Assembly (NCBI RefSeq): GCF_003234965.1
Contig: NZ_QKVK01000002.1
Span: 1-64,000, forward strand
Length of the DNA stretch: 64,000 nucleotides
Origin: Aestuariivirga litoralis
Lineage (GTDB): Bacteria; Pseudomonadota; Alphaproteobacteria; Rhizobiales; Aestuariivirgaceae
Direction: 5' to 3'
Positions 1 through 64,000 of the stretch are shown piece by piece. The position numbers were made by a program, and so were the translations under genes. The notes under the pieces are model-generated. The model made no database searches and was not told where the DNA came from. It worked only from the letters and a program-made list of their open reading frames with translations. The stretch's first letter is position 1, and every line of letters starts with the position of its first letter.

Positions 1-1
1 C

Positions 2-193
2 CGCCCACCCCGCGAGCCGCGCGAGCCGCGCCGCGAGCGCAGCGAAGCGGCCCCCCGCCCGCCGCGCGAGGACAAGCCCCGCCGCGAGCGCAACGACCGC
101 CACCCCCAGCGCGACGTCTCCGACGCCCCGGACCACCGCGGCTTCACCGAACAGACCATGCCGGCCTTCCTCACGCGCAGCGTGAAGGCCTGA
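2..193 (+). CDS. C-terminal tail of a CDS, possibly DEAD-box RNA helicase (5' end outside window)
   Basis: An open frame enters from the left edge and stops with TGA at 191-193. It encodes a very Arg/Pro/Glu-rich tail (runs of PRE, RRE and PRR) ending in GFTEQTMPAFLTRSVKA. A basic low-complexity extension closing on a short '-PAFLxR-' peptide is typical of the C-terminus of alphaproteobacterial DEAD-box RNA helicases, but no helicase motif lies inside the window. The assignment is therefore an inference from composition and the last residues only. The low complexity also means the frame could be fortuitous. Confidence 0.4.
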   Translation, partial: RPPREPREPRRERSEAAPRPPREDKPRRERNDRHPQRDVSDAPDHRGFTEQTMPAFLTRSVKA

Positions 194-205
194 GGCGGGT
201 TCACA

Positions 206-643
206 TCACCTGGGTTCATCATGGCCGGGCTCGTCCCGGCCATCTTCTTTGGTGGCACCGGCCACGGCCGCGTGCGCCTCGTCGCGCTGGGCCAGGCGCC
301 TTTGTATCCCCAGTACCAGCACTGCCAGCCCCTTGCCGATGAAGAGCGGACCCAGCAGCAGCGCGATGCCGTAATTGGGGGCGACTGTCAGCGCGATGGA
401 GAGTTGGGCCACCACATAGATTGCTGCGCCGCCCGCCAGCGCCCACCATGGGGCGTCCCTGACGGTCATCCAGAGGAAGGCGCCGTTGCCCGCCAACGCC
501 GCCAGAAGGATCGGCATGAAGGTTGAAATGAGCTGCGTCACCTCCGCCGGTGCATTGGGCGCAGCGAGGCCGGACAGGATCCCGGCACAACCCCCCGTAA
601 AGACCAGCGCCAGCAGGCAGTAGATGACGACGGTCCTCCGCAT
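206..643 (-). CDS. small integral membrane protein of unknown function
   Basis: A 145-residue protein that I cannot assign to a family. It starts with a signal or first membrane segment (MRRTVVIYCLLALVFTGGCA) and has about three more hydrophobic stretches: LISTFMPILLAALAG, WWALAGGAAIYVVAQLSIAL and YGIALLLGPLFIGKGLAVLV. A polar basic tail begins near residue 115. The last residues (about EDGRDEPGHDEPR) are encoded by a copy of the dispersed REP palindrome described at 221-243, so the natural C-terminus was probably shorter before the repeat arrived. The gene is convergent with the upstream partial CDS, and only 12 bases separate the two stops. Confidence 0.6.
   Translation of the reverse strand: MRRTVVIYCLLALVFTGGCAGILSGLAAPNAPAEVTQLISTFMPILLAALAGNGAFLWMTVRDAPWWALAGGAAIYVVAQLSIALTVAPNYGIALLLGPLFIGKGLAVLVLGIQRRLAQRDEAHAAVAGATKEDGRDEPGHDEPR
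221..243. repeat. REP-type palindrome (family A), inside the 3' end of a gene
   Basis: Two perfect 9-base arms (atggccggg and cccggccat) flank the loop ctcgt, followed by ttctttggtggc. The same architecture recurs at 25281-25345, 43124-43146, 45276-45344 and 59764-59831, usually as two opposed palindromes joined by a tttttggtggc-like spacer. This copy is read as coding sequence on the minus strand. Confidence 0.8.
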
Positions 644-746
644 CCGCGCTCCCTTTCGTCACCCGCAACCTAGACCACGCAGAAGCCCTTGCCCACCCCG
701 TGGGCTTGCGTGCCCATCTCCGCTCGAGCGCCGGGCGCGCGCGCCA

Positions 747-788
747 AAGAAAAAGCCCGCCACGCTCCGCAGGGGTGCGTGACGGGCT
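747..788 (-). terminator. rho-independent terminator of the PRC-barrel gene
   Basis: Read on the minus strand, a 12-base stem (agcccgtcacgc pairing with gcgtggcgggct, one wobble) is followed by TTTTTCTTT. It lies about 60 bases beyond the stop of the PRC-barrel gene. The rest of the 644-846 gap shows nothing else I can support. Confidence 0.75.
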
Positions 789-846
789 CCTCGCTCAAGA
801 CAGGCGCGGGGACGCGGGTGATGCCACCCGGCCCCGCCGCCAGGGG

Positions 847-1629
847 TTACTGCTGCTGCGTCTGGTTGGTGCAGGCGGCGTTGGTGGCGTTCTCCGGCAG
901 GGCGCAGTCGACCGTGCCGCTGCCGCCGGTGTTGCCGGTGGCGTTGCCATTGTTGTTGGCCGGGGCCGGCTGGGTGGTGGAGCCGGTGGACTCGGTCGCC
1001 GTGCCGTTCATCTGGTCGGCATAGCGGCGGTTGTTCCGATCATAGGTCGGCGCGTTTTCCAGCACCTCCTTGGTGGCCTCGACGACGAGGCGCTTGTTGT
1101 CGCCGTCCGTCACGATCTTGATCGCCTCGGTGTTCACCGCCACGTCCTTCTCGCCGATGCCGAGGAAGCCGCCGACGCCGAGGATCACCGCCTCGACATT
1201 GCCGTCGCCCGAGACGATGAGGTCGTTGACGTCGCCGATGTTGTTGCCGGCCTGGTCATAGACGGTCTTGCCGATGTAGTCGCTGGCCGACATCAGCTGC
1301 ACGCCGTTGAGGCGGTCGGCCGGGACGATCAGCGCGCCGCCGCTCATCTGCGTCGTGGTGCCCTGCGTGGTGGCGGTGGTGTTCTGGGCGTTGTTCTGGT
1401 CGGTCGTCGTGGAGGTGGAAGAGCCCGACTGCGCGGCGTTCTGGTCCGTGGTGGTCGCGGCCCCGTTCTGGTCCTGCGTGGCGTTGGTGGTGTTGTTCTG
1501 CTGGCTCATGCAGGCCGGGTCATTCTTGTTGGCCTCCTGCGTGCAATCGACCGCCGCGTTCTGGGCGAAGACCGGCGTGAAGGCGAGAATCGACAGCGCT
1601 GTGCTCAGCGCGAGAACGTTCCTGTTCAT
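847..1629 (-). CDS. secreted PRC-barrel domain protein with Asn/Gln/Thr-rich flanks
   Basis: The protein has 260 residues when started at the ATG at 1629. That start is chosen because it gives a clean signal peptide (MNRNVLALSTALSILAFTPVFA) preceded by AGGGA. Residues about 105-190 form a PRC-barrel (DYIGKTVYDQAGNNIGDVND followed by VEAVILGVGGFLGIGEKDVAV), a small beta-barrel found in stress and envelope proteins. Both flanks are low-complexity N/Q/T/S/A. A pair VDC-x10-C occurs at each end: C29/C40 just after the signal peptide and C242/C253 near the C-terminus. The likely location is the periplasm. Role unknown; related alphaproteobacterial proteins are annotated only by the domain. Confidence 0.85.
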   Translation of the reverse strand: MNRNVLALSTALSILAFTPVFAQNAAVDCTQEANKNDPACMSQQNNTTNATQDQNGAATTTDQNAAQSGSSTSTTTDQNNAQNTTATTQGTTTQMSGGALIVPADRLNGVQLMSASDYIGKTVYDQAGNNIGDVNDLIVSGDGNVEAVILGVGGFLGIGEKDVAVNTEAIKIVTDGDNKRLVVEATKEVLENAPTYDRNNRRYADQMNGTATESTGSTTQPAPANNNGNATGNTGGSGTVDCALPENATNAACTNQTQQQ

Positions 1630-1782
1630 CGTGTTGTTCCCTGTTCTGATGTAACCTGTGCGGCAGCTTGGCGCTTGCCTCGCGGGAAGAATGCCGCGTC
1701 GGCACATTGGTTCCGCGCAAGACTGCACAGTTCGCGGCCGCCTTGCGGCGCGGCTCGGACGGTTGCAGCAAAAAGAGAAAGA

Positions 1783-2268
1783 TCAGGCGGCGGTGATGGC
1801 GAGCTTGCGGTCACGCGCGCGGAGAATGTACCACACGATCATCACGCCGAGCGCCTTGCTGAGGATCTCGGTGGCGAAGGCCGCAGGCGTGAGGTAGCCG
1901 GCGAGATACTGGAAGGCCAGCGTGTCGAGCGGCACGGCGATCAGCGAGGAAATGAGAATGCGCTGCGACAGCGGGCGGCGCAGGTAGGAATAGACGCCCC
2001 AGTCCGCCGTCTCCGACAGGATGAAGGCGGTGATCGAGGCCACGGCGATCGCCGGGTCCACCATGAACCAGGTGAGCACGCCCGCAGCGGCAGTGGCGAA
2101 GAGGATATAGTGGCCGACCTCGCGCTGGGCATAGTCGCGCAGCACGAAGATGAAGCCGACCACCACATTGGCGAGATAGAGGTCGCCCATCGGCGTCGAC
2201 CACGGGGCGATCGCCGTGAACATCCAGTTCACGGCGACGATCGCGGCAACGTAGAGGGCGACCCACAT
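1783..2268 (-). CDS. VUT family transporter (YhhQ/queuosine-precursor transporter type)
   Basis: A 161-residue integral membrane protein with about five to six hydrophobic segments. The motif GDLYLANVVVGFIFVLRDYA followed by QREVGH is the hallmark of the VUT/DUF165 family, whose E. coli member YhhQ imports the queuosine precursor preQ0. Substrate specificity here is inferred from the family only. The ATG lies 12 bases after the ndk stop with AAGGA upstream, so it is probably cotranscribed with ndk. No queuosine biosynthesis gene is nearby. Confidence 0.8.
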   Translation of the reverse strand: MWVALYVAAIVAVNWMFTAIAPWSTPMGDLYLANVVVGFIFVLRDYAQREVGHYILFATAAAGVLTWFMVDPAIAVASITAFILSETADWGVYSYLRRPLSQRILISSLIAVPLDTLAFQYLAGYLTPAAFATEILSKALGVMIVWYILRARDRKLAITAA

Positions 2269-2280
2269 TGGCTTCAGTCC

Positions 2281-2703
<423 letters not shown>

Positions 2704-2738
2704 GAAGTCCTCGTATGTCCTGTCAGATGAATGGGATC

Positions 2739-2761
2739 GGGCCGCCGTATAGCGGCGGCCC
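2739..2761 (-). other. GC-rich hairpin downstream of the OmpA-like gene
   Basis: Perfect 9-base arms (gggccgccg and cggcggccc) enclose the pentaloop tatag, in the gap between the OmpA-like gene and ndk. No T-tract follows on the minus strand, so it may be a weak terminator or an mRNA 3'-end stabiliser. Confidence 0.5.
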
Positions 2762-2788
2762 GGTCATCTGGCAAGCTTTGGCTCGGGC

Positions 2789-4672
2789 TCAGTCCGCCTG
2801 CCCCACCAGGGGGGTGATGCGGGCCAGCGACACGCGGCGGTTCTCGGCCTCGGGCTGGCTGGTCGGAATCTTGAGGTAGCGCTCGCCCAGGCCCACCGTC
2901 TTCAGGTTGTCCGGCGGGATGACGTAATAGGTGGTCAGCGCCTCCTTCACCGCCGCCGCCCGCTGGCGGGAGAGGACGAGGTTGGACTGGTCCGAGCCCA
3001 CGGCATCGGTGTGGCCCTCGATGAGGAACACCTCGTCCGGGTGCCTGGCGAGGATCTTCTCGAGGACGGAAGCGATGCGGTCCAGCTTGTCGATCTCCTC
3101 CTCGCGCAGGTAGCCCTCGCCGAAGCCGAAATGCACGGTGTCGATCTCGATCCGCGCCACCGCGTCGCGCAGCTGCGGCTGGCGCTCGAAGTCCTCCACC
3201 GAGTAGCGGCGCTCGACCTGGCGGCGCGGCGGGGCCACCAGCACGTCGGCCAGCTCGTCATCCTCCACCTCGGCGGCGAAGACATCGTCCGGCACGTCGT
3301 AGTCCGGTTCCCAGCGATCGCGCACGTCGTAGTCGAACTGGTAGTCGCCCTGGCGCAGGCGGGCCTCGCGCTGCTGGCGCTCTTCCATCATCTGGCGGCG
3401 CAGGTAGCGGCGGTCCTCCTCCATCTGGCGGCGCCACATCCGGCGCTGCGCCTCGTCGTAGCGGTCATCCGCCACCACCTCGCGGTAGACGTCGATGCGG
3501 CGGACGAGCTCACGGTCATCGAGCTCGCTCGGCGGGCGGCGGTCCTGCAACACGATGCGGATCTCGGTGTTGTTGATGGTCGTGTTGGCGGTATTGCCGC
3601 TGCCATTGCCCTTGCTGCCCTGCTGCTGTTGCTGCGGCGGCGTGGTGGCGGGCGGCGTGGTGGCGGGCGGGGGCAGGCCTTCGTCCACGGCCACCTCGTT
3701 GCGCAGCACGGCGCGTTCGCGCGCCAGCTTCTGGCGCAGTGCCTCGCGGGTCTGCGGGCTCAGCTGGTTCGAGGCCAGCAGGTCGCGCATGTCGGTGAGG
3801 CGCTTGCGCAGCTGCTTGCGCTTCATGCTGCGCACGTCGGTGGTGTCGGCGAGCAAGGCCTGGGCCTCGCGCTCCAGCGCCGGGTCGACACCGGGTTTGG
3901 CCTGCTGCGTATCGGCGGGCGGCGCCGGTGGCGGCTGTTGCTGCTGGGCGGCAGGCGCTTCGGGCGGCTGGGCGGTCTTGCCGCGCAGCTCGGCGCGCGC
4001 CTCGCGGATCACCTCGCGCAGGGCGCGGCGCTGGTCAGGGGAGAGGCTCTTGGCCTGCGACAGGCGCATGGCCTGCTGCAATTGCTGGCGCAGCTCCGCG
4101 TCGCCGAGGCTGGCGGCGGGGCGGATCGATTTCAGGAACGCCGCAGCCTCGGCGGAGCCGGTCACGGGCTCAGGCTGCGGGGTGTGCTGCGGGGCTGGCT
4201 GGGCCTGCTGGGGTGGCTTCTTGCGCTTCACCACCGGCGGGGCCTGCTCCTGGCCCTCCGCCTGCTGCGGGTCGTAGGGGGGCAGCGGCGGCTGCTCCAA
4301 TTGGGGTTCCGGCTGGGGCTGTGCCTCGGCAGCCGGGGCCTCGGGGGCACTGGCTCCCTGCTGGCGCCGCTCGATCTCCTTGGCGACTCTTGCAACTTCC
4401 TGCTGCAGGGCCTGGTCGAGTTCGGGTGGCAGGCCCTGGACATCGCGGAAGGCCTCCGCCCGCTGCCGGCGCTGCTGCAGGCGCGGCATCTTCATCTGCG
4501 CAACATCCTTGCCAGCAGCGAGGAACTGCCGGATCGACTGGATCTCCTGGGCATTGGCCTCCACCTGGGCTGTCGGCATCAGGCCCTCGACCTGATTGTC
4601 GGCGAAGGCGACGCCCGCCGCCGAGAACAGCGCCAGCGCCACGAGGCTGGCCTTCAGGTGAGAACTTGTCAT
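2789..4672 (-). CDS. OmpA family protein with repeated helical modules
   Basis: The protein has 627 residues from the ATG at 4672, preceded by GGAG. It begins with a signal peptide ending near VAFADNQ. The C-terminal domain (about 507-618) is an OmpA/MotB peptidoglycan-binding fold with the signature EGHTDAVGSDQSNLVLSRQR. The long middle is Gln/Pro/Ala-rich and carries four related helical units at about 60-103, 188-231, 282-326 and 384-426, each of the form ELRxxL...LSPxxRxALRxxxxxxRAxLR. The spacers are proline/glutamine linkers. It probably tethers something to peptidoglycan in the periplasm or outer membrane. The function of the repeats is not recognised. Confidence 0.85.
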   Translation of the reverse strand: MTSSHLKASLVALALFSAAGVAFADNQVEGLMPTAQVEANAQEIQSIRQFLAAGKDVAQMKMPRLQQRRQRAEAFRDVQGLPPELDQALQQEVARVAKEIERRQQGASAPEAPAAEAQPQPEPQLEQPPLPPYDPQQAEGQEQAPPVVKRKKPPQQAQPAPQHTPQPEPVTGSAEAAAFLKSIRPAASLGDAELRQQLQQAMRLSQAKSLSPDQRRALREVIREARAELRGKTAQPPEAPAAQQQQPPPAPPADTQQAKPGVDPALEREAQALLADTTDVRSMKRKQLRKRLTDMRDLLASNQLSPQTREALRQKLARERAVLRNEVAVDEGLPPPATTPPATTPPQQQQQGSKGNGSGNTANTTINNTEIRIVLQDRRPPSELDDRELVRRIDVYREVVADDRYDEAQRRMWRRQMEEDRRYLRRQMMEERQQREARLRQGDYQFDYDVRDRWEPDYDVPDDVFAAEVEDDELADVLVAPPRRQVERRYSVEDFERQPQLRDAVARIEIDTVHFGFGEGYLREEEIDKLDRIASVLEKILARHPDEVFLIEGHTDAVGSDQSNLVLSRQRAAAVKEALTTYYVIPPDNLKTVGLGERYLKIPTSQPEAENRRVSLARITPLVGQAD

Positions 4673-4810
4673 CCGGTCACTCCATTCGACTTGCGAAGGC
4701 ACGAAACGCCCGCGCTCCTGGCATGGTTCCGGACCATGCCCTGCCCCCATGGCGGAAGTGAGGGGCGATTGCGATGCCCCCGTCACAAGCCTGAACCGCG
4801 GATGAACGGC

Positions 4811-5554
4811 CTAGAGGCGCCCGGCCTCGATGATGCGCTTGAGGAAGGCGCGGGTGCGCTCCTGCTTCGGGTCGCCGAAGATCTGGGCCGGCGGCCCCTC
4901 CTCGTGCACCACGCCCTCGTAGAGGAAGCAGACCTTGGAGGCGACCTCCTTGGCGAAGCCCATCTCGTGGGTTGCCAGCAGCATGGTCATGCCCTGGCCT
5001 GCAAGGTCGCGCACGATGTTGAGCACTTCCGACACGAGCTCGGGGTCGAGGGCGGAGGTGATCTCGTCGAGCAGCATCACCTTCGGTTCCATGGCGAGTG
5101 CCCGCACGATGGCGACGCGCTGCTGCTGGCCACCCGAAAGCCGGTCGGGATATTCCGTCGCCTTGGCCTCGAGGCCGATGCGCTTCAGGAGCGCCATGGC
5201 CTTGGCCTCGGCCTCGGCCCTGTCGGCCTTGAGCACCTTCAACGGCGCCAGCGTCACGTTCTCCAGCACGCTCATGTGCGGGAAGAGGTTGAAGCTCTGG
5301 AACACGATGCCGACATTGCGGCGCAGGCGGTTGACGTCGACGCCGGGGCCCGACACGCGGTCGTTCATCAGCCGGATCTCGCCGCCCTGGATCTTCTCCA
5401 GCCCGTTGATGCAGCGGAGCAGCGTGGACTTGCCGCAGCCCGAGGCCCCGATGAGGCAGACGACCTGGTGCTCGTCGACCGACAGGTTCACGCCGCGCAG
5501 CACCTTCACCGGGCCGAATTCCTTCTCGACATTGACGATTTCGAGGAAGGACAT
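4811..5554 (-). CDS. polar amino acid ABC transporter, ATP-binding subunit
   Basis: A 247-residue cytoplasmic ATPase of the GlnQ/HisP/AapP class. It has Walker [10 protein letters not shown] (about 36-44), Q-loop [13 protein letters not shown], signature [15 protein letters not shown], Walker [14 protein letters not shown] and the switch His in LATHEMGFA. Its start lies 3 bases after the permease stop, so the two are translationally linked. With the permease and binding protein upstream it completes a three-gene importer operon. Confidence 0.93.
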
Positions 5555-5557
5555 GGT

Positions 5558-6712
5558 TCAGCCCCCGGCCCGCATGCGGGCATTGTCGCGCTCGATCATC
5601 TTGTCGACGAAGCGGGCCTGCGGAATGGTGATGATGACGAAGAGGATGGCGACCACGGTGACGGCGGAGAGGTTGAAGGCATTGGCCGCAATGATGCGCG
5701 ACTGGTTGAAGGCATCGATGACGCCCACCACCTGCACCAGGGCCGTATCCTTCTGCAACCCGATGAAGTCGTTGAGCAGGGGCGCGATGATGCGGCGCAC
5801 TGCCTGCGGCACGACGACGTAGCGCATGGTCTGCATGTAGGAGAGGCCAAGCGAGCGCGCGGCGGAGACCTGGCTCCAGTGGATCGACTCGATGCCGGAG
5901 CGATAGACCTCGGCGACATAGGCGCCATAGGTCAGCGTCAGCGCCAGGATGCACCACCAGATGACGGGAATGCGGGTGAGCGAGCGCTGCTCCGCCACCG
6001 TCATGGAGGAGAGATCGACGAACCAGCCGACGATGTGCGGCATGATCATCTCAGGGAGCCCCGAGGTCGGGATGCCGAAGCCGATGAGATAGAGCGTCAC
6101 CACGGCGGGAAGGCCGCGGAAGATGTCGCAATAGAGGATGGCGAGCGCGCGGATGGGCTGGCCGGCCTTGCCGGGCATCAGGCGGGCCAGTGCCACGACC
6201 AGGCCCCAGACCAGCACGAGCACCTCCGCCACCACGAAAATGAAGATGTTGGTGAGGAAGAACTGCTTCGTCACCAGCCACCACTTCTGCTGCATCAGCG
6301 GCAGGTAGAAGAAGGTCTTGCCCACCGCCACGTCGTTCATCATCACGAAGACGGCGAAACCGAGCGCGATCAGCGCGAAGGCGCCCCAGCCGAAGGTGAC
6401 CCAGCCATTCTCGCGCGCCGCGGCGGTCTGGATGCGGGCCTCGACGATGTCACCGGCGGCAAGCGCCGCGGCGGCCTTGCGCGACTCGCCCATGGCACGC
6501 AGCGCGGGGATGAAGAGCAGCGCCGTGGCTGCTATGGCGATCCAGAAGATCACCTGCCAGACGCCATTCATGACGCCCAGGAATTCGAGCGAGGAGCGGA
6601 TCAGATTTGTAGCGCCATAGGCTGCGAGCGTGCTCAGCGCAGCGAAGAGCAAGGCGGCAAGCGCCAGACCATTGGCGCGCTGCGGCAGCGGGGGGGATGC
6701 GTGTTTTTTCAC
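5558..6712 (-). CDS. polar amino acid ABC transporter, permease (AapM/HisM-like)
   Basis: A 384-residue inner-membrane permease with a GTG start. About eight hydrophobic segments are visible. The C-terminal half holds the binding-protein-dependent transport domain with the EAA loop AARSLGLSYMQTMRYVVVPQ and the following NDFIGLQKDTALVQVVG. The length and long N-terminal extension resemble rhizobial AapM rather than short GlnP proteins. Unlike aapJQMP, only one permease gene is present, so it probably works as a homodimer. Confidence 0.9.
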   Translation of the reverse strand: MKKHASPPLPQRANGLALAALLFAALSTLAAYGATNLIRSSLEFLGVMNGVWQVIFWIAIAATALLFIPALRAMGESRKAAAALAAGDIVEARIQTAAARENGWVTFGWGAFALIALGFAVFVMMNDVAVGKTFFYLPLMQQKWWLVTKQFFLTNIFIFVVAEVLVLVWGLVVALARLMPGKAGQPIRALAILYCDIFRGLPAVVTLYLIGFGIPTSGLPEMIMPHIVGWFVDLSSMTVAEQRSLTRIPVIWWCILALTLTYGAYVAEVYRSGIESIHWSQVSAARSLGLSYMQTMRYVVVPQAVRRIIAPLLNDFIGLQKDTALVQVVGVIDAFNQSRIIAANAFNLSAVTVVAILFVIITIPQARFVDKMIERDNARMRAGG

Positions 6713-6725
6713 TTGGGGACGGGAA

Positions 6726-6755
6726 TGCCCCCGCCGCGATCAGGCAGCGGGGGCA
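6726..6755 (-). other. intra-operon hairpin between binding protein and permease
   Basis: Perfect 9-base arms (tgcccccgc and gcgggggca) with a 12-base loop, starting about 7 bases after the binding-protein stop. No U-run follows. In other ABC operons such hairpins protect the upstream binding-protein mRNA or attenuate transcription, which gives more binding protein than permease. Confidence 0.6.
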
Positions 6756-6761
6756 GTGACC

Positions 6762-7604
6762 TCAGGGGTTGAAGTAGGGGACGGAGGCCGGGTCCTTGCC
6801 CCAGGCAGCCGCCAGATACTTTTCGCCGAGCTTCTTGATGGTGCCGTCGTCGATCATCGACTGGATGATCTTGTCGAGGGTGGCGTTGTTGGCATTGCCC
6901 TTGGGATAGATGGCGCCATAGGATTCACCGGTCTTGTACTGGCCCACGACCTCGACCTTGTCGGGGTTGGCCACCACCTCGGCGAGGACGATGGAGGTAT
7001 CGGTCACCGCCACGTCGGTCTGGCCGGCGCGGAGAGCTGCGAACATGTCGCCCTGGTCGGGATAGACCTGAACGTCGGTGATGCCGAGCTTGTCCTGCAC
7101 GAAGGCCGCACCCGTGGTGGCCTGCTGCACGCCGACCTTGGCGGACTTGATGGACTTCTCGTCGACGGGTGCATCCTTGCGCACCAGCACGCCGATGTCG
7201 GAGCTGAAATAGGGCACCGAGAAGTCGTGGATCTTCTTGCGCTCGTCGGTGATCGAGATTTCCGACATGGCGAGATCGAAGTCCGAGGTCTGGCCGGCGA
7301 TCAGCGCATCCCAGCCGACATTGACGACCTCGAGCTTGTCATAGCCCGCGCGCCAGGCGATCTCGGCGGCCATGCAATATTCCATGCCGTCCTTGATGGC
7401 TTCCGGCGTGTCGCCGTTCCACCAGATCGGCGCGGGCAGCGACACTTCTACGGTCAGCTGGCCGGCCTTGGCCGGGTTGGCGATGGGGATCGAGCCCTTC
7501 TCGCCGGTCACTTCGCAATTGCCGATCATGTTGGCGGCGGAAGCGGGCATGCTGAAGGCCAGCAGTGCCGCGGCCGCGAGAAGCACGCGCTTGGAGATTG
7601 CCAT
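6762..7604 (-). CDS. polar amino acid ABC transporter, substrate-binding protein
   Basis: A 280-residue periplasmic protein of the SBP_bac_3 family. The ATG at 7604 gives a clear signal peptide (MAISKRVLLAAAALLAFSMPASA) and has AGGGAG upstream. Family hallmarks are the FDLAMSEISITDERKKIHDF and VPYFSSDIGVLV segments and the later ALRAGQTDVAVTDTSIV. The substrate is likely a polar amino acid or opine-like compound, but residue-level specificity cannot be read. First gene of the operon, divergent from the Hsp70-family gene. Its promoter must lie in 7605-7743. Confidence 0.9.
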   Translation of the reverse strand: MAISKRVLLAAAALLAFSMPASAANMIGNCEVTGEKGSIPIANPAKAGQLTVEVSLPAPIWWNGDTPEAIKDGMEYCMAAEIAWRAGYDKLEVVNVGWDALIAGQTSDFDLAMSEISITDERKKIHDFSVPYFSSDIGVLVRKDAPVDEKSIKSAKVGVQQATTGAAFVQDKLGITDVQVYPDQGDMFAALRAGQTDVAVTDTSIVLAEVVANPDKVEVVGQYKTGESYGAIYPKGNANNATLDKIIQSMIDDGTIKKLGEKYLAAAWGKDPASVPYFNP

Positions 7605-7743
7605 GGTGTGTTTGCTCCCTGTTCTGGTTCTATAGCCCTGAATAGACTGGAAAACCCCTTTCAGGGCAAGGGGGAACACTGCTGAGAAAGATTAACAAGA
7701 GACAGGCCCGGCAAATTGCAGTAAAGGCCCGCCTCCTCACCCC

Positions 7744-9036
7744 ATGGCAAAACCGGACATGCAGGCAATCGGCATCGATTTCGGCACGACCAACACCGTG
7801 CTCGCCTTCCCTGAGGGAAGCGATGCGCGGGTGCAGGCATTCGAGCGCGACGGGGAACGCCACGAGGCGCTGCGCACGACGCTGTCCTTCCGGCGCAACC
7901 CCCTGGCCGGCGGACAGCCGCTGGCCGAGGCGGGGCCCTGGGCGATCCAGGACTTCATCGACCTGCCGGAGGAGACCCGCTTCCTGCAGTCCTTCAAGTC
8001 CTTCGCTGCCAGCGTGTCGTTCAGCGACACCGCCGTCTTCACCACCCGCTACCGCTTCGAGGACCTGATGGCTGCCTACCTGGCCCGGGTGAAGGCGCAT
8101 GCCGGGCTGGCGCAGTTCCCGAAGCGGCTGGCCATCGGCCGTCCCGTCACCTTCGCGGGCAGCAAGCCAGACGATGCACTGGCGCAGCGCCGCTATGCCG
8201 CCGCCCTTGCCGCCCTCGGCTTCGAGCAGGTGAACTATGTCCTCGAGCCGGTGGCGGCCGCCTATTTCTATGCCCAGCGGCTGGTGCGGGATGCGGTGAT
8301 CCTCGTCGCCGATCTCGGCGGCGGCACCAGCGACTTTTCCGTGCTGCGCTTCCGCAAGGCTAACGGCCGCACCGCGGCCGAGGCGCTGGCCCATAGCGGC
8401 ATCGGAATCGCGGGGGACAATTTCGATTTCCGCATCATCGATCACGTGGTCTCGCCCCGCCTCGGCAAGAGGGCGACCTATGTCAGCTGGGGCAAGGAGC
8501 TGCCGGTGCCGAAGCACTATTTCGCGTCCTTCTCGCGCTGGAACGAGCTTTGCCTCATGCGCCGCCCCGAGGTGCTGCGCGAATTGCGCGAGCTCGCACG
8601 CAGCAGTTCGTCGCAGGAGCAGCTGCTGAGCCTCGTCGACCTCATCGAGGGCGGCGTCAGCTACGAGCTCTACCGCACCGTCTCGCAGGCCAAGGCAGCG
8701 CTGACGGAGCATGAGGTGGTGCCCTTCCGCTTCAGGATGTCGGGTGTCGACATTTCCGGACGGTTGAACCGCAGCAGCTTCGAGCGCTGGATCGCGCCCG
8801 ATCTCGAGAAGATCGGGGCGACAGCCGATGCGGCGCTGAGCAAGGCGGGATTGGCGGCGAAGGACATCGACCGTGTCTTCCTCACCGGCGGCACTTCCTT
8901 CGTACCCGCGGTCCGCCGCCTGTTCGAGCAGCGCTTCCCGGCGGAGAAGATAGACACGGGCGAGCAGCTTCTCTCCATCGCCAAGGGACTTGCCCTCATC
9001 GCGGGTTCGGCCGAGCCGGAGGCCTGGGCCGCATGA
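7744..9036 (+). CDS. Hsp70 family protein, YegD-like
   Basis: A 430-residue actin/Hsp70-fold ATPase without a canonical DnaK substrate-binding domain. Nucleotide-binding motifs are [16 protein letters not shown] (phosphate 1), [17 protein letters not shown] (phosphate 2) and [17 protein letters not shown] (adenosine motif). Length and layout match E. coli YegD, a putative chaperone of unknown client. It overlaps the next gene by ATGA, so Hsp70-like protein and tRNA hydroxylase are translationally coupled. Confidence 0.85.
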
Positions 9037-9758
9037 TCGCCGTCAGCGCCTTCTACAAGTTCGTACACTTGCCGCAGTTCGCGGAGCTTCGCCCCATGCT
9101 GCTGGACGCGGCGAAGGCGCGCGGCATCCGCGGCACCATCCTGCTCGCCGCCGAAGGCATCAACGGGACGATTGCCGGAGCGCCAGACGATCTCGTGGCG
9201 ATGATGGTCTTCATCCGCGCCATTCCGGCCTTTGCCGGCCTCGAAAGCAAGGAGTCCCATGCGGAGTCGATGCCCTTCCAGCGCATGAAGGTGCGGCTGA
9301 AGAAGGAGATCGTCACCATGGGCGTGCAAGGCCTGGACCCGGCCCATGTCGTCGGCACCTATGTGGCGCCGGAGGACTGGAATGCGCTGATCTCCGATCC
9401 GGACGTGCTGGTGATCGACACCCGCAACAGCTTCGAGTTCGCGGCCGGCACCTTCGCCCATGCCGTCGATCCGCAGACGAAGAGCTTCGGCGAGTTTCCA
9501 GCCTATGTGCAGCGAGAACTGGGGGCGCAGAAGGACCGCCCCATCGCCATGTTCTGCACCGGCGGCATCCGCTGCGAGAAGGCGACGAGCTATCTCCGCA
9601 GCCAAGGCTTCGGGAAGGTCTACCACCTCAAGGGTGGCATCCTGAAATATCTGGAAGTGATCCCGCCGGAGCAAAGCCTGTGGCAGGGCTCATGCTTCGT
9701 CTTCGACGAGCGCGAGGGGCTGGGACACGGGCTCGAGATCGTCAAGCCCGAGGACTGA
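9033..9758 (+). CDS. trhO: tRNA uridine(34) hydroxylase, rhodanese-like
   Basis: A 241-residue TrhO/YceA family protein, which forms 5-hydroxyuridine at the tRNA wobble position using molecular oxygen. An N-terminal ferredoxin-like domain (AFYKFVHLP through EGINGTIAG) precedes a rhodanese domain with the active-site loop [16 protein letters not shown]. It stops soon after [15 protein letters not shown], so the long cysteine-rich tail of E. coli TrhO is absent. Its stop abuts the ppc stop with zero bases between them. Confidence 0.88.
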
Positions 9759-12488
9759 TCAGCCCGTCCAGCCGAGGCCGGCGGCCACGCAGTTCATGGT
9801 CATCAGCAGCGGCATCATCAGCTTTTCATCGCCCTTGCCGCGGCGCGTTTCCTTCAGCAGCTGGACCTGCCAGCGGTTGGCCTGGTCGACCATGGGGCGC
9901 ACCCGCTCGAAGCGGCGCTGCAGGCCTTCGAAGCGTTCGCACAGGCGGCTCTCGCCGGTGAGTTCGAGGATGGTGCGCGCGGTGCGGCTGTGCTCATGGC
10001 GGATCAGCGCGAAGAGGCGTTCGGCCGAGGTGCGGTCGGTGACCAGCTCGGCATATTGCTCGGCGACATCCATGTCAGCGAGGTAGAGCGACTTCTCGAC
10101 TTCATCGACCGCCAGGCGGAAGCCGCGCGAGCGGGCGAACATCTCGCGCAGCAGCTTCATGCCGTCGGCACCGCGCGGCACCAGGAAGTCGTCGAAGGCA
10201 TAGCCCAGCCCATACCAGCCGGTGAGCAGGTGGCGGTTCTGGCTCCAGGCAAAGACCCAGGGAATGGCGCGCAGGTCGCCGATGCCCTTGGCGCCGAAGC
10301 GGCGCGCCGGGCGCGAGCCCAGCTTCAGGTTGGCGAGTTCCTCCACCGGCGAGGCCTGGTGGAAATAATCGAGCAGCCCCTTGTCCTCGGCGAGCTTGCG
10401 GTAATGCCGGAAGGAGGCCTGGGCGATCCACTCCACCGCCTTCTGGTGCTCCGGATTCACCTTCAGCTCGGGCTCGTCGATGGACTTCAGCGTGTGCACG
10501 AAGACCGAGGCGGCGAGGATTTCGAGATTGTGCTGCGCCGTGCCGCGGTTGGCGAATTTGGACGAGACGACCTCGCCCTGCTCGGTCACGCGCATGTGGC
10601 CGTTGATGGTGCCGGCGGGCTGCGCGGCAATCGCCCGCCCCGTGGGAGCACCCCCGCGGCTCACCGAACCGCCGCGGCCATGGAAGAAGCTGATGGAGAC
10701 ACCCGCATCGCGGCCGATGCGGATCAGCCGGCGCTGCGCCTCGAAGAGCTCGAAGCTGGCGCAGAAGAAGCCGCCATCCTTGTTGGAGTCGGAATAGCCC
10801 AGCATCACTTCCTGCCGCCCGCCATGGAAGGCGACGGAGGTCTTCACCACCGGGTGCGCCAGGAGCTCCGTCATGATGGCGGGTGCGGCGCGCAGGTCGT
10901 CGATGGTTTCGAACAGCGGCACCACGCGGATGCGGCAGGTCTCGCGCGCGTTCTCGTCGGCGAAGAGGCCGGTGAACTTGGCAAGAAGATAGAGGCCCAG
11001 CACGTCCGCCGCCGACTGCGTCATCGACAGGATGAAGGCGCCGATGGCCTGCGGGTCCGGTCCGTCGATGGTGTCGCGGATGAGTTCCAGAAGACCCAGA
11101 AGCTCGCGCGCCTCGTCGGAGACGCCACGGAACTGCGGCAGGAAGCCCAGTGGCTTCGCCAATTCCGCCTCGATCCAGGCCTGCCATGCGGTCGAACCGA
11201 TCTCCGGCCCCTCGCCCGGCTCCAGCGGGTTCAGCTTGCGCCAGATTTCCTTCAGCACGCGGTTGATGACGGTGGTGTTCTGGCGGATGTCGAGGCTCAC
11301 CGAACGGAAGCCGAAGGTCTCAACCTCCCAGCGCACGGGCCGAACCAATGTGGAGGCCAGCGAGACGGACTGCATCTGCGCAAGCGCCTCCTCGGCAGCG
11401 AGAAGCTCGCCGATCAGTTCCTCCGTGTCGATCGGCTGGAAGCCCGATCCCTTGGCACCTTCACCGAAGGTCTTGGCCAGCCGGACGCGCAGCGCCGTGA
11501 AGAAGCGGCGGAAGGGCTCATGCATGTTGCGGTTGCCGATGGCCTCCGCCTCGCCCGACAGGTCGACCTGGCGCTGCACGCGCTCGAGGAAGGCGAGCGG
11601 GAAGGAGATTTCCTGGGTGGACAGCGAGACGAGCTGCGCGAGGTCATTCAGCCGCTGCTCCAGCCGCGCCACGATGGCATTGCGGTTCTCCTTCAGCGCG
11701 AAGCGGGTGACGTCGACGGTGACGAAGGGATTGCCGTCACGGTCACCGCCGATCCAGGAGGAATAGCGCAGCGGCGGGCGCACCCGGTGCGGCGTCTCCG
11801 GATAATGGCGCTGCAGGGCGGCCTCCAGCAGGTCGCAGAGGCTCACCGTGCGGTCGAACAGCGTCTCGCGGAAGAAGTGCAGGCCCCAGTGGATCTCCTG
11901 CTCCACCGTCGGCTTCTCCAGCCGGATTTCGCCGGTGAGCCAAAGGAGGTCGATCTCGTTCCTGAGCAGCTTGAGGAGATGGACGCGCTCGCGCGGCGTC
12001 CAGCGCGGGCTCTCGAGCTCATAGAGCTTCAGATAGATGCGGCGGTGGATCTCGAGGACGGTGACGCGCTTGGCCTCCGTCGGGTGCGCCGTGATGGTGG
12101 GCTGCACGTCGATGGTGTCGAGTGCCGTCTGAACAGCTTCCGGCGCCACATTGGCGGCGGCCACGGTGGCGAAGGCATGCGAGAAGGAGCCCGGCACCTG
12201 GTCCGGCCCGCTGCGCGTTTCCATCTGGCGGCGGTTCCGCATCGCGGCGTTCTCCTCCGCGATGTTGAGGAGCTGCAGCCACATGCCGATCACCTGCAGG
12301 GCGGGCTCGATCAGCTCAGGCGCCAGGGCGGAGGCATTGGCCGGTTCGTCGATGATCGCCAGCACGCGCGGCTCGCGCACCCGGATGACCTGCCGCAGCA
12401 GGTCGCGCAGCATCATGGTGATCTCGTCGAGATAGGCGCTGTCGACCGGCCCGGTGCTGGCCGCCCTTGCGAAAGCTACGTTCGACAC
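9759..12488 (-). CDS. ppc: phosphoenolpyruvate carboxylase
   Basis: Carboxylates PEP to oxaloacetate, an anaplerotic step that also operates in the serine cycle. About 909 residues. I prefer the GTG at 12488, which has AGGAG 10 bases upstream, over the TTG at 12506, whose purine-rich stretch is too close. Catalytic motifs are TITAHPTEAKR, GYSDSNKDGG and FHGRGGSVSRGGAPTGRAI. The C-terminus reads AAGLGWTG instead of the usual AAGxRNTG, keeping the final Thr-Gly but losing the usual Arg and Asn. Divergent from the ABC-F gene. Confidence 0.95.
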   Translation of the reverse strand: MSNVAFARAASTGPVDSAYLDEITMMLRDLLRQVIRVREPRVLAIIDEPANASALAPELIEPALQVIGMWLQLLNIAEENAAMRNRRQMETRSGPDQVPGSFSHAFATVAAANVAPEAVQTALDTIDVQPTITAHPTEAKRVTVLEIHRRIYLKLYELESPRWTPRERVHLLKLLRNEIDLLWLTGEIRLEKPTVEQEIHWGLHFFRETLFDRTVSLCDLLEAALQRHYPETPHRVRPPLRYSSWIGGDRDGNPFVTVDVTRFALKENRNAIVARLEQRLNDLAQLVSLSTQEISFPLAFLERVQRQVDLSGEAEAIGNRNMHEPFRRFFTALRVRLAKTFGEGAKGSGFQPIDTEELIGELLAAEEALAQMQSVSLASTLVRPVRWEVETFGFRSVSLDIRQNTTVINRVLKEIWRKLNPLEPGEGPEIGSTAWQAWIEAELAKPLGFLPQFRGVSDEARELLGLLELIRDTIDGPDPQAIGAFILSMTQSAADVLGLYLLAKFTGLFADENARETCRIRVVPLFETIDDLRAAPAIMTELLAHPVVKTSVAFHGGRQEVMLGYSDSNKDGGFFCASFELFEAQRRLIRIGRDAGVSISFFHGRGGSVSRGGAPTGRAIAAQPAGTINGHMRVTEQGEVVSSKFANRGTAQHNLEILAASVFVHTLKSIDEPELKVNPEHQKAVEWIAQASFRHYRKLAEDKGLLDYFHQASPVEELANLKLGSRPARRFGAKGIGDLRAIPWVFAWSQNRHLLTGWYGLGYAFDDFLVPRGADGMKLLREMFARSRGFRLAVDEVEKSLYLADMDVAEQYAELVTDRTSAERLFALIRHEHSRTARTILELTGESRLCERFEGLQRRFERVRPMVDQANRWQVQLLKETRRGKGDEKLMMPLLMTMNCVAAGLGWTG

Positions 12489-12614
12489 CTGATGTGCGCT
12501 CCTCAATTCCCCTCATGACTTGTGCGGTGCAGCACAAAAAGAGTCAACGGCATTTCGGGGTTCTGGCCTTAGGTGCATGACATTCGGGTAGTCTGCCGCT
12601 ACAAGGCGCCCGCC

Positions 12615-14465
12615 ATGCTGCACATCAATGGACTGACCTACAGGATCGGCGGCCGCCTGCTGCTCGAAGACGCCTCGGTTGCGGTGCCGGAAGGCCACAA
12701 GGTGGGCATTGTCGGGCGCAACGGCGTGGGCAAGTCCACCCTGTTCAAGCTCATCCTCGGCGAACTCCCGCTCGAGTCGGGCTCGATCACGCTTCCGCGC
12801 AACGCGCGGATTGGCACCGTGGCGCAGGAGGCCCCCGGCGGCCCCGAAAGCCTGCTCGCCACCGTGATGGCGGGCGATGCGGAATTGACCGCCCTCAATG
12901 TCGAGGCCGAGACCGCCACCGACCCCCACCGCATCGCCGAGATCCAGACCCGGCTTGCCGACATGGATGCGCACTCGGCGGAGGCGCGGGCCGCCACCAT
13001 CCTCTCCGGCCTCGGCTTCTCGGACGAAACGCAGCAGGGCCCCTGCTCCGCCCTCTCCGGCGGCTGGCGCATGCGCGTTGCGCTCGCGGCGGCGCTGTTC
13101 GCGCGGCCGGACGTGCTGCTGCTCGACGAGCCCACGAACTACCTCGACCTCGAGGGCACCATCTGGCTCAAGAGCTTCATCCGCGACTATCCGCACACCA
13201 TCGTGCTGATCAGCCATGACCGCGACCTGCTGAACGAGGCGGTGGGCTATATCCTGCATCTCGAGCGCGGCAAGCTCACCCTCTACCAGGGCAATTACGA
13301 CTCGTTCGAACGCCAGCGCCGCGAGAAGCAGGCGCTGACCGTGAAGCTGAAGAAGAAGCAGGAAGACCAGCGCAAGCACATGATGGCCTTCGTGGAACGC
13401 TTCCGCTACAAGGCCTCGAAGGCGCGTCAGGCGCAGAGCCGCCTCAAGGCACTCTCGAAGCTGGAGCCCATCGCGGAGCTGGTCGAGGACCGCGTTGCGC
13501 CCTTCTTCTTCCCGAACCCCGAAAAGGCCATAGCACCCCCGCTGGTGAAGTGGGACAAGGTGAGCGTGGGCTACGCCGAGAACAGGCCGGTGCTGCGCAA
13601 CATCACGCTGCGCCTCGACCCTGATGACCGCATCGCGCTCCTCGGCTCCAACGGCAATGGCAAGTCCACGTTCGCCAAGCTGCTCTGCGGCAAGCTCTCG
13701 GCCATGGCGGGCGACATGAAGGTGCCGGCGCGCCTCACGGTCGGCTATTTCGCCCAGCACCAGCTGGACGAGATCTCGCCCGAGAGGACACCCTATTCGT
13801 ATTTCACCGAGCTGATGCCGGATGAGCCGGAGTCGAAGCGCCGCGCGAAGCTCGGCGCCTATGGCTTCGGGGCGAACCTCGCGGACTCGCCCTGCTCCAC
13901 CCTGTCGGGCGGCGAGAAGGCGCGGCTCCTCTTCGCCCTCGCCGCCTTCCATGCGCCCCACATCCTGGTGCTGGACGAACCCACCAACCACCTCGACGTC
14001 GACAGCCGCGAAGCGCTCATCATGGCGATCAACGACTATGAGGGTGCCGTCATCCTCATCAGCCATGACCGCCACATCATCGAGACCTGCGCGGATGATC
14101 TCTGGCTCGTCCATGACGGCACGGTGAAGCGCTTCGACGGCGACATGGAGGATTATACCCAGCTGGTGCTCGATCGCGCCCGCGCCAGCAGGCGTGCCGA
14201 GCGCGCCGCGAAGGAGCCCGCGGCGGAGGCGCCGCGCCAGCCCGCGAGGCCCTCTGCCTCGACGCTCCAGAAACAGGTGGAGAAGCTCGACAAGCGCATG
14301 GAGGAGATCCGGGGCAAGATCGAAATCCTCGACAAGGCGCTTTCCGACCCCGCGATCTACAGCGAGGAGCCGAAGAAGGCCGGTGACTTCACGAAGCTGC
14401 GCGCCAAGCTGGCAACGGACCTCGAAGAGCTGGAGAACCAGTGGCTCGAAGCCCAGGTGGGCTGA
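12615..14465 (+). CDS. ABC-F family ATPase (Uup/YheS type)
   Basis: A 616-residue soluble twin-cassette ATPase with no membrane segments. Cassette 1 has GRNGVGKST, the signature LSGGWRMRV and LLLDEPTNYLD. Cassette 2 has GSNGNGKST, LSGGEKARL and LVLDEPTNHLD. A charged linker rich in Lys/Arg/Gln lies between them, and a C-terminal coiled coil (QKQVEKLDKRMEEIRGKIEI) follows. ABC-F proteins bind ribosomes or branched DNA. Which one applies here is not decidable. The start is the ATG at 12615, where homology begins. Confidence 0.9.
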   Translation: MLHINGLTYRIGGRLLLEDASVAVPEGHKVGIVGRNGVGKSTLFKLILGELPLESGSITLPRNARIGTVAQEAPGGPESLLATVMAGDAELTALNVEAETATDPHRIAEIQTRLADMDAHSAEARAATILSGLGFSDETQQGPCSALSGGWRMRVALAAALFARPDVLLLDEPTNYLDLEGTIWLKSFIRDYPHTIVLISHDRDLLNEAVGYILHLERGKLTLYQGNYDSFERQRREKQALTVKLKKKQEDQRKHMMAFVERFRYKASKARQAQSRLKALSKLEPIAELVEDRVAPFFFPNPEKAIAPPLVKWDKVSVGYAENRPVLRNITLRLDPDDRIALLGSNGNGKSTFAKLLCGKLSAMAGDMKVPARLTVGYFAQHQLDEISPERTPYSYFTELMPDEPESKRRAKLGAYGFGANLADSPCSTLSGGEKARLLFALAAFHAPHILVLDEPTNHLDVDSREALIMAINDYEGAVILISHDRHIIETCADDLWLVHDGTVKRFDGDMEDYTQLVLDRARASRRAERAAKEPAAEAPRQPARPSASTLQKQVEKLDKRMEEIRGKIEILDKALSDPAIYSEEPKKAGDFTKLRAKLATDLEELENQWLEAQVG

Positions 14466-14468
14466 GGG

Positions 14469-14936
14469 CTACTTTGCCGCCGCGCGGTTCTGCCAGCGGC
14501 CCTGCTCGTCCTGCTGCCAGTAGCTCACCTCGTGGCCCGCGGCCTTGAAGCGCTTCCAACCGGCGCGTGCGGCTTCGACCGCCTGCTCGTCATTGCCGTC
14601 GAACATGATGACGGCGCGGGTCAGCCCGCCGATCTCTCCGACGCTGGTTCCATCGACGTAGAAGCGTACATTGGCATTGTTGGGGTTCTCGTCCTCGGAC
14701 GTCAGCCAGACCGGCTGGAGGTCCGGAAATCCATCGGCCTTGGTGCCGTGGGGAATGAAGCTTTCGTCATCGAAACCCCACAACTGGGCCGCGAGCGCCT
14801 CGGCCCTTTCGTCGCTGGCTGCTTGGACCACCACGCGCCAGCCGCGCTCCAGGCTGGTGACAAGAAGCCTGGGCAGCACCGCGTCGAGCGGCTGGCGCTC
14901 AAGATGATAGAAGAAAACCGGGGTCATGGCGTCCAT
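14469..14936 (-). CDS. holC: DNA polymerase III chi subunit
   Basis: A 155-residue clamp-loader accessory protein that links the replisome to single-strand-binding protein. Family features are FFYHLERQPLDAVLPRLL, FIPHGTKADGFPDLQPVWLT and a final SYWQQDEQGRW. The ATG at 14936 has AGGAG nine bases upstream and is preferred to the internal ATG at 14927. Convergent with the ABC-F gene, only 3 bases apart. Confidence 0.92.
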   Translation of the reverse strand: MDAMTPVFFYHLERQPLDAVLPRLLVTSLERGWRVVVQAASDERAEALAAQLWGFDDESFIPHGTKADGFPDLQPVWLTSEDENPNNANVRFYVDGTSVGEIGGLTRAVIMFDGNDEQAVEAARAGWKRFKAAGHEVSYWQQDEQGRWQNRAAAK

Positions 14937-15087
14937 TGAGCAACGCTCCTGGTCCGGGTCAACCCCCGCGCTTCAGGCGCGAGGAGGACCTCATGCTGGC
15001 AATTCTACCATATTGCAGCTTACAGCTTCTCCGGAGAATTCTGCAACCAGACGAACCACCGCCGATTCGGCTGCTGCGGAGATCAAC

Positions 15088-15372
15088 GTGAGACGGATTG
15101 AACGAGACGAGCGGGCCCTTCCCCTTGCAGACGCCCCTACAACCGCAAGTCTCTATTGCCTCGCCGCCATGGTGGCTGACGAGGCCTCCCAGGCCGGTTT
15201 CCGTGATTTTGCAAAGGCCATCGAGGCGGCCCTGGGCGGCTTCCTCGCCACCCTGCCGGCGGAGCAGCAGGCCAATGCCCTGCGCCTGTCCTATGAGCTG
15301 GCCATGAACAGCGTCGATGACGACACCGCCGAGCCTGCCGCGCCGCGCCTGCGGCTGGTCTTTTCGCGCTAG
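15088..15372 (+). CDS. small hypothetical protein
   Basis: A 94-residue protein that I do not recognise. The start is the GTG at 15088, preceded by GGAG at a 6-base spacing. The frame is open further upstream, but that part has no good ribosome site and an unnatural composition. The protein is mostly predicted helix (LYCLAAMVADEASQAGF, AALGGFLATLPAEQQANALR) with an acidic stretch before RLRLVFSR. Its TAG overlaps the TAG of mttB-1 on the other strand in the tetranucleotide CTAG. Confidence 0.6.
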   Translation: MRRIERDERALPLADAPTTASLYCLAAMVADEASQAGFRDFAKAIEAALGGFLATLPAEQQANALRLSYELAMNSVDDDTAEPAAPRLRLVFSR

Positions 15373-16892
15373 AAGTCGGTCTTTTCTCCGCCCTCGCTGA
15401 CGCGGCGGGCCACGAAGGCATCGATTTTCTCCAGCGCCTCCGGGTCCAGCCACGGCTCACGGTATTCGGCCAATGCCTGTTTCCACAGCGCATTGGCCTT
15501 TTTGTCTGCCGTCGGTGAACCCGCCTGCTGCCAGGCCTGGAAGTTCCGCCAGTCGGAGATCATTGGCTGGTAAAATGCCGTTGCGTAACGTGCCAGCGTG
15601 TGCTGCGCGCCGAAGAAGTGCCCACCCGGCCCCACCTCCTGCATCGCCTCGAGTGCCATTTCGGCCTCATCGACCACCACGGGCTTCAGGAATTCCTGCA
15701 GCATCTGGAGAAGGTCCACGTCGAGCGCGAACTTCTCGTAGGAGGCGACGAGGCCGCCCTCCATCCAGCCTGCCGCGTGCTGGATGACGTTGCCGCCACC
15801 CATGATGGCACCCCACAGCGAGAACACCGTCTCATAGGCCGCCTGGGCATCGACGCTGTTCGCGGCATTGGTGCTGGACGTGCGGTACGGGAGCCCGTAG
15901 CGCCGCGCCAGCTGCCCGCCGATGATGCAGGCCTTCATGTATTCCGGCGTGCCGAAGGCAGGTGCGCCCGACTTCATGTCGACGTTGGAGGTGAATCCGC
16001 CATAGACGAAGGGTGCACCGGGGCGCACGAGCTGCGACAGGGCGAGGCCCGCGAGCGCCTCGGCATTCTGCTCCACCATGCCACCCGCGAGCGACACCGG
16101 CGCCATGGCGCCGAGCAATGTGAAGGGTGTCACCACCACAATCTGGTTCAGCCGCGCCATCTCGATGATGCCCATGGCCATCGGCATGTCGAGCTTCAGC
16201 GGCGAATTGGTGTTGATGACGGTGTAGGCGGACGGTTCCTGCAGCAGCTGCTCTTGGCTGATCCCGCGGGCGAGCCGGATGATCTCCAGCCCGTCGAACA
16301 GCCGCGCGCGTCCCGTCGCATAGATGAAGGGCACCTTGTCGGAATAGACCATCTTGTTGCGTGTGATGTGCAGATGCCGGATCGAGGCATGCACGTCGAG
16401 GGCATCGACGGAGGCGCCACCGGCCGTGTGCACGGTGTTGAAGAACTGCGCGAGCTTCACGAAATTGCCCGCATCCTCCAGCGTGCCGGGCCTGCGCCCG
16501 CGGTCGAGGTCGGAGACATTGGGGGGACCTCCCACCGGCGCGAAGGCGATCCACTTGCCGCCGACGCGGATATTGTGCGCGGGGTTCCGCGCATGGAAGG
16601 TGAACTCGGAGGGTGGCGACTTCAGCGCCTCCTCGATGATGTCGCGCCCGATCCGCACCCGCTCGCCGTCGACCAGCGCCCCCGCCTTTTGCAGGATATC
16701 GCGCGCCTCGGGCAGCAGCACATCCATGCCGATCACCTCCAGCACCTTCAGCGACTGGCGGTGGATCGCCTCGACCTGGTCGTCGGAGAGGATGCGGGAA
16801 GGCGCCAGCGTGTGCTGCGGTTGCTGCCACGGCAGCTGCTGGATCGGCGTATGGGCCGCATCGGCACGCCTGCCGCGGCGCTGGATGTTCAT
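15369..16892 (-). CDS. MttB-family (COG5598) corrinoid methyltransferase, paralogue 1
   Basis: A 507-residue TIM-barrel methyltransferase of the trimethylamine-methyltransferase superfamily. It has no in-frame amber codon and ends at TAG, so it is the non-pyrrolysine type. Characterised relatives demethylate quaternary amines such as glycine betaine and pass the methyl group to a corrinoid protein. Conserved blocks are FTFHARNPAHNIRVGGKWIA, VINTNSPLKLD, GGFTSNVDMKSGAPAFGT and EVGPGGHFFGAQHTLARY. It is a close paralogue of the product of 18792-20354. Its ATG is fused to the psuG stop (TGATG), and it is the last gene of the operon. Substrate unknown. Confidence 0.88.
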   Translation of the reverse strand: MNIQRRGRRADAAHTPIQQLPWQQPQHTLAPSRILSDDQVEAIHRQSLKVLEVIGMDVLLPEARDILQKAGALVDGERVRIGRDIIEEALKSPPSEFTFHARNPAHNIRVGGKWIAFAPVGGPPNVSDLDRGRRPGTLEDAGNFVKLAQFFNTVHTAGGASVDALDVHASIRHLHITRNKMVYSDKVPFIYATGRARLFDGLEIIRLARGISQEQLLQEPSAYTVINTNSPLKLDMPMAMGIIEMARLNQIVVVTPFTLLGAMAPVSLAGGMVEQNAEALAGLALSQLVRPGAPFVYGGFTSNVDMKSGAPAFGTPEYMKACIIGGQLARRYGLPYRTSSTNAANSVDAQAAYETVFSLWGAIMGGGNVIQHAAGWMEGGLVASYEKFALDVDLLQMLQEFLKPVVVDEAEMALEAMQEVGPGGHFFGAQHTLARYATAFYQPMISDWRNFQAWQQAGSPTADKKANALWKQALAEYREPWLDPEALEKIDAFVARRVSEGGEKTDF

Positions 16893-17809
16893 CAGCCTTG
16901 CTCCGCAAAGGCGACGGCGATGGCCGCGGCAATCTTCGCATTGTGCTTGGCGAGTGCAATGTTGGCGGCAAGCGAACGGCCCGCCGTCACGCCGGCGATC
17001 TCGGCGAGCAGGAAGGGAGTGGTCTCCTTGCCCATGATACCCTGTGCTGTCGCCTTTTTCACCGCGGCATCGATCACCGGTGCTATCTCCTCGGCCGGGA
17101 TTTCGGCCTCCGCCGGAATCGGATTGGCGACCACCAAGCCGCCCTTCAACCCCATTGCCCATTTGGCGCGCATCACGCCAGCGACCTCCGATGGCGTGTT
17201 GCAGGTCATCGGCACGACATGGCCGCTCTTTCTCGAATAGAAGGCCGGGAACTCCTTCGTGCCGAGCCCGATTACCGGCACGCCCAGCGTCTCCAGCGTT
17301 TCGAGCGTCAGTGCGAGGTCGAGGATTGCCTTGGCACCAGCCGTGACGACGGCCACGTCGCTGGCGGCAAATTCAGTCATGTCGGCGGAAATGTCGAAGG
17401 TCCTCTCCGCCCCGCGATGCACGCCACCGATGCCGCCCGTGGCGAAGACATGAATGCCCGCCATCGCCGCGATGCGCATGGTGGAGGCAACCGTCGTCGC
17501 GCCATCGAGCTTCTGCGCCACGATGAAGGGCAGATCACGCACCGAGACCTTGGCAATCGATCGCCCGTCCCGACCGAAACGATCGAGTTCCTCCGCCGTC
17601 AGCCCCACCTTCAGCACACCGCCGATGATGGCGATGGTCGCGGGCACAGCGCCACCCGCGCGCACGATGTCCTCGACGGCCCGGGCCGTCTGCACATTCT
17701 GCGGATAGGGCATGCCATGGGCGATGATGGTGGACTCGAGCGCCACCACGGGGCGCCCTGCCGCCAGCGCGCCTTGCACCTCGGCGGTGATGGAGAGTTC
17801 AATGGCCAA
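16892..17809 (-). CDS. psuG: pseudouridine-5'-phosphate glycosidase
   Basis: Cleaves the C-C glycosidic bond of pseudouridine 5'-phosphate to uracil and ribose 5-phosphate. About 305 residues. Family blocks are PVVALESTIIAHGMPYPQN (catalytic Glu), IAKVSVRDLPFIVAQ (substrate Lys), VFATGGIGGVHRGAE and VVTAGAKAILDL. The TTG at 17809 has TGAGG at good spacing. A GTG at 17821 is the alternative, and no ATG fits. It sits between psuK and mttB-1, overlapping the latter by one base. The E. coli psuG neighbourhood also has psuK, but no methyltransferase. Confidence 0.93.
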   Translation of the reverse strand: MAIELSITAEVQGALAAGRPVVALESTIIAHGMPYPQNVQTARAVEDIVRAGGAVPATIAIIGGVLKVGLTAEELDRFGRDGRSIAKVSVRDLPFIVAQKLDGATTVASTMRIAAMAGIHVFATGGIGGVHRGAERTFDISADMTEFAASDVAVVTAGAKAILDLALTLETLETLGVPVIGLGTKEFPAFYSRKSGHVVPMTCNTPSEVAGVMRAKWAMGLKGGLVVANPIPAEAEIPAEEIAPVIDAAVKKATAQGIMGKETTPFLLAEIAGVTAGRSLAANIALAKHNAKIAAAIAVAFAEQG

Positions 17810-17839
17810 AAAACACCTCACGGCTGCCTTGTTGCCTTG

Positions 17840-17868
17840 CCTTCTCCCGTCCGCAGGATGGGAGAAGG
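17840..17868. repeat. intergenic hairpin repeat in the psuK-psuG gap
   Basis: Perfect 9-base arms (ccttctccc and gggagaagg) enclose gtccgcaggat, followed by tgcccgaagg. It resembles a dispersed hairpin element common in rhizobial genomes. It lies in the only sizeable gap (about 77 bases) of this otherwise coupled operon and could tune psuG and mttB-1 expression. Confidence 0.65.
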
Positions 17869-17886
17869 TGCCCGAAGGAAGGGAAG

Positions 17887-18792
17887 CTAAAGCCCAGCGA
17901 GCCGGAAGAGACTATCACGGCTGAGGCCGGATGCCACGGACTGCGCGGACGACAGCTTGATCGCCGCCGCACATTGCCCGAGCCGCGCCGCCTCGGCGAG
18001 CGGTCTTCCATCGAGAAGCCCGCAGACGAGCCCTGCAACCGCCGCATCACCCGCGCCCGTGACGTCGGCAATGGCGGCGACGGCCACGGGACCGACCTTC
18101 ACGGCCGCCACGCCATCCGATGCGATGGCTCCTTCGCCGCCACGATGCAGGACCACGTTGGCGAAGCCAAGATCATGAAGCCGCCCCAGGGCGCCCTCCC
18201 CGTCACCCGCCAGCGCCGACAGCTGCTGCGCATTGGGTGTGATGGCGAAGACGGGCACTGGCCGCCTGAAGGACAGGAGCTTCCGCGCCTTGGGCACCGA
18301 GACGGGTTCGATCAGCAATCTCACTCCGCTGCGGGCCGAGAATTCGCACAACCAGGTCAGGCAGGATTGCGAGAGGTTGCAGTCGGCAACCAGCATGTCG
18401 GCGCTCCCCAGCTGATCGGCGCAACCTTCGAGATGCTGCGTTGTCAGCGTCTCGATGGCCCGCATGTCATTGATGGCGCTGACCAGCTCTCCCGTATCGT
18501 CGAGAACGGCCAGGTATGAACCCGTCGGCGCATCCGACGTCAGCGCAAGCCCGAGATCGACACCAGCGGCGGCGCAGGCCTGCCGCAGCATCTGCCCGTT
18601 GGCATCATCGCCGATGGCGGTGACCAAGGACACCGAAAGCCCCACACGCGCCAGGTTCTCCGCGATGTTGCGCCCCACGCCACCGGCGGAGACCGTCACG
18701 TCACCGGGGTTGGACGTGCCCGCAACATAGGCTCCGCGGGCCCGGCCCTTGATGTCGACGTTCGCACCGCCGATGACGACGACGCGCTGCAT
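17887..18792 (-). CDS. psuK: pseudouridine kinase (PfkB family)
   Basis: Phosphorylates pseudouridine to the 5'-phosphate, the substrate of PsuG. The 301-residue protein aligns by eye with E. coli PsuK from the start: VVVIGGANVDIKGR, SNPGDVTVSAGGVGRNIAEN, a TGELVSAINDM stretch and ADMLVADCNLS. The PfkB anion hole and catalytic base occur in DVTGAGDAAVAG. The ATG at 18792 is fused to the mttB-2 stop (TGATG). Cytosolic. It is the upstream half of the psuKG pair embedded between the MttB paralogues. Confidence 0.92.
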   Translation of the reverse strand: MQRVVVIGGANVDIKGRARGAYVAGTSNPGDVTVSAGGVGRNIAENLARVGLSVSLVTAIGDDANGQMLRQACAAAGVDLGLALTSDAPTGSYLAVLDDTGELVSAINDMRAIETLTTQHLEGCADQLGSADMLVADCNLSQSCLTWLCEFSARSGVRLLIEPVSVPKARKLLSFRRPVPVFAITPNAQQLSALAGDGEGALGRLHDLGFANVVLHRGGEGAIASDGVAAVKVGPVAVAAIADVTGAGDAAVAGLVCGLLDGRPLAEAARLGQCAAAIKLSSAQSVASGLSRDSLFRLAGL

Positions 18793-20354
18793 CAGAAGTC
18801 GGTGGGCGCACCACCCTCGGCCTTGCGCTTCTCGACGAAGGCGTTGAGTTCATCGCGGATCGCGGGCTCGATGAAGGGTTGCTGGTAGTCCGCCAGCGCC
18901 TGCTTCCACACGGCATTGGCCTTCTGCCAGGCCTCCGGCTTGCCGGCGGCGAGCCACTGCTGGTTGTTGCGCCAGTCGGAGATGATCGGCGAATAGAAGG
19001 CATTGGTGTAACGGGCGAGCGTGTGCTGCGCGCCGAAGAAGTGCCCGCCGGGGCCGACCTCGCGGATCGCCTCGACGCCGAGCGCGTCTTCCGTCGTTTC
19101 GAGAGGCTGCATGAACTCGCTCACCATCTGGATCAGGTCGCAGTCGAGCACGAATTTCTCGAAGCTGGCGACGAGGCCGCCTTCCAGCCAGCCCGCGCCA
19201 TGCATGATCAGGTTGCCACCGCCCATGGTGAGGCCCCAGAGCGAGAACACGCTCTCATAGGCCGCCTGCGCATCGACCGTGTTGGCGGCACAGGTGTTGG
19301 AGGTGCGGAACGGGATCTTGTAGCGCCGCGCCAGCTGGCCGCCGACGATGGTCGCCTTCATGTATTCCGGCGTGCCGAAGGCGGGTGCGCCCGACTTCAT
19401 GTCGACGTTCGAGGTGAAGCCGCCATAGATGACAGGTGCACCCTTGCGGACGAGCTGGGTAAAGGCGATGCCGGCCAGCGCCTCGGCATTCTGCTCCACC
19501 AGCGCGCCCGCCACTGTCACCGGCGCCATGGCGCCCGCCAGCGTGAAGGGTGTCACACAAACGATCTGGTTGCGCGACGACATCTCGAGGATGCCCTGCA
19601 GCATCGGCGTGTCGAGCTTCAGCGGCGAATTGGTGTTGATGATGGTGAAGAGCGAGGGTTCCTGCTCCAGCTGGTCGTGGGAGATGCCGCGGCCGATGCG
19701 GGCGATCTCGATCCCGTCCCGGATACGCTCGCGGCCAAGCGAATAGGCATGGAACGGCTTGTCGGTCAGCAGCACCATGTCGCGCAGGGCTTCGAGATGG
19801 CGCACCGAGGCATGGATGTCGATCGGCTCCACCGGATAGCCCGAGAGGAAGTTGATGCAGTTGAAGTACTGCCCCAGCTTCACGAAGTTGCGGTAGTCCT
19901 GGTAGTTGCCGGTGCGGCGGCCGCCATCCATGTCGGAGGCGTTGGGCGGGCTTGCCACCGTGCCGAACGATATGTAGTTGCCGCCGATGCGCTGGCTGTT
20001 CTCGGGGTTCCGCGCATGGAAGGTGAATTCCGAAGGCACCGTGGCGATCAGCTCCTCGATCATGGCGGGATCGAAGCGCACGCGCTCGCCTTCGACCCTG
20101 GCACCGGCCTTCTTCAGCATGTCGCGGGCTTCCGGCAGGGTGAAGTCCATGCCGATCTCGGAGAGCACCTTCAGCGACGCCTGGTGGATCGCCTCGAGTT
20201 CATCCGCCGAGACGATCTCCATCGCCGGGAACTGGCGCTTCAGCTTGCGGCGCGGCAGCTGCTGCACCGGGTGGCGCCCGTCGCCACCGGTGTTGCGGCG
20301 GCCTCCACCTTCGCGGCGGCTGCGGCGGGTGGTGTCGGAATCGGTATTCGTCAC
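18792..20354 (-). CDS. MttB-family (COG5598) corrinoid methyltransferase, paralogue 2
   Basis: A 520-residue protein with a GTG start preceded by AAGGA, 3 bases after the LysR stop. It shares the full domain plan with paralogue 1: FTFHARNPENSQRIGGNYIS, IINTNSPLKLDTPMLQG, GGFTSNVDMKSGAPAFGT and EVGPGGHFFGAQHTLARY. The N-terminus is basic and glycine-rich (RRSRREGGGRR). No in-frame amber codon, so non-pyrrolysine. The two paralogues differ mostly in the first half, which suggests either distinct substrates or a heteromeric enzyme. It heads the catabolic part of the operon, with psuK coupled behind it. Confidence 0.88.
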   Translation of the reverse strand: MTNTDSDTTRRSRREGGGRRNTGGDGRHPVQQLPRRKLKRQFPAMEIVSADELEAIHQASLKVLSEIGMDFTLPEARDMLKKAGARVEGERVRFDPAMIEELIATVPSEFTFHARNPENSQRIGGNYISFGTVASPPNASDMDGGRRTGNYQDYRNFVKLGQYFNCINFLSGYPVEPIDIHASVRHLEALRDMVLLTDKPFHAYSLGRERIRDGIEIARIGRGISHDQLEQEPSLFTIINTNSPLKLDTPMLQGILEMSSRNQIVCVTPFTLAGAMAPVTVAGALVEQNAEALAGIAFTQLVRKGAPVIYGGFTSNVDMKSGAPAFGTPEYMKATIVGGQLARRYKIPFRTSNTCAANTVDAQAAYESVFSLWGLTMGGGNLIMHGAGWLEGGLVASFEKFVLDCDLIQMVSEFMQPLETTEDALGVEAIREVGPGGHFFGAQHTLARYTNAFYSPIISDWRNNQQWLAAGKPEAWQKANAVWKQALADYQQPFIEPAIRDELNAFVEKRKAEGGAPTDF

Positions 20355-20357
20355 GGC

Positions 20358-21284
20358 TTACTTTCCTTTTTCGCGATAGGCGTCGAGGGCGGGGTCGGCG
20401 GCGATCTGCTTCACCAGCCAGTCCTCGAACCGCTTGATCTTGGGTTTCATGCGGTGCTCGGCATTGCAGGCGAAGAGCCAGTTGTGCCGGTGCTGAACCT
20501 TGAGGTCGAAGGGCTGCACCAGGCGGCCCGCCCTGATTTCCTCCGTGGCGAAGGGCCCGATGGTCATGGCCACCCCGCGCCCCTCGATCGCCGCCTCCTG
20601 CGCAAGTATGTAGCTGTCGAAGGCGAGGCGGTCGGAAAGCCTGATGCCCTCGACACCCGCCTCCTCGAGCCACAGGTGCCAGTCTTCCTCCGCCGTATAG
20701 ACATAGAGCAGCTTGTGCTTCTTCAGGTCCTCCGGCGTCTTCAGCGCATTGGGACCCCTCAGCAGCTCCGGCGCACAGATGGGCGTCAGCAGCGAGCGGA
20801 ACAGCGTTCGGTAATAATGGTCGGGCGAGCGGTTGCGGGCGAGGATGAGGCCGACATCGACATTCTTCTCGTCGAAGTCCCAGTCGAAATAGGAGGTGGA
20901 GAGCCGCACCTTCATGTCGGGGAAGCGCTTCTCGAAATCGTGCAGCCGCGAGATCAGCCATTTGAGCGCGACGGTCGCGTAGACCTGCACGGTCAGCTCA
21001 TTGTCGGCCGTCGAAGGCTTCAGGGCGCGGGTCTGGGCTTCGACCATGTCGAAGGCCTCGCGCACCGGCGGGAAATAGGTGTGGCCGGCCTGGGTGAGCT
21101 CGGCACGCCGCGCATCGCGCCGGAACAGCTGAACGCCGAGGCGCTGCTCCAGCGACTTCACCTGGTGGCTGACGGCCGAGCGGGTGATGCCCAGCTCGCT
21201 CGCCGCAAGCCTGAAACTGCCCAGCCGGGCGGCCGCCTCGAAGGCGGTCAGGGCGCGTAAGGGGGGCAGGTCGCGTCTGGCCAA
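20358..21284 (-). CDS. LysR family transcriptional regulator (GcvA-like)
   Basis: A 308-residue regulator. Residues about 5-65 hold the winged helix-turn-helix (ALTAFEAAARLGSFRLAASE, AVSHQVKSLEQRLGVQLFRR). The rest is a periplasmic-binding-like effector domain of the GcvA type (LLTPICAPELL, GVAMTIGPFATEEI). The start is a TTG at 21284 with GAGGA. First gene of the operon with mttB-2, psuK, psuG and mttB-1, and divergent from mttB-3, so it probably controls both directions. Confidence 0.9.
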   Translation of the reverse strand: MARRDLPPLRALTAFEAAARLGSFRLAASELGITRSAVSHQVKSLEQRLGVQLFRRDARRAELTQAGHTYFPPVREAFDMVEAQTRALKPSTADNELTVQVYATVALKWLISRLHDFEKRFPDMKVRLSTSYFDWDFDEKNVDVGLILARNRSPDHYYRTLFRSLLTPICAPELLRGPNALKTPEDLKKHKLLYVYTAEEDWHLWLEEAGVEGIRLSDRLAFDSYILAQEAAIEGRGVAMTIGPFATEEIRAGRLVQPFDLKVQHRHNWLFACNAEHRMKPKIKRFEDWLVKQIAADPALDAYREKGK

Positions 21285-21466
21285 GTTTCCTCACCACTGA
21301 TTAGATGACCTCTTGTAACACTCCTGAAATCAGGACGTTAAGGGGCAGGTGATGGAAAACCGCCCTGCCGGGGGTGAAAAAAACTATCCACCACCGGAAA
21401 AAGATAGGCCATTGAATCGCCACGCCGAACCAGACGATATAGGGCCATATCCAGGAGGCTCAATCC
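21285..21466. promoter_or_regulatory. divergent control region between LysR and mttB-3
   Basis: This 182-base divergent gap contains a perfect 6-base inverted repeat, tcctga-aa-tcagga, at 21322-21335, a candidate regulator site close to the LysR start. An AGGAGG-type ribosome site lies immediately before mttB-3. No promoter boxes could be assigned with confidence. Confidence 0.45.
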
Positions 21467-23044
21467 ATGAGTGCTGTCGAAGACCTGTCCCGCCGCCGTG
21501 GCGGCCGTGAAGCCCGCCGTGCGCTGCGTTCGCGCCCCATCCCCATGGCCGAGGCCGCCGTCCGCCCCGGCATGCTGGGCGGCCAGTACAAGCCGCTGAC
21601 CGACGCCGACATGCAGCGCATCCACAAGACGGCGCTGAAGCTCTTGGAAACCGTGGGCCTCGCCCAGGCAATTCCCTCCTGTGTGGAAGCCATGACGGCG
21701 CGCGGCTGCTGGATGAATGCGCAAGGCCGCCTCTGCATCCCGGCGAGCCTCGTCGAGGACACGCTCGCCTCCTGCGCCCGCAACTTCGTGCTGCATGCGC
21801 GCGACCCGAAGCATGACATGGAGCCCTCGGGCAACCGCGTCTATTTCGGCACCGCCGGCGCCGCCGTGCACATCGTCGAGCCCGAGACCAAGACCTATCG
21901 CGAATCGCTGCTGGTCGACCTCTATGATGCCGGCCGCATCGTCGACAATTGCGAGCACATCCACTTCTACCAGCGCCCGGTGACGGCGCGCGACATGATC
22001 ACCGGCCACGACCTCGACATCAACACGATGTATGCCTGCCTCGCGGGCACCGAGAAGCATGTCGGCACCTCGATGGTCGATCCGGCCCATGTGGACGAAT
22101 GCCTGCAGATCCTCCATGTTCTCGCAGGCGGCGAGGACAAGTGGCGCGAGCGCCCCTTCGTGTCGCAGTCCAACTGCTTCGTGGTGCCGCCGATGAAGTT
22201 CGCCGAAGATGCCTGCCGCTGCCTCGAGGCTGCGGCGCGCGGCGGCATGCCGGTGCTGCTCCTCTCTGCCGCCCAGGCGGGTGCGACGTCCCCGGCAGCC
22301 CTTGCCGGCACCGTTGTCCAGGCCGTGGCGGAGTGCCTCGCGGGCCTCGTCTACATCAATTGCGTGGTGCCGGGCGCCATTGCGATCTGGGGCCCCTGGC
22401 CCTTCGTGTCGGACCTCCGCACGGGCGCCATGTCCGGCGGTTCGGGCGAGCAGGCGCTCATCACCTCGGGCTGCGCCCAGATGGGCCATTTCTACAATCT
22501 CACCGTCGGCTCGGCGGCGGGCATGTGCGACTCGAAGCTCCCCGACATGCAGGCGGGCTACGAGAAGGGTGTGACGGCCGGCATCTCGGCCATGACCGGC
22601 ATCAACATGCTCTACGAGTCTGCCGGCATGCACGCCTCGCTCCTGGGCTTCTGCCTCGAGAGCCTGCTGATCGACAATGACATGCTGGGTTCCATCAACC
22701 GCAATGTCCGCGGCATCGAGGTGAACGAGGACACGCTCTCCCTCGAGGTCATCGCCAATGTCTGCATCGAGGGCCCCGGCCACTATCTCGGCAACGAGCA
22801 GACGCTGGCGCTGATGCAGAAGGACTATGTCTATCCGCAGATCTCCAACCGCATGAGCCCCAAGGAATGGAACGAGGCCGGCAAGCCCGACATCGTCGAG
22901 CGTGCGGCGGCGCGCAAGCGCGAGATCCTGTCGACCTATTACCCCGAATACATCCCGCGCCACATCGACGAGATGATCCGCGCCAAGCACGACATCAAGC
23001 TGCCGCGCAGCGTGATGGAACCTGGCGACCCGCGCTGGGCGTGA
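21467..23044 (+). CDS. MttB-family methyltransferase, divergent paralogue 3
   Basis: A 525-residue member of the trimethylamine-methyltransferase superfamily, clearly more distant than the other two. It keeps FVLHARDPKHDMEPSGNRVY, the barrel-end ICIEGPGHYLGNEQTLALMQ and the C-terminal region. It lacks the GGFTSNVDMKSG block, which is replaced by VLLLSAAQAGATSPAALAG. No amber codon. Strong CAGGAGG ribosome site; monocistronic, with a terminator at 23072. Divergent from the LysR operon. It probably handles a different methylated substrate with the same corrinoid partner. Confidence 0.87.
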   Translation: MSAVEDLSRRRGGREARRALRSRPIPMAEAAVRPGMLGGQYKPLTDADMQRIHKTALKLLETVGLAQAIPSCVEAMTARGCWMNAQGRLCIPASLVEDTLASCARNFVLHARDPKHDMEPSGNRVYFGTAGAAVHIVEPETKTYRESLLVDLYDAGRIVDNCEHIHFYQRPVTARDMITGHDLDINTMYACLAGTEKHVGTSMVDPAHVDECLQILHVLAGGEDKWRERPFVSQSNCFVVPPMKFAEDACRCLEAAARGGMPVLLLSAAQAGATSPAALAGTVVQAVAECLAGLVYINCVVPGAIAIWGPWPFVSDLRTGAMSGGSGEQALITSGCAQMGHFYNLTVGSAAGMCDSKLPDMQAGYEKGVTAGISAMTGINMLYESAGMHASLLGFCLESLLIDNDMLGSINRNVRGIEVNEDTLSLEVIANVCIEGPGHYLGNEQTLALMQKDYVYPQISNRMSPKEWNEAGKPDIVERAAARKREILSTYYPEYIPRHIDEMIRAKHDIKLPRSVMEPGDPRWA

Positions 23045-23071
23045 CCGTCCTTCAACTCCGAACACTCACCG

Positions 23072-23100
23072 CGCCCGGGCTCGACCCGGGCGTCTTTTTT
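23072..23100 (+). terminator. rho-independent terminator of mttB-3
   Basis: Perfect 8-base stem cgcccggg / cccgggcg with loop ctcga, followed by tctttttt, 27 bases after the mttB-3 stop. Confidence 0.85.
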
Positions 23101-23127
23101 GGCGCCCACATACGCCACCCCAAGCGC

Positions 23128-23212
23128 CGTCATCCCGGCGAAGGCCGGGATCCCGCTTTCTTCACCTCACCTGCCGACACAAAGCGGGGCCCCGGCTTTC
23201 GCCGGGGTGACG
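23128..23212. repeat. paired dispersed repeat (family B)
   Basis: A cgtcatcccggcgaaggccg-type element at 23128-23160 and its imperfect inverse ending cgccggggtgacg at 23181-23212 form one long inverted repeat. The same element pair occurs at 42902-42933 and 43058-43089. The 23045-23269 gap otherwise holds only the mttB-3 terminator. Confidence 0.75.
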
Positions 23213-23269
23213 TGTTTGATTTGGAAGCACGAGGTGAGCTTCTGAAAGCCCTATGCTAAACTCGACAGC

Positions 23270-23929
23270 ATGGAACACCCCATCCTCACCGCCATCCGCC
23301 GCGCGGGCTTCACGCCACTGGGCTGGTTCGAGCCGCAGCCTGATGACAAGATCCCGCACGGCGCCCGCTTCGTCATCCTCATCGGCAATGCCGGCCCCGA
23401 CATGTTCCGCCGCTTCGCCCACGAGCGCGACCCGCAGCGCGACGCAATGGATGACTGGACGCGCGACGTCGTCGGCAGCCTCGCACGTGATCTTGACGCC
23501 ACCGCCCTCTACCCCTTCGACATGAACCCGCCCTGGCCCTTCCTCAGCTGGGCGCGGCGCGGGGGTGCGGGCCATGTCTCGCCGCTTGGCCTCAACATCC
23601 ACCCGACTTACGGGTTGTGGCACGCCTATCGCGCCGCACTCCTGTTCCCCGTGGCCTTCGACCTGGCGCCCCAGCGGCCGGGGCCCCACCCTTGCGAAGC
23701 TTGCGCGGCGAAGCCCTGCCTCTCCGCCTGCCCCGTCGCCGCCTTCGACGGCACGCGCTACGACGTGCCCGCCTGCTTCGCCCACATCGCAACCAAAGCC
23801 GGAGCGGCGTGCATGACGCGCGGATGTCTTGCGCGCCATGCCTGCCCCGTGGGACAAGGCTTTGCCTATGCCCCGGCACAGGCGCAATTCCACATGCGGG
23901 CCTTCCTCAAGGCCCGCCAAGAGGCCTGA
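23270..23929 (+). CDS. 4Fe-4S cluster protein, epoxyqueuosine-reductase-like fragment fold
   Basis: A 219-residue protein. The C-terminal half has C142-x2-C145-x4-C150-x3-C154 (CEACAAKPCLSACPVAAF) and a second set at C181, C186 and C192 (CMTRGCLARHACPVG), plus C169. This arrangement resembles the ferredoxin part of QueG and of corrinoid-reducing proteins, but the protein is too short for a cobalamin-binding QueG. The N-terminal part is unassigned. Three bases separate it from the methyltransferase-like gene downstream, so the two are cotranscribed. Electron delivery to the corrinoid system is an attractive but unproven role. Confidence 0.75.
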   Translation: MEHPILTAIRRAGFTPLGWFEPQPDDKIPHGARFVILIGNAGPDMFRRFAHERDPQRDAMDDWTRDVVGSLARDLDATALYPFDMNPPWPFLSWARRGGAGHVSPLGLNIHPTYGLWHAYRAALLFPVAFDLAPQRPGPHPCEACAAKPCLSACPVAAFDGTRYDVPACFAHIATKAGAACMTRGCLARHACPVGQGFAYAPAQAQFHMRAFLKARQEA

Positions 23930-23932
23930 ACC

Positions 23933-24838
23933 ATGTATGACCTGATCCGCGCCAAGCTTGCCAAGGGCGACACCGTCATCCTCGACGGCGGCACCGGCAC
24001 CGACATCCAGCGCCGCGGCGTGCCGATGAGCTCCAACACCTGGTGCGCGGAAGCCAACATGTCCCACCCGGAGGTGGTGCGCGAGGTCCATGCCGACTAC
24101 ATCAAGGCCGGGGCGGACATCATCATCGCCAACACCTTCGCCACCTCGGCGCTGCTGTTCAACGCGCTGGGCCGCGACGATGAGCTTCTCGCCATCGACC
24201 GCGCCGCCGTCGCCATCGCGAAGGATGCCGCGAAGGGCCATCCGGTCGCCGTCGCCGGCTCCATGTCCACCATGCGCCCCGTTGTGGCGGGCAGCGACCG
24301 CACCTCGAAGCAGCAGGACTGGCCTGAGGACAAGGCCCGCGCCCTGTTCAAGCGCAAGGCGGACAATCTCGCCGCCGCCGGCGTCGACCTCATCATGATG
24401 GAGATGATGCGCGACACGGATTACTCCGTCTGGGCGACCGAGGCCGCACAGGCCACGGGTTTGCCTGTCTGGATCGGCATCTCGGTCGAGCGCCATGACG
24501 GCAAGCTCACCGGCTTCGGCCGCGAGGACCAGGATTTCGACGAAGTGGCCCGCGTGCTCTCCGCCCTCAAGCCCGATGCCATCTCCATCATGCACTCGTC
24601 CCCCAATGACACGGACGAGGCGATCGACGTGCTGCGCAAATACTGGAAGGGCCCCATCGGCGCCTACCCCGAGAGCGGCTATTTCAAGATGCCGGACTGG
24701 ACCTTCGTCGACATCATCCCGCCGGACGAACTGGTCGAGCGCTCCAAGGTCTGGAAGATGAAGGGTGTGAGCGCCTTCGGCGGCTGCTGTGGCTTAGGAC
24801 CCGATCACATCATCGCACTTCACAAGGCCTTCTCATGA
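23933..24838 (+). CDS. homocysteine S-methyltransferase-like protein with altered zinc site
   Basis: A 301-residue S-methyl_trans family TIM barrel (GGTGTDIQRRGV, ADIIIANTFATSALLFN). The C-terminal zinc cysteines are present (FGGCCGLGP, about 282-290). The first zinc ligand, normally Cys in a G-x-N-C motif, is replaced: the matching strand reads IMHSSPND (about 219-226). A His or Ser ligand, or loss of thiol activation, must be considered. It follows the Fe-S protein and overlaps the GFA gene by ATGA. In context it may accept or donate methyl groups in the corrinoid pathway. Confidence 0.85.
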   Translation: MYDLIRAKLAKGDTVILDGGTGTDIQRRGVPMSSNTWCAEANMSHPEVVREVHADYIKAGADIIIANTFATSALLFNALGRDDELLAIDRAAVAIAKDAAKGHPVAVAGSMSTMRPVVAGSDRTSKQQDWPEDKARALFKRKADNLAAAGVDLIMMEMMRDTDYSVWATEAAQATGLPVWIGISVERHDGKLTGFGREDQDFDEVARVLSALKPDAISIMHSSPNDTDEAIDVLRKYWKGPIGAYPESGYFKMPDWTFVDIIPPDELVERSKVWKMKGVSAFGGCCGLGPDHIIALHKAFS

Positions 24839-25218
24839 AATCCGGATCCTGCCTCTGCGGCGCCGTCAGCTTCGAAGTCCATGGGGCGCTGCGCCCCATT
24901 CTCGCCTGCCACTGCGTCCAGTGCAGGAAGCAGACGGGCAACTACATGTCCGCGACCGCCTGCGGCGACGACGAGCTGAAATTCACCAGGCAGGACGGCC
25001 TCAAATGGTTCCGCTCCAGCGATATCGCCCAGCGCGGCTTCTGCAAGGACTGCGGTTCGGTGCTGTTCTGGAAGCGCGACGGCAGCGACAACATGTCGAT
25101 CTGCGCCGGCGCCATCGACGGGGAGACCGGCACCTATCTCGAGGGCCACATCTATTGCGAAAGTGCGGGCGACTACTACGCCATCACCGGCGGCGCCTAT
25201 CGCAAGGACGAGTGGTAA
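24835..25218 (+). CDS. GFA/CENP-V family zinc protein
   Basis: A 127-residue protein with the GFA-fold cysteines: SCLCGAVSFEV, CHCVQCRKQTG and GFCKDCGSVLFW. The family is named for glutathione-dependent formaldehyde-activating enzyme, although the catalytic role of that enzyme is disputed. It overlaps the preceding methyltransferase-like gene by ATGA, which ties it to one-carbon metabolism in this cluster. Last gene of the plus-strand group. Confidence 0.9.
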   Translation: MKSGSCLCGAVSFEVHGALRPILACHCVQCRKQTGNYMSATACGDDELKFTRQDGLKWFRSSDIAQRGFCKDCGSVLFWKRDGSDNMSICAGAIDGETGTYLEGHIYCESAGDYYAITGGAYRKDEW

Positions 25219-25280
25219 TCACGGGTTACCCCTCCCCCTGAAGCTCGCCGTCCGCGGGTTTGTTCCTCCTCCACATCATC

Positions 25281-25345
25281 ATCCGCGGGCTTGTCCCGCG
25301 GATCCTTCTTGGCCTCAGGAATAGGTTGTCCGGGACAAGCCCGGG
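25281..25345. repeat. paired REP element (family A)
   Basis: Palindrome atccgcggg-cttgt-cccgcggat at 25281-25303, then a second, shorter palindrome ccggg-acaag-cccgg around 25330-25345, between convergent genes. It fills most of the 25219-25411 gap. It may serve as a bidirectional terminator or mRNA end. Confidence 0.8.
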
Positions 25346-25411
25346 CATGATGAACCGGGAGAAGCAGGGCCACGCCGACAACTTACGTCAAGCTGTCACT
25401 CCGCCCCGGCC

Positions 25412-26047
25412 TCATGCCCGCGCCTTCAGGTCGCGCTCCAGCTCGCCATAGCCCGTGTAGCGATACTCGTAATCCAGCCCCAGCTTCTTCGCCGCCGCCA
25501 TGGCCTTCTTGGCCAGTTCCTCGTTTCGCGTCTGCGCCAGGAACACGATCTTGGTGTAGTTGCCGAAATACATCGGCAGCAGTTCCGGGTGCCGGTCCAT
25601 GCCGAGGCCCTCCCAGATCAGCTTGTCGAAATGCCGTGCCAGGTAGTCAGTAAGAAAGAAGGCGGTAACGTCCTCGTCCGCCGTCCTGGCGAACGTCTCC
25701 TGACCGGAGAAGAAGGCATAGCAATGCGGGCCTTCGAGGCGCTCGATCCCCTCCTCCGCCAGCAGCTTGTCGATGTCGCCGCCGGTGCCGCAGTCGCCAT
25801 AGAGCACGAAGATCGACTGGTAGCGGGGCTTGGCGTCCCGGATCTTCTCGCGCAGCGCCGGCACGATCTTGTCGGGCGTATTGTGCCACTTGGCGGGCAG
25901 GCACTGCAGGTCGAAACCCGTCCAGCGGTTGCGCTCGATCAGGTCCACGATCTCGCGCCCCAAAGCACCGCAGGCCAGGAGAAGAACCTTCCCCTGGCCT
26001 GGCTTGAACTCGAATTCGTCAGACGGCTTGAGATTGACAAGGGTCAT
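25412..26047 (-). CDS. DUF1638 family protein
   Basis: A 211-residue protein matching DUF1638: LLLACGALGREIVDLIERN, LPAKWHNTPDKIVPALRE, IFVLYGDCGTGGDIDKLL and an HFDKLIWEGLGMDRHPEL segment. DUF1638 genes are repeatedly found beside corrinoid-dependent methyltransferases, but their role is unknown. It follows the corrinoid protein gene by about 20 bases in the same direction. The conserved Cys and Asp residues suggest a ligand- or metal-binding role. Function not assigned. Confidence 0.85.
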   Translation of the reverse strand: MTLVNLKPSDEFEFKPGQGKVLLLACGALGREIVDLIERNRWTGFDLQCLPAKWHNTPDKIVPALREKIRDAKPRYQSIFVLYGDCGTGGDIDKLLAEEGIERLEGPHCYAFFSGQETFARTADEDVTAFFLTDYLARHFDKLIWEGLGMDRHPELLPMYFGNYTKIVFLAQTRNEELAKKAMAAAKKLGLDYEYRYTGYGELERDLKARA

Positions 26048-26068
26048 GCCGACCCTCCGAAACGGGAA

Positions 26069-26770
26069 TCAGTTGGCAGCCATCTGGTTGTGCTTGCGGG
26101 ACATGAAGCCCTTGGCGGTCTCCACCGCCACCGCCGCGTCGCGGCAATAGGCGTCGGCGCCGATGGCCTTGGCGAAGTCCTCGTTGAGGGGCGCGCCGCC
26201 GACGAGCACCACGTAGTCGTCGCGCATGCCCTTTTCCTTCATGGTGTCGATCACGACCTTCATGTAGGGCATCGTCGTGGTGAGCAGCGCCGACATGCCG
26301 AGGATGTCCGGCTTGTGGGTTTCCATGGCTTCCAGGTACTTCTCGACCGGGTTGTTGATGCCAAGGTCGATCACCTCGAAACCGGCACCTTCCATCATCA
26401 TGCCGACGAGGTTCTTGCCGATGTCGTGGATGTCGCCCTTCACCGTGCCGATCACCATCTTGCCCTGGCGCGGAGCACCCGTGGCGATGAGCAGCGGACG
26501 GAGAATGGTCATGCCGGCCTTCATCGAGTTGGCCGCGAGCAGCACTTCCGGAACGAACAGGATGCCATCGCGGAAGTCGACGCCGACGATGCGCATGCCT
26601 TCAACGAGGGCCTCGGTCAGCACCTTGTAGGGGGCCCAGCCGCGGCCGAGCAGGATGTGAACCGCCGCCTCGACCTCTTCCTTCAGGCCGTCATAGAGGT
26701 CGTCATGGACCTGCTGTACCAGTTCCTCGTCATTGAGGGAGTTCAGGTCAAGTTCACCGTCATCGCTCAT
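26069..26770 (-). CDS. corrinoid (methylcobalamin) carrier protein, MtbC/MttC type
   Basis: A 233-residue protein. The N-terminal helical cap (about 15-95) is followed by a Rossmann B12-binding domain with the ligand motif KGDIHDIGKNLVG (D113-x-H115-x2-G118; His115 is the lower axial ligand) and GAGFEVIDLG. Such proteins shuttle methyl groups between an MttB-type enzyme and a second methyltransferase. It is the only corrinoid protein in the window and probably serves all three MttB paralogues. Cotranscribed with DUF1638. Confidence 0.95.
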   Translation of the reverse strand: MSDDGELDLNSLNDEELVQQVHDDLYDGLKEEVEAAVHILLGRGWAPYKVLTEALVEGMRIVGVDFRDGILFVPEVLLAANSMKAGMTILRPLLIATGAPRQGKMVIGTVKGDIHDIGKNLVGMMMEGAGFEVIDLGINNPVEKYLEAMETHKPDILGMSALLTTTMPYMKVVIDTMKEKGMRDDYVVLVGGAPLNEDFAKAIGADAYCRDAAVAVETAKGFMSRKHNQMAAN

Positions 26771-26874
26771 CGGGTCACTCCGGAGGGAAATTCTTGAAGG
26801 ATCACAATAGCCCCGGGCGCGTTGGGGCTTTCGCCAGCGGGCGACCTCCCCATGCCGGAAAGCGACGGTTGAGG

Positions 26875-26910
26875 CAAGGGGAAAGCCCGGTTAAGACGTC
26901 CTTCCCCTTG
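26875..26910. promoter_or_regulatory. inverted repeat in divergent promoter region
   Basis: Nine-base arms caaggggaa and ttccccttg are separated by 18 bases. They lie between the divergent corrinoid-protein and aminotransferase genes, 21 bases before the latter. Candidate operator or leader hairpin; no known regulator motif recognised. Confidence 0.45.
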
Positions 26911-26930
26911 TTCGAACCCGGATTTTTCCC

Positions 26931-28175
26931 ATGAGTGCCGCCCTCGACATCGCCGCCATCCGCGCCCAGTTCCCTGCCCTCGGCCTCAAGGACCAAGGCC
27001 GTGACCGCATCTACTTCGACAACCCCGCCGGCACCCAGGTGCCGCAGCGGGTGATCGACCGGACGGTGGACTGCCTCGCCAACCGCAATGCCAATCTCGG
27101 CGGGTATTTCACGACGACGGTGGAGGCCGGCGAACTGGTCGATCTTGCTCACCAGGCCTGTGCGGATTTCTACAATGCGCGGAGCATGAACGAGATCGTG
27201 TTCGGCCAGAACATGACCAGCCTCACGCTGCACATGTCGCGCTGCCTCGGCAAGCAGTTGAAGCGCGGCGACGAGATCGTGCTCTCGCGCATGGACCATG
27301 ATGCCAATGTCGCCCCCTGGCTGCTTCTGGCGGATGACCTGGGGCTGGTGGTGCGCTGGATCGACTTCGACACCGAGACCTACGAGTTCCCCAAGGATGC
27401 CCTCACCAGGGTGCTGAGCGACAAGACGAAGCTCCTCGCCATGGGCATGGCGTCGAACTGCACCGGCACGGTGAACGACACCAGGCGCTTCGCAGCGGAG
27501 GCAAGGAAGGCCGGTGCCATCGTCTATCTCGATGCCGTGCAGTTCGCGCCGCATTACGCCATCGACGTGCAGGACCTCGGCGCCGATTTCGTCGTCTCCT
27601 CCGCCTACAAGTGGTTCGGCCCGCACCAGGGGATTCTCTGGGGACGGGAAGATCTGCTGAAGCAGACCTTCGGCTACAAGGTGCGCCCCGCCGGCGAAGA
27701 CCTGCCGCACAAGTTCGAGACCGGAACGCTGAGCCATGAAGGCATGGCCGGCACGCTGGGCGCCATCGAGTATCTCGAGCAGTTCGGCACGGGCGAGACG
27801 CGGGCCAAGCGCATCGCCTCCGCCTGGAACACTCTTGCCGACTACGAGCACAAGATCACACGAAAGCTCATTGAGGGACTGAAGACGTTCAAGGGCCTCA
27901 CCATCCGTGGCATCACCTCCGCCAATGCCATGCATCGCCGCGTGCCCACCGTGTCCTTCACGCTCGACGGCCACCACCCGGAAGCCATGGCCAAGGCCTT
28001 CGCGAAGGACAATATCTTCGTCTGGTCCGGCCACAACTACGCGATCGAGCCCGTGGGCCGCATGGGCCTCATGGACAAGGGCGGCGTGCTGCGCGTCGGG
28101 CTTGCGCATTACAACACCGAAGCAGAGGTCGATGCCCTCCTCTCCTCCCTCACCCGCCAGATCAGGAGCGCTTGA
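26931..28175 (+). CDS. class V aminotransferase, cysteine desulfurase-like (VC1184 type), lacking catalytic Cys
   Basis: A 414-residue fold-type I PLP enzyme. The PLP lysine is K227 in SSAYKWFGPH, and the cofactor-binding DAVQFAPH stretch is present. In SufS/CsdA desulfurases a GHHCA-type loop carries the catalytic cysteine. Here the corresponding loop is WSGHNYAIEP (about 365-374) with no Cys. It is therefore unlikely to be a desulfurase. It may be a lyase, an epimerase or an aminotransferase on an unknown substrate. Cotranscribed with the sugar dehydrogenase 3 bases downstream. Confidence 0.88.
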   Translation: MSAALDIAAIRAQFPALGLKDQGRDRIYFDNPAGTQVPQRVIDRTVDCLANRNANLGGYFTTTVEAGELVDLAHQACADFYNARSMNEIVFGQNMTSLTLHMSRCLGKQLKRGDEIVLSRMDHDANVAPWLLLADDLGLVVRWIDFDTETYEFPKDALTRVLSDKTKLLAMGMASNCTGTVNDTRRFAAEARKAGAIVYLDAVQFAPHYAIDVQDLGADFVVSSAYKWFGPHQGILWGREDLLKQTFGYKVRPAGEDLPHKFETGTLSHEGMAGTLGAIEYLEQFGTGETRAKRIASAWNTLADYEHKITRKLIEGLKTFKGLTIRGITSANAMHRRVPTVSFTLDGHHPEAMAKAFAKDNIFVWSGHNYAIEPVGRMGLMDKGGVLRVGLAHYNTEAEVDALLSSLTRQIRSA

Positions 28176-28178
28176 ACC

Positions 28179-29108
28179 ATGGCCTTCAAACTCGCCATCA
28201 TCGGACTGGGCAAGATCGCGCAGGACCAGCATCTGCCCGTCGTCGCCAAGAACAGGGATTTCGAACTCGCCGCCGTCGTCTCCTCGCGCGGCGGCCATGG
28301 CGATGTTCCCTCCTTCAAGACCGCAGGAGAGCTGTTCCGCAGCGGAATCAAGCTCGATGCCGTGGCGCTCTGCATGCCGCCCGAACCGCGCTTCGCCATC
28401 GCGCGCGATGCGCTGGATGCCGGCCTCCACGTGCTGATGGAAAAGCCGCCAACGCCCACCGTGGGCGAGCTCGACGCCATCACCGCGCATGCAGAGGCCA
28501 GGAAGCGCATCCTCTTCACCACCTGGCACTCGCAGTACAACAAGGCCGTGGACGAGGCGCAACGCCTGCTGAAGGACAAGCGCGTGACGCGGCTTCACGT
28601 CAGCTGGAAGGAAGACGTGCGCCACTGGCACCCCGGCCAGGACTGGATCTGGGAACCCGGCGGCTTCGGCGTCTTCGATCCCGGCATCAACGCCTTCTCC
28701 ATCGTCACCAAGATCCTGCCGCAGCCGGTCTTCGTGAAGTCCGCGATGCTGGAGACGCCGCGCAACAAGGCAACGCCGATTGCCGCGCAGATCACCTTCA
28801 AGCCGTCATGGGATGGCGCGGCCGAACTCACTGCCGATCTCGACTGGCGCCAGACCGGCGAGCAGAGCTGGAACATCGACGTCGAGACGGCGGACGGGCT
28901 GCAGCTGGCGCTGCGCCGCGGCGGCACCGAGCTCTACATCGGCGGCAAGCTGACCGTGCAGGCCCCGCCGGAGGAATACGAGGACATCTACGTCCACTTC
29001 GCTGAGCTTCTGCGCGAGGGTCGCAGCCATGTCGACGGCGCGCCGCTGCAGCTCGTCTCCGACTGCTTCATGCTGGGCCGTCGAACCGATACGGAACCCT
29101 TCCTCTGA
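28179..29108 (+). CDS. D-galactose / L-arabinose 1-dehydrogenase (Gfo/Idh/MocA family)
   Basis: A 309-residue NAD(P)-dependent dehydrogenase that oxidises the sugar C1 to the lactone, the first step of non-phosphorylative pentose or hexose pathways. Visible features are the GLGKIAQDQHLPVV Rossmann start, the EKPP motif, a WKEDVRHWHPGQDWIWEPGG stretch and GVFDPGINAFSIVTKILP. These correspond closely to Azospirillum L-arabinose 1-dehydrogenase, as I recall that sequence. No lactonase or dehydratase is nearby. Its last 41 bases overlap the end of the convergent gene at 29068. Confidence 0.85.
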   Translation: MAFKLAIIGLGKIAQDQHLPVVAKNRDFELAAVVSSRGGHGDVPSFKTAGELFRSGIKLDAVALCMPPEPRFAIARDALDAGLHVLMEKPPTPTVGELDAITAHAEARKRILFTTWHSQYNKAVDEAQRLLKDKRVTRLHVSWKEDVRHWHPGQDWIWEPGGFGVFDPGINAFSIVTKILPQPVFVKSAMLETPRNKATPIAAQITFKPSWDGAAELTADLDWRQTGEQSWNIDVETADGLQLALRRGGTELYIGGKLTVQAPPEEYEDIYVHFAELLREGRSHVDGAPLQLVSDCFMLGRRTDTEPFL

Positions 29109-30558
29109 GGCGCTGGAGGGTCTCGGCAGGCGTTCCGCCGGCATCGACCTTCGGCCAGTCCAACTGGCCGAGGTCATAGCTGAGCTGGGCCTCGACCACG
29201 GACGGCGTGGCGTCAGACGCATCAGCGCTGCGGGCAGCAACACGCCTGGCGAGCGTCTCAGGCGGCGCATCAAGCCACACGCCCGCGAAATGCGCGCGGC
29301 TGCGGCGAGCCGCCTGCTCCGCGGCCGCGCGTTCCTCAGGCCGCGCGAAGACGGCATCGAGCACCACCGAGTGCCCTGCCGCCAGTGCCTTCTCCGCCCG
29401 CGCGAGGCAGGCGGCATAGGTCTCGAAGGAGGCCTGCCGCGAATAGCTCTCCGCCGGTAGCCGCTCGCTCTCGGCCACACCCGCAAGCACCTTGCGCTCG
29501 ACGTCGCTCCGCACATGGATGGCCCCCGGCGCCGCACCGAGAAGCGGTGCGAGTGCCGCTCCGGCCGTCGACTTGCCCGTTCCCGACAATCCACCGATGC
29601 ACAGCAGCTTCGGCGGCGAGACCTTGAGGTAGCCGACCGAGTCCCGGAACCAGTCCAACGCCTGGCTGCGCTCCTTCATCGAATTCTTGAGCGCCAGCTC
29701 ATGTGCCAGATCCGCCGTCACCAGCGCCCGCACGCCAGCACGAGTCGAGAGGAACAGCGGCAGCAGCGAAAGCCCGGAGAGATCCTCCTCCTTCCGGCGC
29801 AGATGGAGATAGCGGTTGAGCACCATGTTCGCCGCCTCCCTCTCTCCGCTGCTCCACAGGTCCATCAGCAGGAAGGCGAGGTCATAGAGCACATCGATGG
29901 TGGCGATCCTCTCGCTGAACTCGATCGCATCGAACAGCCGCGGCTGGCCCTTCTCGAGGAAGATGTTGCCGCAATGAACATCGCCGTGGCACCGCCGCAC
30001 CAGCCCGCGCTCGCTGCGGTCCGACAGCAGCTGCCTGTCGCAGCGCAGCGCCGCTTCGTAGAGAGCATGGAACTCCAGCGTATCGGCCGGCGGGAAGATG
30101 TCGGGCGAAGCGATGAAGGCCTGGGACAGCTGTGCGCCCAGCCCCGTCATGATGTCAGAACCCCTGATGTCGCGCCGCGGCGCCTGCGCATGGGAGGCCG
30201 CTACCATCGCCGCGAGCTTGCCTGCAAGGGCCCCATCCACTCCACCATGCGCCGCCGCCCAGGCCAGGAGCGCCGTCGGCGGGAAGCGCCGCATCACCAG
30301 TACCGGTTCGCCCAGAACCTCCTCAACGCCCAGGTAGAGATCGGGCGTGAAGAGCAGGTTGATCTCCAGCTCGGCGGCCAGCACCGACCGCCGCTTCTCC
30401 ACGCTGGAGAAATCGAGATAAGGCAGCAGCACGTCCTTCTTGATCTTGAACGCGCGGTCACCGGCGAGAAACACATGCGCCGCATGGGTCTCCACATGCT
30501 CCACCGGCTGGCCGGGAAAGCCCCAGGTCTCGCCCTTGAGGAAGGCAGAAGCAAACAT
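29068..30558 (-). CDS. fusion of aminoglycoside-phosphotransferase-like and AAA kinase domains
   Basis: A 496-residue two-domain protein. The N-terminal half is an APH/choline-kinase fold with RRCHGDVHCGNIFL (catalytic loop) and LFDAIEFSERIATIDVLYDL. The C-terminal part is a P-loop kinase with Walker A CIGGLSGTGKST and a GHSVVLDAVFARPEER segment, similar to zeta-toxin/gluconate-kinase-like proteins. The fusion is widespread in proteobacteria without a proven substrate. The two catalytic centres suggest sequential phosphorylation of a small molecule. Its 3' end overlaps the sugar dehydrogenase by 41 bases. Confidence 0.85.
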   Translation of the reverse strand: MFASAFLKGETWGFPGQPVEHVETHAAHVFLAGDRAFKIKKDVLLPYLDFSSVEKRRSVLAAELEINLLFTPDLYLGVEEVLGEPVLVMRRFPPTALLAWAAAHGGVDGALAGKLAAMVAASHAQAPRRDIRGSDIMTGLGAQLSQAFIASPDIFPPADTLEFHALYEAALRCDRQLLSDRSERGLVRRCHGDVHCGNIFLEKGQPRLFDAIEFSERIATIDVLYDLAFLLMDLWSSGEREAANMVLNRYLHLRRKEEDLSGLSLLPLFLSTRAGVRALVTADLAHELALKNSMKERSQALDWFRDSVGYLKVSPPKLLCIGGLSGTGKSTAGAALAPLLGAAPGAIHVRSDVERKVLAGVAESERLPAESYSRQASFETYAACLARAEKALAAGHSVVLDAVFARPEERAAAEQAARRSRAHFAGVWLDAPPETLARRVAARSADASDATPSVVEAQLSYDLGQLDWPKVDAGGTPAETLQRLRGRVPYRFDGPA

Positions 30559-30602
30559 GGGCCGAAACTATTGGGCCGCGGCCACCCGCGCCTTGACCCG
30601 CG

Positions 30603-31382
30603 TCAATCCTCGGGCTCGAGAAGTTGCCGCATCACCTCTTCGTGGCGGTTCAGGAAGTTGCGGGTGATGGCGAAATGCTCGGTCTCCCCGTAGGCGACGC
30701 GCTCCAGCCCCCTGGCGCCCAGCTGATAGATCCAGGCATCCGGGTAGGCCATCAGGATCGGCGAATGGGTGGCGATGACGAACTGGCTCTCCGCCGCGAT
30801 GAGCTCATGCATCCGCACCAGCATGGACATCTGCCGCGTGGGCGAGAGTGCGGCTTCTGGTTCGTCGAAGATGTAAAGGCCTTTGCCGCGCAGGCGATTC
30901 TCAAGCAGGGCGAGGAATGACTCGCCGTGCGATTGCTCGTGTAGCGATAGGCCGCCATAGGGACCAAGGCCGCCGTCAAGCTGCTCGACATAAGTTGCAA
31001 CGTTGAAATAGCTCTCCGCCCGCAGGAAGAACCCATCCCGTGCGCGGCGCGTGCTTCTGATCAGCCTCAGGCTCTGATGCAGCCGCGAATGCGAGTCGAA
31101 CGTGCCAAACCGAAAGTTCCTGGACCCACCTTCCGCATTGAACCCTCATCCCACGGCGAGCGCCTCGATCAGGGTCGACTTGCCGGAGCCATTCTCGCCG
31201 ACGATGAAGGTCACCTTGGGGTGGAAATCGATCTTGCTCAGGTTTGCGATGGCGGGGAGCCCATAGGGATAGGCATCGCGGTCGGCAACGCGGTCCCACA
31301 GCAGCTCGGCAGACAGCAGATAATGCCGCGCCTCGAATGCCTTCATCGCGGAGAGAGTGCCGCGCACTCCCTCCGCATGCAA
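30603..31382 (-). pseudogene. AAA family ATPase (COG3910-like) interrupted by one in-frame TGA
   Basis: Read as one frame, this is a typical 259-codon ATPase: FIVGENGSGKSTLIEALAVG (Walker A), then the TGA at 31148-31146, then GFNAEGGSRNFRF, a GGLSLHEQSHGESFL signature, GLYIFDEPEAALSPTRQ (Walker B) and VIATHSPILMAYP. I checked the whole span and found no other stop and no frameshift. The stop falls where relatives typically carry a bulky residue before GFN, so a TGG-to-TGA change is the simplest cause. Alternatives are a sequencing error, readthrough, or expression of a short C-terminal piece. Confidence 0.75.
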
Positions 31383-31390
31383 GGTGATTT

Positions 31391-32407
31391 TCAGTGGCCG
31401 CGGCGGCGCTCGCGGCGGGCGGCTCCGGCGGCGGCCGCGTCATGGCCCTTGGCGAGTTCGGAGACCGGGCCGAGCTTCGCCTCGATCAGTTCCAGCGACG
31501 GGCGATCACCCTTGCTGTAGCTTTCGAGCGACTTCCGCATCGAGGCGAGATGCTCGGGGCTCGTGCCGCAGCAGCCGCCGATGATCTTCGCCCCGGCATC
31601 GAGCGCGATGCGGGCATAATCCGCCATCAGTTCCGGTGTGCCGGTGTAGTGGATGTGGCCGTCGACATATTGCGGGATGCCGCAATTGCCCTTGGCGACC
31701 ACCGCCGCATCGGGCCGCGCCTCGGAGATTCCGAGCACGGTGGCGACGAGTTCGGAAGCTCCCACGCCGCAATTGGCGCCGATGGCGACGGGCTGCGTCG
31801 GCAGCGCCGCGGTAATGGCGCCGAAGGCCTTTGGCGTGATGCCCATCATGGTGCGGCCGTTGGTGTCGAAGCTCATGGTGGTGACGATGGGCAGGCCCGC
31901 CTGCGAGGCGCCCTCGACGGCGGCCCGGAGTTCCTCCTCCGACGACATGGTCTCGATCCACAGCACGTCCACGCCGCCCTCCTTCAGGGCGAGGGCCTGC
32001 TCGGCGAAGGCCTTGACCGCCTCATCATGCGACATGGCACCGACCGGCTCCATGATCTCGCCCGTCGGGCCGATGGAACCTCCGACATAGACCGGCCGGC
32101 CGGCGGCATCAGCCTCGGCGCGGGCGTTCCTGGCGGCCGCAATGTTGATCTCCCGCACCTGGTCTTGCGCATTGTGAAGCTTCAGGCGGTGGCGGTTGCC
32201 GCCGAAGGAGTTGGTGAGCACGATGTCGGCGCCTGCCTCGATGAACTGGCGGTGCAGCGTCCGCACCCGCTCCGGATGCTCGAAATTCCACATTTCCGGG
32301 GCATCGCCCGAGACGAGGCCCATCTGGAAGTAATTGGTTCCGGTGGCTCCATCGGCCAGCAGCCAGGGACGCGTGGCGAGTGCTTCGGTGAAGGACGGGC
32401 GGATCAT
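31391..32407 (-). CDS. bmt: betaine/homocysteine S-methyltransferase-like enzyme
   Basis: A 338-residue S-methyl_trans protein that makes methionine from homocysteine with a betaine-type donor. The zinc ligands are complete: IGANCGVGASE and IIGGCCGTSPEH. Other blocks are LADGATGTNYFQMGL, NSFGGNRHRLKLH and VGGSIGPTGEIMEPVG. The tail ends in an Arg-rich stretch. GGAGG precedes the ATG. A perfect palindromic operator lies 18-43 bases upstream, which fits control by a methionine-cycle repressor. Confidence 0.9.
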   Translation of the reverse strand: MIRPSFTEALATRPWLLADGATGTNYFQMGLVSGDAPEMWNFEHPERVRTLHRQFIEAGADIVLTNSFGGNRHRLKLHNAQDQVREINIAAARNARAEADAAGRPVYVGGSIGPTGEIMEPVGAMSHDEAVKAFAEQALALKEGGVDVLWIETMSSEEELRAAVEGASQAGLPIVTTMSFDTNGRTMMGITPKAFGAITAALPTQPVAIGANCGVGASELVATVLGISEARPDAAVVAKGNCGIPQYVDGHIHYTGTPELMADYARIALDAGAKIIGGCCGTSPEHLASMRKSLESYSKGDRPSLELIEAKLGPVSELAKGHDAAAAGAARRERRRGH

Positions 32408-32424
32408 GATGGCCTCCGGGACAG

Positions 32425-32450
32425 ACGATATAAAGACTTCTTTATATCGT
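32425..32450. promoter_or_regulatory. perfect palindromic operator upstream of bmt (SahR-like candidate)
   Basis: Arms acgatataaaga and tctttatatcgt (12 bases, perfect) are separated by ct. The AT-rich site stands out in a GC-rich window and lies between the metallo-hydrolase gene and bmt. ArsR-type regulators of the SAH/methionine cycle use ATATAAAGA-type palindromes in proteobacteria, which makes one the leading candidate. Confidence 0.75.
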
Positions 32451-33271
32451 TATCCGCCAGCTTGCCAAGACTTAAACGCGTCTTCCGACAGGAGAAGGCT
32501 CATCCGGTCATTCACCGGCCATTGGGCGGGGCGCCCGCCGGAAGCCTTCAGGCGGCGCAGGCTGTCGCCCAGGTCCGCCACGTCCTGCCGGGAGAGCCGT
32601 GGGGCCCGATGCAGGCGCCGGGCGTCCGGCTTGCCATGGGCCGAGAGGATGACCGTGTTGTCAGGGAGTTGCGGCAGCAGCGCCTCGGCCGTGTCGAGAT
32701 AGGATTTCAGGTCCGAATTGGCGATCTGGGCATAGAGCTTGCCCGGGTAGACGAAGTCGGCCGCGAAGAGCAGCCCGTTGGCGCGGTCATGCAGCGACAC
32801 GGAGTCGGGCGAGTGGCCCGGCGTGTGCAGGACTTCCAGCTTGCGGCCGCCGAGGTCGATCTCCGATCCGATGGCGAGCCATTGCGCCGGCTTCACCGGG
32901 GTCCAGGTCATGCCCTCCCAGTAACCGACATAGAGATCGTCCGTCGGCATCAGCCAGCCGTCCCGCATGCAGGCGCGCAGCACGGGAAGGTCAGGGAGCG
33001 CGATGTTGCCGAAGCCCGCGAGCCCGCCGGTATGATCGAAGTGCATGTGCGACGGCAGCGCCGTCACCGGCAGCGTGGTGAGCTTGCGCACCACCTTGGA
33101 GATGTCGCGCACGCCGGGGCCCGTATCGAACATCAGCGCGCGGCGCGCGCCGAGGATCAGGTAGTTCCAGTTGATCTGGTGAAAGCGCGGCTCGCCGATG
33201 GCGATGACGCCGGGCGCCACCTCCTCGATGGCGAACCAGTCATCGAGCCATGTGACGCCCTCGCACAGCAT
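32450..33271 (-). CDS. metallo-beta-lactamase fold hydrolase
   Basis: A 273-residue MBL-fold protein. Metal motifs are SHMHFDHTGG, a later HTPGHSPDS, FAADFVYPG and a C-terminal SAHGKPD. The ATG at 33271 is fused to the soeC stop (TGATG), making it the fourth gene of the soe operon. MBL proteins in sulfur operons can be persulfide dioxygenases or thioesterases; this one's substrate is unknown. Its stop codon overlaps the last base of the bmt operator. Confidence 0.85.
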   Translation of the reverse strand: MLCEGVTWLDDWFAIEEVAPGVIAIGEPRFHQINWNYLILGARRALMFDTGPGVRDISKVVRKLTTLPVTALPSHMHFDHTGGLAGFGNIALPDLPVLRACMRDGWLMPTDDLYVGYWEGMTWTPVKPAQWLAIGSEIDLGGRKLEVLHTPGHSPDSVSLHDRANGLLFAADFVYPGKLYAQIANSDLKSYLDTAEALLPQLPDNTVILSAHGKPDARRLHRAPRLSRQDVADLGDSLRRLKASGGRPAQWPVNDRMSLLLSEDAFKSWQAGG

Positions 33272-34200
33272 CAGGCGGCCTTGGCGCCGTAGAACAGAGT
33301 CACCACGTGCTGGGCCTCCGCGAAGAACAGCCAGCGCTGCACGACGGAGGCGAACAGCGCCAGCGCCATGGACAAGAGAGCCGCATGGGGCACCGCCAGC
33401 GCAGCCAGCATCAGCAGGATCGCAAGGACGAGCGCTGCGATCACCAGCCGGCGCAGCTTGGCGGCGTGCTTGCGGGCCACCGCATAGCCCATCTCCTTCT
33501 GCACGTAGTTGGGCGCCGAATGCGGCAGTTCCCATTGCCCCACCTGGCCCAGGCGGCCGAGGCCCGTGGCGTCGCCCATGGTGAGATCGCGCGGGGCCGC
33601 ATCGATGCTCCGCCAGTAGCCGAGCTTCACGATCAGCGCGACCAGGAGCCAGGCGGAGGAGAACCAGACGAGGAAGGCCGGGAAATTGCCAAACACGGAG
33701 GTGACGGCGGCGAGGATCGTCGCACCGGTCGCCAGCGCGAAGGTGAGATAGACCCAGATGGTCCAGGGATTGTGCCAGGCGCGGATGGTCTTCAGCGTCG
33801 CATAGATCTTGCCCGTCGACATCACGGTGAGGAGCGCCAGCACGCCGGTGACCACGGCCAGTGGCTTGATGAGGTCAGGAGCCGGATAGAGACCGGACCA
33901 CACCACGCCGAACAGCAGGGCGGGCACATAGGTCACCACGGCCAGCACGCCCTCGCGCGACAGCCAGGACGAGCGCCACTGCGACAGGGCGCGCCAGGCG
34001 CGCTCCGGATGGCCGAGATGGAAGGTCGAGGACAGCAGCCCGATGGTGATGAGGCCCAGCGCGATAACCATCGAGGTGAGGCCGAAGACCAGCGACGAGG
34101 CCTCGCCATGGCTGATGCCGACAAGGCAGAGCAGCGCCAGCAACCCATAACCGGCGCCGGAGGCCGTCGTGAACAGGATGACGGAATAGGCGGGATGCAT
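33271..34200 (-). CDS. soeC: sulfite dehydrogenase membrane anchor, DmsC-like
   Basis: A 309-residue inner-membrane quinone-interacting subunit of the DmsC/NrfD type, with about eight hydrophobic segments (GLTSMVIALGLITIGLLSS, VLAVVTYVPALLFGVVWSG and others). The FHLGHPERAWRALSQWRSSW motif is typical of DmsC anchors. Encoded after soeA and soeB and fused to the MBL gene. It passes electrons from the Fe-S subunit to the quinone pool. Confidence 0.85.
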   Translation of the reverse strand: MHPAYSVILFTTASGAGYGLLALLCLVGISHGEASSLVFGLTSMVIALGLITIGLLSSTFHLGHPERAWRALSQWRSSWLSREGVLAVVTYVPALLFGVVWSGLYPAPDLIKPLAVVTGVLALLTVMSTGKIYATLKTIRAWHNPWTIWVYLTFALATGATILAAVTSVFGNFPAFLVWFSSAWLLVALIVKLGYWRSIDAAPRDLTMGDATGLGRLGQVGQWELPHSAPNYVQKEMGYAVARKHAAKLRRLVIAALVLAILLMLAALAVPHAALLSMALALFASVVQRWLFFAEAQHVVTLFYGAKAA

Positions 34201-34265
34201 AAGTTATTTCCTATCCATCACAAGAGTATCCGTCATCCCGGCATGAGGGTGCAGGGTGCTCATCA

Positions 34266-35063
34266 TCAGCCCTCCAACCTTCCGGAATGATCGATCTCGT
34301 TAGCGCGCGCCACGGCCTTCTTCGGCGACAGCACCTTGTCGGCCCATTGGAACAAGCGATCGAATGCAGAGCCGTCGGGCTTGGGCAGGGCTTCGGCCCG
34401 CGAGGTTGTGGCATCGCGCCTTGCACGCGGGGGCAGATACTTGTTGACGGGCTTGTAGCCCATCTCCGGCAAGAGGTCATAGCCGCCGCGCTCGGCCACC
34501 AGCTGCGAGACCTTCGAGTCCGGATCACCCAGATCGCCGAAATGGCGCGCACTCGTCGGGCAGGCCTTCACGCAGGCGGGGAGGCGATCTTCCTCTTCGA
34601 GGTTGTCGTTGTAGATGCGGTCGACGCAGAGCGTGCACTTCTTCATGACACCATGCGACTGGTCATATTCGCGCGCACCATAGGGGCAGGCCCAGGAGCA
34701 GAGCTTGCAGCCGATGCAGGTCTCCGGGTTCACCAGCACGATGCCATCCTCGGCGCGCTTGTAGCTCGCACCCGTCGGGCAGACGGTGACGCAGGCCGGC
34801 TCCTCGCAGTGCAGGCACGAGCGCGGGAAGTGGACGATGCGCGACTGCTCCTGCCCCTGCTCCTTCACCTCGTAGCCATGCACGCGGTTGAGCCACACGC
34901 CCGAAGGATCGGACCCATAGGCATTGAAGTCGGTGAGCGGGGCTGAATAGCCTTGCGTGTTCCACTCCTTGCAGGAGGTGGCGCAGGCCTGGCAGCCGAC
35001 ACAGGTATCGAGGTCGATGACGAGGCCGAGCTTTTTGGCGGAGGGCGGCGGAAGGGAGGTCAT
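34266..35063 (-). CDS. soeB: sulfite dehydrogenase iron-sulfur subunit
   Basis: A 265-residue ferredoxin-like subunit with four 4Fe-4S cysteine groups: CVGCQACATSCKEWN, CLHCEEPACVTVCPTG, CIGCKLCSWACPYG, and CTLCVDRI with CVKACPTSARHFGD. No signal peptide, which fits the cytoplasm-facing SoeABC complex. It overlaps soeA by ATGA. A DmsB homologue would look similar; the assignment rests on SoeA. Confidence 0.87.
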   Translation of the reverse strand: MTSLPPPSAKKLGLVIDLDTCVGCQACATSCKEWNTQGYSAPLTDFNAYGSDPSGVWLNRVHGYEVKEQGQEQSRIVHFPRSCLHCEEPACVTVCPTGASYKRAEDGIVLVNPETCIGCKLCSWACPYGAREYDQSHGVMKKCTLCVDRIYNDNLEEEDRLPACVKACPTSARHFGDLGDPDSKVSQLVAERGGYDLLPEMGYKPVNKYLPPRARRDATTSRAEALPKPDGSAFDRLFQWADKVLSPKKAVARANEIDHSGRLEG

Positions 35064-37867
35064 TCGGCCCTCGCGAGCGGGTTGATGGTGGCGAACTGCG
35101 GCTCGCTCACCTGCTCCTGGTCGGCGGCCCGCGCGACGCGGACGCGCAGGTCATACCAGGCGGCCTGCCCCGTCACCGGATCACTGTTCGAATAGCGGTA
35201 GCCGCCCTCGCGCTCGGGCAGCAGCTCGGAAATCAGGTGATTCAGCAGGAAGCCCTTCTTCGATTCATCCGAGCCGGGATCGAGACCCCATGTGCCCGAC
35301 CGCTTGCCGATGGCGTTCCATGTCCAGACGGTTTCGGGGTTCACCCCGTCCATCAGCTTGGCCTGCGCCTTGATCTCTCCGTGATGCGAGGTGACCGTGA
35401 CCCAGTCGCCATCCGCCACCTTGAGCTTCGCCGCCATCTCGCGCGCCATGTAGAGCCAGTTGCGCGACAGGATCTGGCGGAGCCAGGCATTCTGCGAGCC
35501 CCAGGCGTGATACATCGCCATGGGCCGCTGCGTCACCGCATGCATCGGGAACTCCTCTTCCGACACCATCTCGCCCTCGAAGGGCGGATACCAGAAGGGG
35601 ATCGGGTCGAAGTGGCTGGCGATGCGCTGGCGGTGCTGTTCGGGTGCGACCACCTTGCCGTGGCCCTGTGCGGAAAGGCGGAATTTCTGCAGGGGCTCAC
35701 AATAGAGCTGATGGATGACGGGCTCCGGCTTGCCGATGAAGCCGAAGAAGGTCGCCCAGTCGAGATAGGCCCAGTTCACATGGCGATAATACTTCATGTG
35801 CTCGGGAAGTTCGTAGAACCAGTGGCAGCCATTGTCGATGTAGTGCTTCAGCTGCTCGGGGTTCGGCGTGCCACGCCCTTGCGCGCGGCCATTGGGCCCC
35901 CGGAATCCGGCGAGCGGCCCGATGCCCGGCGCGCGCTCGTGGTTCACGATGTAATCGGGATAGCCGCCGGGATAGCGCGGTGAACCATCGGTGCGCGTCA
36001 TGCCCGGAAGGCCGAGCCTCGTGCCGAGGTCGAGCAGCACGGTCTGGAAAGGCCGCACGTCACGCTCGGGCTCGACCACCGGCTGGCGGATCGAGTCGGC
36101 AGGGCCATCGGCCTCCGAGATCGGGCGGTCCAGGAGCGAGATGCAGTCCCAGCGCTCGAGATAGGTGGTGTCCGGCAGGATCAGGTCGGCATAATGCACC
36201 ATCTCGGAGGCATAGGCGTCGGAATAGATGATCTTGGGGATGGTATAGCTGCCATCCGGTTCCTTCTGGGTGAGGTAGCGGATGGTGTCCGGCACGTTCA
36301 TCGCCGAATTCCAGCTCATGTTGGCCATGTACATGAACAACACGTCGATGCCGTAGGGATCCTTCTTCGCGGCATTGGTGATGACCATGTGCATCATGCC
36401 GTGGGCCGCGAGCGGCGCATCCCAGCTGAAGGCCTTGTCGAGGCGCTGCGGTGTGCCCTGCCCATCGACCAGCAGGTCTTCGGGCGCCGTGACGAAGCCG
36501 AGCGGCGGGCCGGGCAGCGGCGTGTTGGGCTTCACCTGGCCGGGCTTTCCCGCGGGCTTCACGCCGGGCGGTGCGGGCTTGGGGAACGGCGCCTTGTAGC
36601 GGAAGCCGCCGGGGACATCGATTGTGCCAAGCAGGATCTGCAACAGGTGGATGGTGCGGCAGGTCTGGAAGCCATTGGCATGGGCCGAGATGCCGCGCAT
36701 CGCATGCATGGAGACCGGGCGGCCCACCATCTTCTCGTGATAGCGGCCGAGATGATCCGTCCACGGAACATCGAGCGCGATCTCCTCCTCGAAGGCGGTG
36801 CGCGCCAGTTCGGCGGCGATGCGCTTGATGGTCTCGACGGGAACGCCGCAGCGCCCGGAGACCTTCTCCGGCGCCCACTCGGCATCGAGGAAGCGCTCGG
36901 CGATCAGCGTGAAAGCGGTGACGACGCGGCGGCCATCCGGCAGCTTGAAGCGGCCCATCAGCTTCGGCGCGGCGTCGGGCGAAAGTGCGGGCATGGGCGA
37001 GTTGGAGTGGCTGTCCCACACCAGCGCCGAGCCCTGCGGTGTCCTGGCGAAGAGCCCGTCATCGGCATGGCCCGGGTTTTCGATGATCAGCCATGGCGAA
37101 TTGGTGTAGCGCAGCACATAGTCGCCATCGATCTTCTGGGCGGTCAGCAGCTCATGGATCAGCGCGCCGACGAACAAGCCATCGGTGCCGGGGCGGATGC
37201 CGATCCATTCGTCTGCGATCGCCGAATAGCCGGTGCGGATCGGGTTGATCGACACGATCTTGGCGCCACGCGCCTTGAGCTGGCCCAGGCCCTTCTTGAT
37301 CGGGTTGGAGCCATGGTCCTCGGCAACGCCGAAGAGCAGGAAATACTTGGTGTGCTTCCAGTCCGGCTCGCCGAACTCCCAGAAGGCGCCGCCGAAGGTG
37401 TAGAGACCGGCCGCCGCCATGTTGACGGAGCAGAAGCCGCCATGGGCGGCATAGTTGGGCGTGCCGAACTGGGTGGCCCACCAGCCGGTGAGGCCCTGGC
37501 TCTGGTCCCGGCCGGTGAAGAAGGCGAGCTTCTTGGGGTCCTCGGCGCGGACCTTTGCCAGCCACTCGGTGGCCAGCCCCAATGCCTCGTCCCACTCGAT
37601 CTCCTTGAACTCGCCCGCCCCGCGCTCGCCCACGCGCAGCAGCGGCTTCGAGAGCCGCGCGGGGGAGTAATGCTGCATGATGCCTGCGGCACCCTTGCCG
37701 CAAATCACGCCCTTGTTGACGGGATGATCAGGGTTGCCGTCGATATAGGTGACGCGCCCGTCCTTCAGGTGCACGCGTATGCCGCAGCGGCAGGCGCACA
37801 TGTAGCAGGTGGTGGTCTTCACCTCGTCCCAGGTCTTGGGCGACGTGTTCACGGCGGGCTGGGTCAT
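35060..37867 (-). CDS. soeA: sulfite dehydrogenase molybdopterin subunit, SoeA type
   Basis: A 935-residue DMSO-reductase-family molybdoenzyme that oxidises sulfite to sulfate in the cytoplasm. The N-terminal 4Fe-4S motif is CYMCACRCGI followed by VICGKG. Other blocks are GRDQSQGLTGWWATQFGTPN, AAHGGFCSVNMAAAG and VAEDHGSNPIKKG, which match SoeA of Rhodobacterales and purple bacteria rather than DmsA or PhsA. There is no Tat signal. The ATG at 37867 is chosen because homology begins at the Fe-S region; the frame stays open upstream into the promoter. First gene of soeABC plus MBL, divergent from the MocR regulator. Confidence 0.85.
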   Translation of the reverse strand: MTQPAVNTSPKTWDEVKTTTCYMCACRCGIRVHLKDGRVTYIDGNPDHPVNKGVICGKGAAGIMQHYSPARLSKPLLRVGERGAGEFKEIEWDEALGLATEWLAKVRAEDPKKLAFFTGRDQSQGLTGWWATQFGTPNYAAHGGFCSVNMAAAGLYTFGGAFWEFGEPDWKHTKYFLLFGVAEDHGSNPIKKGLGQLKARGAKIVSINPIRTGYSAIADEWIGIRPGTDGLFVGALIHELLTAQKIDGDYVLRYTNSPWLIIENPGHADDGLFARTPQGSALVWDSHSNSPMPALSPDAAPKLMGRFKLPDGRRVVTAFTLIAERFLDAEWAPEKVSGRCGVPVETIKRIAAELARTAFEEEIALDVPWTDHLGRYHEKMVGRPVSMHAMRGISAHANGFQTCRTIHLLQILLGTIDVPGGFRYKAPFPKPAPPGVKPAGKPGQVKPNTPLPGPPLGFVTAPEDLLVDGQGTPQRLDKAFSWDAPLAAHGMMHMVITNAAKKDPYGIDVLFMYMANMSWNSAMNVPDTIRYLTQKEPDGSYTIPKIIYSDAYASEMVHYADLILPDTTYLERWDCISLLDRPISEADGPADSIRQPVVEPERDVRPFQTVLLDLGTRLGLPGMTRTDGSPRYPGGYPDYIVNHERAPGIGPLAGFRGPNGRAQGRGTPNPEQLKHYIDNGCHWFYELPEHMKYYRHVNWAYLDWATFFGFIGKPEPVIHQLYCEPLQKFRLSAQGHGKVVAPEQHRQRIASHFDPIPFWYPPFEGEMVSEEEFPMHAVTQRPMAMYHAWGSQNAWLRQILSRNWLYMAREMAAKLKVADGDWVTVTSHHGEIKAQAKLMDGVNPETVWTWNAIGKRSGTWGLDPGSDESKKGFLLNHLISELLPEREGGYRYSNSDPVTGQAAWYDLRVRVARAADQEQVSEPQFATINPLARAE

Positions 37868-37883
37868 GCGAGTCCGGTCTAGG

Positions 37884-37933
37884 GGTCCAATCTTTTCTAC
37901 TCTACCGGTTGTCTTGGCCCTATGATAGGTCCA
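37884..37933. promoter_or_regulatory. putative MocR operator: direct repeats of TGGACC
   Basis: On the minus strand TTGGACCCCTA and CTGGACCTATC occur with ggtcca cores at 37884-37889 and 37928-37933, a 44-base centre-to-centre spacing (about four helical turns). A mirrored tggccctat at 37915 partly forms a palindrome with the second copy. CTGGAC-type direct repeats are typical of MocR/TauR regulators. Confidence 0.55.
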
Positions 37934-37958
37934 GACGGACTGTTCACAGGGACCAAAC

Positions 37959-39422
37959 TTGCGCGACTGGCTCGTCCATATCCGGCGGAACGAACACGCC
38001 AGCCTCCAGACCCAGATCCGCGAGGCGCTGGTCTCGGCGATCCTCGACGGCCAGCTGGCCCGGGAAGAGCCGATCCCCTCCACCCGCAAGATGGCGAAGA
38101 GCCTCGGCGTTTCAAGGAATACCGTGGTGCTGGCCTATCAGGGCCTGCTGGACGACGGCTATCTGGTCGCCAAGGAACGCTCCGGCTACTACGTCTCGGA
38201 AAAGGCCCTCGAAGGCGGCTCCGCCCCAAAGCAGCCGCTGAAGCATGCAGCCCCCGGCACAGGCATCGACTGGTCCAGGCGCCTCACCATGCAGCCGGCC
38301 GACCAGATCAACGTCTCGAAGCCCTTGGACTGGCAGTCCTACCCCTACCCCTTCATCTATGGCCAGGTCGACCATACGCTTTTCCCGCTGGCGGAATGGC
38401 GCGACTGCGCCCGCCAGGCGCTGGGCAAGAAATGGCTCGGCTCCTGGACCAACGACACCTGGGCCAATGACGACCCCCTGCTGGTCGAGCAGATCCGCCG
38501 CCGCATCCTGCCGCGCCGCGGCATCATGGCGAACGACGACGAGATCCTCGTCACCCTCGGCGCCCAGAATGCGCTTTACCTGCTCACCACGCTGCTGGTG
38601 GGACGCGACACGCGTGTCGGCATGGAAGAACCGGGCTATCCGGACGTACGCAACATCTTCAACCTGCGCACGTCCAATGTGTCGCTGCTGCCGGTGGACG
38701 AGAAGGGCCTCGTCGCGTCGGACGCCTTCGATGCCTGCGACCTCGTCTTCACCACGCCCAGCCACCAGTTCCCCACCACCGTCACCATGCCGCTCGAACG
38801 CCGCATGGAGCTCCTCAAGCGTGCCGCGAAGCATGACGTCGTGATCATCGAGGACGACTACGAGTTCGAGACCAATTATGTGAACGAGCCCTGCCCGGCC
38901 TTGAAGTCGCTCGATGACGATGGCCGTGTGATCTATGTGGGCTCGCTGTCGAAGACACTGTTCCCCGGCCTGCGGCTGGGCTTCCTCGTGGCGCCGAAGA
39001 ACATCGTGGCGGAGGCGCGCGCGCTGCGGCGCCTGATGGTGCGCCACGCGCCCAACAACAACCAGCGCACGGCGGCCCTGTTCCTGTCGCTCGGCCACCA
39101 CGACACGCTGATCCGCCGCCTGCACCGCGCCTATCGCACGCGCTGGGAAATCATGGGCGATGCGCTGAAGCAGCACCTTCCTGATTCGAGCCGCGTTCCC
39201 AGCTTCGGCGGCACCAGCTTCTGGGTGAAGGGCCCCGCCGGGCTGGACAGTGACGAGCTCGCCAGAACGGCAGCGACAAAGGGCGTGCTGATCGAACCAG
39301 GCCGCATCACCTTCGGCGCGGCGGATGCCCCGCGCAATTTCTATCGCCTCGCCTTCTCCTCCATCGCCGAACAGAAGATCGAGCCGGGCATCCGCATCCT
39401 GTCGGACCTCGTGCGGCGCTAG
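37959..39422 (+). CDS. MocR family PLP-dependent transcriptional regulator
   Basis: A 487-residue fusion of a GntR winged helix (about 1-75, SLQTQIREALVSAILDGQLA, PSTRKMAKSLGVSRNTVVLA) and a fold-type I aminotransferase domain with PLP lysine in VGSLSKTLFPGLRLGFL. The start is a TTG preceded by AGGGA. It is divergent from soeABC, with TGGACC repeats in the gap, which suggests it controls that operon. The TauR branch of this family regulates taurine use, which releases sulfite. The effector here is unproven. Confidence 0.9.
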   Translation: MRDWLVHIRRNEHASLQTQIREALVSAILDGQLAREEPIPSTRKMAKSLGVSRNTVVLAYQGLLDDGYLVAKERSGYYVSEKALEGGSAPKQPLKHAAPGTGIDWSRRLTMQPADQINVSKPLDWQSYPYPFIYGQVDHTLFPLAEWRDCARQALGKKWLGSWTNDTWANDDPLLVEQIRRRILPRRGIMANDDEILVTLGAQNALYLLTTLLVGRDTRVGMEEPGYPDVRNIFNLRTSNVSLLPVDEKGLVASDAFDACDLVFTTPSHQFPTTVTMPLERRMELLKRAAKHDVVIIEDDYEFETNYVNEPCPALKSLDDDGRVIYVGSLSKTLFPGLRLGFLVAPKNIVAEARALRRLMVRHAPNNNQRTAALFLSLGHHDTLIRRLHRAYRTRWEIMGDALKQHLPDSSRVPSFGGTSFWVKGPAGLDSDELARTAATKGVLIEPGRITFGAADAPRNFYRLAFSSIAEQKIEPGIRILSDLVRR

Positions 39423-39425
39423 GCC

Positions 39426-40361
39426 ATGAAGCTTGCCACCGACAACCGGGCTTTGGCCATGGCCTGCGTGCTGGCGGGCGTGGGGCTGGCCTCGGCGCAG
39501 GATGCGGTGGTCAAATACATGTCGTCGGGCTACCCGGCCTACGAGACCCTGCTGTTCCGCTGCGTGGGCTCGCTCCCCGTCATCGCCTTCGTGCTGTGGA
39601 AGCAGGGGCGCGGCTGGTCCATTGCAACGCCGCTGTGGCCGCGCGTGTGCCTGCGTGGGCTGATCCTCGCGGCGGCCTATCTCTGCTTCGTGCTCGCCAT
39701 CGCCGCGATCCCGATCGCCAATGCGGTGGCGATCTATTTCACCATGCCCTTCTTCGTGGCGGGACTTGCCGGGCCGCTGCTGCATGAGCGGGTGCGTCTG
39801 CACCGCTGGCTGGCCATCATCGCGGGCTTCATCGGCGTCCTCATCATGGTGCGGCCGGGCGCAGGCGTCTTCGAGCCAGCCTCGCTGCTGGCCCTCGGCT
39901 CGGCGCTTGGTTATGCCGTGGGGCAGATGCTGGGGCGGCCGCTGTCGCAGCGCGTGGCGCCGATCGTGATCGCCACGTGGCAGAACTTCATCTATGCCGG
40001 CATGGCGCTGGCGATCGGCATTCTGTTCAACGTCTTCGACTTCGGCCCCTTCACGCATCCGAGCCTCGTGTTCCTGTCACGCCCGCCGGTGTGGCCCTCG
40101 GCCTTCGATGCGGTGCTGCTGTTCGGCCATGGCATCTTCGCGGGCACCGCAATGATCCTGTTCATCAATGCCTACCGGCTGGCGGAAACAAACTTCGTGG
40201 CGCCCTTCGAGTATTCGGCGATGATCTGGGCGGTCTTCTACGGGATCGTGCTGTTCGGGGATTTCCCCGATTTCTATACGTGGGTCGGTGCCGGCATCGT
40301 CGTGACGGCGGGCATCCTGATGATCCTGCGTGACCGGGCCTTGGACCGGTCGCTGGCCTAG
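39426..40361 (+). CDS. EamA/DMT family transporter
   Basis: A 311-residue inner-membrane protein with about ten hydrophobic segments in two EamA repeats (AIPIANAVAIYFTMPFFVAG in the first, ETNFVAPFEYSAMIWAVFYG in the second). It starts 3 bases after the mocR stop, so the two form an operon. Family members export or import small metabolites. The substrate is not readable. Its TAG overlaps the TAG of the opposite glycosyltransferase gene in CTAG. Confidence 0.88.
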   Translation: MKLATDNRALAMACVLAGVGLASAQDAVVKYMSSGYPAYETLLFRCVGSLPVIAFVLWKQGRGWSIATPLWPRVCLRGLILAAAYLCFVLAIAAIPIANAVAIYFTMPFFVAGLAGPLLHERVRLHRWLAIIAGFIGVLIMVRPGAGVFEPASLLALGSALGYAVGQMLGRPLSQRVAPIVIATWQNFIYAGMALAIGILFNVFDFGPFTHPSLVFLSRPPVWPSAFDAVLLFGHGIFAGTAMILFINAYRLAETNFVAPFEYSAMIWAVFYGIVLFGDFPDFYTWVGAGIVVTAGILMILRDRALDRSLA

Positions 40362-41110
40362 AGGCCGAAGCGCTTCCAGAGACGGCCTGCGAGACTGCCG
40401 GGCGGGAAGGGCATTTCGGCGTCGACGCCGCGCCTCGTCCAGATCGTCGCGTACATGTGCATGAAGGGCGAGGGCGGCGGGTCGCGCTCCTCCAGGAAAT
40501 AGCCCGGCACGTTCCACCACGCCACGGGATCGACCGCCTCGGGCGGCAGGATGTCGATCTCGAGGTCGGAGTGGCGCAGCATGAGGCCCGAGAGCATGTG
40601 CGGGCCGACATTCTCCCAGTTGCGGTCTTCCGGGTTCAGCGCCGCGACGCGGTCGAGTGCCAGGTGCCAGAGGTCACCCTCGCGCGGTGCCGGACTGGCC
40701 ATGAAGCAATTGGTGACCTGGGTCAGGCTCTCGCCCGTGGCCGTGGGCTCCGTGTGACGGAAGGGCCGACGCTTCTCGGAGGCGATCAGCGGGCGTGCCT
40801 CGATCCTGGGATCGTCGGTGAGCGCCACCACGTCGAGATCGGCCCAGATGCCGCCCTGCTCGGCCAGCACGCGATAGCGGAAGAGGCTGGTGAGATAGGC
40901 CATGTTGTGGCTGTCGGCCTCGGGCATCGGCAGCAGCGTCGAGGCATCCTGCACATCGGCGAATTCGGCACGCAGGTGATCGGGATCATAGCTCCACAGC
41001 CTCACGCGATAGCCCTGCGCCACGAAACTCGCGAGGCTCAAACGCGCCAGGCGGGAGAGTTCGCCGGAGACCCAGAGCATGTGGACGGGAAGCTGCTTCA
41101 GACTCATCAT
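40358..41110 (-). CDS. glycosyltransferase, DXD type (Gly_transf_sug-like)
   Basis: A 250-residue cytosolic protein. The nucleotide-sugar DXD motif is GGIWADLDVVAL, preceded by HNMAYLTSLFRYRVLAEQ, as in the OCH1/capsular-polysaccharide glycosyltransferase group. No membrane segment. No polysaccharide cluster is adjacent. Two Met codons at 41110 and 41107 both fit the GAGGAA ribosome site. Confidence 0.8.
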   Translation of the reverse strand: MMSLKQLPVHMLWVSGELSRLARLSLASFVAQGYRVRLWSYDPDHLRAEFADVQDASTLLPMPEADSHNMAYLTSLFRYRVLAEQGGIWADLDVVALTDDPRIEARPLIASEKRRPFRHTEPTATGESLTQVTNCFMASPAPREGDLWHLALDRVAALNPEDRNWENVGPHMLSGLMLRHSDLEIDILPPEAVDPVAWWNVPGYFLEERDPPPSPFMHMYATIWTRRGVDAEMPFPPGSLAGRLWKRFGL

Positions 41111-41116
41111 CGTTCC

Positions 41117-41584
41117 TCAGATCGGATACCCCGCCCAGCCCTTCACCGTGCGGAGCGCCAGCGAGGACTGGATGCGCTGCACGCCGGGAAGGCGGGAGAT
41201 TCGCGAGCGGTGGATGCGCTCATAATCCGTCGCGTCGGTGGCGGCAACGCGCAGCAGATAGTCGAACTGGCCGCTCATCAGGTGACACTCGAGAATCTCC
41301 GGCACGCGCTGCACCGCCTTCTCGAACTTTTCGAAGGCCTCCTCCGTCTGGGCCGAGAGCGAGACTTCGACGAAGAACTCGTTGGCCAGCCCCAGCGCCG
41401 CGCGGTCGAGGTTGGCGGTATAGCCGACGATGACGCCCGCCTCTTCCAGCAGCTTCACCCGGCGGTGGCAGGACGAGGGAGAGAGGCCGGCCTTCTGCGC
41501 CAGGTCGGCGATCGGGCGCTGGGCGTTCTTCTGCAGTTCGGACAGGATGATCTTGTCCGTCTTGTCGAGTTCCTGGGATTTCAT
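41117..41584 (-). CDS. Lrp/AsnC family regulator of alanine dehydrogenase
   Basis: A 155-residue regulator: an N-terminal helix-turn-helix (LDKTDKIILSELQKNAQRPI, LSPSSCHRRVKLLEEAGVI) and a C-terminal RAM ligand domain (ECHLMSGQFDYLLRVAATD). It is divergent from ald across a 122-base gap, an arrangement typical of AldR, which activates ald in response to alanine. The glycosyltransferase gene follows 6 bases behind it. Confidence 0.92.
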   Translation of the reverse strand: MKSQELDKTDKIILSELQKNAQRPIADLAQKAGLSPSSCHRRVKLLEEAGVIVGYTANLDRAALGLANEFFVEVSLSAQTEEAFEKFEKAVQRVPEILECHLMSGQFDYLLRVAATDATDYERIHRSRISRLPGVQRIQSSLALRTVKGWAGYPI

Positions 41585-41706
41585 TCGAACTTCCTAGCAT
41601 ATCCTCGAACCAGATTTCAATGCTGCACTGCTCCGGCGGCCTCTTCGGAAAATCATTTCAAGCCGGATTTGCTACCTTCCGCCCACCATTGAGGGAGGAA
41701 TTTTCA

Positions 41707-42822
41707 ATGCTCATCGGCGTTCCGAAAGAGATCAAGAATCACGAATACCGCGTGGGCATGACGCCCACCTCGGTGAAGGAAGCCGTGCGCCACGGCCACG
41801 AGGTGTGGGTGCAGGCCAATGCCGGCTCGGGCATCGGCGCGTCGGATGCGGACTACACCGCCGCCGGCGCCAAGATCATCGCCACCGCGGCGGAGATCTT
41901 CGCCAAGGCCGACATGATCGTGAAGGTGAAGGAGCCGCAGGCCGTCGAGCGCAAGATGCTGCGCCCCGGCCAGATCCTCTACACCTACCTCCACCTCGCT
42001 CCCGATCCGGAGCAGACCAAGGACCTGGTCGCCTCGGGTGCCGTCTGCATCGCCTACGAGACCGTCACCTCGCCGCGCGGCGGGTTGCCGCTGCTGGCCC
42101 CGATGAGCCAGGTCGCCGGCCGCATGTCGGTGCAGTCGGGTGCCCACTGCCTCGAGAAGGCACAGGGCGGCCGCGGCGTACTGATCGGCGGCGTGCCGGG
42201 CGTGGCGCCCGGCAAGGTCGTGATCCTCGGCGGTGGCGTCGTCGGCACCAATGCCGCCGTCGTGGCGCTCGGCATGGGCGCTGACGTAACGATCCTCGAA
42301 AAGAACGTCGACCGCATGGAAGAGCTCGTCGCGCGCTTCGGCACGGCGGTGAAGACCATCTACTCGACGCAGGGTGCCGTCGAAGACGAATGCGCCGCGG
42401 CCGACATGGTGATCGGCGGCGTGCTGATCCCCGGCGCTGCCGCCCCGAAGCTCGTCACCAAGGCGATGCTGAAGGACTGGAAGCCGGGCTCGGTGCTGGT
42501 CGACGTCGCCATCGACCAGGGCGGCTGTGCCGAAACATCCAAGGCCACGACGCATGCCGAGCCGACCTATGTGGTCGACAACGTCATCCACTACTGCGTG
42601 GCCAACATGCCGGGCGGCGTCGCCCGCACCTCCACCTTCGCGCTCAACAACGTGACGCTGCCCTTCGCGCTGGCCATCGCCAACAAGGGCTGGAAGAAGG
42701 CGCTGCTCGACGACGCCCACCTGCGCAACGGCCTCAACGTCGCCGACGGCAAGGTGACCTACAAGGCGGTCGCCGACGACCTCGGCTACGCCTATGTCCC
42801 GGCGGAGAAGGTGCTGGCCTGA
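41707..42822 (+). CDS. ald: alanine dehydrogenase
   Basis: NAD-dependent conversion of L-alanine to pyruvate and ammonia. The standard 371 residues begin at MLIGVPKEIKNHEYRVGMTP, with GAGGGAGG upstream. Other features are AGSGIGASDADY, the NAD-binding GGGVVGTNAAVVALGMGADV and DVAIDQGGCAETSKATTHAE. The upstream in-frame extension is rejected. Followed by a strong terminator. Confidence 0.97.
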   Translation: MLIGVPKEIKNHEYRVGMTPTSVKEAVRHGHEVWVQANAGSGIGASDADYTAAGAKIIATAAEIFAKADMIVKVKEPQAVERKMLRPGQILYTYLHLAPDPEQTKDLVASGAVCIAYETVTSPRGGLPLLAPMSQVAGRMSVQSGAHCLEKAQGGRGVLIGGVPGVAPGKVVILGGGVVGTNAAVVALGMGADVTILEKNVDRMEELVARFGTAVKTIYSTQGAVEDECAAADMVIGGVLIPGAAAPKLVTKAMLKDWKPGSVLVDVAIDQGGCAETSKATTHAEPTYVVDNVIHYCVANMPGGVARTSTFALNNVTLPFALAIANKGWKKALLDDAHLRNGLNVADGKVTYKAVADDLGYAYVPAEKVLA

Positions 42823-42846
42823 TCTGACCTGCAGGCTTGAAGATTG

Positions 42847-42877
42847 AAACGCCCGGTGAAAGCCGGGCGTTTTGTTT
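42847..42877 (+). terminator. rho-independent terminator of ald
   Basis: Stem aaacgcccgg / ccgggcgttt with loop tgaaag, followed by tgtttt, 25 bases after the ald stop. Confidence 0.88.
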
Positions 42878-42901
42878 TGGGCACTTCCCCTTCCCCGCTG
42901 C

Positions 42902-43089
42902 CGTCACCCCGGCGAAGGCCGGGGCCCAGCTTTGGGTCCGCGGATACGCTCCTCAGGGGCCAGAAATGGCCACTCAGGGCGATTTCTTCTGCTCAGGCTA
43001 GTGGGGTAGCTTTCAGAACTTCTGCCAAAACAATCGTTACAAACTTGATCTCAGCCAGAGCTGGGCCCCAGCTTTCGCTGGGGTGACGG
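42902..43089. repeat. paired dispersed repeat (family B) around a 124-base spacer
   Basis: A gtcaccccggcgaaggccgg-type element at 42902-42933 and its inverse at 43058-43089 (ending gctttcgctggggtgacgg) bracket unassigned sequence. The 42823-43259 gap holds the ald terminator, this pair, one family A palindrome and the rpmF terminator. I see no gene in it. Confidence 0.75.
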
Positions 43090-43123
43090 CAGGGGGATGA
43101 GAGCGGAGCGCGGTGTCGAAAGG

Positions 43124-43146
43124 ATGCGCGGGACAAGCCCGCGCAT
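43124..43146. repeat. REP palindrome (family A), single copy
   Basis: Nine-base arms atgcgcggg and cccgcgcat flank acaag, followed by gatg. Half of the paired structure seen at 45276 and 59764. Confidence 0.78.
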
Positions 43147-43208
43147 GATGAGCTTGGGAGTGGGGTGACGCAAAAAGGAGGAAGTGTTGGCAACGGCCCC
43201 CAAAACGC

Positions 43209-43233
43209 AAAAAAGCCAGCCCGGAGGCTGGCT
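43209..43233 (-). terminator. rho-independent terminator of rpmF
   Basis: On the minus strand, agccagcc-tccg-ggctggct is followed by TTTTTT, about 27 bases after the rpmF stop. Confidence 0.88.
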
Positions 43234-43259
43234 TCATGCATCAGACGTGGCGGAGAGGC

Positions 43260-43445
43260 TTAGCCTTCCGACTTCACCGTCAGGACCTGGCGGCCCTTGT
43301 AGAGGCCGGTCTTGAGGTCGATGTGGTGGGGGCGGCGGAGCTCGCCCGACTTCTTGTCCTCGACCCAGGTCACGGTCTGCTCATGGTGGCCCGAACGGCG
43401 CATGCCGATGCGGCTCTTGGACATTTTCTTGCGTGGAACGGCCAT
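43260..43445 (-). CDS. rpmF: 50S ribosomal protein L32
   Basis: A 61-residue ribosomal protein starting [20 protein letters not shown], the standard alphaproteobacterial L32 N-terminus, and ending QVLTVKSEG. It has no CxxC zinc motif. The four in-frame codons upstream of MAVP are not part of the gene. It precedes its own terminator. Confidence 0.97.
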
Positions 43446-43514
43446 TTGAAACTCCATAGGAAAAGGCGCGGGGAACGGCCCACGCCCTTCAGTTGGAGGG
43501 GCTCTTAACCCAGT

Positions 43515-44324
43515 CTAGCGCTCAAGGCAAGTCAGATAGGGGCCCATACCGGCCATGCGGACGAGAATCCGGTTGGCCACCCCCCTCACTCCCTTGGAGG
43601 GCTTGCCGGCATTGCGCTTGATCGGGTTGGGGAGCACCGCCGCCAGCAGGGCTGCCTCCTTTTTCGTGAGCTTTTTCGCAGACTTACGGAAGTGGTGCTG
43701 GGCCGCCGCCTCGGCCCCGTAGACGCCGGGCGCCCATTCCACAACATTGAGGTAGATCTCGATCATCCGGCGCTTGGACCAGACGAAATCCATCCACAGG
43801 GCGAGCGGCATCTCGATCAGCTTGCGGATGGCGAGGCGCCCATCCCACAGGAACAGGTTCTTGGCGGTCTGCATGGGAATCGTCGAGGCGCCGCGCACGG
43901 GGGCCTCGTCCTTGTCCATGGCATCCTCGATGACGCCCTGGAATTCGATCCAGTCCACACCATTGTGCTGGCAGAAGCGGGCATCCTCGGAAGAGATGAC
44001 GGCGCGCGGCAGGGCGGGCGAAATGTCGTCGAGGCTCACCCACTGCTTGTCGATGCCATTCCCCGACAGGGCGCGCAGCAGCATGATGTTGGAGAAGGGC
44101 GGCGGCACCACGGCATAGACCAGCGTCATGACGATGGGCCAGGCGACGAGGAAGCCCACCACATAGGTGGCCCAGCGCAGCCAGCGGTTCTTCGGCAGAC
44201 GGCTCCGGAAGCCGCGGCGCATGGGCAGGGCCGGCTCGGGTTCGTCCAACGTCGCGGCCTCCGCTTCCACGGTGTGGAGCGGTTCGCGCGGCAGGACGGC
44301 GGCTGGTTGAGTTTCTTCTGCCAT
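43515..44324 (-). CDS. mtgA: monofunctional peptidoglycan transglycosylase
   Basis: A 269-residue GT51 enzyme that polymerises lipid II. A cytoplasmic acidic N-terminus precedes one membrane anchor (YVVGFLVAWPIVMTLVYAVV, about 52-71). Catalytic blocks are VISSEDARFCQHNGVDW (catalytic Glu), RGASTIPMQTAKNLFLW, RKLIEMPLALWMDFVWSKRR and MIEIYLNVVEWAPGVYGAEA. Length fits the family. The ATG at 44324 is chosen; the open frame beyond it belongs to antisense of ispA. Confidence 0.95.
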   Translation of the reverse strand: MAEETQPAAVLPREPLHTVEAEAATLDEPEPALPMRRGFRSRLPKNRWLRWATYVVGFLVAWPIVMTLVYAVVPPPFSNIMLLRALSGNGIDKQWVSLDDISPALPRAVISSEDARFCQHNGVDWIEFQGVIEDAMDKDEAPVRGASTIPMQTAKNLFLWDGRLAIRKLIEMPLALWMDFVWSKRRMIEIYLNVVEWAPGVYGAEAAAQHHFRKSAKKLTKKEAALLAAVLPNPIKRNAGKPSKGVRGVANRILVRMAGMGPYLTCLER

Positions 44325-44363
44325 GACCCTAATCAGGAGCGGCCTTAGCACAGGAATTTCGCC

Positions 44364-45242
44364 TTGTCCTTCCAGGATGCCCTTGCCCGCTGCGCTGCTG
44401 AAACCGACGCCATGCTCGACCGGCTGCTGCCCGTCGACGCCTTCCCTGCCCGCCGGGTCACGGAAGCCATGCGCTATGCCGCACTCGGCCAGGGCAAGCG
44501 GCTGCGGCCCTTCCTGGTGGTGGAATCGGCCGCCCTGTTCGGCGTGCCGCGGGCCCAGGCGCTGCGCACGGGGGCCGCACTCGAATGCGTGCACTGCTAT
44601 TCGCTGGTGCATGACGACCTGCCGGCCATGGACGATGACGACCTGCGCCGCGGCAAGCCCACCGCCCACAAGGCCTTCGACGAGGCGACCGCCATCCTCG
44701 CGGGCGACGCGCTGCTGACCCATGCCTTCGAAATCCTGGCGGACGAGGCCACGCACCCCGACGCGGCGGTGCGCGTGGCGCTGATCTCGAAGCTCGCCAG
44801 GGCCGCCGGTGTGGCCGGCATGGTGGGCGGCCAGATGCTGGACATCGAGGCCGAGACGGCGAACGCCGCCGAACTCGCGCACATCGGGCTGATCCAGTCG
44901 CTGAAGACCGGCGCCCTGTTCCGCTATGCCTGCGAGGCGGGTGCGATTCTGGGTGGCGCCGACCCCGCGCCCCTCATCCGCTATGCCCAGAAGATCGGGC
45001 TGGCCTTCCAGATCGCCGACGACATTCTCGACGTCGAATCCACGCCCGAGGCGCTGGGCAAAGCGACGCAGAAGGACAAGGCCATGGGCAAGGCGACCTT
45101 CGTGGACCTGCTCGGCATGGACGAGGCGAAGCGGCGGGCCGCGGCGCTGGTGGACGAGGCGGTGGAGAGCCTGTCCGTGTACGGAGAAAAGGCGCGCGTG
45201 CTGGATGAGGCGGCGCGGTTCATCGTGGAGCGGCGGAAGTAG
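44364..45242 (+). CDS. ispA: farnesyl diphosphate synthase
   Basis: A 292-residue short-chain prenyl synthase joining isopentenyl diphosphate to dimethylallyl/geranyl diphosphate. The first Asp-rich motif is HDDLPAMDDDDLRRGKPTAH, the second is LAFQIADDILDVES. It also has GQGKRLRPFLV and a GGQMLDIEAE segment. The start is a TTG with AGGA at 8 bases. Convergent with ispG across a REP pair; both act in isoprenoid synthesis. Confidence 0.93.
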   Translation: MSFQDALARCAAETDAMLDRLLPVDAFPARRVTEAMRYAALGQGKRLRPFLVVESAALFGVPRAQALRTGAALECVHCYSLVHDDLPAMDDDDLRRGKPTAHKAFDEATAILAGDALLTHAFEILADEATHPDAAVRVALISKLARAAGVAGMVGGQMLDIEAETANAAELAHIGLIQSLKTGALFRYACEAGAILGGADPAPLIRYAQKIGLAFQIADDILDVESTPEALGKATQKDKAMGKATFVDLLGMDEAKRRAAALVDEAVESLSVYGEKARVLDEAARFIVERRK

Positions 45243-45275
45243 GATTTTGCGCCTGTCATACCTCTAAACGTCATC

Positions 45276-45344
45276 ATCGCCGGGCGTGTCCCGGCGATCC
45301 TCTTGGTGGCCGCGGAAAAGGATGGCCGGGACGAGCCCGGCCAT
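45276..45344. repeat. paired REP element (family A) between ispA and ispG
   Basis: Palindromes atcgccggg-cgtgt-cccggcgat (45276-45298) and atggccggg-acgag-cccggccat (45322-45344) are joined by cctcttggtggccgcggaaaagg. They lie between convergent stops, a usual place for such elements. Confidence 0.85.
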
Positions 45345-45375
45345 GATGGGTTGAGAGGAGATGGTGGACTGGATA

Positions 45376-46599
<1,224 letters not shown>

Positions 46600-46605
46600 G
46601 GGTGA

Positions 46606-47415
46606 TTAACTGGCCTGAGGACGAAGCAAGGTCAAGACGAAGAGCAGGCCCGCCGAAAGCACGATGGCGGGACCTGTGATGGCATTGGCGAAAGCCGAGA
46701 GCGCGAGGCCCATCACCACGGACACACAGGCGAGGCCGGCGGCGACGAGCGCCATTGTCTCCGGGCTGTTGGACAGCCGGCGCGCCGCGGCGGCCGGGAT
46801 GACGAGCAAGGCCGTGATCAGCAGGAGGCCTACGATCTTCATCGAGATCGCCGTCATCAGTGCGATGAGGAGCACGAAGCCGAGCTCCACGCGCTTCACC
46901 TTGATGCCCTCGGCCTGGGCCAGTTCCTCATGCACCGACATGGCGATGAGGTCGCGCCAGAGGAGGCCGAGGATCAGCAGCACCAGCGCGCCGCCGATCC
47001 AGACCACCGAGACGTCGCGCCAGCTGACCGTGAGGATGTCGCCGAAGAGCAGGTCCATGTGGTCGCCCGCCGAACCGGTGACGAGGCCGACGGTGACGAT
47101 GCCGAGCGCCAGCGAGGCATGCGAGAGGATGCCGAGCAGTGTGTCGGTGGCCAGCACGCGCTGGTTCTTCATCACCATCAGCAGCAGCGCCACGGCAACG
47201 CCGGTCGCCACCGCGCCGAGGGTGAGGCTGAAGCCGAGCAGCAGGCCAAGGCCCACGCCGAACAGGCCCGAATGGGCCAGCGTCTCGCCGAAATAGGCCA
47301 TGCGGCGCCACACGATGAAGCAGCCGACGGGGCCCGCGACCGAGGCGATGGCGAGGCCCGCAAGCAGCGCGCGCTGGAAGAAGGGCTGGGTGAGGATGTC
47401 AAGCACGGGGGTCAA
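46606..47415 (-). CDS. znuB: zinc ABC transporter permease
   Basis: A 269-residue inner-membrane permease of the ABC-3 family with about eight to nine hydrophobic segments. It has GCFIVWRRMAYFGETLAHSG and LFGDILTVSWRDV. The start is a TTG overlapping the znuC stop (TTGA). It forms the importer with ZnuC. No znuA gene is in this window. Confidence 0.93.
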   Translation of the reverse strand: MTPVLDILTQPFFQRALLAGLAIASVAGPVGCFIVWRRMAYFGETLAHSGLFGVGLGLLLGFSLTLGAVATGVAVALLLMVMKNQRVLATDTLLGILSHASLALGIVTVGLVTGSAGDHMDLLFGDILTVSWRDVSVVWIGGALVLLILGLLWRDLIAMSVHEELAQAEGIKVKRVELGFVLLIALMTAISMKIVGLLLITALLVIPAAAARRLSNSPETMALVAAGLACVSVVMGLALSAFANAITGPAIVLSAGLLFVLTLLRPQAS

Positions 47416-48179
47416 TGCCGGTGGTCGTGGTGATGGTCATGCCCGCAATCGTGGCTTTCGTGGTCATGGTCGTGGTGGTGGGTGTAGGCGGCGATCATGC
47501 GCGCGGCGGAAGGGCCGAAGAGCTTGGCGAATTCGGGGTCCTGCTGCACCTTGGTGGGCCCCCCCTCGCAGCACACGTGTCCGTTGAGGCAGATCACGTG
47601 GTCGCTTTCCGCCATGACCATGTGGAGGTCGTGGCTGACCATGAGGATGCCGCAGCCATGGCGCTTGCGCACCTCCGAGATCAGCTCGTACATGCGCGCC
47701 TCGCCCATGAAGTCGACGGCCTGCACGGGCTCGTCGAGCACCAGGAGCTCAGGCTTCCTGAGCAGCGCCCGGGCCAGCAGCGCCCGCTGCAACTCGCCGC
47801 CGGAGAGGCGCGCGATGTTGGCGTCCTTCAGGTGCAGGATGCCGGTCTCGGCCAGCGCCGCGTCGATCTCGGCCTCCGTGGGCTTGAGCGTGAGCGAGAG
47901 CAACCGCCGCACGTCGAGCGGCACATTGGCGGTGAGGGGGAAGCGCTGCGGCACGTAGCCGATGCGCAAGGCCTTGGGCCGGATGATCTCGCCCGAGGTG
48001 AGCGGCTGCAGGCCGAGCAGGCAGCGCACGAGGGTGGACTTGCCCGCGCCGTTGGGGCCGATGACGGTGACGATCTCGTTCGGCCGCACGTCGAGGTTCA
48101 CATGGTCGAGGATGGTGCGGCCGCCGATGACGAGGGTGGCATCGCGCGCGCTGAGGATGGCATTGGTGACCTTGAGCAT
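47412..48179 (-). CDS. znuC: zinc ABC transporter ATP-binding protein
   Basis: A 255-residue ATPase: Walker A GPNGAGKST, IGYVPQRFPLTANVPLDVRR, signature LSGGELQRALLARALL, Walker B LLVLDEPVQAVD and switch SHDLHMVMAE. The last about 22 residues are extremely His/Asp-rich (HHHDHDHESHDCGHDHHHD), a probable zinc-buffering or zinc-sensing tail. The ATG is fused to the zur stop (TGATG) with AGGAGG upstream. Confidence 0.95.
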   Translation of the reverse strand: MLKVTNAILSARDATLVIGGRTILDHVNLDVRPNEIVTVIGPNGAGKSTLVRCLLGLQPLTSGEIIRPKALRIGYVPQRFPLTANVPLDVRRLLSLTLKPTEAEIDAALAETGILHLKDANIARLSGGELQRALLARALLRKPELLVLDEPVQAVDFMGEARMYELISEVRKRHGCGILMVSHDLHMVMAESDHVICLNGHVCCEGGPTKVQQDPEFAKLFGPSAARMIAAYTHHHDHDHESHDCGHDHHHDHRH

Positions 48180-48652
48180 CAGCGGGCCTCCTGGCAGGTG
48201 GAACACAGGCCGGTCAGTTCGACCACGCTGCGGTGGATGGCGAAGCCCTGCCCCTGTGCGGCGGACTGGAGTTTCTCGAATACCTCTGGGGCGTCGAGTT
48301 CGGCCACGAGGCCGCAGTGCTCGCAGACCAGCATGGCGGCGGGCTGGCCTTCATGCGGGTGGGTGCAGGCGATGAAGGCGTTGCGGCTCTCGATCTTGTG
48401 GACGAGGCCATGTGCCTCGAGAAAGTCGAGCGCGCGATAGACGGTGATGGGGGCAGGCCGCGGGCCGTGGCCCGCCATGCGCTCGATGATGTCATAGGCG
48501 CCGACCGCCGAGTGGCTCTCGGCCACGCAGTTCAGCACCTCGCGGCGCTGGCCGGTGAGGCGCGAGCCGCGGCGCTCGCAGGTGCGCTCGGCCCGCGACA
48601 GCAGCTCGGCGGTGCATTTGGCGTGGTTGTGATGCGGCGCAGGGAAGGACAT
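48179..48652 (-). CDS. zur: zinc uptake regulator, Fur family
   Basis: A 157-residue Fur-family repressor. The DNA-binding helix region is LTGQRREVLNCVAESHSAVG, then ITVYRALDFLEAHGLVHKIE. The metal motifs are HPHEGQPAAMLVCEHCGLV and the final CSTC. The ATG at 48652 lies 5 bases from a Zur box, so autoregulation is direct. First gene of zur-znuC-znuB. The N-terminal HHNHAKC may also bind zinc. Confidence 0.95.
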   Translation of the reverse strand: MSFPAPHHNHAKCTAELLSRAERTCERRGSRLTGQRREVLNCVAESHSAVGAYDIIERMAGHGPRPAPITVYRALDFLEAHGLVHKIESRNAFIACTHPHEGQPAAMLVCEHCGLVAELDAPEVFEKLQSAAQGQGFAIHRSVVELTGLCSTCQEAR

Positions 48653-48656
48653 GAAC

Positions 48657-48669
48657 GTTATAATATAAC
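48657..48669. promoter_or_regulatory. Zur box
   Basis: The sequence gttataatataac is a 13-base palindrome matching the alphaproteobacterial Zur consensus (GTTATAATATAAC core). It sits 5 bases before zur and 60 bases before the divergent cupin gene, so it can repress both. Confidence 0.88.
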
Positions 48670-48728
48670 ATGCTTGCGGGAAGTTCCAGTTCCATCCACC
48701 ATGGCCTTGAAATTTCAGGAGTGCCGCC

Positions 48729-49022
48729 ATGTCCGACCACAGCCACGGGTCCGCCAAGTCCACGGTTTTCGTGGAGAATGACCGCGTCATCGTCACCGAA
48801 TGGCGCTTCGCGCCGGGCGCCAACACCGGCTGGCACAAGCATGGCCATGACTATGTGGTCGTGCCCCTGATGGACGGCAAGGTGCGGCTCGAGACGCCCA
48901 CCGGCCCGGCCCATGCCGAGATGAAGGCGGGCGTTCCCTATTTCCGCCATGCCGGCGTCGAGCATGACGTGATCAACGCCAATGACACGGAATATGCCTT
49001 CATCGAGATCGAGATCAAATGA
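48729..49022 (+). CDS. small cupin domain protein
   Basis: A 97-residue single-domain cupin. Metal-type motifs are GWHKHGHDYVVVPLMDGKV and FRHAGVEHDVINAN. The N-terminus has HSHG. It is divergent from zur across a shared Zur box and may be zinc-responsive. The reaction is unknown. It overlaps the next gene by ATGA. Confidence 0.82.
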   Translation: MSDHSHGSAKSTVFVENDRVIVTEWRFAPGANTGWHKHGHDYVVVPLMDGKVRLETPTGPAHAEMKAGVPYFRHAGVEHDVINANDTEYAFIEIEIK

Positions 49023-49411
49023 GGCGCGCGGCCCTGGTGATGGCAGCCCTCGTGCTCGCCACGCCGGCGAGTGCCGTGGAATTCAAGGAAAGCCCCTATG
49101 GCTTCATCGCATTCACTATGCCGTCCAACAATGTGGGCTGCATCTACCGCGACGAGGAAGGAACAGGGCTGGTGCTCGAATGCGACCGGGCTGAACCCAG
49201 CTACGTGCGGGTGCGGCTGTTCCAGGACGGCAAGCCGAAGCTCTACAAGGACGTGGCCGATCCGTCCTGCTGCGGGGCGGAGAATGATTTTCCCTATGGC
49301 ACCAGCTGGCGGAAGGGTCCCTTCTCCTGCGCCTCCACCAAGGCGGGCCTGCGCTGCAACAACGGCGAGCACGGCTTCAGCATGAGCCGCAGCGGGGTGA
49401 AGACATATTGA
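49019..49411 (+). CDS. small secreted protein, DUF6636-like
   Basis: A 130-residue protein with a signal peptide (MRRAALVMAALVLATPASA). The mature part has FTMPSNNVGCIYR, LVLECDRA, SCCGAENDFPYG and FSCASTKAGLRCNNGEHGF, with paired cysteines suggesting disulphides. This resembles DUF6636 extracellular proteins. Role unknown. Coupled by ATGA to the cupin gene. Confidence 0.7.
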   Translation: MRRAALVMAALVLATPASAVEFKESPYGFIAFTMPSNNVGCIYRDEEGTGLVLECDRAEPSYVRVRLFQDGKPKLYKDVADPSCCGAENDFPYGTSWRKGPFSCASTKAGLRCNNGEHGFSMSRSGVKTY

Positions 49412-49436
49412 CCCTGCTTCCGCTAGTCTGCCGCGC

Positions 49437-50525
49437 ATGAAGATTCTCGTTCTCAATGCCGGCTCGTCCTCGCTCAAGTTCGCAGTGTTCGACGGCGCGC
49501 TGAAGGTGCTGCTGAAGGGCCAGGTCTCCGGCATCGGATCGAAGCCGCGGCTGGAGGTGGATGGCCATGGCGGCCGCGACGTGCCGCATGTGACGACCCC
49601 CAGCGAAGGGCTGCTGGTGGCGGCGGAATGGCTGGCCGACAACGGCCATGAACCCTCGCAATTCACCGGCATCGGGCACCGCATCGTGCATGGCGGCACG
49701 CAGTATGTGTCACCCGTGGTGGTGGATGACCAGGTGCAGCAGGACCTCGACGCACTGCGCCAGCTGGCGCCCCTGCACCTGCCCTTCGGTTTGGGCGTGC
49801 TGCGCGAGATGCGCCGCGTGGCGCCGGAGGTGCCGAACATTGCCTGTTTCGACACGGCCTTCCACGCCACCCAGCCGGAACTGGCCACCCGCCTGCCTTT
49901 GCCACGCAGCTACTTCGACAAGGGCTACCGGCGCTATGGCTTCCACGGCCTCAATTACCAGCACGTGGTGGAGGCGTTGCCGCATGTTTCGGGAAAGCCC
50001 CTGCCCCGCCGGCTGCTGGCCGCACATTTGGGCTCCGGCGCCTCGATGTGCGCGATCCATGACGGCAAGAGCGTAGCCACGACCATGGGCTTCTCGACGG
50101 CGGACGGCCTCGTCATGGGCACGCGCACCGGTTCGATCGACCCCGGCGTGCTGGTGGCACTGATGCGCGACGAACACATGGACCTCGAGCAGCTGGAAGA
50201 CATTCTCTACCGCAGGAGCGGCCTTCTTGGCCTCTCCGGCATTTCGCCCGACATGCGCGTGCTGCTGGCGAGCGACCGCACCGAGGCGAGCGAGGCGGTG
50301 GACTATTACTGCTATTCCGCCGCACGTCATGCGGCGTCACTCGTTCCTGCCCTCGGCGGCGTCGATGCCATGGTGTTCACCGGTGGCGTGGGCGAGAATG
50401 CCGGGGCCGTCCGTGCACGGATCATGTCGCACCTCAAGTGGCTGGGGATCGGTCCGGGGAATGTCTATGTCGTCCCCGCCAACGAAGAGCTCACCATCGC
50501 GCGCGGCGTGAAGGAGTTGGTCTAG
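49437..50525 (+). CDS. ackA: acetate kinase
   Basis: Interconverts acetate and acetyl phosphate. 362 residues, a shorter alphaproteobacterial form. Features are [70 protein letters not shown] and [14 protein letters not shown]. Its TAG overlaps the pta TAG on the opposite strand (CTAG), so the two partners of the pathway are convergent. Confidence 0.95.
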
Positions 50526-51424
50526 CTCATCGCCAGCAGCAGCGCGCCCGTATCCACGATGTCATCCACCGTGGCGCCGCGCGACAGGTCCGACACTGGC
50601 CTGGCGAAGCCCTGCAGCACCGGGCCCATGGCCTGTGCACCCGCCAGATACTGCGTGAGCTTGTAGGCGATGTTGCCCGAATCGATATCGGGGAAAACCA
50701 GTACATTGGCGCGACCCGCAACCTCGCTCGGGTCCTTCACCTTTTTCGCGGCGACGGCGGGCGAGAGAGCGGCATCGCCCTGAAGCTCGCCATCGATCTT
50801 CAGCTGCGGCGCCCTGGCGCGAGCAATGCGCAGCGCCTCCACCACCTTTTCGGCATCCGGGTGGCTGCCGCTGCCCTTGGTCGAGAAGGAGAGCAACGCC
50901 ACGCGCGGCTCCTCACCGAGGAAGCGCGATGCGCTGGCGGCGGAGGCAATGGCGATGTCGGCAAGCTCCGCGGCCGTGGGCTGGATCACGACGCCGCAAT
51001 CGGCGAAGACCAGCCGCCGCTCAGGCCACTGCATGAGGAAAAAGCTCGACGGCGTGTCGATGCCGGGTGCGGGGCCGATGGTCATCAATGCGGCCTCGAT
51101 GACACGGGCCGTGGGGTTCGCGGCTCCGGCCAGCATGGCATCGGCCTCGCCCGCCGCGACGGCCGCACCGGCGCGATAGAGCGGCTTCTTCAGCAGGCGC
51201 GCGGCCATGGCATCCGACATCTTCCCGCGCCGCGACCGGATGAGGGCAATATGGGCAGCCGATGCTTCGGGCACGTCCTCCGCGCCGAAGACGAGGGGCT
51301 CGGCCAGGCCTTCGCTGCGGAAGCGCCGGGCGGCGGCCTGGATCCGCGCATCCTCACCTTCTGGCATCACGAGTTTCAGGCCTCTGCCCTTGATTTTGGC
51401 CTTGGCTTCGTCAATCACGCTCAT
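50522..51424 (-). CDS. pta: phosphate acetyltransferase
   Basis: A 300-residue PTA_PTB domain protein converting acetyl-CoA to acetyl phosphate; no N-terminal DRTGG domain. It has [54 protein letters not shown] and [19 protein letters not shown]. The ATG is only 27 bases from the divergent citrate synthase start, so the promoters must overlap or lie in the neighbouring gene. Confidence 0.92.
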
Positions 51425-51451
51425 CGGGACTCTCTTTCGAATGGGACGGCC

Positions 51452-52591
51452 ATGTCAGCAGAAGAAAAGATCGAAATCCACCGTGGCCTCAAGGGCGTCT
51501 ACTTCGAGCGCTCCGGCACCACCTTCATCGACGGCAAGGCGGGCGAGTTGCGCTATCGCGGCTATTCGATCCATGATCTCGCCCAGCACTCGAGCTTCGA
51601 GGAAACGGCCTACCTGCTTCTCCATGGTGAACTGCCGAGCACCGCAGAGCTCGCCGCTTTCGATGCCAAGCTGAAGGCCGCACGCAGGCTGCCAGCACCA
51701 ATCCTTGCCGTGATCGAGACCATGAAGCAGGCCCATCCGATGGACGTGCTGCGCACCGCCGTCTCGGCGCTCGCGGGCTTCGAGCCGGACACCTATGACA
51801 ATTCCATCGACGCGACGCGCGACAAGGGCATCCGGCTTGCCTCGCAGGTGCCGATGATCGTGGCGGCACATGAGGCGATCCGCAACGGCCGCGCGGTACC
51901 CGAGCCCGACATGGCCCTCTCGCATGCCGCCAATTTCCTGTGGATGATCACCGGCCGCAAGCCTTCGCCACAGGGCGCGCAGCTGATGGACCGTGACCTG
52001 ATCCTCCATGCCGAGCATGGCAGCAACGCCTCGTCCTTCACCGCGCGGGTGGTGATCGGCACCGAGGCGACGCTGCATGCGGCGATGACGGCGGCGATCG
52101 CCGCGCTTTCCGGCCCCGCCCATGGCGGTGCGGCTGAGGACGTGATGCGCATGGCGCAGGAGATCGGCGAACCGGAGCGGGCCGCCGCATACGTCAAGGC
52201 CAAGCGCGCCGCGGGCGAGGCCGTGACGGGCTTTGGCCACCGCGTCTACCGCACCGAGGACCCGCGCGCCCGCCACATGCGCGACGGGGTTGAAACCCTG
52301 TCGCGCGAGATGGGCGAGCCCAAGTGGTTCGCCATCCTGCAGGCGGTAGTGGATGCGATGAAGCCCTATGCACGCTTCGGCGTGAATGTGAACGTGGATT
52401 TCTATTCCGGCGTCATCTACTACCTGAACGGGATTTCGCCGGATCTCTTCGTGCCCATCTTCGCCGTGGGCCGCGTGCCGGGATGGACGGTGCAGTGCAT
52501 CGAGCAGTTGCACAACAACATATTGATCCGTCCACTGACGCTCTATGACGGACCGGAACCCCGCGAATACCGGGACATTTCGCAACGCTGA
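51452..52591 (+). CDS. citrate synthase (2-methylcitrate synthase also possible)
   Basis: A 379-residue type II-short citrate synthase family protein. Catalytic residues occur in [18 protein letters not shown] (His), [12 protein letters not shown] (His) and [14 protein letters not shown] (Asp), with [17 protein letters not shown] binding CoA. The length fits Gram-positive-type citrate synthases and PrpC. No prp genes are nearby. The long open frame upstream of the ATG runs antisense through pta and is not used. Confidence 0.92.
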
Positions 52592-52851
52592 GAAGCGAGA
52601 ATCCATATTCTCGCCTGCTCATGGCCACATTCCCCCTGCACGGTCCGAACCGGTGGGCGGGTCACGGCGTTGTGAAAGCGCAGGACAGCCGCCCACCATC
52701 GGAGCAGGCAGGGGATCATTGCGGAGACGCTTCGGCGCGCACGGAAGAGGCGCGCGGCGCCGGCCACCTCCTCCTCCGGATTGTCGAACGCACGTGCGGT
52801 GACGTGCCCTGGGTGAAACCGGGCATGCGATCGCCGATCGGGAGCAAGATC
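52592..52851. other. 260-base gap without a supported gene
   Basis: Between citrate synthase and the membrane-anchored protein. The frame of the downstream gene stays open through it, but the composition (MATFPLHGPNRWAGHG...) does not look natural and no ribosome site supports it. No repeat or terminator is clear. Confidence 0.5.
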
Positions 52852-54261
52852 ATGACTGATGACAGCCATTCCTACGGAGCCCCCAACCGGCAAGAGGATG
52901 AAGCCTCGCCCGGCGACGCGGCAACGCAGGCCGAGACGGGGCTCGGCGACGTCCTCGGCCAGCCCGCAAGCGAGGCGCCACGCCTGCCGCCGCGCGAGCC
53001 GCTGCGCCGCCCGCCCCCTGCAGCCGCCGGACAGGCAAGGCTCCAGCCCTCATGGATCCTGAGCGCCACGGGCGAGCAACTCACCCGTGACGAGATCCTC
53101 GCCCGCTACCGCCGCCAGCGCGGCTTGCCCGAACACCCCTTCGAGAACGGCGTTCGACCCGTTCCGCCGCCCGGTTACCGTGACCGCATCATGACGCAGC
53201 CCCGCCCGGCCCGCTTCATGGCGCGCGCGGCGGAGCCGGAGCCGCCGCCCATGCGGACGCCCCGCACCTTCACGGTTGGGCAGACGATCGCCATCGCCGC
53301 CGCCGCCGCGGTGATGGCGGGCGGCGGCGCCGTGGCGCTCAGCATGCTTGTTCAAGGCGGGTTTGTTCCAGGTGGGCTCGCACCCGCGGGGTTACAGGCC
53401 CTCGCCGTTGCCCCGCCTGCCGAGGCGCAGGCAGCACCACTGGCACCCAAGCTGGAACTGTCGCAGGCCGCCAGCCAGCATGACACCGTAATCGACAAGA
53501 AGCCGATTGCCACCGCCACGCTGCAGGTCGCCGATGTGACGGGGGAAACCAACAGCTTCATTCCGCTGGCGCTCCATGCCGAGCCCGCGGGGCTCGGCAA
53601 TGACATGCTGCTGAAGATTTCCGGCGTGCCGGAAGGCGCCTACCTGACCTCCGGCCGCCGCCAGGACGACCAGGTCTGGACGCTGTCACTCGCCGACATC
53701 AAGAATGTGAAGCTGGTCGTTCCGCAGACGGACGATCCGCAGATTGACCTTGCCGTGGCGGCATTCGAGCCGAAGACCGGTGAACTGGCCGCCCCGGTCA
53801 AGACGATGACGGTGGCGCTGAAGGACGTGGTTGTGGAACCGACCTCCGCGCCGCCCCCCGGCCAGATGACGCCAACCACCGCGGAGGCCCGGCCGAACGC
53901 GCCGGCCGCTGCGGACCCCGCACGGCCCGCCGCCATCCCGCCGCCGCAGAGCGTGGGCGTTGCGCTGTCCGTTCCGGAAACGGCACAGACGCAGGAATTG
54001 ATCACCAGGGGCGACCAGTTGTTCAGAAGCGGCGATGTGAAGATGGCGTTGCGCAGCTATGAACGCGCGTGGGGCAATGATGGCTCCGCCGCGGCTGCCT
54101 TCGGCATTGCGCGCAGCCATGATCCGCTGGTGCTCGCGGCACTCGCCGCGAACAACGGCACGCCGAACCGCGACCAGGCCATCCTGTGGTATCAGCGCGC
54201 CGCGGCGGCCGGCAACCCGCAGGCCGCGGAAGCCATCGTCAAGCTGCAGATGGGGCCCTGA
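52852..54261 (+). CDS. membrane-anchored protein with C-terminal Sel1/TPR-like repeats
   Basis: A 469-residue protein of unknown role. The ATG at 52852 has GGGAG. The N-terminal about 145 residues are cytoplasmic, Pro/Arg-rich, with WILSATGEQLTRDEILARYR and RQRGLPEHPFENG. One membrane segment follows at about 147-170 (TIAIAAAAAVMAGGGAVALS). The periplasmic part has a beta-rich domain (about 215-320), a Pro/Ala linker and a C-terminal pair of Sel1/TPR-like helices (RGDQLFRSGDVKMALRSYER, QAILWYQRAAAAGNPQAAEA). It is convergent with the L,D-transpeptidase. Confidence 0.75.
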   Translation: MTDDSHSYGAPNRQEDEASPGDAATQAETGLGDVLGQPASEAPRLPPREPLRRPPPAAAGQARLQPSWILSATGEQLTRDEILARYRRQRGLPEHPFENGVRPVPPPGYRDRIMTQPRPARFMARAAEPEPPPMRTPRTFTVGQTIAIAAAAAVMAGGGAVALSMLVQGGFVPGGLAPAGLQALAVAPPAEAQAAPLAPKLELSQAASQHDTVIDKKPIATATLQVADVTGETNSFIPLALHAEPAGLGNDMLLKISGVPEGAYLTSGRRQDDQVWTLSLADIKNVKLVVPQTDDPQIDLAVAAFEPKTGELAAPVKTMTVALKDVVVEPTSAPPPGQMTPTTAEARPNAPAAADPARPAAIPPPQSVGVALSVPETAQTQELITRGDQLFRSGDVKMALRSYERAWGNDGSAAAAFGIARSHDPLVLAALAANNGTPNRDQAILWYQRAAAAGNPQAAEAIVKLQMGP

Positions 54262-54273
54262 GCCCCGGACGGA

Positions 54274-55881
54274 TCAGCTGGAAGGCTTGCCATTCAGCGC
54301 GGCATCGAGCTTGCGGTCACGGCCATAAATGTCCGGACGGAACTCGATGCTGCCGCCGTCACCCTCAAAGGCGGTGGCATAGATCAGGTGCACCGGAATG
54401 TGTTCAGGCAGCTTCACCCGCGTGGTCTTGCCGCTGGCGAAGGCGGCATCGATCTTCTGCTGCGGCCATCCGGCAATGTCGCCCACCAGGTGATCGGCGA
54501 GATCCATCGGGCGCGACAGACGGATGCAGCCGTGGCTGAAGGCGCGGGTGGTGGCGAGGAACTTGTCCTTGGCCGGCGTGTCATGGAGATAGATGTTGTA
54601 GGGGTTTGGCAGCATGAACTTCACCTTGCCCAGCGCATTCTTCGGCCCCGGCTTCTGGCGGAAGGTGAAGGGGAAGTTGCCCTTGCCATAGGCATTCCAG
54701 TTGATGCCGTTCCACGACGTGAGCTTGCCGTTCATGAAGACCTCGAAATCGCCGGCATAGGCGGAGGGATTGCGCCGCAGCTTCGGCAGCATCTCGCCCG
54801 TGGCGATGGAGTAGGGCACGGTCCATGTCGGGTTGATCTCGACATATTCAAGTTCGTCCGAGAACTCCGGCGTCTGGGTGGCCACGGCCCCGATCACCAC
54901 ATCCATGCGGTCGACGATGTCCTCGTCCTGCACCTCGTTCAGTTCGAAGGCGGCGAGGTTCACCATGTAGTGGTGCTGGCCCAGATCCTCGGGCATCCAG
55001 CGCCAGCGCTCCATGTTGAGCATGATCTGGCGAGCGCGGTCCTCGGGCAGGATGTTGAGGGCGAGGATGGTCTGCTTGCCGACCAGGCCCTTGGCCTCGA
55101 GCCCGTTGCGAAGCTGGAAGCTGCGCACCGCCAGCACGGTCGAGGAATCATAGACGTCGCCGAACTCCTCGCCGCCGCCGGGGTGATCACCGGTCAGCAT
55201 CAGCCGCTCGCGGATCTGAGGCACCCGCGGGTCGCTGGCGCCGGGCTTGATGTCGGCACCCATGGCGATGGCATCCCAGTCGACGGACTCGGCGCGCGCG
55301 CGATAGAGCGAGAGCATCTTCTTCAGCGCCTGGTAGTGCGGATTGTGCGACTCGAAGGCATCGAGGAAATCATCCGGCTCCGGCTGCGCCGAAAACCCGG
55401 TCATGATGGCGAGAACGTCGACCGTCTTGCGGTTGCGGAAGTTCTTCGGGTCGACCTTCTGCGGGGTGAGGCGCCCGATCTTCAGATCGGTGGCGTAGTT
55501 CACGTAGAAGGCGGTGAAGAACAGTTCGGCAAGGGCTGCGCTGTCGCTGTCCGCCGGGTCGATCGTGTCACGCAGCTGGATCAGCGCATCGATGGGGTAG
55601 TCGGCAGGGTTCAGCCCGTCGTCACCGGCATCGGCAAGGCGCTGCAGGAACGGCGTCATGCGCCCCGTTCCCACCCAGTAGACCGGGCCCTGGTCGCGGA
55701 CGTAATGGGCGATGAGCGCGGGGCGGATGCGCTCCAGCGGAAGCGGCAGGCGTTCGCCGGAGTTCAGCACATCGGCGATCGCCGCACTGATGGCCGGCGG
55801 GCTGGCCGCCTGCGCATTGGCAACGGCGGCAAGACCTGCCCACAACAGCATTGCAAGGAAAAGTCTCGTCGCCGTCCGCAT
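54274..55881 (-). CDS. L,D-transpeptidase, YcbB/LdtD type
   Basis: A 535-residue periplasmic enzyme that makes 3-3 peptidoglycan crosslinks. A signal peptide ends near ANAQA. A scaffold domain and a peptidoglycan-binding-like segment (VYDSSTVLAVRSFQLRNGL) follow. The YkuD catalytic domain has FSHGCIRLSRP with nucleophilic Cys and catalytic His. Large N-terminal scaffolds are typical of the YcbB group. Its start is 14 bases from the puuA-like stop, in the same direction. Confidence 0.92.
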   Translation of the reverse strand: MRTATRLFLAMLLWAGLAAVANAQAASPPAISAAIADVLNSGERLPLPLERIRPALIAHYVRDQGPVYWVGTGRMTPFLQRLADAGDDGLNPADYPIDALIQLRDTIDPADSDSAALAELFFTAFYVNYATDLKIGRLTPQKVDPKNFRNRKTVDVLAIMTGFSAQPEPDDFLDAFESHNPHYQALKKMLSLYRARAESVDWDAIAMGADIKPGASDPRVPQIRERLMLTGDHPGGGEEFGDVYDSSTVLAVRSFQLRNGLEAKGLVGKQTILALNILPEDRARQIMLNMERWRWMPEDLGQHHYMVNLAAFELNEVQDEDIVDRMDVVIGAVATQTPEFSDELEYVEINPTWTVPYSIATGEMLPKLRRNPSAYAGDFEVFMNGKLTSWNGINWNAYGKGNFPFTFRQKPGPKNALGKVKFMLPNPYNIYLHDTPAKDKFLATTRAFSHGCIRLSRPMDLADHLVGDIAGWPQQKIDAAFASGKTTRVKLPEHIPVHLIYATAFEGDGGSIEFRPDIYGRDRKLDAALNGKPSS

Positions 55882-55895
55882 CGTCGTTCCGGTCC

Positions 55896-57245
55896 TTACA
55901 CGTTGAGCAGAAGGAATTCGCGCTCCCAGGAACTGATCACGCGACGGTAGTTCTGCATTTCCTCGTACTTGACGTCGTTATAGGCCTCGCAGAACTTCTC
56001 GCCCAGCACCTGCTTCAGGGCTTTCGTATAATTAAGCTTGTCGAGGCTCTCATCGAGGCTGATGGGCAGCGTGTGGGCATAGCGGTAGGCCGAGCCCTCC
56101 ACCGGTTCCGACGGCTTGATGCGCTCCACCATGCCCAGATAGCCGCAAGCCAGCGAAGCCGCGAAGGCGAGATAGGGATTGGCATCCGCTCCCGGCACGC
56201 GGTTCTCGACGCGCGTGTTGGAGGGGTCCGACGACGGCACGCGCAGCGAGACGGTGCGGTTGTCGATGGCCCAGTGGACGTTGGTCGGAGCATCCGAATC
56301 AGGCACGAGGCGGCGGTAGGAGTTGACGTTGGGCGCGCACAATGACAGGGCCGCCGCGAGATAGCGCTGCAGCCCGCCAATGTGGTTCAGGAACAGCTTG
56401 GCGGGCGAGCCGTCCTTGCTGGCGAAGATGTTCTTGCCGGTCTTGATGTCCATCACCGACTGGTGAATGTGCATCGAGGAGCCCGGCTCGTTCTGGTGGG
56501 GCTTGGCCATGAAGGTCGCATACATGTCATGCTTCAGCGCGGCCTGGCGCACGGTGCGCTTGAACAGGAAGACCTGGTCGGCAAGCTCGAGAGGGTCGCC
56601 GTGGTTGAAGTTGATCTCGAGCTGTGCGGGGCCGCTTTCGTGGCTCAGCGTGTCGACGTCCAGTTCCTGCGCCTCGCAGAAATCATAGATGTCCTCGACA
56701 ATTGGATCGAAGTCGTTGGCGGCGTCGATGCCATAGGCCTGGCCGCCCGGCTCCTTGCGACCCGAGCGCCCGACGGCGGCATCGAGCGGATAGTCCGGGT
56801 CGATGTTCTTCTTGACGAGGTAGAATTCGAGCTCCGGCGCAATCACCGGCTTCCAGCCCTTGTCCTTGTAGGCCTGCAGCACCCGCTTCAGCACGTGGCG
56901 GGGCGAGATCTCCACCGGCCGGTCATCGAGGTGGAAGGCATCGCAGATCACCTGGGCGGTGGGCTCCTGGTACCACGGCACGAAGCGGATCGTGTCGACG
57001 TCGGGCTTCATGTAGATGTCGATGGCGCTGTCGGACACGGCGCGCGTGTCCTGCGTGTAGCGGCCATTGATGGTGAGGGTGAAGACTTCCTCGGGGATGC
57101 GCAGCCCGCGGGAGCGGTTGCCGGAGAGAAATTTCTTGGGCGGAAGAATCTTGCCGCGCGCGGTGCCGTTCATGTCGGCCACGAGGCATTCCACCTCGCT
57201 GATCTTGTGCTCGCTCAGCCATTCCTCAAATCGCGATTGGGTCAT
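55896..57245 (-). CDS. puuA: glutamine synthetase family protein, gamma-glutamylputrescine synthetase-like
   Basis: A 449-residue GS-fold ligase. Features are CLVADMNGTARGKILP, IAPELEFYLV, a SHESGPAQLEINFNHGDPLE segment, MHIHQSVMD, NVHWAIDNRTVSLRVP and RVENRVPGADANPYLAFAA. The absence of the GlnA adenylylation tyrosine loop and the neighbouring oxidase point to gamma-glutamylation of putrescine or another polyamine. The start is the ATG at 57245. Divergent from the puuB-like gene across 83 bases. Confidence 0.85.
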   Translation of the reverse strand: MTQSRFEEWLSEHKISEVECLVADMNGTARGKILPPKKFLSGNRSRGLRIPEEVFTLTINGRYTQDTRAVSDSAIDIYMKPDVDTIRFVPWYQEPTAQVICDAFHLDDRPVEISPRHVLKRVLQAYKDKGWKPVIAPELEFYLVKKNIDPDYPLDAAVGRSGRKEPGGQAYGIDAANDFDPIVEDIYDFCEAQELDVDTLSHESGPAQLEINFNHGDPLELADQVFLFKRTVRQAALKHDMYATFMAKPHQNEPGSSMHIHQSVMDIKTGKNIFASKDGSPAKLFLNHIGGLQRYLAAALSLCAPNVNSYRRLVPDSDAPTNVHWAIDNRTVSLRVPSSDPSNTRVENRVPGADANPYLAFAASLACGYLGMVERIKPSEPVEGSAYRYAHTLPISLDESLDKLNYTKALKQVLGEKFCEAYNDVKYEEMQNYRRVISSWEREFLLLNV

Positions 57246-57328
57246 GATATTCCAGGTCTTGTTGAAACAACCCAATGTAGCGCGGAAGCTTGACCAAACA
57301 AAAGGGGGGCCGCTAAACCCTTTCCACC

Positions 57329-58606
57329 ATGACGAAATCCATTTTCGCCCCGAGCTATTACCAGGCCACCGCAACCCCCTCCCCCGCCTACCCGCCTCTC
57401 GCAGGCGAAATTTCCGCCGATGTGTGCATCGTCGGGGCGGGCTATACGGGGCTTTCGGCCGCCGTGGAGCTGGCAGAAGCCGGCCACAGGGTGGTGGTGC
57501 TCGAATCGGAGACCGTGGGCCACGGCGCCTCCGGCCGCAACGGCGGGCAGATCTGCACCGGATTTTCCTCCGGCCAGGACAAGATCGCAGCGCAGCTCGG
57601 CCGGGACGATGCCCGCAAGTGCTTTGCCATCGCGGAAGACTCCAAGCGCCTGCTGGTGGATCGAATCGACCGCTACAAGATCGACTGCGACCTGCGCTGG
57701 GGCTACCTGCACGTGCTTCCCAAGCCCGGCCGCATGGACGGGCTGCGGGAGTGGAAGGACGAGTGGGATGCGCTGGGCTACACCGACACGCAGATCCTCG
57801 ACACGGCGGCGCTGGAGGAGAAACTCGGCACGCGGCATTACCATGGGGCGCTGCGCGAGGGCGGTGCGGGGCATTTCCACCCGCTGAACTACTGCCTCGG
57901 CCTGGCGCGGGCGGCCACGGAGGCGGGCGCGGCGATCCATGAACATTCTCCTGCGATCGAGGTCGACACCAGCTCGAAGCCCTTCGTGCGCACCGCCCAT
58001 GGCAAGGTGAATGCGCGCTTCGTCATCATCGCCTGCAATGCCTATCTCGGCCGCCTCGTGCCGCAGCTCTATGGCAAGGTGCTGCCGGTGACGAGCTACA
58101 TCATCGCGACCGAGCCCCTGGGCGAGAACCGCGCCCGCGCGCTGATCCGCGACGGCGAGGCGGTGGCCGACACCAACTTCATCGTCGACTATTTCCGCCT
58201 CACGCCGGACACGCGCATGCTGTTCGGCGGCAAGGCGAGCTATACCACGCGCGAACCCGCGCATCTCGCGCCCGAAATGAAGGCGTCCATGGTGAAGATC
58301 TTCCCGCAGCTGCGCGATGCGAAGGTGGATTTCGCCTGGGGCGGCTACATCGCCATCACCCACAACCGCATTCCGGACTGCGGCCGCCTCAGCCCCACTG
58401 CCTATTATGCGCATGGCTATTCAGGCCAGGGCGTGGCGCTCGCGGGCATGTATGGAAAGCTGATGGCGGACGCGGTGCGCGGCACGGCGGAGCGCTTCGA
58501 CCTGCTGTCGCGCGTGCGGCACTTGCCCTTCCCCGGCGGCCCGGTGCGCGTGCCCCTGCTCGCCGCCGCCATGATGTATTACCGCCTGAAGGATGCATTG
58601 AGCTGA
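57329..58606 (+). CDS. puuB: FAD-dependent gamma-glutamylputrescine oxidase-like enzyme
   Basis: A 425-residue DAO-family flavoprotein. The FAD-binding start is VCIVGAGYTGLSAAVELAEA, then GHGASGRNGGQICTGFSS; the C-terminal substrate domain has GGYIAITHNRIPDCGRL and YSGQGVALAGMYGKLMADAV. It oxidises the gamma-glutamylated amine to the aldehyde in the Puu pathway. It is paired with the GS-like gene on the other strand and fused by TGATG to the next gene. Confidence 0.87.
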   Translation: MTKSIFAPSYYQATATPSPAYPPLAGEISADVCIVGAGYTGLSAAVELAEAGHRVVVLESETVGHGASGRNGGQICTGFSSGQDKIAAQLGRDDARKCFAIAEDSKRLLVDRIDRYKIDCDLRWGYLHVLPKPGRMDGLREWKDEWDALGYTDTQILDTAALEEKLGTRHYHGALREGGAGHFHPLNYCLGLARAATEAGAAIHEHSPAIEVDTSSKPFVRTAHGKVNARFVIIACNAYLGRLVPQLYGKVLPVTSYIIATEPLGENRARALIRDGEAVADTNFIVDYFRLTPDTRMLFGGKASYTTREPAHLAPEMKASMVKIFPQLRDAKVDFAWGGYIAITHNRIPDCGRLSPTAYYAHGYSGQGVALAGMYGKLMADAVRGTAERFDLLSRVRHLPFPGGPVRVPLLAAAMMYYRLKDALS

Positions 58607-59724
58607 TGAGCAAGCTGTTCTCCCCCGTCACCTATCGCTCCATGACGCTCAAGAACCGGGTGATCGTGGCGCCCATGTGCCAGTATTCCGCACGGCATGG
58701 CATGGCCAATGACTGGCATCTCGTGCATCTCGGCCGCTTTGCGCTGGGGGGCTTCAGCCTCGTCATCGTCGAGGCGACGGGGGTGACGCCGGAGGGCCGC
58801 ATCTCCTACGCCTGCCTCGGGTTGTGGGAGGATGCGCAGATCGCGCCGCTGAAGCGCATCGTCGACTTCCTGCACGGGAATGGCGCGAAGGCCGGCATCC
58901 AGCTGGCCCATGCCGGCCGCAAGGCCAATGCGCCGATCCCGTGGCGCGGCGGTTTCAACGAAACCGAGGCCGAGAAGGCCGTGCTGGGCTTCGAAGCATG
59001 GACGTCTGTCGCACCCTCGGCGGAGCGGCACACAGCCTCCTATCCGGTTCCCGAGGCGCTCGATGCGGCGGGCCTTGCGCGGGTGCGCGATGGCTTTGTG
59101 GCGGCAACGAAGCGCGCCGATGCGGCGGGCTTCGACATGATCGAGCTGCATTCGGCCCACGGCTACCTGTTGAACCAGTTCCTCTCGCCCGTCGCCAACA
59201 AGCGGGCCGACGAATATGGCGGCAGCCTCGAGAACCGCATGCGCTTCCCGCTGGAGGTGGCGCGGGCCGTGCGCGCCGCCTGGCCCAAGGACAAGCCCGC
59301 CTTCGTGCGCATCTCGGTCACCGACTGGATCGAGGATGGCGTGACGGTGGAGGAGAGCGTCGCCTATGCGAAGGCGCTGAAGGCCATCGGCTATGACGTC
59401 GTGCACTGCACATCGAGCGGCTTCGATGGTGCGAAGATTCCGGTGGGTCCGCTCTACCAGGTGCCGCTCGCCGAGGCCGTGCGCAGGGGCGCAGATGTTC
59501 CAACCGCCGCCGTGGGCCTCATCACCAGGGCGGAAGAGGCAGAGCGGATCCTCGAGAATGGCCAGGCCGACCTGATCGCGCTGGCCCGCCAGGCGCTGGA
59601 TGACCCGAACTGGCCGCTGCATGCGATGCGTGAATTGCTGACGGGCGACACTTACGGCAACTGGCCGCAGCAGGCGGGCTATGCGGTGCGCAACAAGGAC
59701 CGGTCGCTGGGGCTGGTGAAGTAG
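58606..59724 (+). CDS. NADH:flavin oxidoreductase, YqjM-like old yellow enzyme
   Basis: A 372-residue FMN TIM barrel. The motifs RVIVAPMCQYSARHGMANDW (Cys of the YqjM class), GIQLAHAGRKANAPI and ELHSAHGYLLNQFLSPVANK mark the thermophilic-like OYE group. These enzymes reduce activated C=C bonds. The link to polyamine catabolism is only by position, through the TGATG junction with the puuB-like gene. Confidence 0.9.
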   Translation: MSKLFSPVTYRSMTLKNRVIVAPMCQYSARHGMANDWHLVHLGRFALGGFSLVIVEATGVTPEGRISYACLGLWEDAQIAPLKRIVDFLHGNGAKAGIQLAHAGRKANAPIPWRGGFNETEAEKAVLGFEAWTSVAPSAERHTASYPVPEALDAAGLARVRDGFVAATKRADAAGFDMIELHSAHGYLLNQFLSPVANKRADEYGGSLENRMRFPLEVARAVRAAWPKDKPAFVRISVTDWIEDGVTVEESVAYAKALKAIGYDVVHCTSSGFDGAKIPVGPLYQVPLAEAVRRGADVPTAAVGLITRAEEAERILENGQADLIALARQALDDPNWPLHAMRELLTGDTYGNWPQQAGYAVRNKDRSLGLVK

Positions 59725-59763
59725 GCGCGCCCTCCGGACGTTCGCTCGCTCCCCTTTTCATCT

Positions 59764-59831
59764 TCGCCGGGCTTGACCCGGCGATCCTTTTTGGTGGCAG
59801 CAAAAAGGATGCCCGGGACAAGCCCGGGCAT
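59764..59831. repeat. paired REP element (family A)
   Basis: Palindromes tcgccggg-cttga-cccggcga (59764-59784) and atgcccggg-acaag-cccgggcat (59809-59831) are joined by tcctttttggtggcagcaaa. They sit between the convergent OYE and agmatinase genes. Best-formed copy of the family in the window. Confidence 0.87.
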
Positions 59832-59859
59832 GATGGAACTTTGGGAGGTGGAGAGCAGC

Positions 59860-60855
59860 TCACTCCGCAAACGGCACGGCCCGCGCGCCCTTCTGCCAGG
59901 CCTTGAGGCAGAGATATTCCATGATCAGCGATGAGGCCGCGAGCGAGGTGATGTCGGCGTGGTCATAGGGCGGTGACACTTCCACCACGTCCATTGCCAC
60001 GAAGTTCACATCGGTGAGCTTGCGGATGATCGATGCCGCCTGGTGATAGCTCAAGCCCCCGGGGATGGGCGTGCCGGTGCCCGGTGCCACGGAGGGATCG
60101 AGGCAGTCGATATCGAAGGTGAGGTAGGCCTTGTTGGTACCCACCACCTTGCGGATGATCTCCGCCAATTGCGCGGGCGTCGACTCATGCACTTCGTCGG
60201 CATAGACGATCTTGAAGCCATAGGTGCGCTCGCCGGCGAAGACCGTGCGGATGCCGATCTGCACCGATTTCTTCGGGTCGATCAGGCCTTCCTTCACGGC
60301 ATAGCCGAACATGGTGCCGTGGTCGATGCGGCCGCCGTCATCGGGCTCGACGTCGCGGTGCGCATCGAAATGGACGAGCGACAGGGGGCCGTGCTTCTTG
60401 GCGTGGGCCTTGAGCAGCGGATAGGTGACGTAGTGGTCGCCGCCCAGCGAGATCATTTCGGCGCCCGAGGAGATGATCTCCGTCGCGTGGTCTTCCAGCC
60501 GCTGCGGGAAATTCTCCTTGCGGCCCCAGTCGAAGAAGCAGTCGCCATAGTCGACGACGGCGAGTGTGTCGAAGGGATCGAAGTTCCACGGCCAGAAGGG
60601 GCCCCAGGCATTCTCGGCCGAGGCCTTGCGGATGCCTTCCGGTCCCATGCGCGTGCCGGAGCGGTGCGAGACGGCCTGGTCGAAGGGGATGCCCGTCACC
60701 GCAATGTCGACGCCCTTGAGGTCGCGCGAATACTTGCGGCGCATGAACGAGAGCGCGCCGGCATAGGTCGGCTCCCACTGCGTGCCCTTCAGCTGGTCGC
60801 GGCGGAAGGCGCTGTCGCCCGGGAACGGGCCATTGGGGTTCATCTCGAGCGACAT
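59860..60855 (-). CDS. speB: agmatinase (ureohydrolase family)
   Basis: A 331-residue Mn-dependent hydrolase giving putrescine and urea from agmatine. Metal motifs are SLGGDHYVTYP, LVHFDAHRDVEPDD and TFDIDCLDPSVAPGTGTP. Guanidinobutyrase or another guanidino-hydrolase remains possible. It lies 6 bases after potA in the same direction, so the pot genes and this hydrolase form one operon. Confidence 0.88.
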   Translation of the reverse strand: MSLEMNPNGPFPGDSAFRRDQLKGTQWEPTYAGALSFMRRKYSRDLKGVDIAVTGIPFDQAVSHRSGTRMGPEGIRKASAENAWGPFWPWNFDPFDTLAVVDYGDCFFDWGRKENFPQRLEDHATEIISSGAEMISLGGDHYVTYPLLKAHAKKHGPLSLVHFDAHRDVEPDDGGRIDHGTMFGYAVKEGLIDPKKSVQIGIRTVFAGERTYGFKIVYADEVHESTPAQLAEIIRKVVGTNKAYLTFDIDCLDPSVAPGTGTPIPGGLSYHQAASIIRKLTDVNFVAMDVVEVSPPYDHADITSLAASSLIMEYLCLKAWQKGARAVPFAE

Positions 60856-60861
60856 GAAAAA

Positions 60862-61944
60862 CTACTCCGTGAGGACGATGGAATCTTCGGGTGCCCAGTG
60901 CACCCACACATTCTGGCCGCGCTCCACGCCCGAACCGCCGAGGCGCGTGTCGTTCTGGACATTGACCGACAGGTTGAGGCCGTCGGCCGCCTCGATGACG
61001 ACGTGGCTGGTGTCGCCGTAATAGGCGACGTCACGCACCTTGCCCTGGACCCGGATGGCGCTGGCCGGTTCCGCGGTGGCGATCTTGAGCTTCTCAGGCC
61101 GCACGGCAACAGCGACCTGGCCGCCGACCAGGTTGTCGCTGGCGAGTTCCATCCGGCCCACGCCCTTCAGCTCACAGTCGATCTTGCGTCCGATCTGGCG
61201 GTGCACGCGGGCATCGATGAGGTTCACCTTGCCGATGAAGTCGGCGACGAAGCGGCTCTTCGGATGTTCATAGAGTTCGGCAGGCGTTGCCACCTGCTGC
61301 ACGGCACCACGGTCCATGACGGCGATGCGGCTTGCCATGGAGAGGGCCTCGTCCTGGTCATGGGTCACGATGATGAAGGTGATGCCGACGGTTTCCTGCA
61401 GCCTCGTCAGCTCCATGCGCATGTCGTCGCGCAGCTTGGCGTCCAGTGCCGAGAGCGGTTCGTCGAGGAGCAGCACCTTGGGGCGCTTCACGAGGGCACG
61501 GGCGAGCGCCACGCGCTGGCGCTGACCGCCCGACATCTGGTCCGGCTTGCGGGTCGCGAGCTTTGTGAGCTTCACCATCTCGAGTGCCTCGCCGACGCGG
61601 CGCTTGATCTCGTCCGACGCGACGCCCGTGACCTTCAGGCCGTAACCGACATTCTGTTCCACCGTCATGTGCGGGAAGACCGCATAGGACTGGAACACCA
61701 TGTTGGTGGGACGCTTGTTGGGCGGCGTATAGGCCATGTCCTCGCCGCCGATGATGATCTGGCCGCCCGTGGGCGTCTCGAGCCCCGAGATCATGCGCAG
61801 GAGCGTGGTCTTGCCGCAGCCCGAGGGGCCGAGGAGTGCGAAGAACTCGTTCTGGGCAATGTCGAGCGAGACATTGTCGACGGCGGTGACGCCGCCGGGG
61901 AAGGCCTTGGTGACGTTGCGGATGGAGACGATCGCGTCTGACAT
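60862..61944 (-). CDS. potA: spermidine/putrescine ABC transporter ATP-binding protein
   Basis: A 360-residue ATPase. Walker A is LLGPSGCGKTTLLR, signature MSGGQRQRVALARALV, Walker B VLLLDEPLSALDAKLR, switch VTHDQDEALSMA. A C-terminal TOBE domain (about 270-355) is typical of PotA. The ATG at 61944 is preferred to the TTG at 61953. The frame starts 5 bases after the potC stop. Confidence 0.92.
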   Translation of the reverse strand: MSDAIVSIRNVTKAFPGGVTAVDNVSLDIAQNEFFALLGPSGCGKTTLLRMISGLETPTGGQIIIGGEDMAYTPPNKRPTNMVFQSYAVFPHMTVEQNVGYGLKVTGVASDEIKRRVGEALEMVKLTKLATRKPDQMSGGQRQRVALARALVKRPKVLLLDEPLSALDAKLRDDMRMELTRLQETVGITFIIVTHDQDEALSMASRIAVMDRGAVQQVATPAELYEHPKSRFVADFIGKVNLIDARVHRQIGRKIDCELKGVGRMELASDNLVGGQVAVAVRPEKLKIATAEPASAIRVQGKVRDVAYYGDTSHVVIEAADGLNLSVNVQNDTRLGGSGVERGQNVWVHWAPEDSIVLTE

Positions 61945-61949
61945 GATGT

Positions 61950-62798
61950 TCAACCCTTGTCCGCCTTGGGCGGCGCCTGGAGCTTCATTGCGAGGACGGT
62001 GGCAACCACGGTGATGACGATCAGCACGGTTGAGGCCGCGTTGATCTCGGGCGAGACGCCGCGGCGCACGAGAGAATAGACCTTGACCGGGAAGGTGACG
62101 GTCTCCGGACCCGAGGTGAAGAAGGTGATGACGAAATCATCGAGCGACAGTGTGAAGGCAAGCAGCGCCCCTGCGATGAGGCCGGGCTTCATGTAGGGCA
62201 CGATGATCGACCAGAAGGTCTGCCATTCGCTGGCGCCCAGATCCTTCGAAGCCTCCTCGAGCTGGCGGTTGAAGCCGACGAGGCGCGAGCGCACGACGAC
62301 GGCCACGAAGGGGAAGCAGAAGGTGACATGGGCAAAGATGATGTTGCCGAGGTTCAGGGGCCACGGCATGTTGACCGAGAATTCCATCATCCCCGAGTTC
62401 ACGAAGAACAGCAGAAGCGCCACACCCATGCAGATTTCAGGGATCACGATGGGCAGCGCCATGAATCCCTCATAGGCGCCCTTGAAGGGGAAGCGGAACC
62501 GCCACATGAGCAATGCGGTGAGCGCTCCCAGCACGGTGGCGAAGACCGTGGCGATGAGCGCGATCACCAGCGAATTGGTGAGCGCCTCGATCAGCGAGGC
62601 GTTGTTCCAGGCCTTGGCATAGTTGTCGAGCGTGAAGCCCCGCCAGACGACGCCGCGCTTGTCGGTGTTGAAGGAGAAGGCGACGAGCGTGATGATGGGC
62701 GCATAGAGCACGAAGAAGATGGTGGCGAAGAGCACCTTGAGCCAGGTGCGGCTGCCATAGTCGAGGGGGCCCTGCCCCGGTTTCAGCTGGGCGGCCAT
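61950..62798 (-). CDS. potC: polyamine ABC transporter permease PotC
   Basis: A 282-residue inner-membrane permease with about six segments and the EAA-type loop LEEASKDLGASEWQTFWSII. The extracytoplasmic loop VAFSFNTDKRGVVWRGFTLD, followed by NYAKAW, is typical of PotC. It overlaps potB by TGATG. Confidence 0.92.
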   Translation of the reverse strand: MAAQLKPGQGPLDYGSRTWLKVLFATIFFVLYAPIITLVAFSFNTDKRGVVWRGFTLDNYAKAWNNASLIEALTNSLVIALIATVFATVLGALTALLMWRFRFPFKGAYEGFMALPIVIPEICMGVALLLFFVNSGMMEFSVNMPWPLNLGNIIFAHVTFCFPFVAVVVRSRLVGFNRQLEEASKDLGASEWQTFWSIIVPYMKPGLIAGALLAFTLSLDDFVITFFTSGPETVTFPVKVYSLVRRGVSPEINAASTVLIVITVVATVLAMKLQAPPKADKG

Positions 62799-63670
62799 CA
62801 GACATCCACTCCCTTGCTGCGCAGTGTGAGGAGATAGCGGAGCGCCAGCGCACCGAAGGTCGCATACATCAGCAGGAAGGAGAGCGCGGAGCCGAAGGGC
62901 CAGTCATTCGCCGCCTTGAACTGGCGCTCGATGACGTTGCCGATCATCAGCGCATTGGCGCCGCCGAGCAGGTCGGGCGTGAGGAAGGAACCGAGGCAGG
63001 GAATGAAGACGAGGATGATGCCGGAGATGATGCCCGGCATGGTGAGCGGCACGGTGACACGCATGAAGGTCTGGAATTGCGAGCCGCCGAGATCGAGGCT
63101 GGCTTCGAGGTAGGATTTGTCCAGCCTTTCGATGGTGGCATAGAGCGGCAGCACCATGAAGGGCATGTAGACATAGACCAGGCCGAAGATGACGGCAAAG
63201 TTGTTGTAGAGCATCTCATAGGGCCCGAGGCCCACGACGCCGAGGATCTTGTTGACATAACCCTGGGTGCGGAACACCGCGATCAGTGCATAGGTGCGGA
63301 TGAGCAGGTTGATCCAGAAGGGCAGCACCACGAGCAGCAGGAGCAGCGGCTTCCACTTGTCCTTGGCGAAGCAGATGCCGAAGGCGATGGGATAGGCGGT
63401 GAGCAGGCAGAGCGCGGTGGCAAGCGCCGAGATCCAGACCGACTTCCACATGATGCCGAGATAAAGCGGATCGAAGGCGCGGATGTAGTTGGTGATGCCG
63501 GTCAGGTAGGCATAGTCGGTGATCGACACCTGGCCATCGACGACAGCCTTGTCGCTGAACGACATGACGAAAAGGAAGCCGAGCGGGATGATGAAGAAGG
63601 CCAGAAGCCACAGCGAGGGCGGTATGCCAAGGGTCCAGAAGACCCGCGGATTCTGTTTCCAGTTCTCCAA
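62798..63670 (-). CDS. potB: polyamine ABC transporter permease PotB
   Basis: A 290-residue permease with about six segments and EAA loop YLEASLDLGGSQFQTFMRVT. LVVLPFWINLLIRTYALI is characteristic of PotB. The start is a TTG with GGGGGAG about 10 bases upstream. First pot gene visible; the binding protein (potD/F) is not in the window. Confidence 0.92.
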   Translation of the reverse strand: MENWKQNPRVFWTLGIPPSLWLLAFFIIPLGFLFVMSFSDKAVVDGQVSITDYAYLTGITNYIRAFDPLYLGIMWKSVWISALATALCLLTAYPIAFGICFAKDKWKPLLLLLVVLPFWINLLIRTYALIAVFRTQGYVNKILGVVGLGPYEMLYNNFAVIFGLVYVYMPFMVLPLYATIERLDKSYLEASLDLGGSQFQTFMRVTVPLTMPGIISGIILVFIPCLGSFLTPDLLGGANALMIGNVIERQFKAANDWPFGSALSFLLMYATFGALALRYLLTLRSKGVDV

Positions 63671-63741
63671 GATGCGTTCACTCCCCCTTCAATCGTTTTT
63701 CTTTGAAGCTAGCCCAGCACGGCACGTGACGGCAACCCCGG

Positions 63742-64000
63742 CTATAGCCGGGCGAGCGCCCTGTCCACCGCCGCAACCGCAAAATCGGCATTGGCGCGGC
63801 TGAACACGATGGGTGGCCGGATCTTCAGCACATTGCCCAGTTTCCCCTCGCCACCGATCAATGCGCCCTCGTCGCGGATCAGGTTCAGGAGGCGCGCCAT
63901 CACGTCACCCGCGGGTGCCTTTGACCTACGGTCATGCACCAGTTCGACGCCCGTGGCGAGGCCCACGCCGCGCACGTCGCCGATCAGCGCGTGCTTCTGC
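63742..64000 (-). CDS. C-terminal part of a class III aminotransferase (5' end outside window)
   Basis: The visible 85 codons read KHALIGDVRGVGLATGVELV at the window edge, then a DRRSKAPAG stretch and LGNVLKIRPPIVFSRANADF, ending with TAG at 63744-63742. This is the typical end of fold-type I, class III (omega) aminotransferases. Located upstream of the pot operon in the same direction, it may act on putrescine, GABA or a gamma-glutamyl intermediate. Confidence 0.85.
   Translation of the reverse strand, partial: QKHALIGDVRGVGLATGVELVHDRRSKAPAGDVMARLLNLIRDEGALIGGEGKLGNVLKIRPPIVFSRANADFAVAAVDRALARL

Follow-up and report, generated by a model that had tools for sequence, protein, structure and literature searches.

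We analyzed the first 64,000 nucleotides of contig NZ_QKVK01000002.1 of Aestuariivirga litoralis (hereafter the window), and we think it probable that a LysR-controlled operon in it serves quaternary-amine demethylation and has captured a standard pseudouridine-salvage gene pair, giving two co-expressed routes. The ORFs of the window bear out the minus-strand order lysR, mttB2, psuK, psuG, mttB1 given in an earlier note (Table 1), and the TGATG overlaps that it described are present in the sequence at both mttB2/psuK (GACTTC-TGATG-CAG) and psuG/mttB1 (CAAGGC-TGATG-AAC). Three bases separate the end of lysR from the GTG start of mttB2. The psuK and psuG genes do not overlap here, with 65 bases from psuK to the listed GTG start of psuG; in loci L060, L061, L066, and L086, from four close relatives, this gap is 9 bases. 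The mttB1 gene encodes 507 amino acids; the longer ORF that reaches position 17162, and overlaps psuG in another frame, is not the gene. Together, psuKG and the mttB genes would lie on one transcript, with translation coupled at the junctions.

Table 1. Features of the operon and its neighborhood, in window coordinates
Feature	Position	Strand	Basis or remark
mttB1: second MttB	15369..16892	-	62% identical to mttB2
psuG: pseudouridine-5'-phosphate glycosidase	16892..17821	-	PF04227, 4gij
28-base palindrome-like sequence in the psuK-psuG gap	17840..17867	-	single copy in window
psuK: pseudouridine kinase (PfkB)	17887..18792	-	best solved match 7vkp
mttB2: non-pyrrolysine MttB-superfamily methyltransferase	18792..20354	-	PF06253, solved relatives
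lysR: LysR-type regulator of the GcvA subfamily, opening the operon	20358..21284	-	NCBIfam PRK11139
mttB3: third MttB, divergent from lysR	21467..23044	+	25-27% to mttB1/mttB2
Cys-rich 219-aa protein, no family match	23270..23929	+	conserved beside mttB3
Homocysteine S-methyltransferase-like protein	23933..24838	+	PF02574
DUF1638 protein	25412..26047	-	PF07796
Corrinoid protein, MtgC-like	26069..26770	-	PF02607 + PF02310

Judged by sequence, PsuK and PsuG both look like genuine pseudouridine enzymes. PsuG matches PF04227 at 419 bits (cut-off 25.2) and the solved chain 4gij at 357 bits, and it keeps the catalytic lysine as K164, which aligns with the lysine replaced by alanine in chain 4gim; the whole genome has one such gene. 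The best solved-structure match of PsuK is the pseudouridine kinase 7vkp (154 bits), and next come the unassigned sugar kinases 2nwh (124 bits) and 3kzh (117 bits); the best ribokinase-labelled chain reaches only 51 bits, so PsuK is closer to pseudouridine kinase. Its best NCBIfam match, PRK09850, is found at 166 bits, below the curated cut-off of 540. The "residue by residue" match to E. coli that had been claimed for the pair is good for PsuG (181 of 294 aligned residues identical, 62%) and loose for PsuK (106 of 269, 39%). At the E. coli PsuK positions that we compared (N14, D16, S30, N31, G41, V42, N45, Y97, M114, D164, K170, N187, E190, and D256), 12 of 14 residues are conserved; D164 corresponds to E162, and nothing aligns with E190. 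Both exceptions are near a proposed Mg2+ site, for which Asn143, outside the 14 positions, is named as well (PMC9247573). PsuK thereby appears to retain the residues for unmethylated pseudouridine. The likeness to E. coli PsuK/YeiC and PsuG/YeiN is that of the same two enzymes with key residues conserved, but in Aestuariivirga the pair has an MttB gene on either side and lysR at the head of the operon. The E. coli genes are accompanied by the transporter gene psuT, whereas the genes typed at and near the Aestuariivirga operon, which cover some of its neighbors, include no transporter, for nucleosides or otherwise.

MttB2 is probably a quaternary-amine:corrinoid methyltransferase. It matches PF06253 at 671 bits, and the nearest solved chain of both MttB2 and MttB1 is 4yyc (408 and 375 bits, respectively), whose name, "putative trimethylamine methyltransferase," gives a putative activity only. 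The glycine betaine methyltransferase 9yce scores 338 bits with MttB2 and 347 bits with MttB1, and the trimethylamine methyltransferase 7xcl scores 161 and 147 bits. Both proteins miss the cut-off of 525 bits for pyrrolysine-type MttB (TIGR02369; 294 and 311 bits), and neither ORF has an internal stop, that is, there is no in-frame pyrrolysine (TAG) codon. The genome holds nine MttB genes. In a quick, midpoint-rooted tree with flagged long branches (113 of 149 rows, after dropping sequences under 380 amino acids or 75% of query length, identical sequences, and most mttB3 rows), MttB1 and MttB2 share one clade with mttB2 relatives from Comamonadaceae.

Which amine, then, might be the substrate? 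We examined the loci of the best 80 of 574 mttB2 relatives, so the counts describe nearest relatives. By a scripted search, 25 of these loci carry psuK or psuG and 55 showed neither, the latter including one with a psuK start in its final 191 bases (L062) and one with a remnant (L064). Within 3.5 kb downstream of mttB2, 30 of the 55 psuKG-free loci have a dimethylglycine-dehydrogenase-like gene, 18 have sufficient sequence and lack it, and 7 have fewer than 320 bases of downstream sequence; such a neighbor is thus frequent for mttB2 relatives of other Proteobacteria. In the Comamonadaceae mttB-dimethylglycine dehydrogenase-sarcosine oxidase clusters, where the mttB2 relatives are 65-71% identical, the betaine-oxidation genes stand directly downstream, in the place of psuKG in Aestuariivirga; a lysR of the Aestuariivirga type was not found there. 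Among the same best 80, none of the 35 loci with this lysR (23 with and 12 without psuKG) has the dehydrogenase downstream, so that the case for betaine draws on more distant relatives. In addition, the A. litoralis genome has a dimethylglycine dehydrogenase (73% identical to the Comamonadaceae type) in another cluster, with a different MttB about 13 kb away, and MttB2 may therefore use another amine.

The association of psuG with MttB genes is conserved beyond close relatives within one lineage, Aestuariivirga and Taklimakanibacter. The psuG gene adjoins an MttB gene in 28 of the 34 psuG-bearing genomes of the genus, with G008 counted as linked through the match of its 9410-base contig to L116, and in Taklimakanibacter it sits in the same operon. 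This conservation rules out an assembly artefact or the oddity of one strain. Of the other six genomes, G014 and G015 are described below, in G033 and G036 the mttB2-type gene and psuG are on different contigs, G022 has only a 59% mttB2 fragment, and G006 has no mttB2 match above 48%; psuG or psuK lies at a contig end in G015, G036, G022, and G006. The linkage persists to about 65-70% PsuG identity. It also outlasts local synteny, since the holC, ABC-F, and ppc flanks (labels read from translations) were not found in L088, L090, and L092, which retain lysR-mttB2-psuK-psuG. In a midpoint-rooted psuG tree (66 of 84 rows, without identical sequences and those under 75% of query length), all psuGs from the operon group in a single clade (31 rows, support 98/91) that neighbors family f64, in which psuG stands apart from the listed MttB genes. 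From these sequences, the linkage looks like a single event, and such a one-time origin could reflect chance. No clear PsuK was found in Taklimakanibacter; among it and its relatives, the best PfkB match was typed in two genomes by NCBIfam and in one more by Pfam alone.

Outside the genus, the picture is different. In the same order, six further genomes have psuG and one of them (G059) has MttB, which was not found on the psuG contig. A further sample gave 69 psuG genomes besides our own, 38 of them with MttB, and an additional one gave 46 new psuG genomes, 31 with MttB. Across the 70 genomes (1 + 38 + 31) that carry both families, no pair among the matches listed lies within 10 kb, with distances judged by eye from contig positions, many surveyed genomes being multi-contig drafts and some matches, the only MttB of G307 among them, being unlisted, so that a pair may have escaped notice. 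In G653, which has the nearest listed pair, the distance is about 14.4 kb. This sample does not support psuG-MttB linkage as a general bacterial habit, and no second, independent linkage was seen within the phylum of the window.

It is tempting to read these overlapping genes, with their long-kept linkage, as one pathway, and the earlier note had favored the breakdown of a methylated C-nucleoside. MttB1 and MttB2 would demethylate an N-methylated pseudouridine (e.g., m1Psi or m3Psi), PsuK and PsuG would degrade the product, and the methyl group would feed methionine or folate. Two published statements speak for it: E. coli PsuK can bind m1Psi, on which its activity is weak, which would make demethylation before phosphorylation sensible (PMC9247573), and most of the substrate range of the MttB superfamily is said to be unknown (PMC8604678). 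The Taklimakanibacter psuG without a clear psuK might also fit. However, methylpseudouridines are unlike the substrates named for the superfamily in the literature consulted, amines such as trimethylamine, glycine betaine, proline betaine, carnitine, gamma-butyrobetaine, and choline, and 30 loci among the best 80 of 574 place a dimethylglycine dehydrogenase beside mttB2 relatives. Moreover, a joint pathway predicts shared retention and loss, and the genomes split in opposite ways. G014 and G015 keep psuKG and lack an mttB2-type gene; in G014, psuKG is in place beside 23270-type, GFA, DUF1638, and corrinoid genes, and lysR and the mttB genes are gone. Conversely, G025 (L065) retains lysR-mttB2-mttB1 without psuKG, and in G031 a 91% mttB2 is followed by a psuK start fused into an internal psuG fragment. 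The lysR gene adjoins mttB2-type genes also in loci whose available sequence contains no psuKG, including seven with lysR-mttB2 and a divergent mttB3, one of which ends 79 bases past mttB2. Nor is mttB1 tied to psuG, an idea we rejected because mttB1 occurs without psuKG (G025/L065) and because no mttB1 was seen next to the psuKG pair of L069, L080, L086, L088, L090, and L092. We therefore find no specific support for the methylated-nucleoside pathway, particularly as PsuK seems equipped for unmethylated pseudouridine, and regard it as very improbable.

The fallback in the earlier note, that the genes are merely co-regulated, fits best, with the modules occurring singly in G014, G015, G025, and G031. 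Since each gene set also occurs alone, the operon probably combines two salvage routes. In the first, MttB2 and MttB1 would load the corrinoid protein encoded nearby with a methyl group taken from a quaternary amine, either glycine betaine or a similar compound, and folate or homocysteine would be the next acceptor. In the second, PsuK would phosphorylate pseudouridine and PsuG would convert pseudouridine 5'-phosphate to uracil and ribose 5-phosphate. The psuKG pair would have been acquired ancestrally, before Aestuariivirga and Taklimakanibacter diverged, and co-expression might pay if the different substrates both come from decaying cells, as is probable. Two observations count against this reading: Taklimakanibacter has psuG in the operon but no clear PsuK, and the genes typed near the operon include no nucleoside transporter. 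Would any benefit be needed at all? The pair could have landed 3' of mttB2 by chance and been kept by sufficient read-through, as the single psuG clade, the loss of either module in places, and the lack of significant co-retention (Fisher p ~0.25, from a small, rounded 2x2 table with cells of 28 or 30, 2, 2, and 1, leaving out G006 and G022) would allow. We consider this unlikely, though, given that the linkage survives such PsuG divergence amid differing flanks and that, at most of the junctions inspected, mttB2 either overlaps psuK or comes very close to it. The Taklimakanibacter operon could instead suggest that the pseudouridine 5'-phosphate used by PsuG is endogenous, a product of RNA turnover; through the pairing with C1 metabolism, nucleotide synthesis would then receive uracil and ribose 5-phosphate at times of abundant methyl-folate. 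We give this hardly any credence: psuK is present in many of the operons of the genus, and the PsuK of the window retains its substrate residues.

On the two-route reading, a catabolic operon took in an unrelated salvage pair that most members of the genus retained, and adjacency should not be equated with one pathway where natural single-module losses exist. A limited literature survey, which is no proof of absence, found nothing joining pseudouridine catabolism with MttB genes. If the methylpseudouridine reading were true, the degradation of modified RNA would be connected with B12-dependent methyl metabolism.

In addition, the region suggests that Aestuariivirga has a corrinoid demethylation system amenable to testing. 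The regulator matches its NCBIfam model at 294.9 bits (cut-off 288), and the corrinoid protein falls below the NCBIfam cut-offs for MtgC (204.8 of 370 bits) and TIGR02370 (178.9 of 215.3 bits). The glycine betaine demethylation system MtgBCD/E of Ruegeria pomeroyi and its relatives (PMC12478193) shares a PF06253 methyltransferase, an MtgC-like corrinoid protein, DUF1638, and a homocysteine methyltransferase. In contrast, Aestuariivirga has two MttB genes enclosing psuKG and a sub-cut-off corrinoid protein. The paper on Ruegeria gives the DUF1638 family as a predicted helper in corrinoid re-reduction (PMC12478193). The mttB3 gene and, beyond it, the homocysteine-methyltransferase, DUF1638, and corrinoid genes are additions to what the earlier note recorded.

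We consider it most likely that the operon serves two separate routes under one regulator: MttB1 and MttB2 would demethylate a quaternary amine, handing the methyl group on to the corrinoid protein, and PsuK and PsuG would break pseudouridine down to uracil and ribose 5-phosphate. Every enzyme of the operon is a member of a known family, and we found no description of a mixed operon of MttB genes and the psuK-psuG pair (psuKG) in the literature searched. ORF coordinates confirm the minus-strand order reported in the earlier note (lysR, mttB2, psuK, psuG, mttB1), and the TGATG overlaps it placed at mttB2/psuK and psuG/mttB1 are present in the sequence. Downstream of mttB3 lie genes for a Cys-rich protein, a homocysteine S-methyltransferase, and a GFA protein, and beyond the GFA gene, on the minus strand, come genes for DUF1638 and an MtgC-like corrinoid protein, which scores under its NCBIfam cut-offs. 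The available text of PMC12478193 describes PF06253, MtgC, DUF1638, and RamA in the Ruegeria MtgBCD system. The window's genome holds nine MttB genes and one PsuG gene.

Genes of the operon and its divergent neighbors
Gene	Positions	Strand	Match or remark
lysR	20358-21284	minus	GcvA-type LysR family match
mttB2	18792-20354	minus	PF06253, 671 bits
psuK	17887-18792	minus	PF00294
psuG	16892-17821	minus	PF04227
mttB1	15369-16892	minus	PF06253, 656 bits
mttB3 (third MttB)	21467-23044	plus	diverges from lysR
Cys-rich 219-aa protein	23270-23929	plus	downstream of mttB3; no Pfam or NCBIfam match

In many loci the gene for the Cys-rich protein keeps its place next to mttB3 and the gene for homocysteine methyltransferase; our guess is that the protein is possibly a corrinoid-reducing iron-sulfur protein. 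A 28-base palindrome-like sequence (17840-17867, one copy in the window) lies between psuK and psuG, and a 9-base gap takes its place in loci L060, L061, L066, and L086.

MttB1 and MttB2 (METHYLTRANSFERASES) are non-pyrrolysine MttB proteins, 62% identical to each other. A quick tree (113 rows) groups both in one clade with Comamonadaceae and Rhizobiaceae relatives. Their closest solved chain is 4yyc (375 bits for MttB1, 408 for MttB2), a structure labeled simply "putative trimethylamine methyltransferase". Glycine betaine methyltransferase 9yce, with 2qne, ranks second, at 347 bits for MttB1 and 338 for MttB2, well ahead of trimethylamine methyltransferase 7xcl (147 and 161 bits). Of 574 mttB2 relatives, the loci of the best 80 were analyzed; a script detected psuK or psuG in 25 of these loci and neither in 55, a count that includes L062, which yet shows a psuK start. 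A dimethylglycine-dehydrogenase-like gene lies within 3.5 kb downstream of mttB2 in 30 of these 55 loci and in none of the 25; the remaining psu-less loci comprise 7 with fewer than 320 bases downstream of mttB2 and 18 without the dehydrogenase. This gene has a match at 3.6e-182 to 5l46, a mitochondrial dimethylglycine dehydrogenase, and in Comamonadaceae-type loci it is followed by soxB, soxA, and soxG matches. Such a neighborhood beside mttB2 relatives suggests that the MttB substrate is glycine betaine or a compound closely related to it. Against this, the script found the dehydrogenase in none of the 35 loci with this lysR (best 80 of 574). MttB2 may serve another amine, since the window's genome has another dimethylglycine dehydrogenase (73% identical) at C12:257 kb and, ∼13 kb beyond it, a different MttB that is 39-40% identical to mttB2. 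Elsewhere in the same genome (L177, G000:C6), another MttB gene is followed by two tandem dimethylglycine-dehydrogenase-like genes.

The psuK/psuG pair looks standard. Aligned over 294 residues, PsuG and E. coli PsuG are 62% identical, and the lysine replaced by alanine in the 4gim chain is retained. PsuK shares 39% identity with its E. coli counterpart across 269 residues and falls under the NCBIfam pseudouridine-kinase cut-off (166 vs 540 bits). It conserves 12 of 14 checked positions named in the available text of PMC9247573, including Ser30 (S27 here); the exceptions are D164, replaced by Glu, and E190, which has no aligned residue. That text ties Ser30 of E. coli PsuK to the N1 position and the active conformation, and reports that the enzyme binds N1-methylpseudouridine with weak activity. 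The earlier note proposed that MttB and PsuK/PsuG together might degrade a methylated pseudouridine, which we regard as very improbable. In its favor, the range of substrates that MttB proteins accept is largely unknown according to PMC8604678 (in the part available), and Taklimakanibacter has psuG without a clear psuK. In Taklimakanibacter lacteus and two relatives (L075-L077), which entered through their mttB2 similarity, lysR-mttB2 is followed some distance on by psuG-mttB1, with no psuK between mttB2 and psuG; the best PfkB matches typed for two of these genomes proved to be ribokinases, and among these no clear psuK was seen. In these bacteria PsuG could instead draw on pseudouridine 5'-phosphate released when RNA is turned over.

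The demethylation and pseudouridine modules do come apart. In surveyed genome G014 (98% complete), psuG-psuK adjoins GFA, DUF1638, corrinoid, and Cys-rich-protein genes; lysR and all three mttB genes are absent from the locus, and the genome has no close mttB2 (best match, 40%). G015 (100% complete) has no mttB2, and its psuK sits at a contig end. Conversely, psuKG is missing from the lysR-mttB2-mttB1 locus of G025 (99%) and of L065, the record that matches it, and the genome survey found no PsuG in G025. G031 (93%) has mttB2 at 91%; in the matching locus L064, an intact mttB2 is followed at once by a decayed psuKG remnant (11474-11787), in which the first psuK codons are joined to an internal piece of psuG. 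Seven loci (L089, L093, L098, L112, L118, L121, and L123) have lysR-mttB2 and divergent mttB3 with no psuKG in the available sequence, which in L118 stops 79 bases past mttB2. Within the genus Aestuariivirga, the association of mttB2 with psuKG is not significant (p about 0.25 from a rounded 2x2 table, a weak test with few losses).

How far does the psuG-MttB linkage reach? PsuG turned up in 40 and MttB in 47 of the 61 genomes surveyed; within the genus (37 genomes), PsuG occurs in 34, and MttB adjoins psuG in 28 of the 34. Among the six others, G014 and G015 lack an mttB2-type gene; in G033 and G036 such a gene lies on a different contig; the mttB2 match in G022 is a 59% fragment; and G006 has nothing above 48%. 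Samples outside the genus, picked by kinship, gave 121 psuG-bearing genomes (6 + 69 + 46), 70 of them with MttB also present (1 + 38 + 31). With distances compared by eye among the matches listed, no psuG-MttB pair in these 70 is closer than 10 kb, the nearest being ∼14.4 kb. Linkage beyond close relatives, raised in the earlier note, holds for the genus and for Taklimakanibacter and was not seen among those 70. The operon psuGs form one clade (31 rows, support 98/91) adjoining family f64, where psuG lies away from MttB genes among the matches listed. The simplest reading of this pattern is a single capture followed by inheritance. In several genomes of family f49 (e.g., G214, G082, G391, G627, and G653), psuG lies ∼14-70 kb from a high-scoring MttB gene; this is not operonic and perhaps reflects old regional synteny.

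Loci L088, L090, and L092 retain lysR-mttB2-psuK-psuG, and the outer genes holC, ABC-F, and ppc (labels assigned in this analysis) were not found there; in most of the loci inspected, mttB2 either overlaps psuK or comes very close to it. The operon's outlasting of its outer genes, together with this near-contact, makes selection for co-expression more likely than hitchhiking alone, though it is no proof. In L068, L069, and L133, psuG is followed by an aldo/keto reductase gene (typed in L133), which in L068 lies between psuG and mttB1; the reductase gene is itself a further addition at this position.
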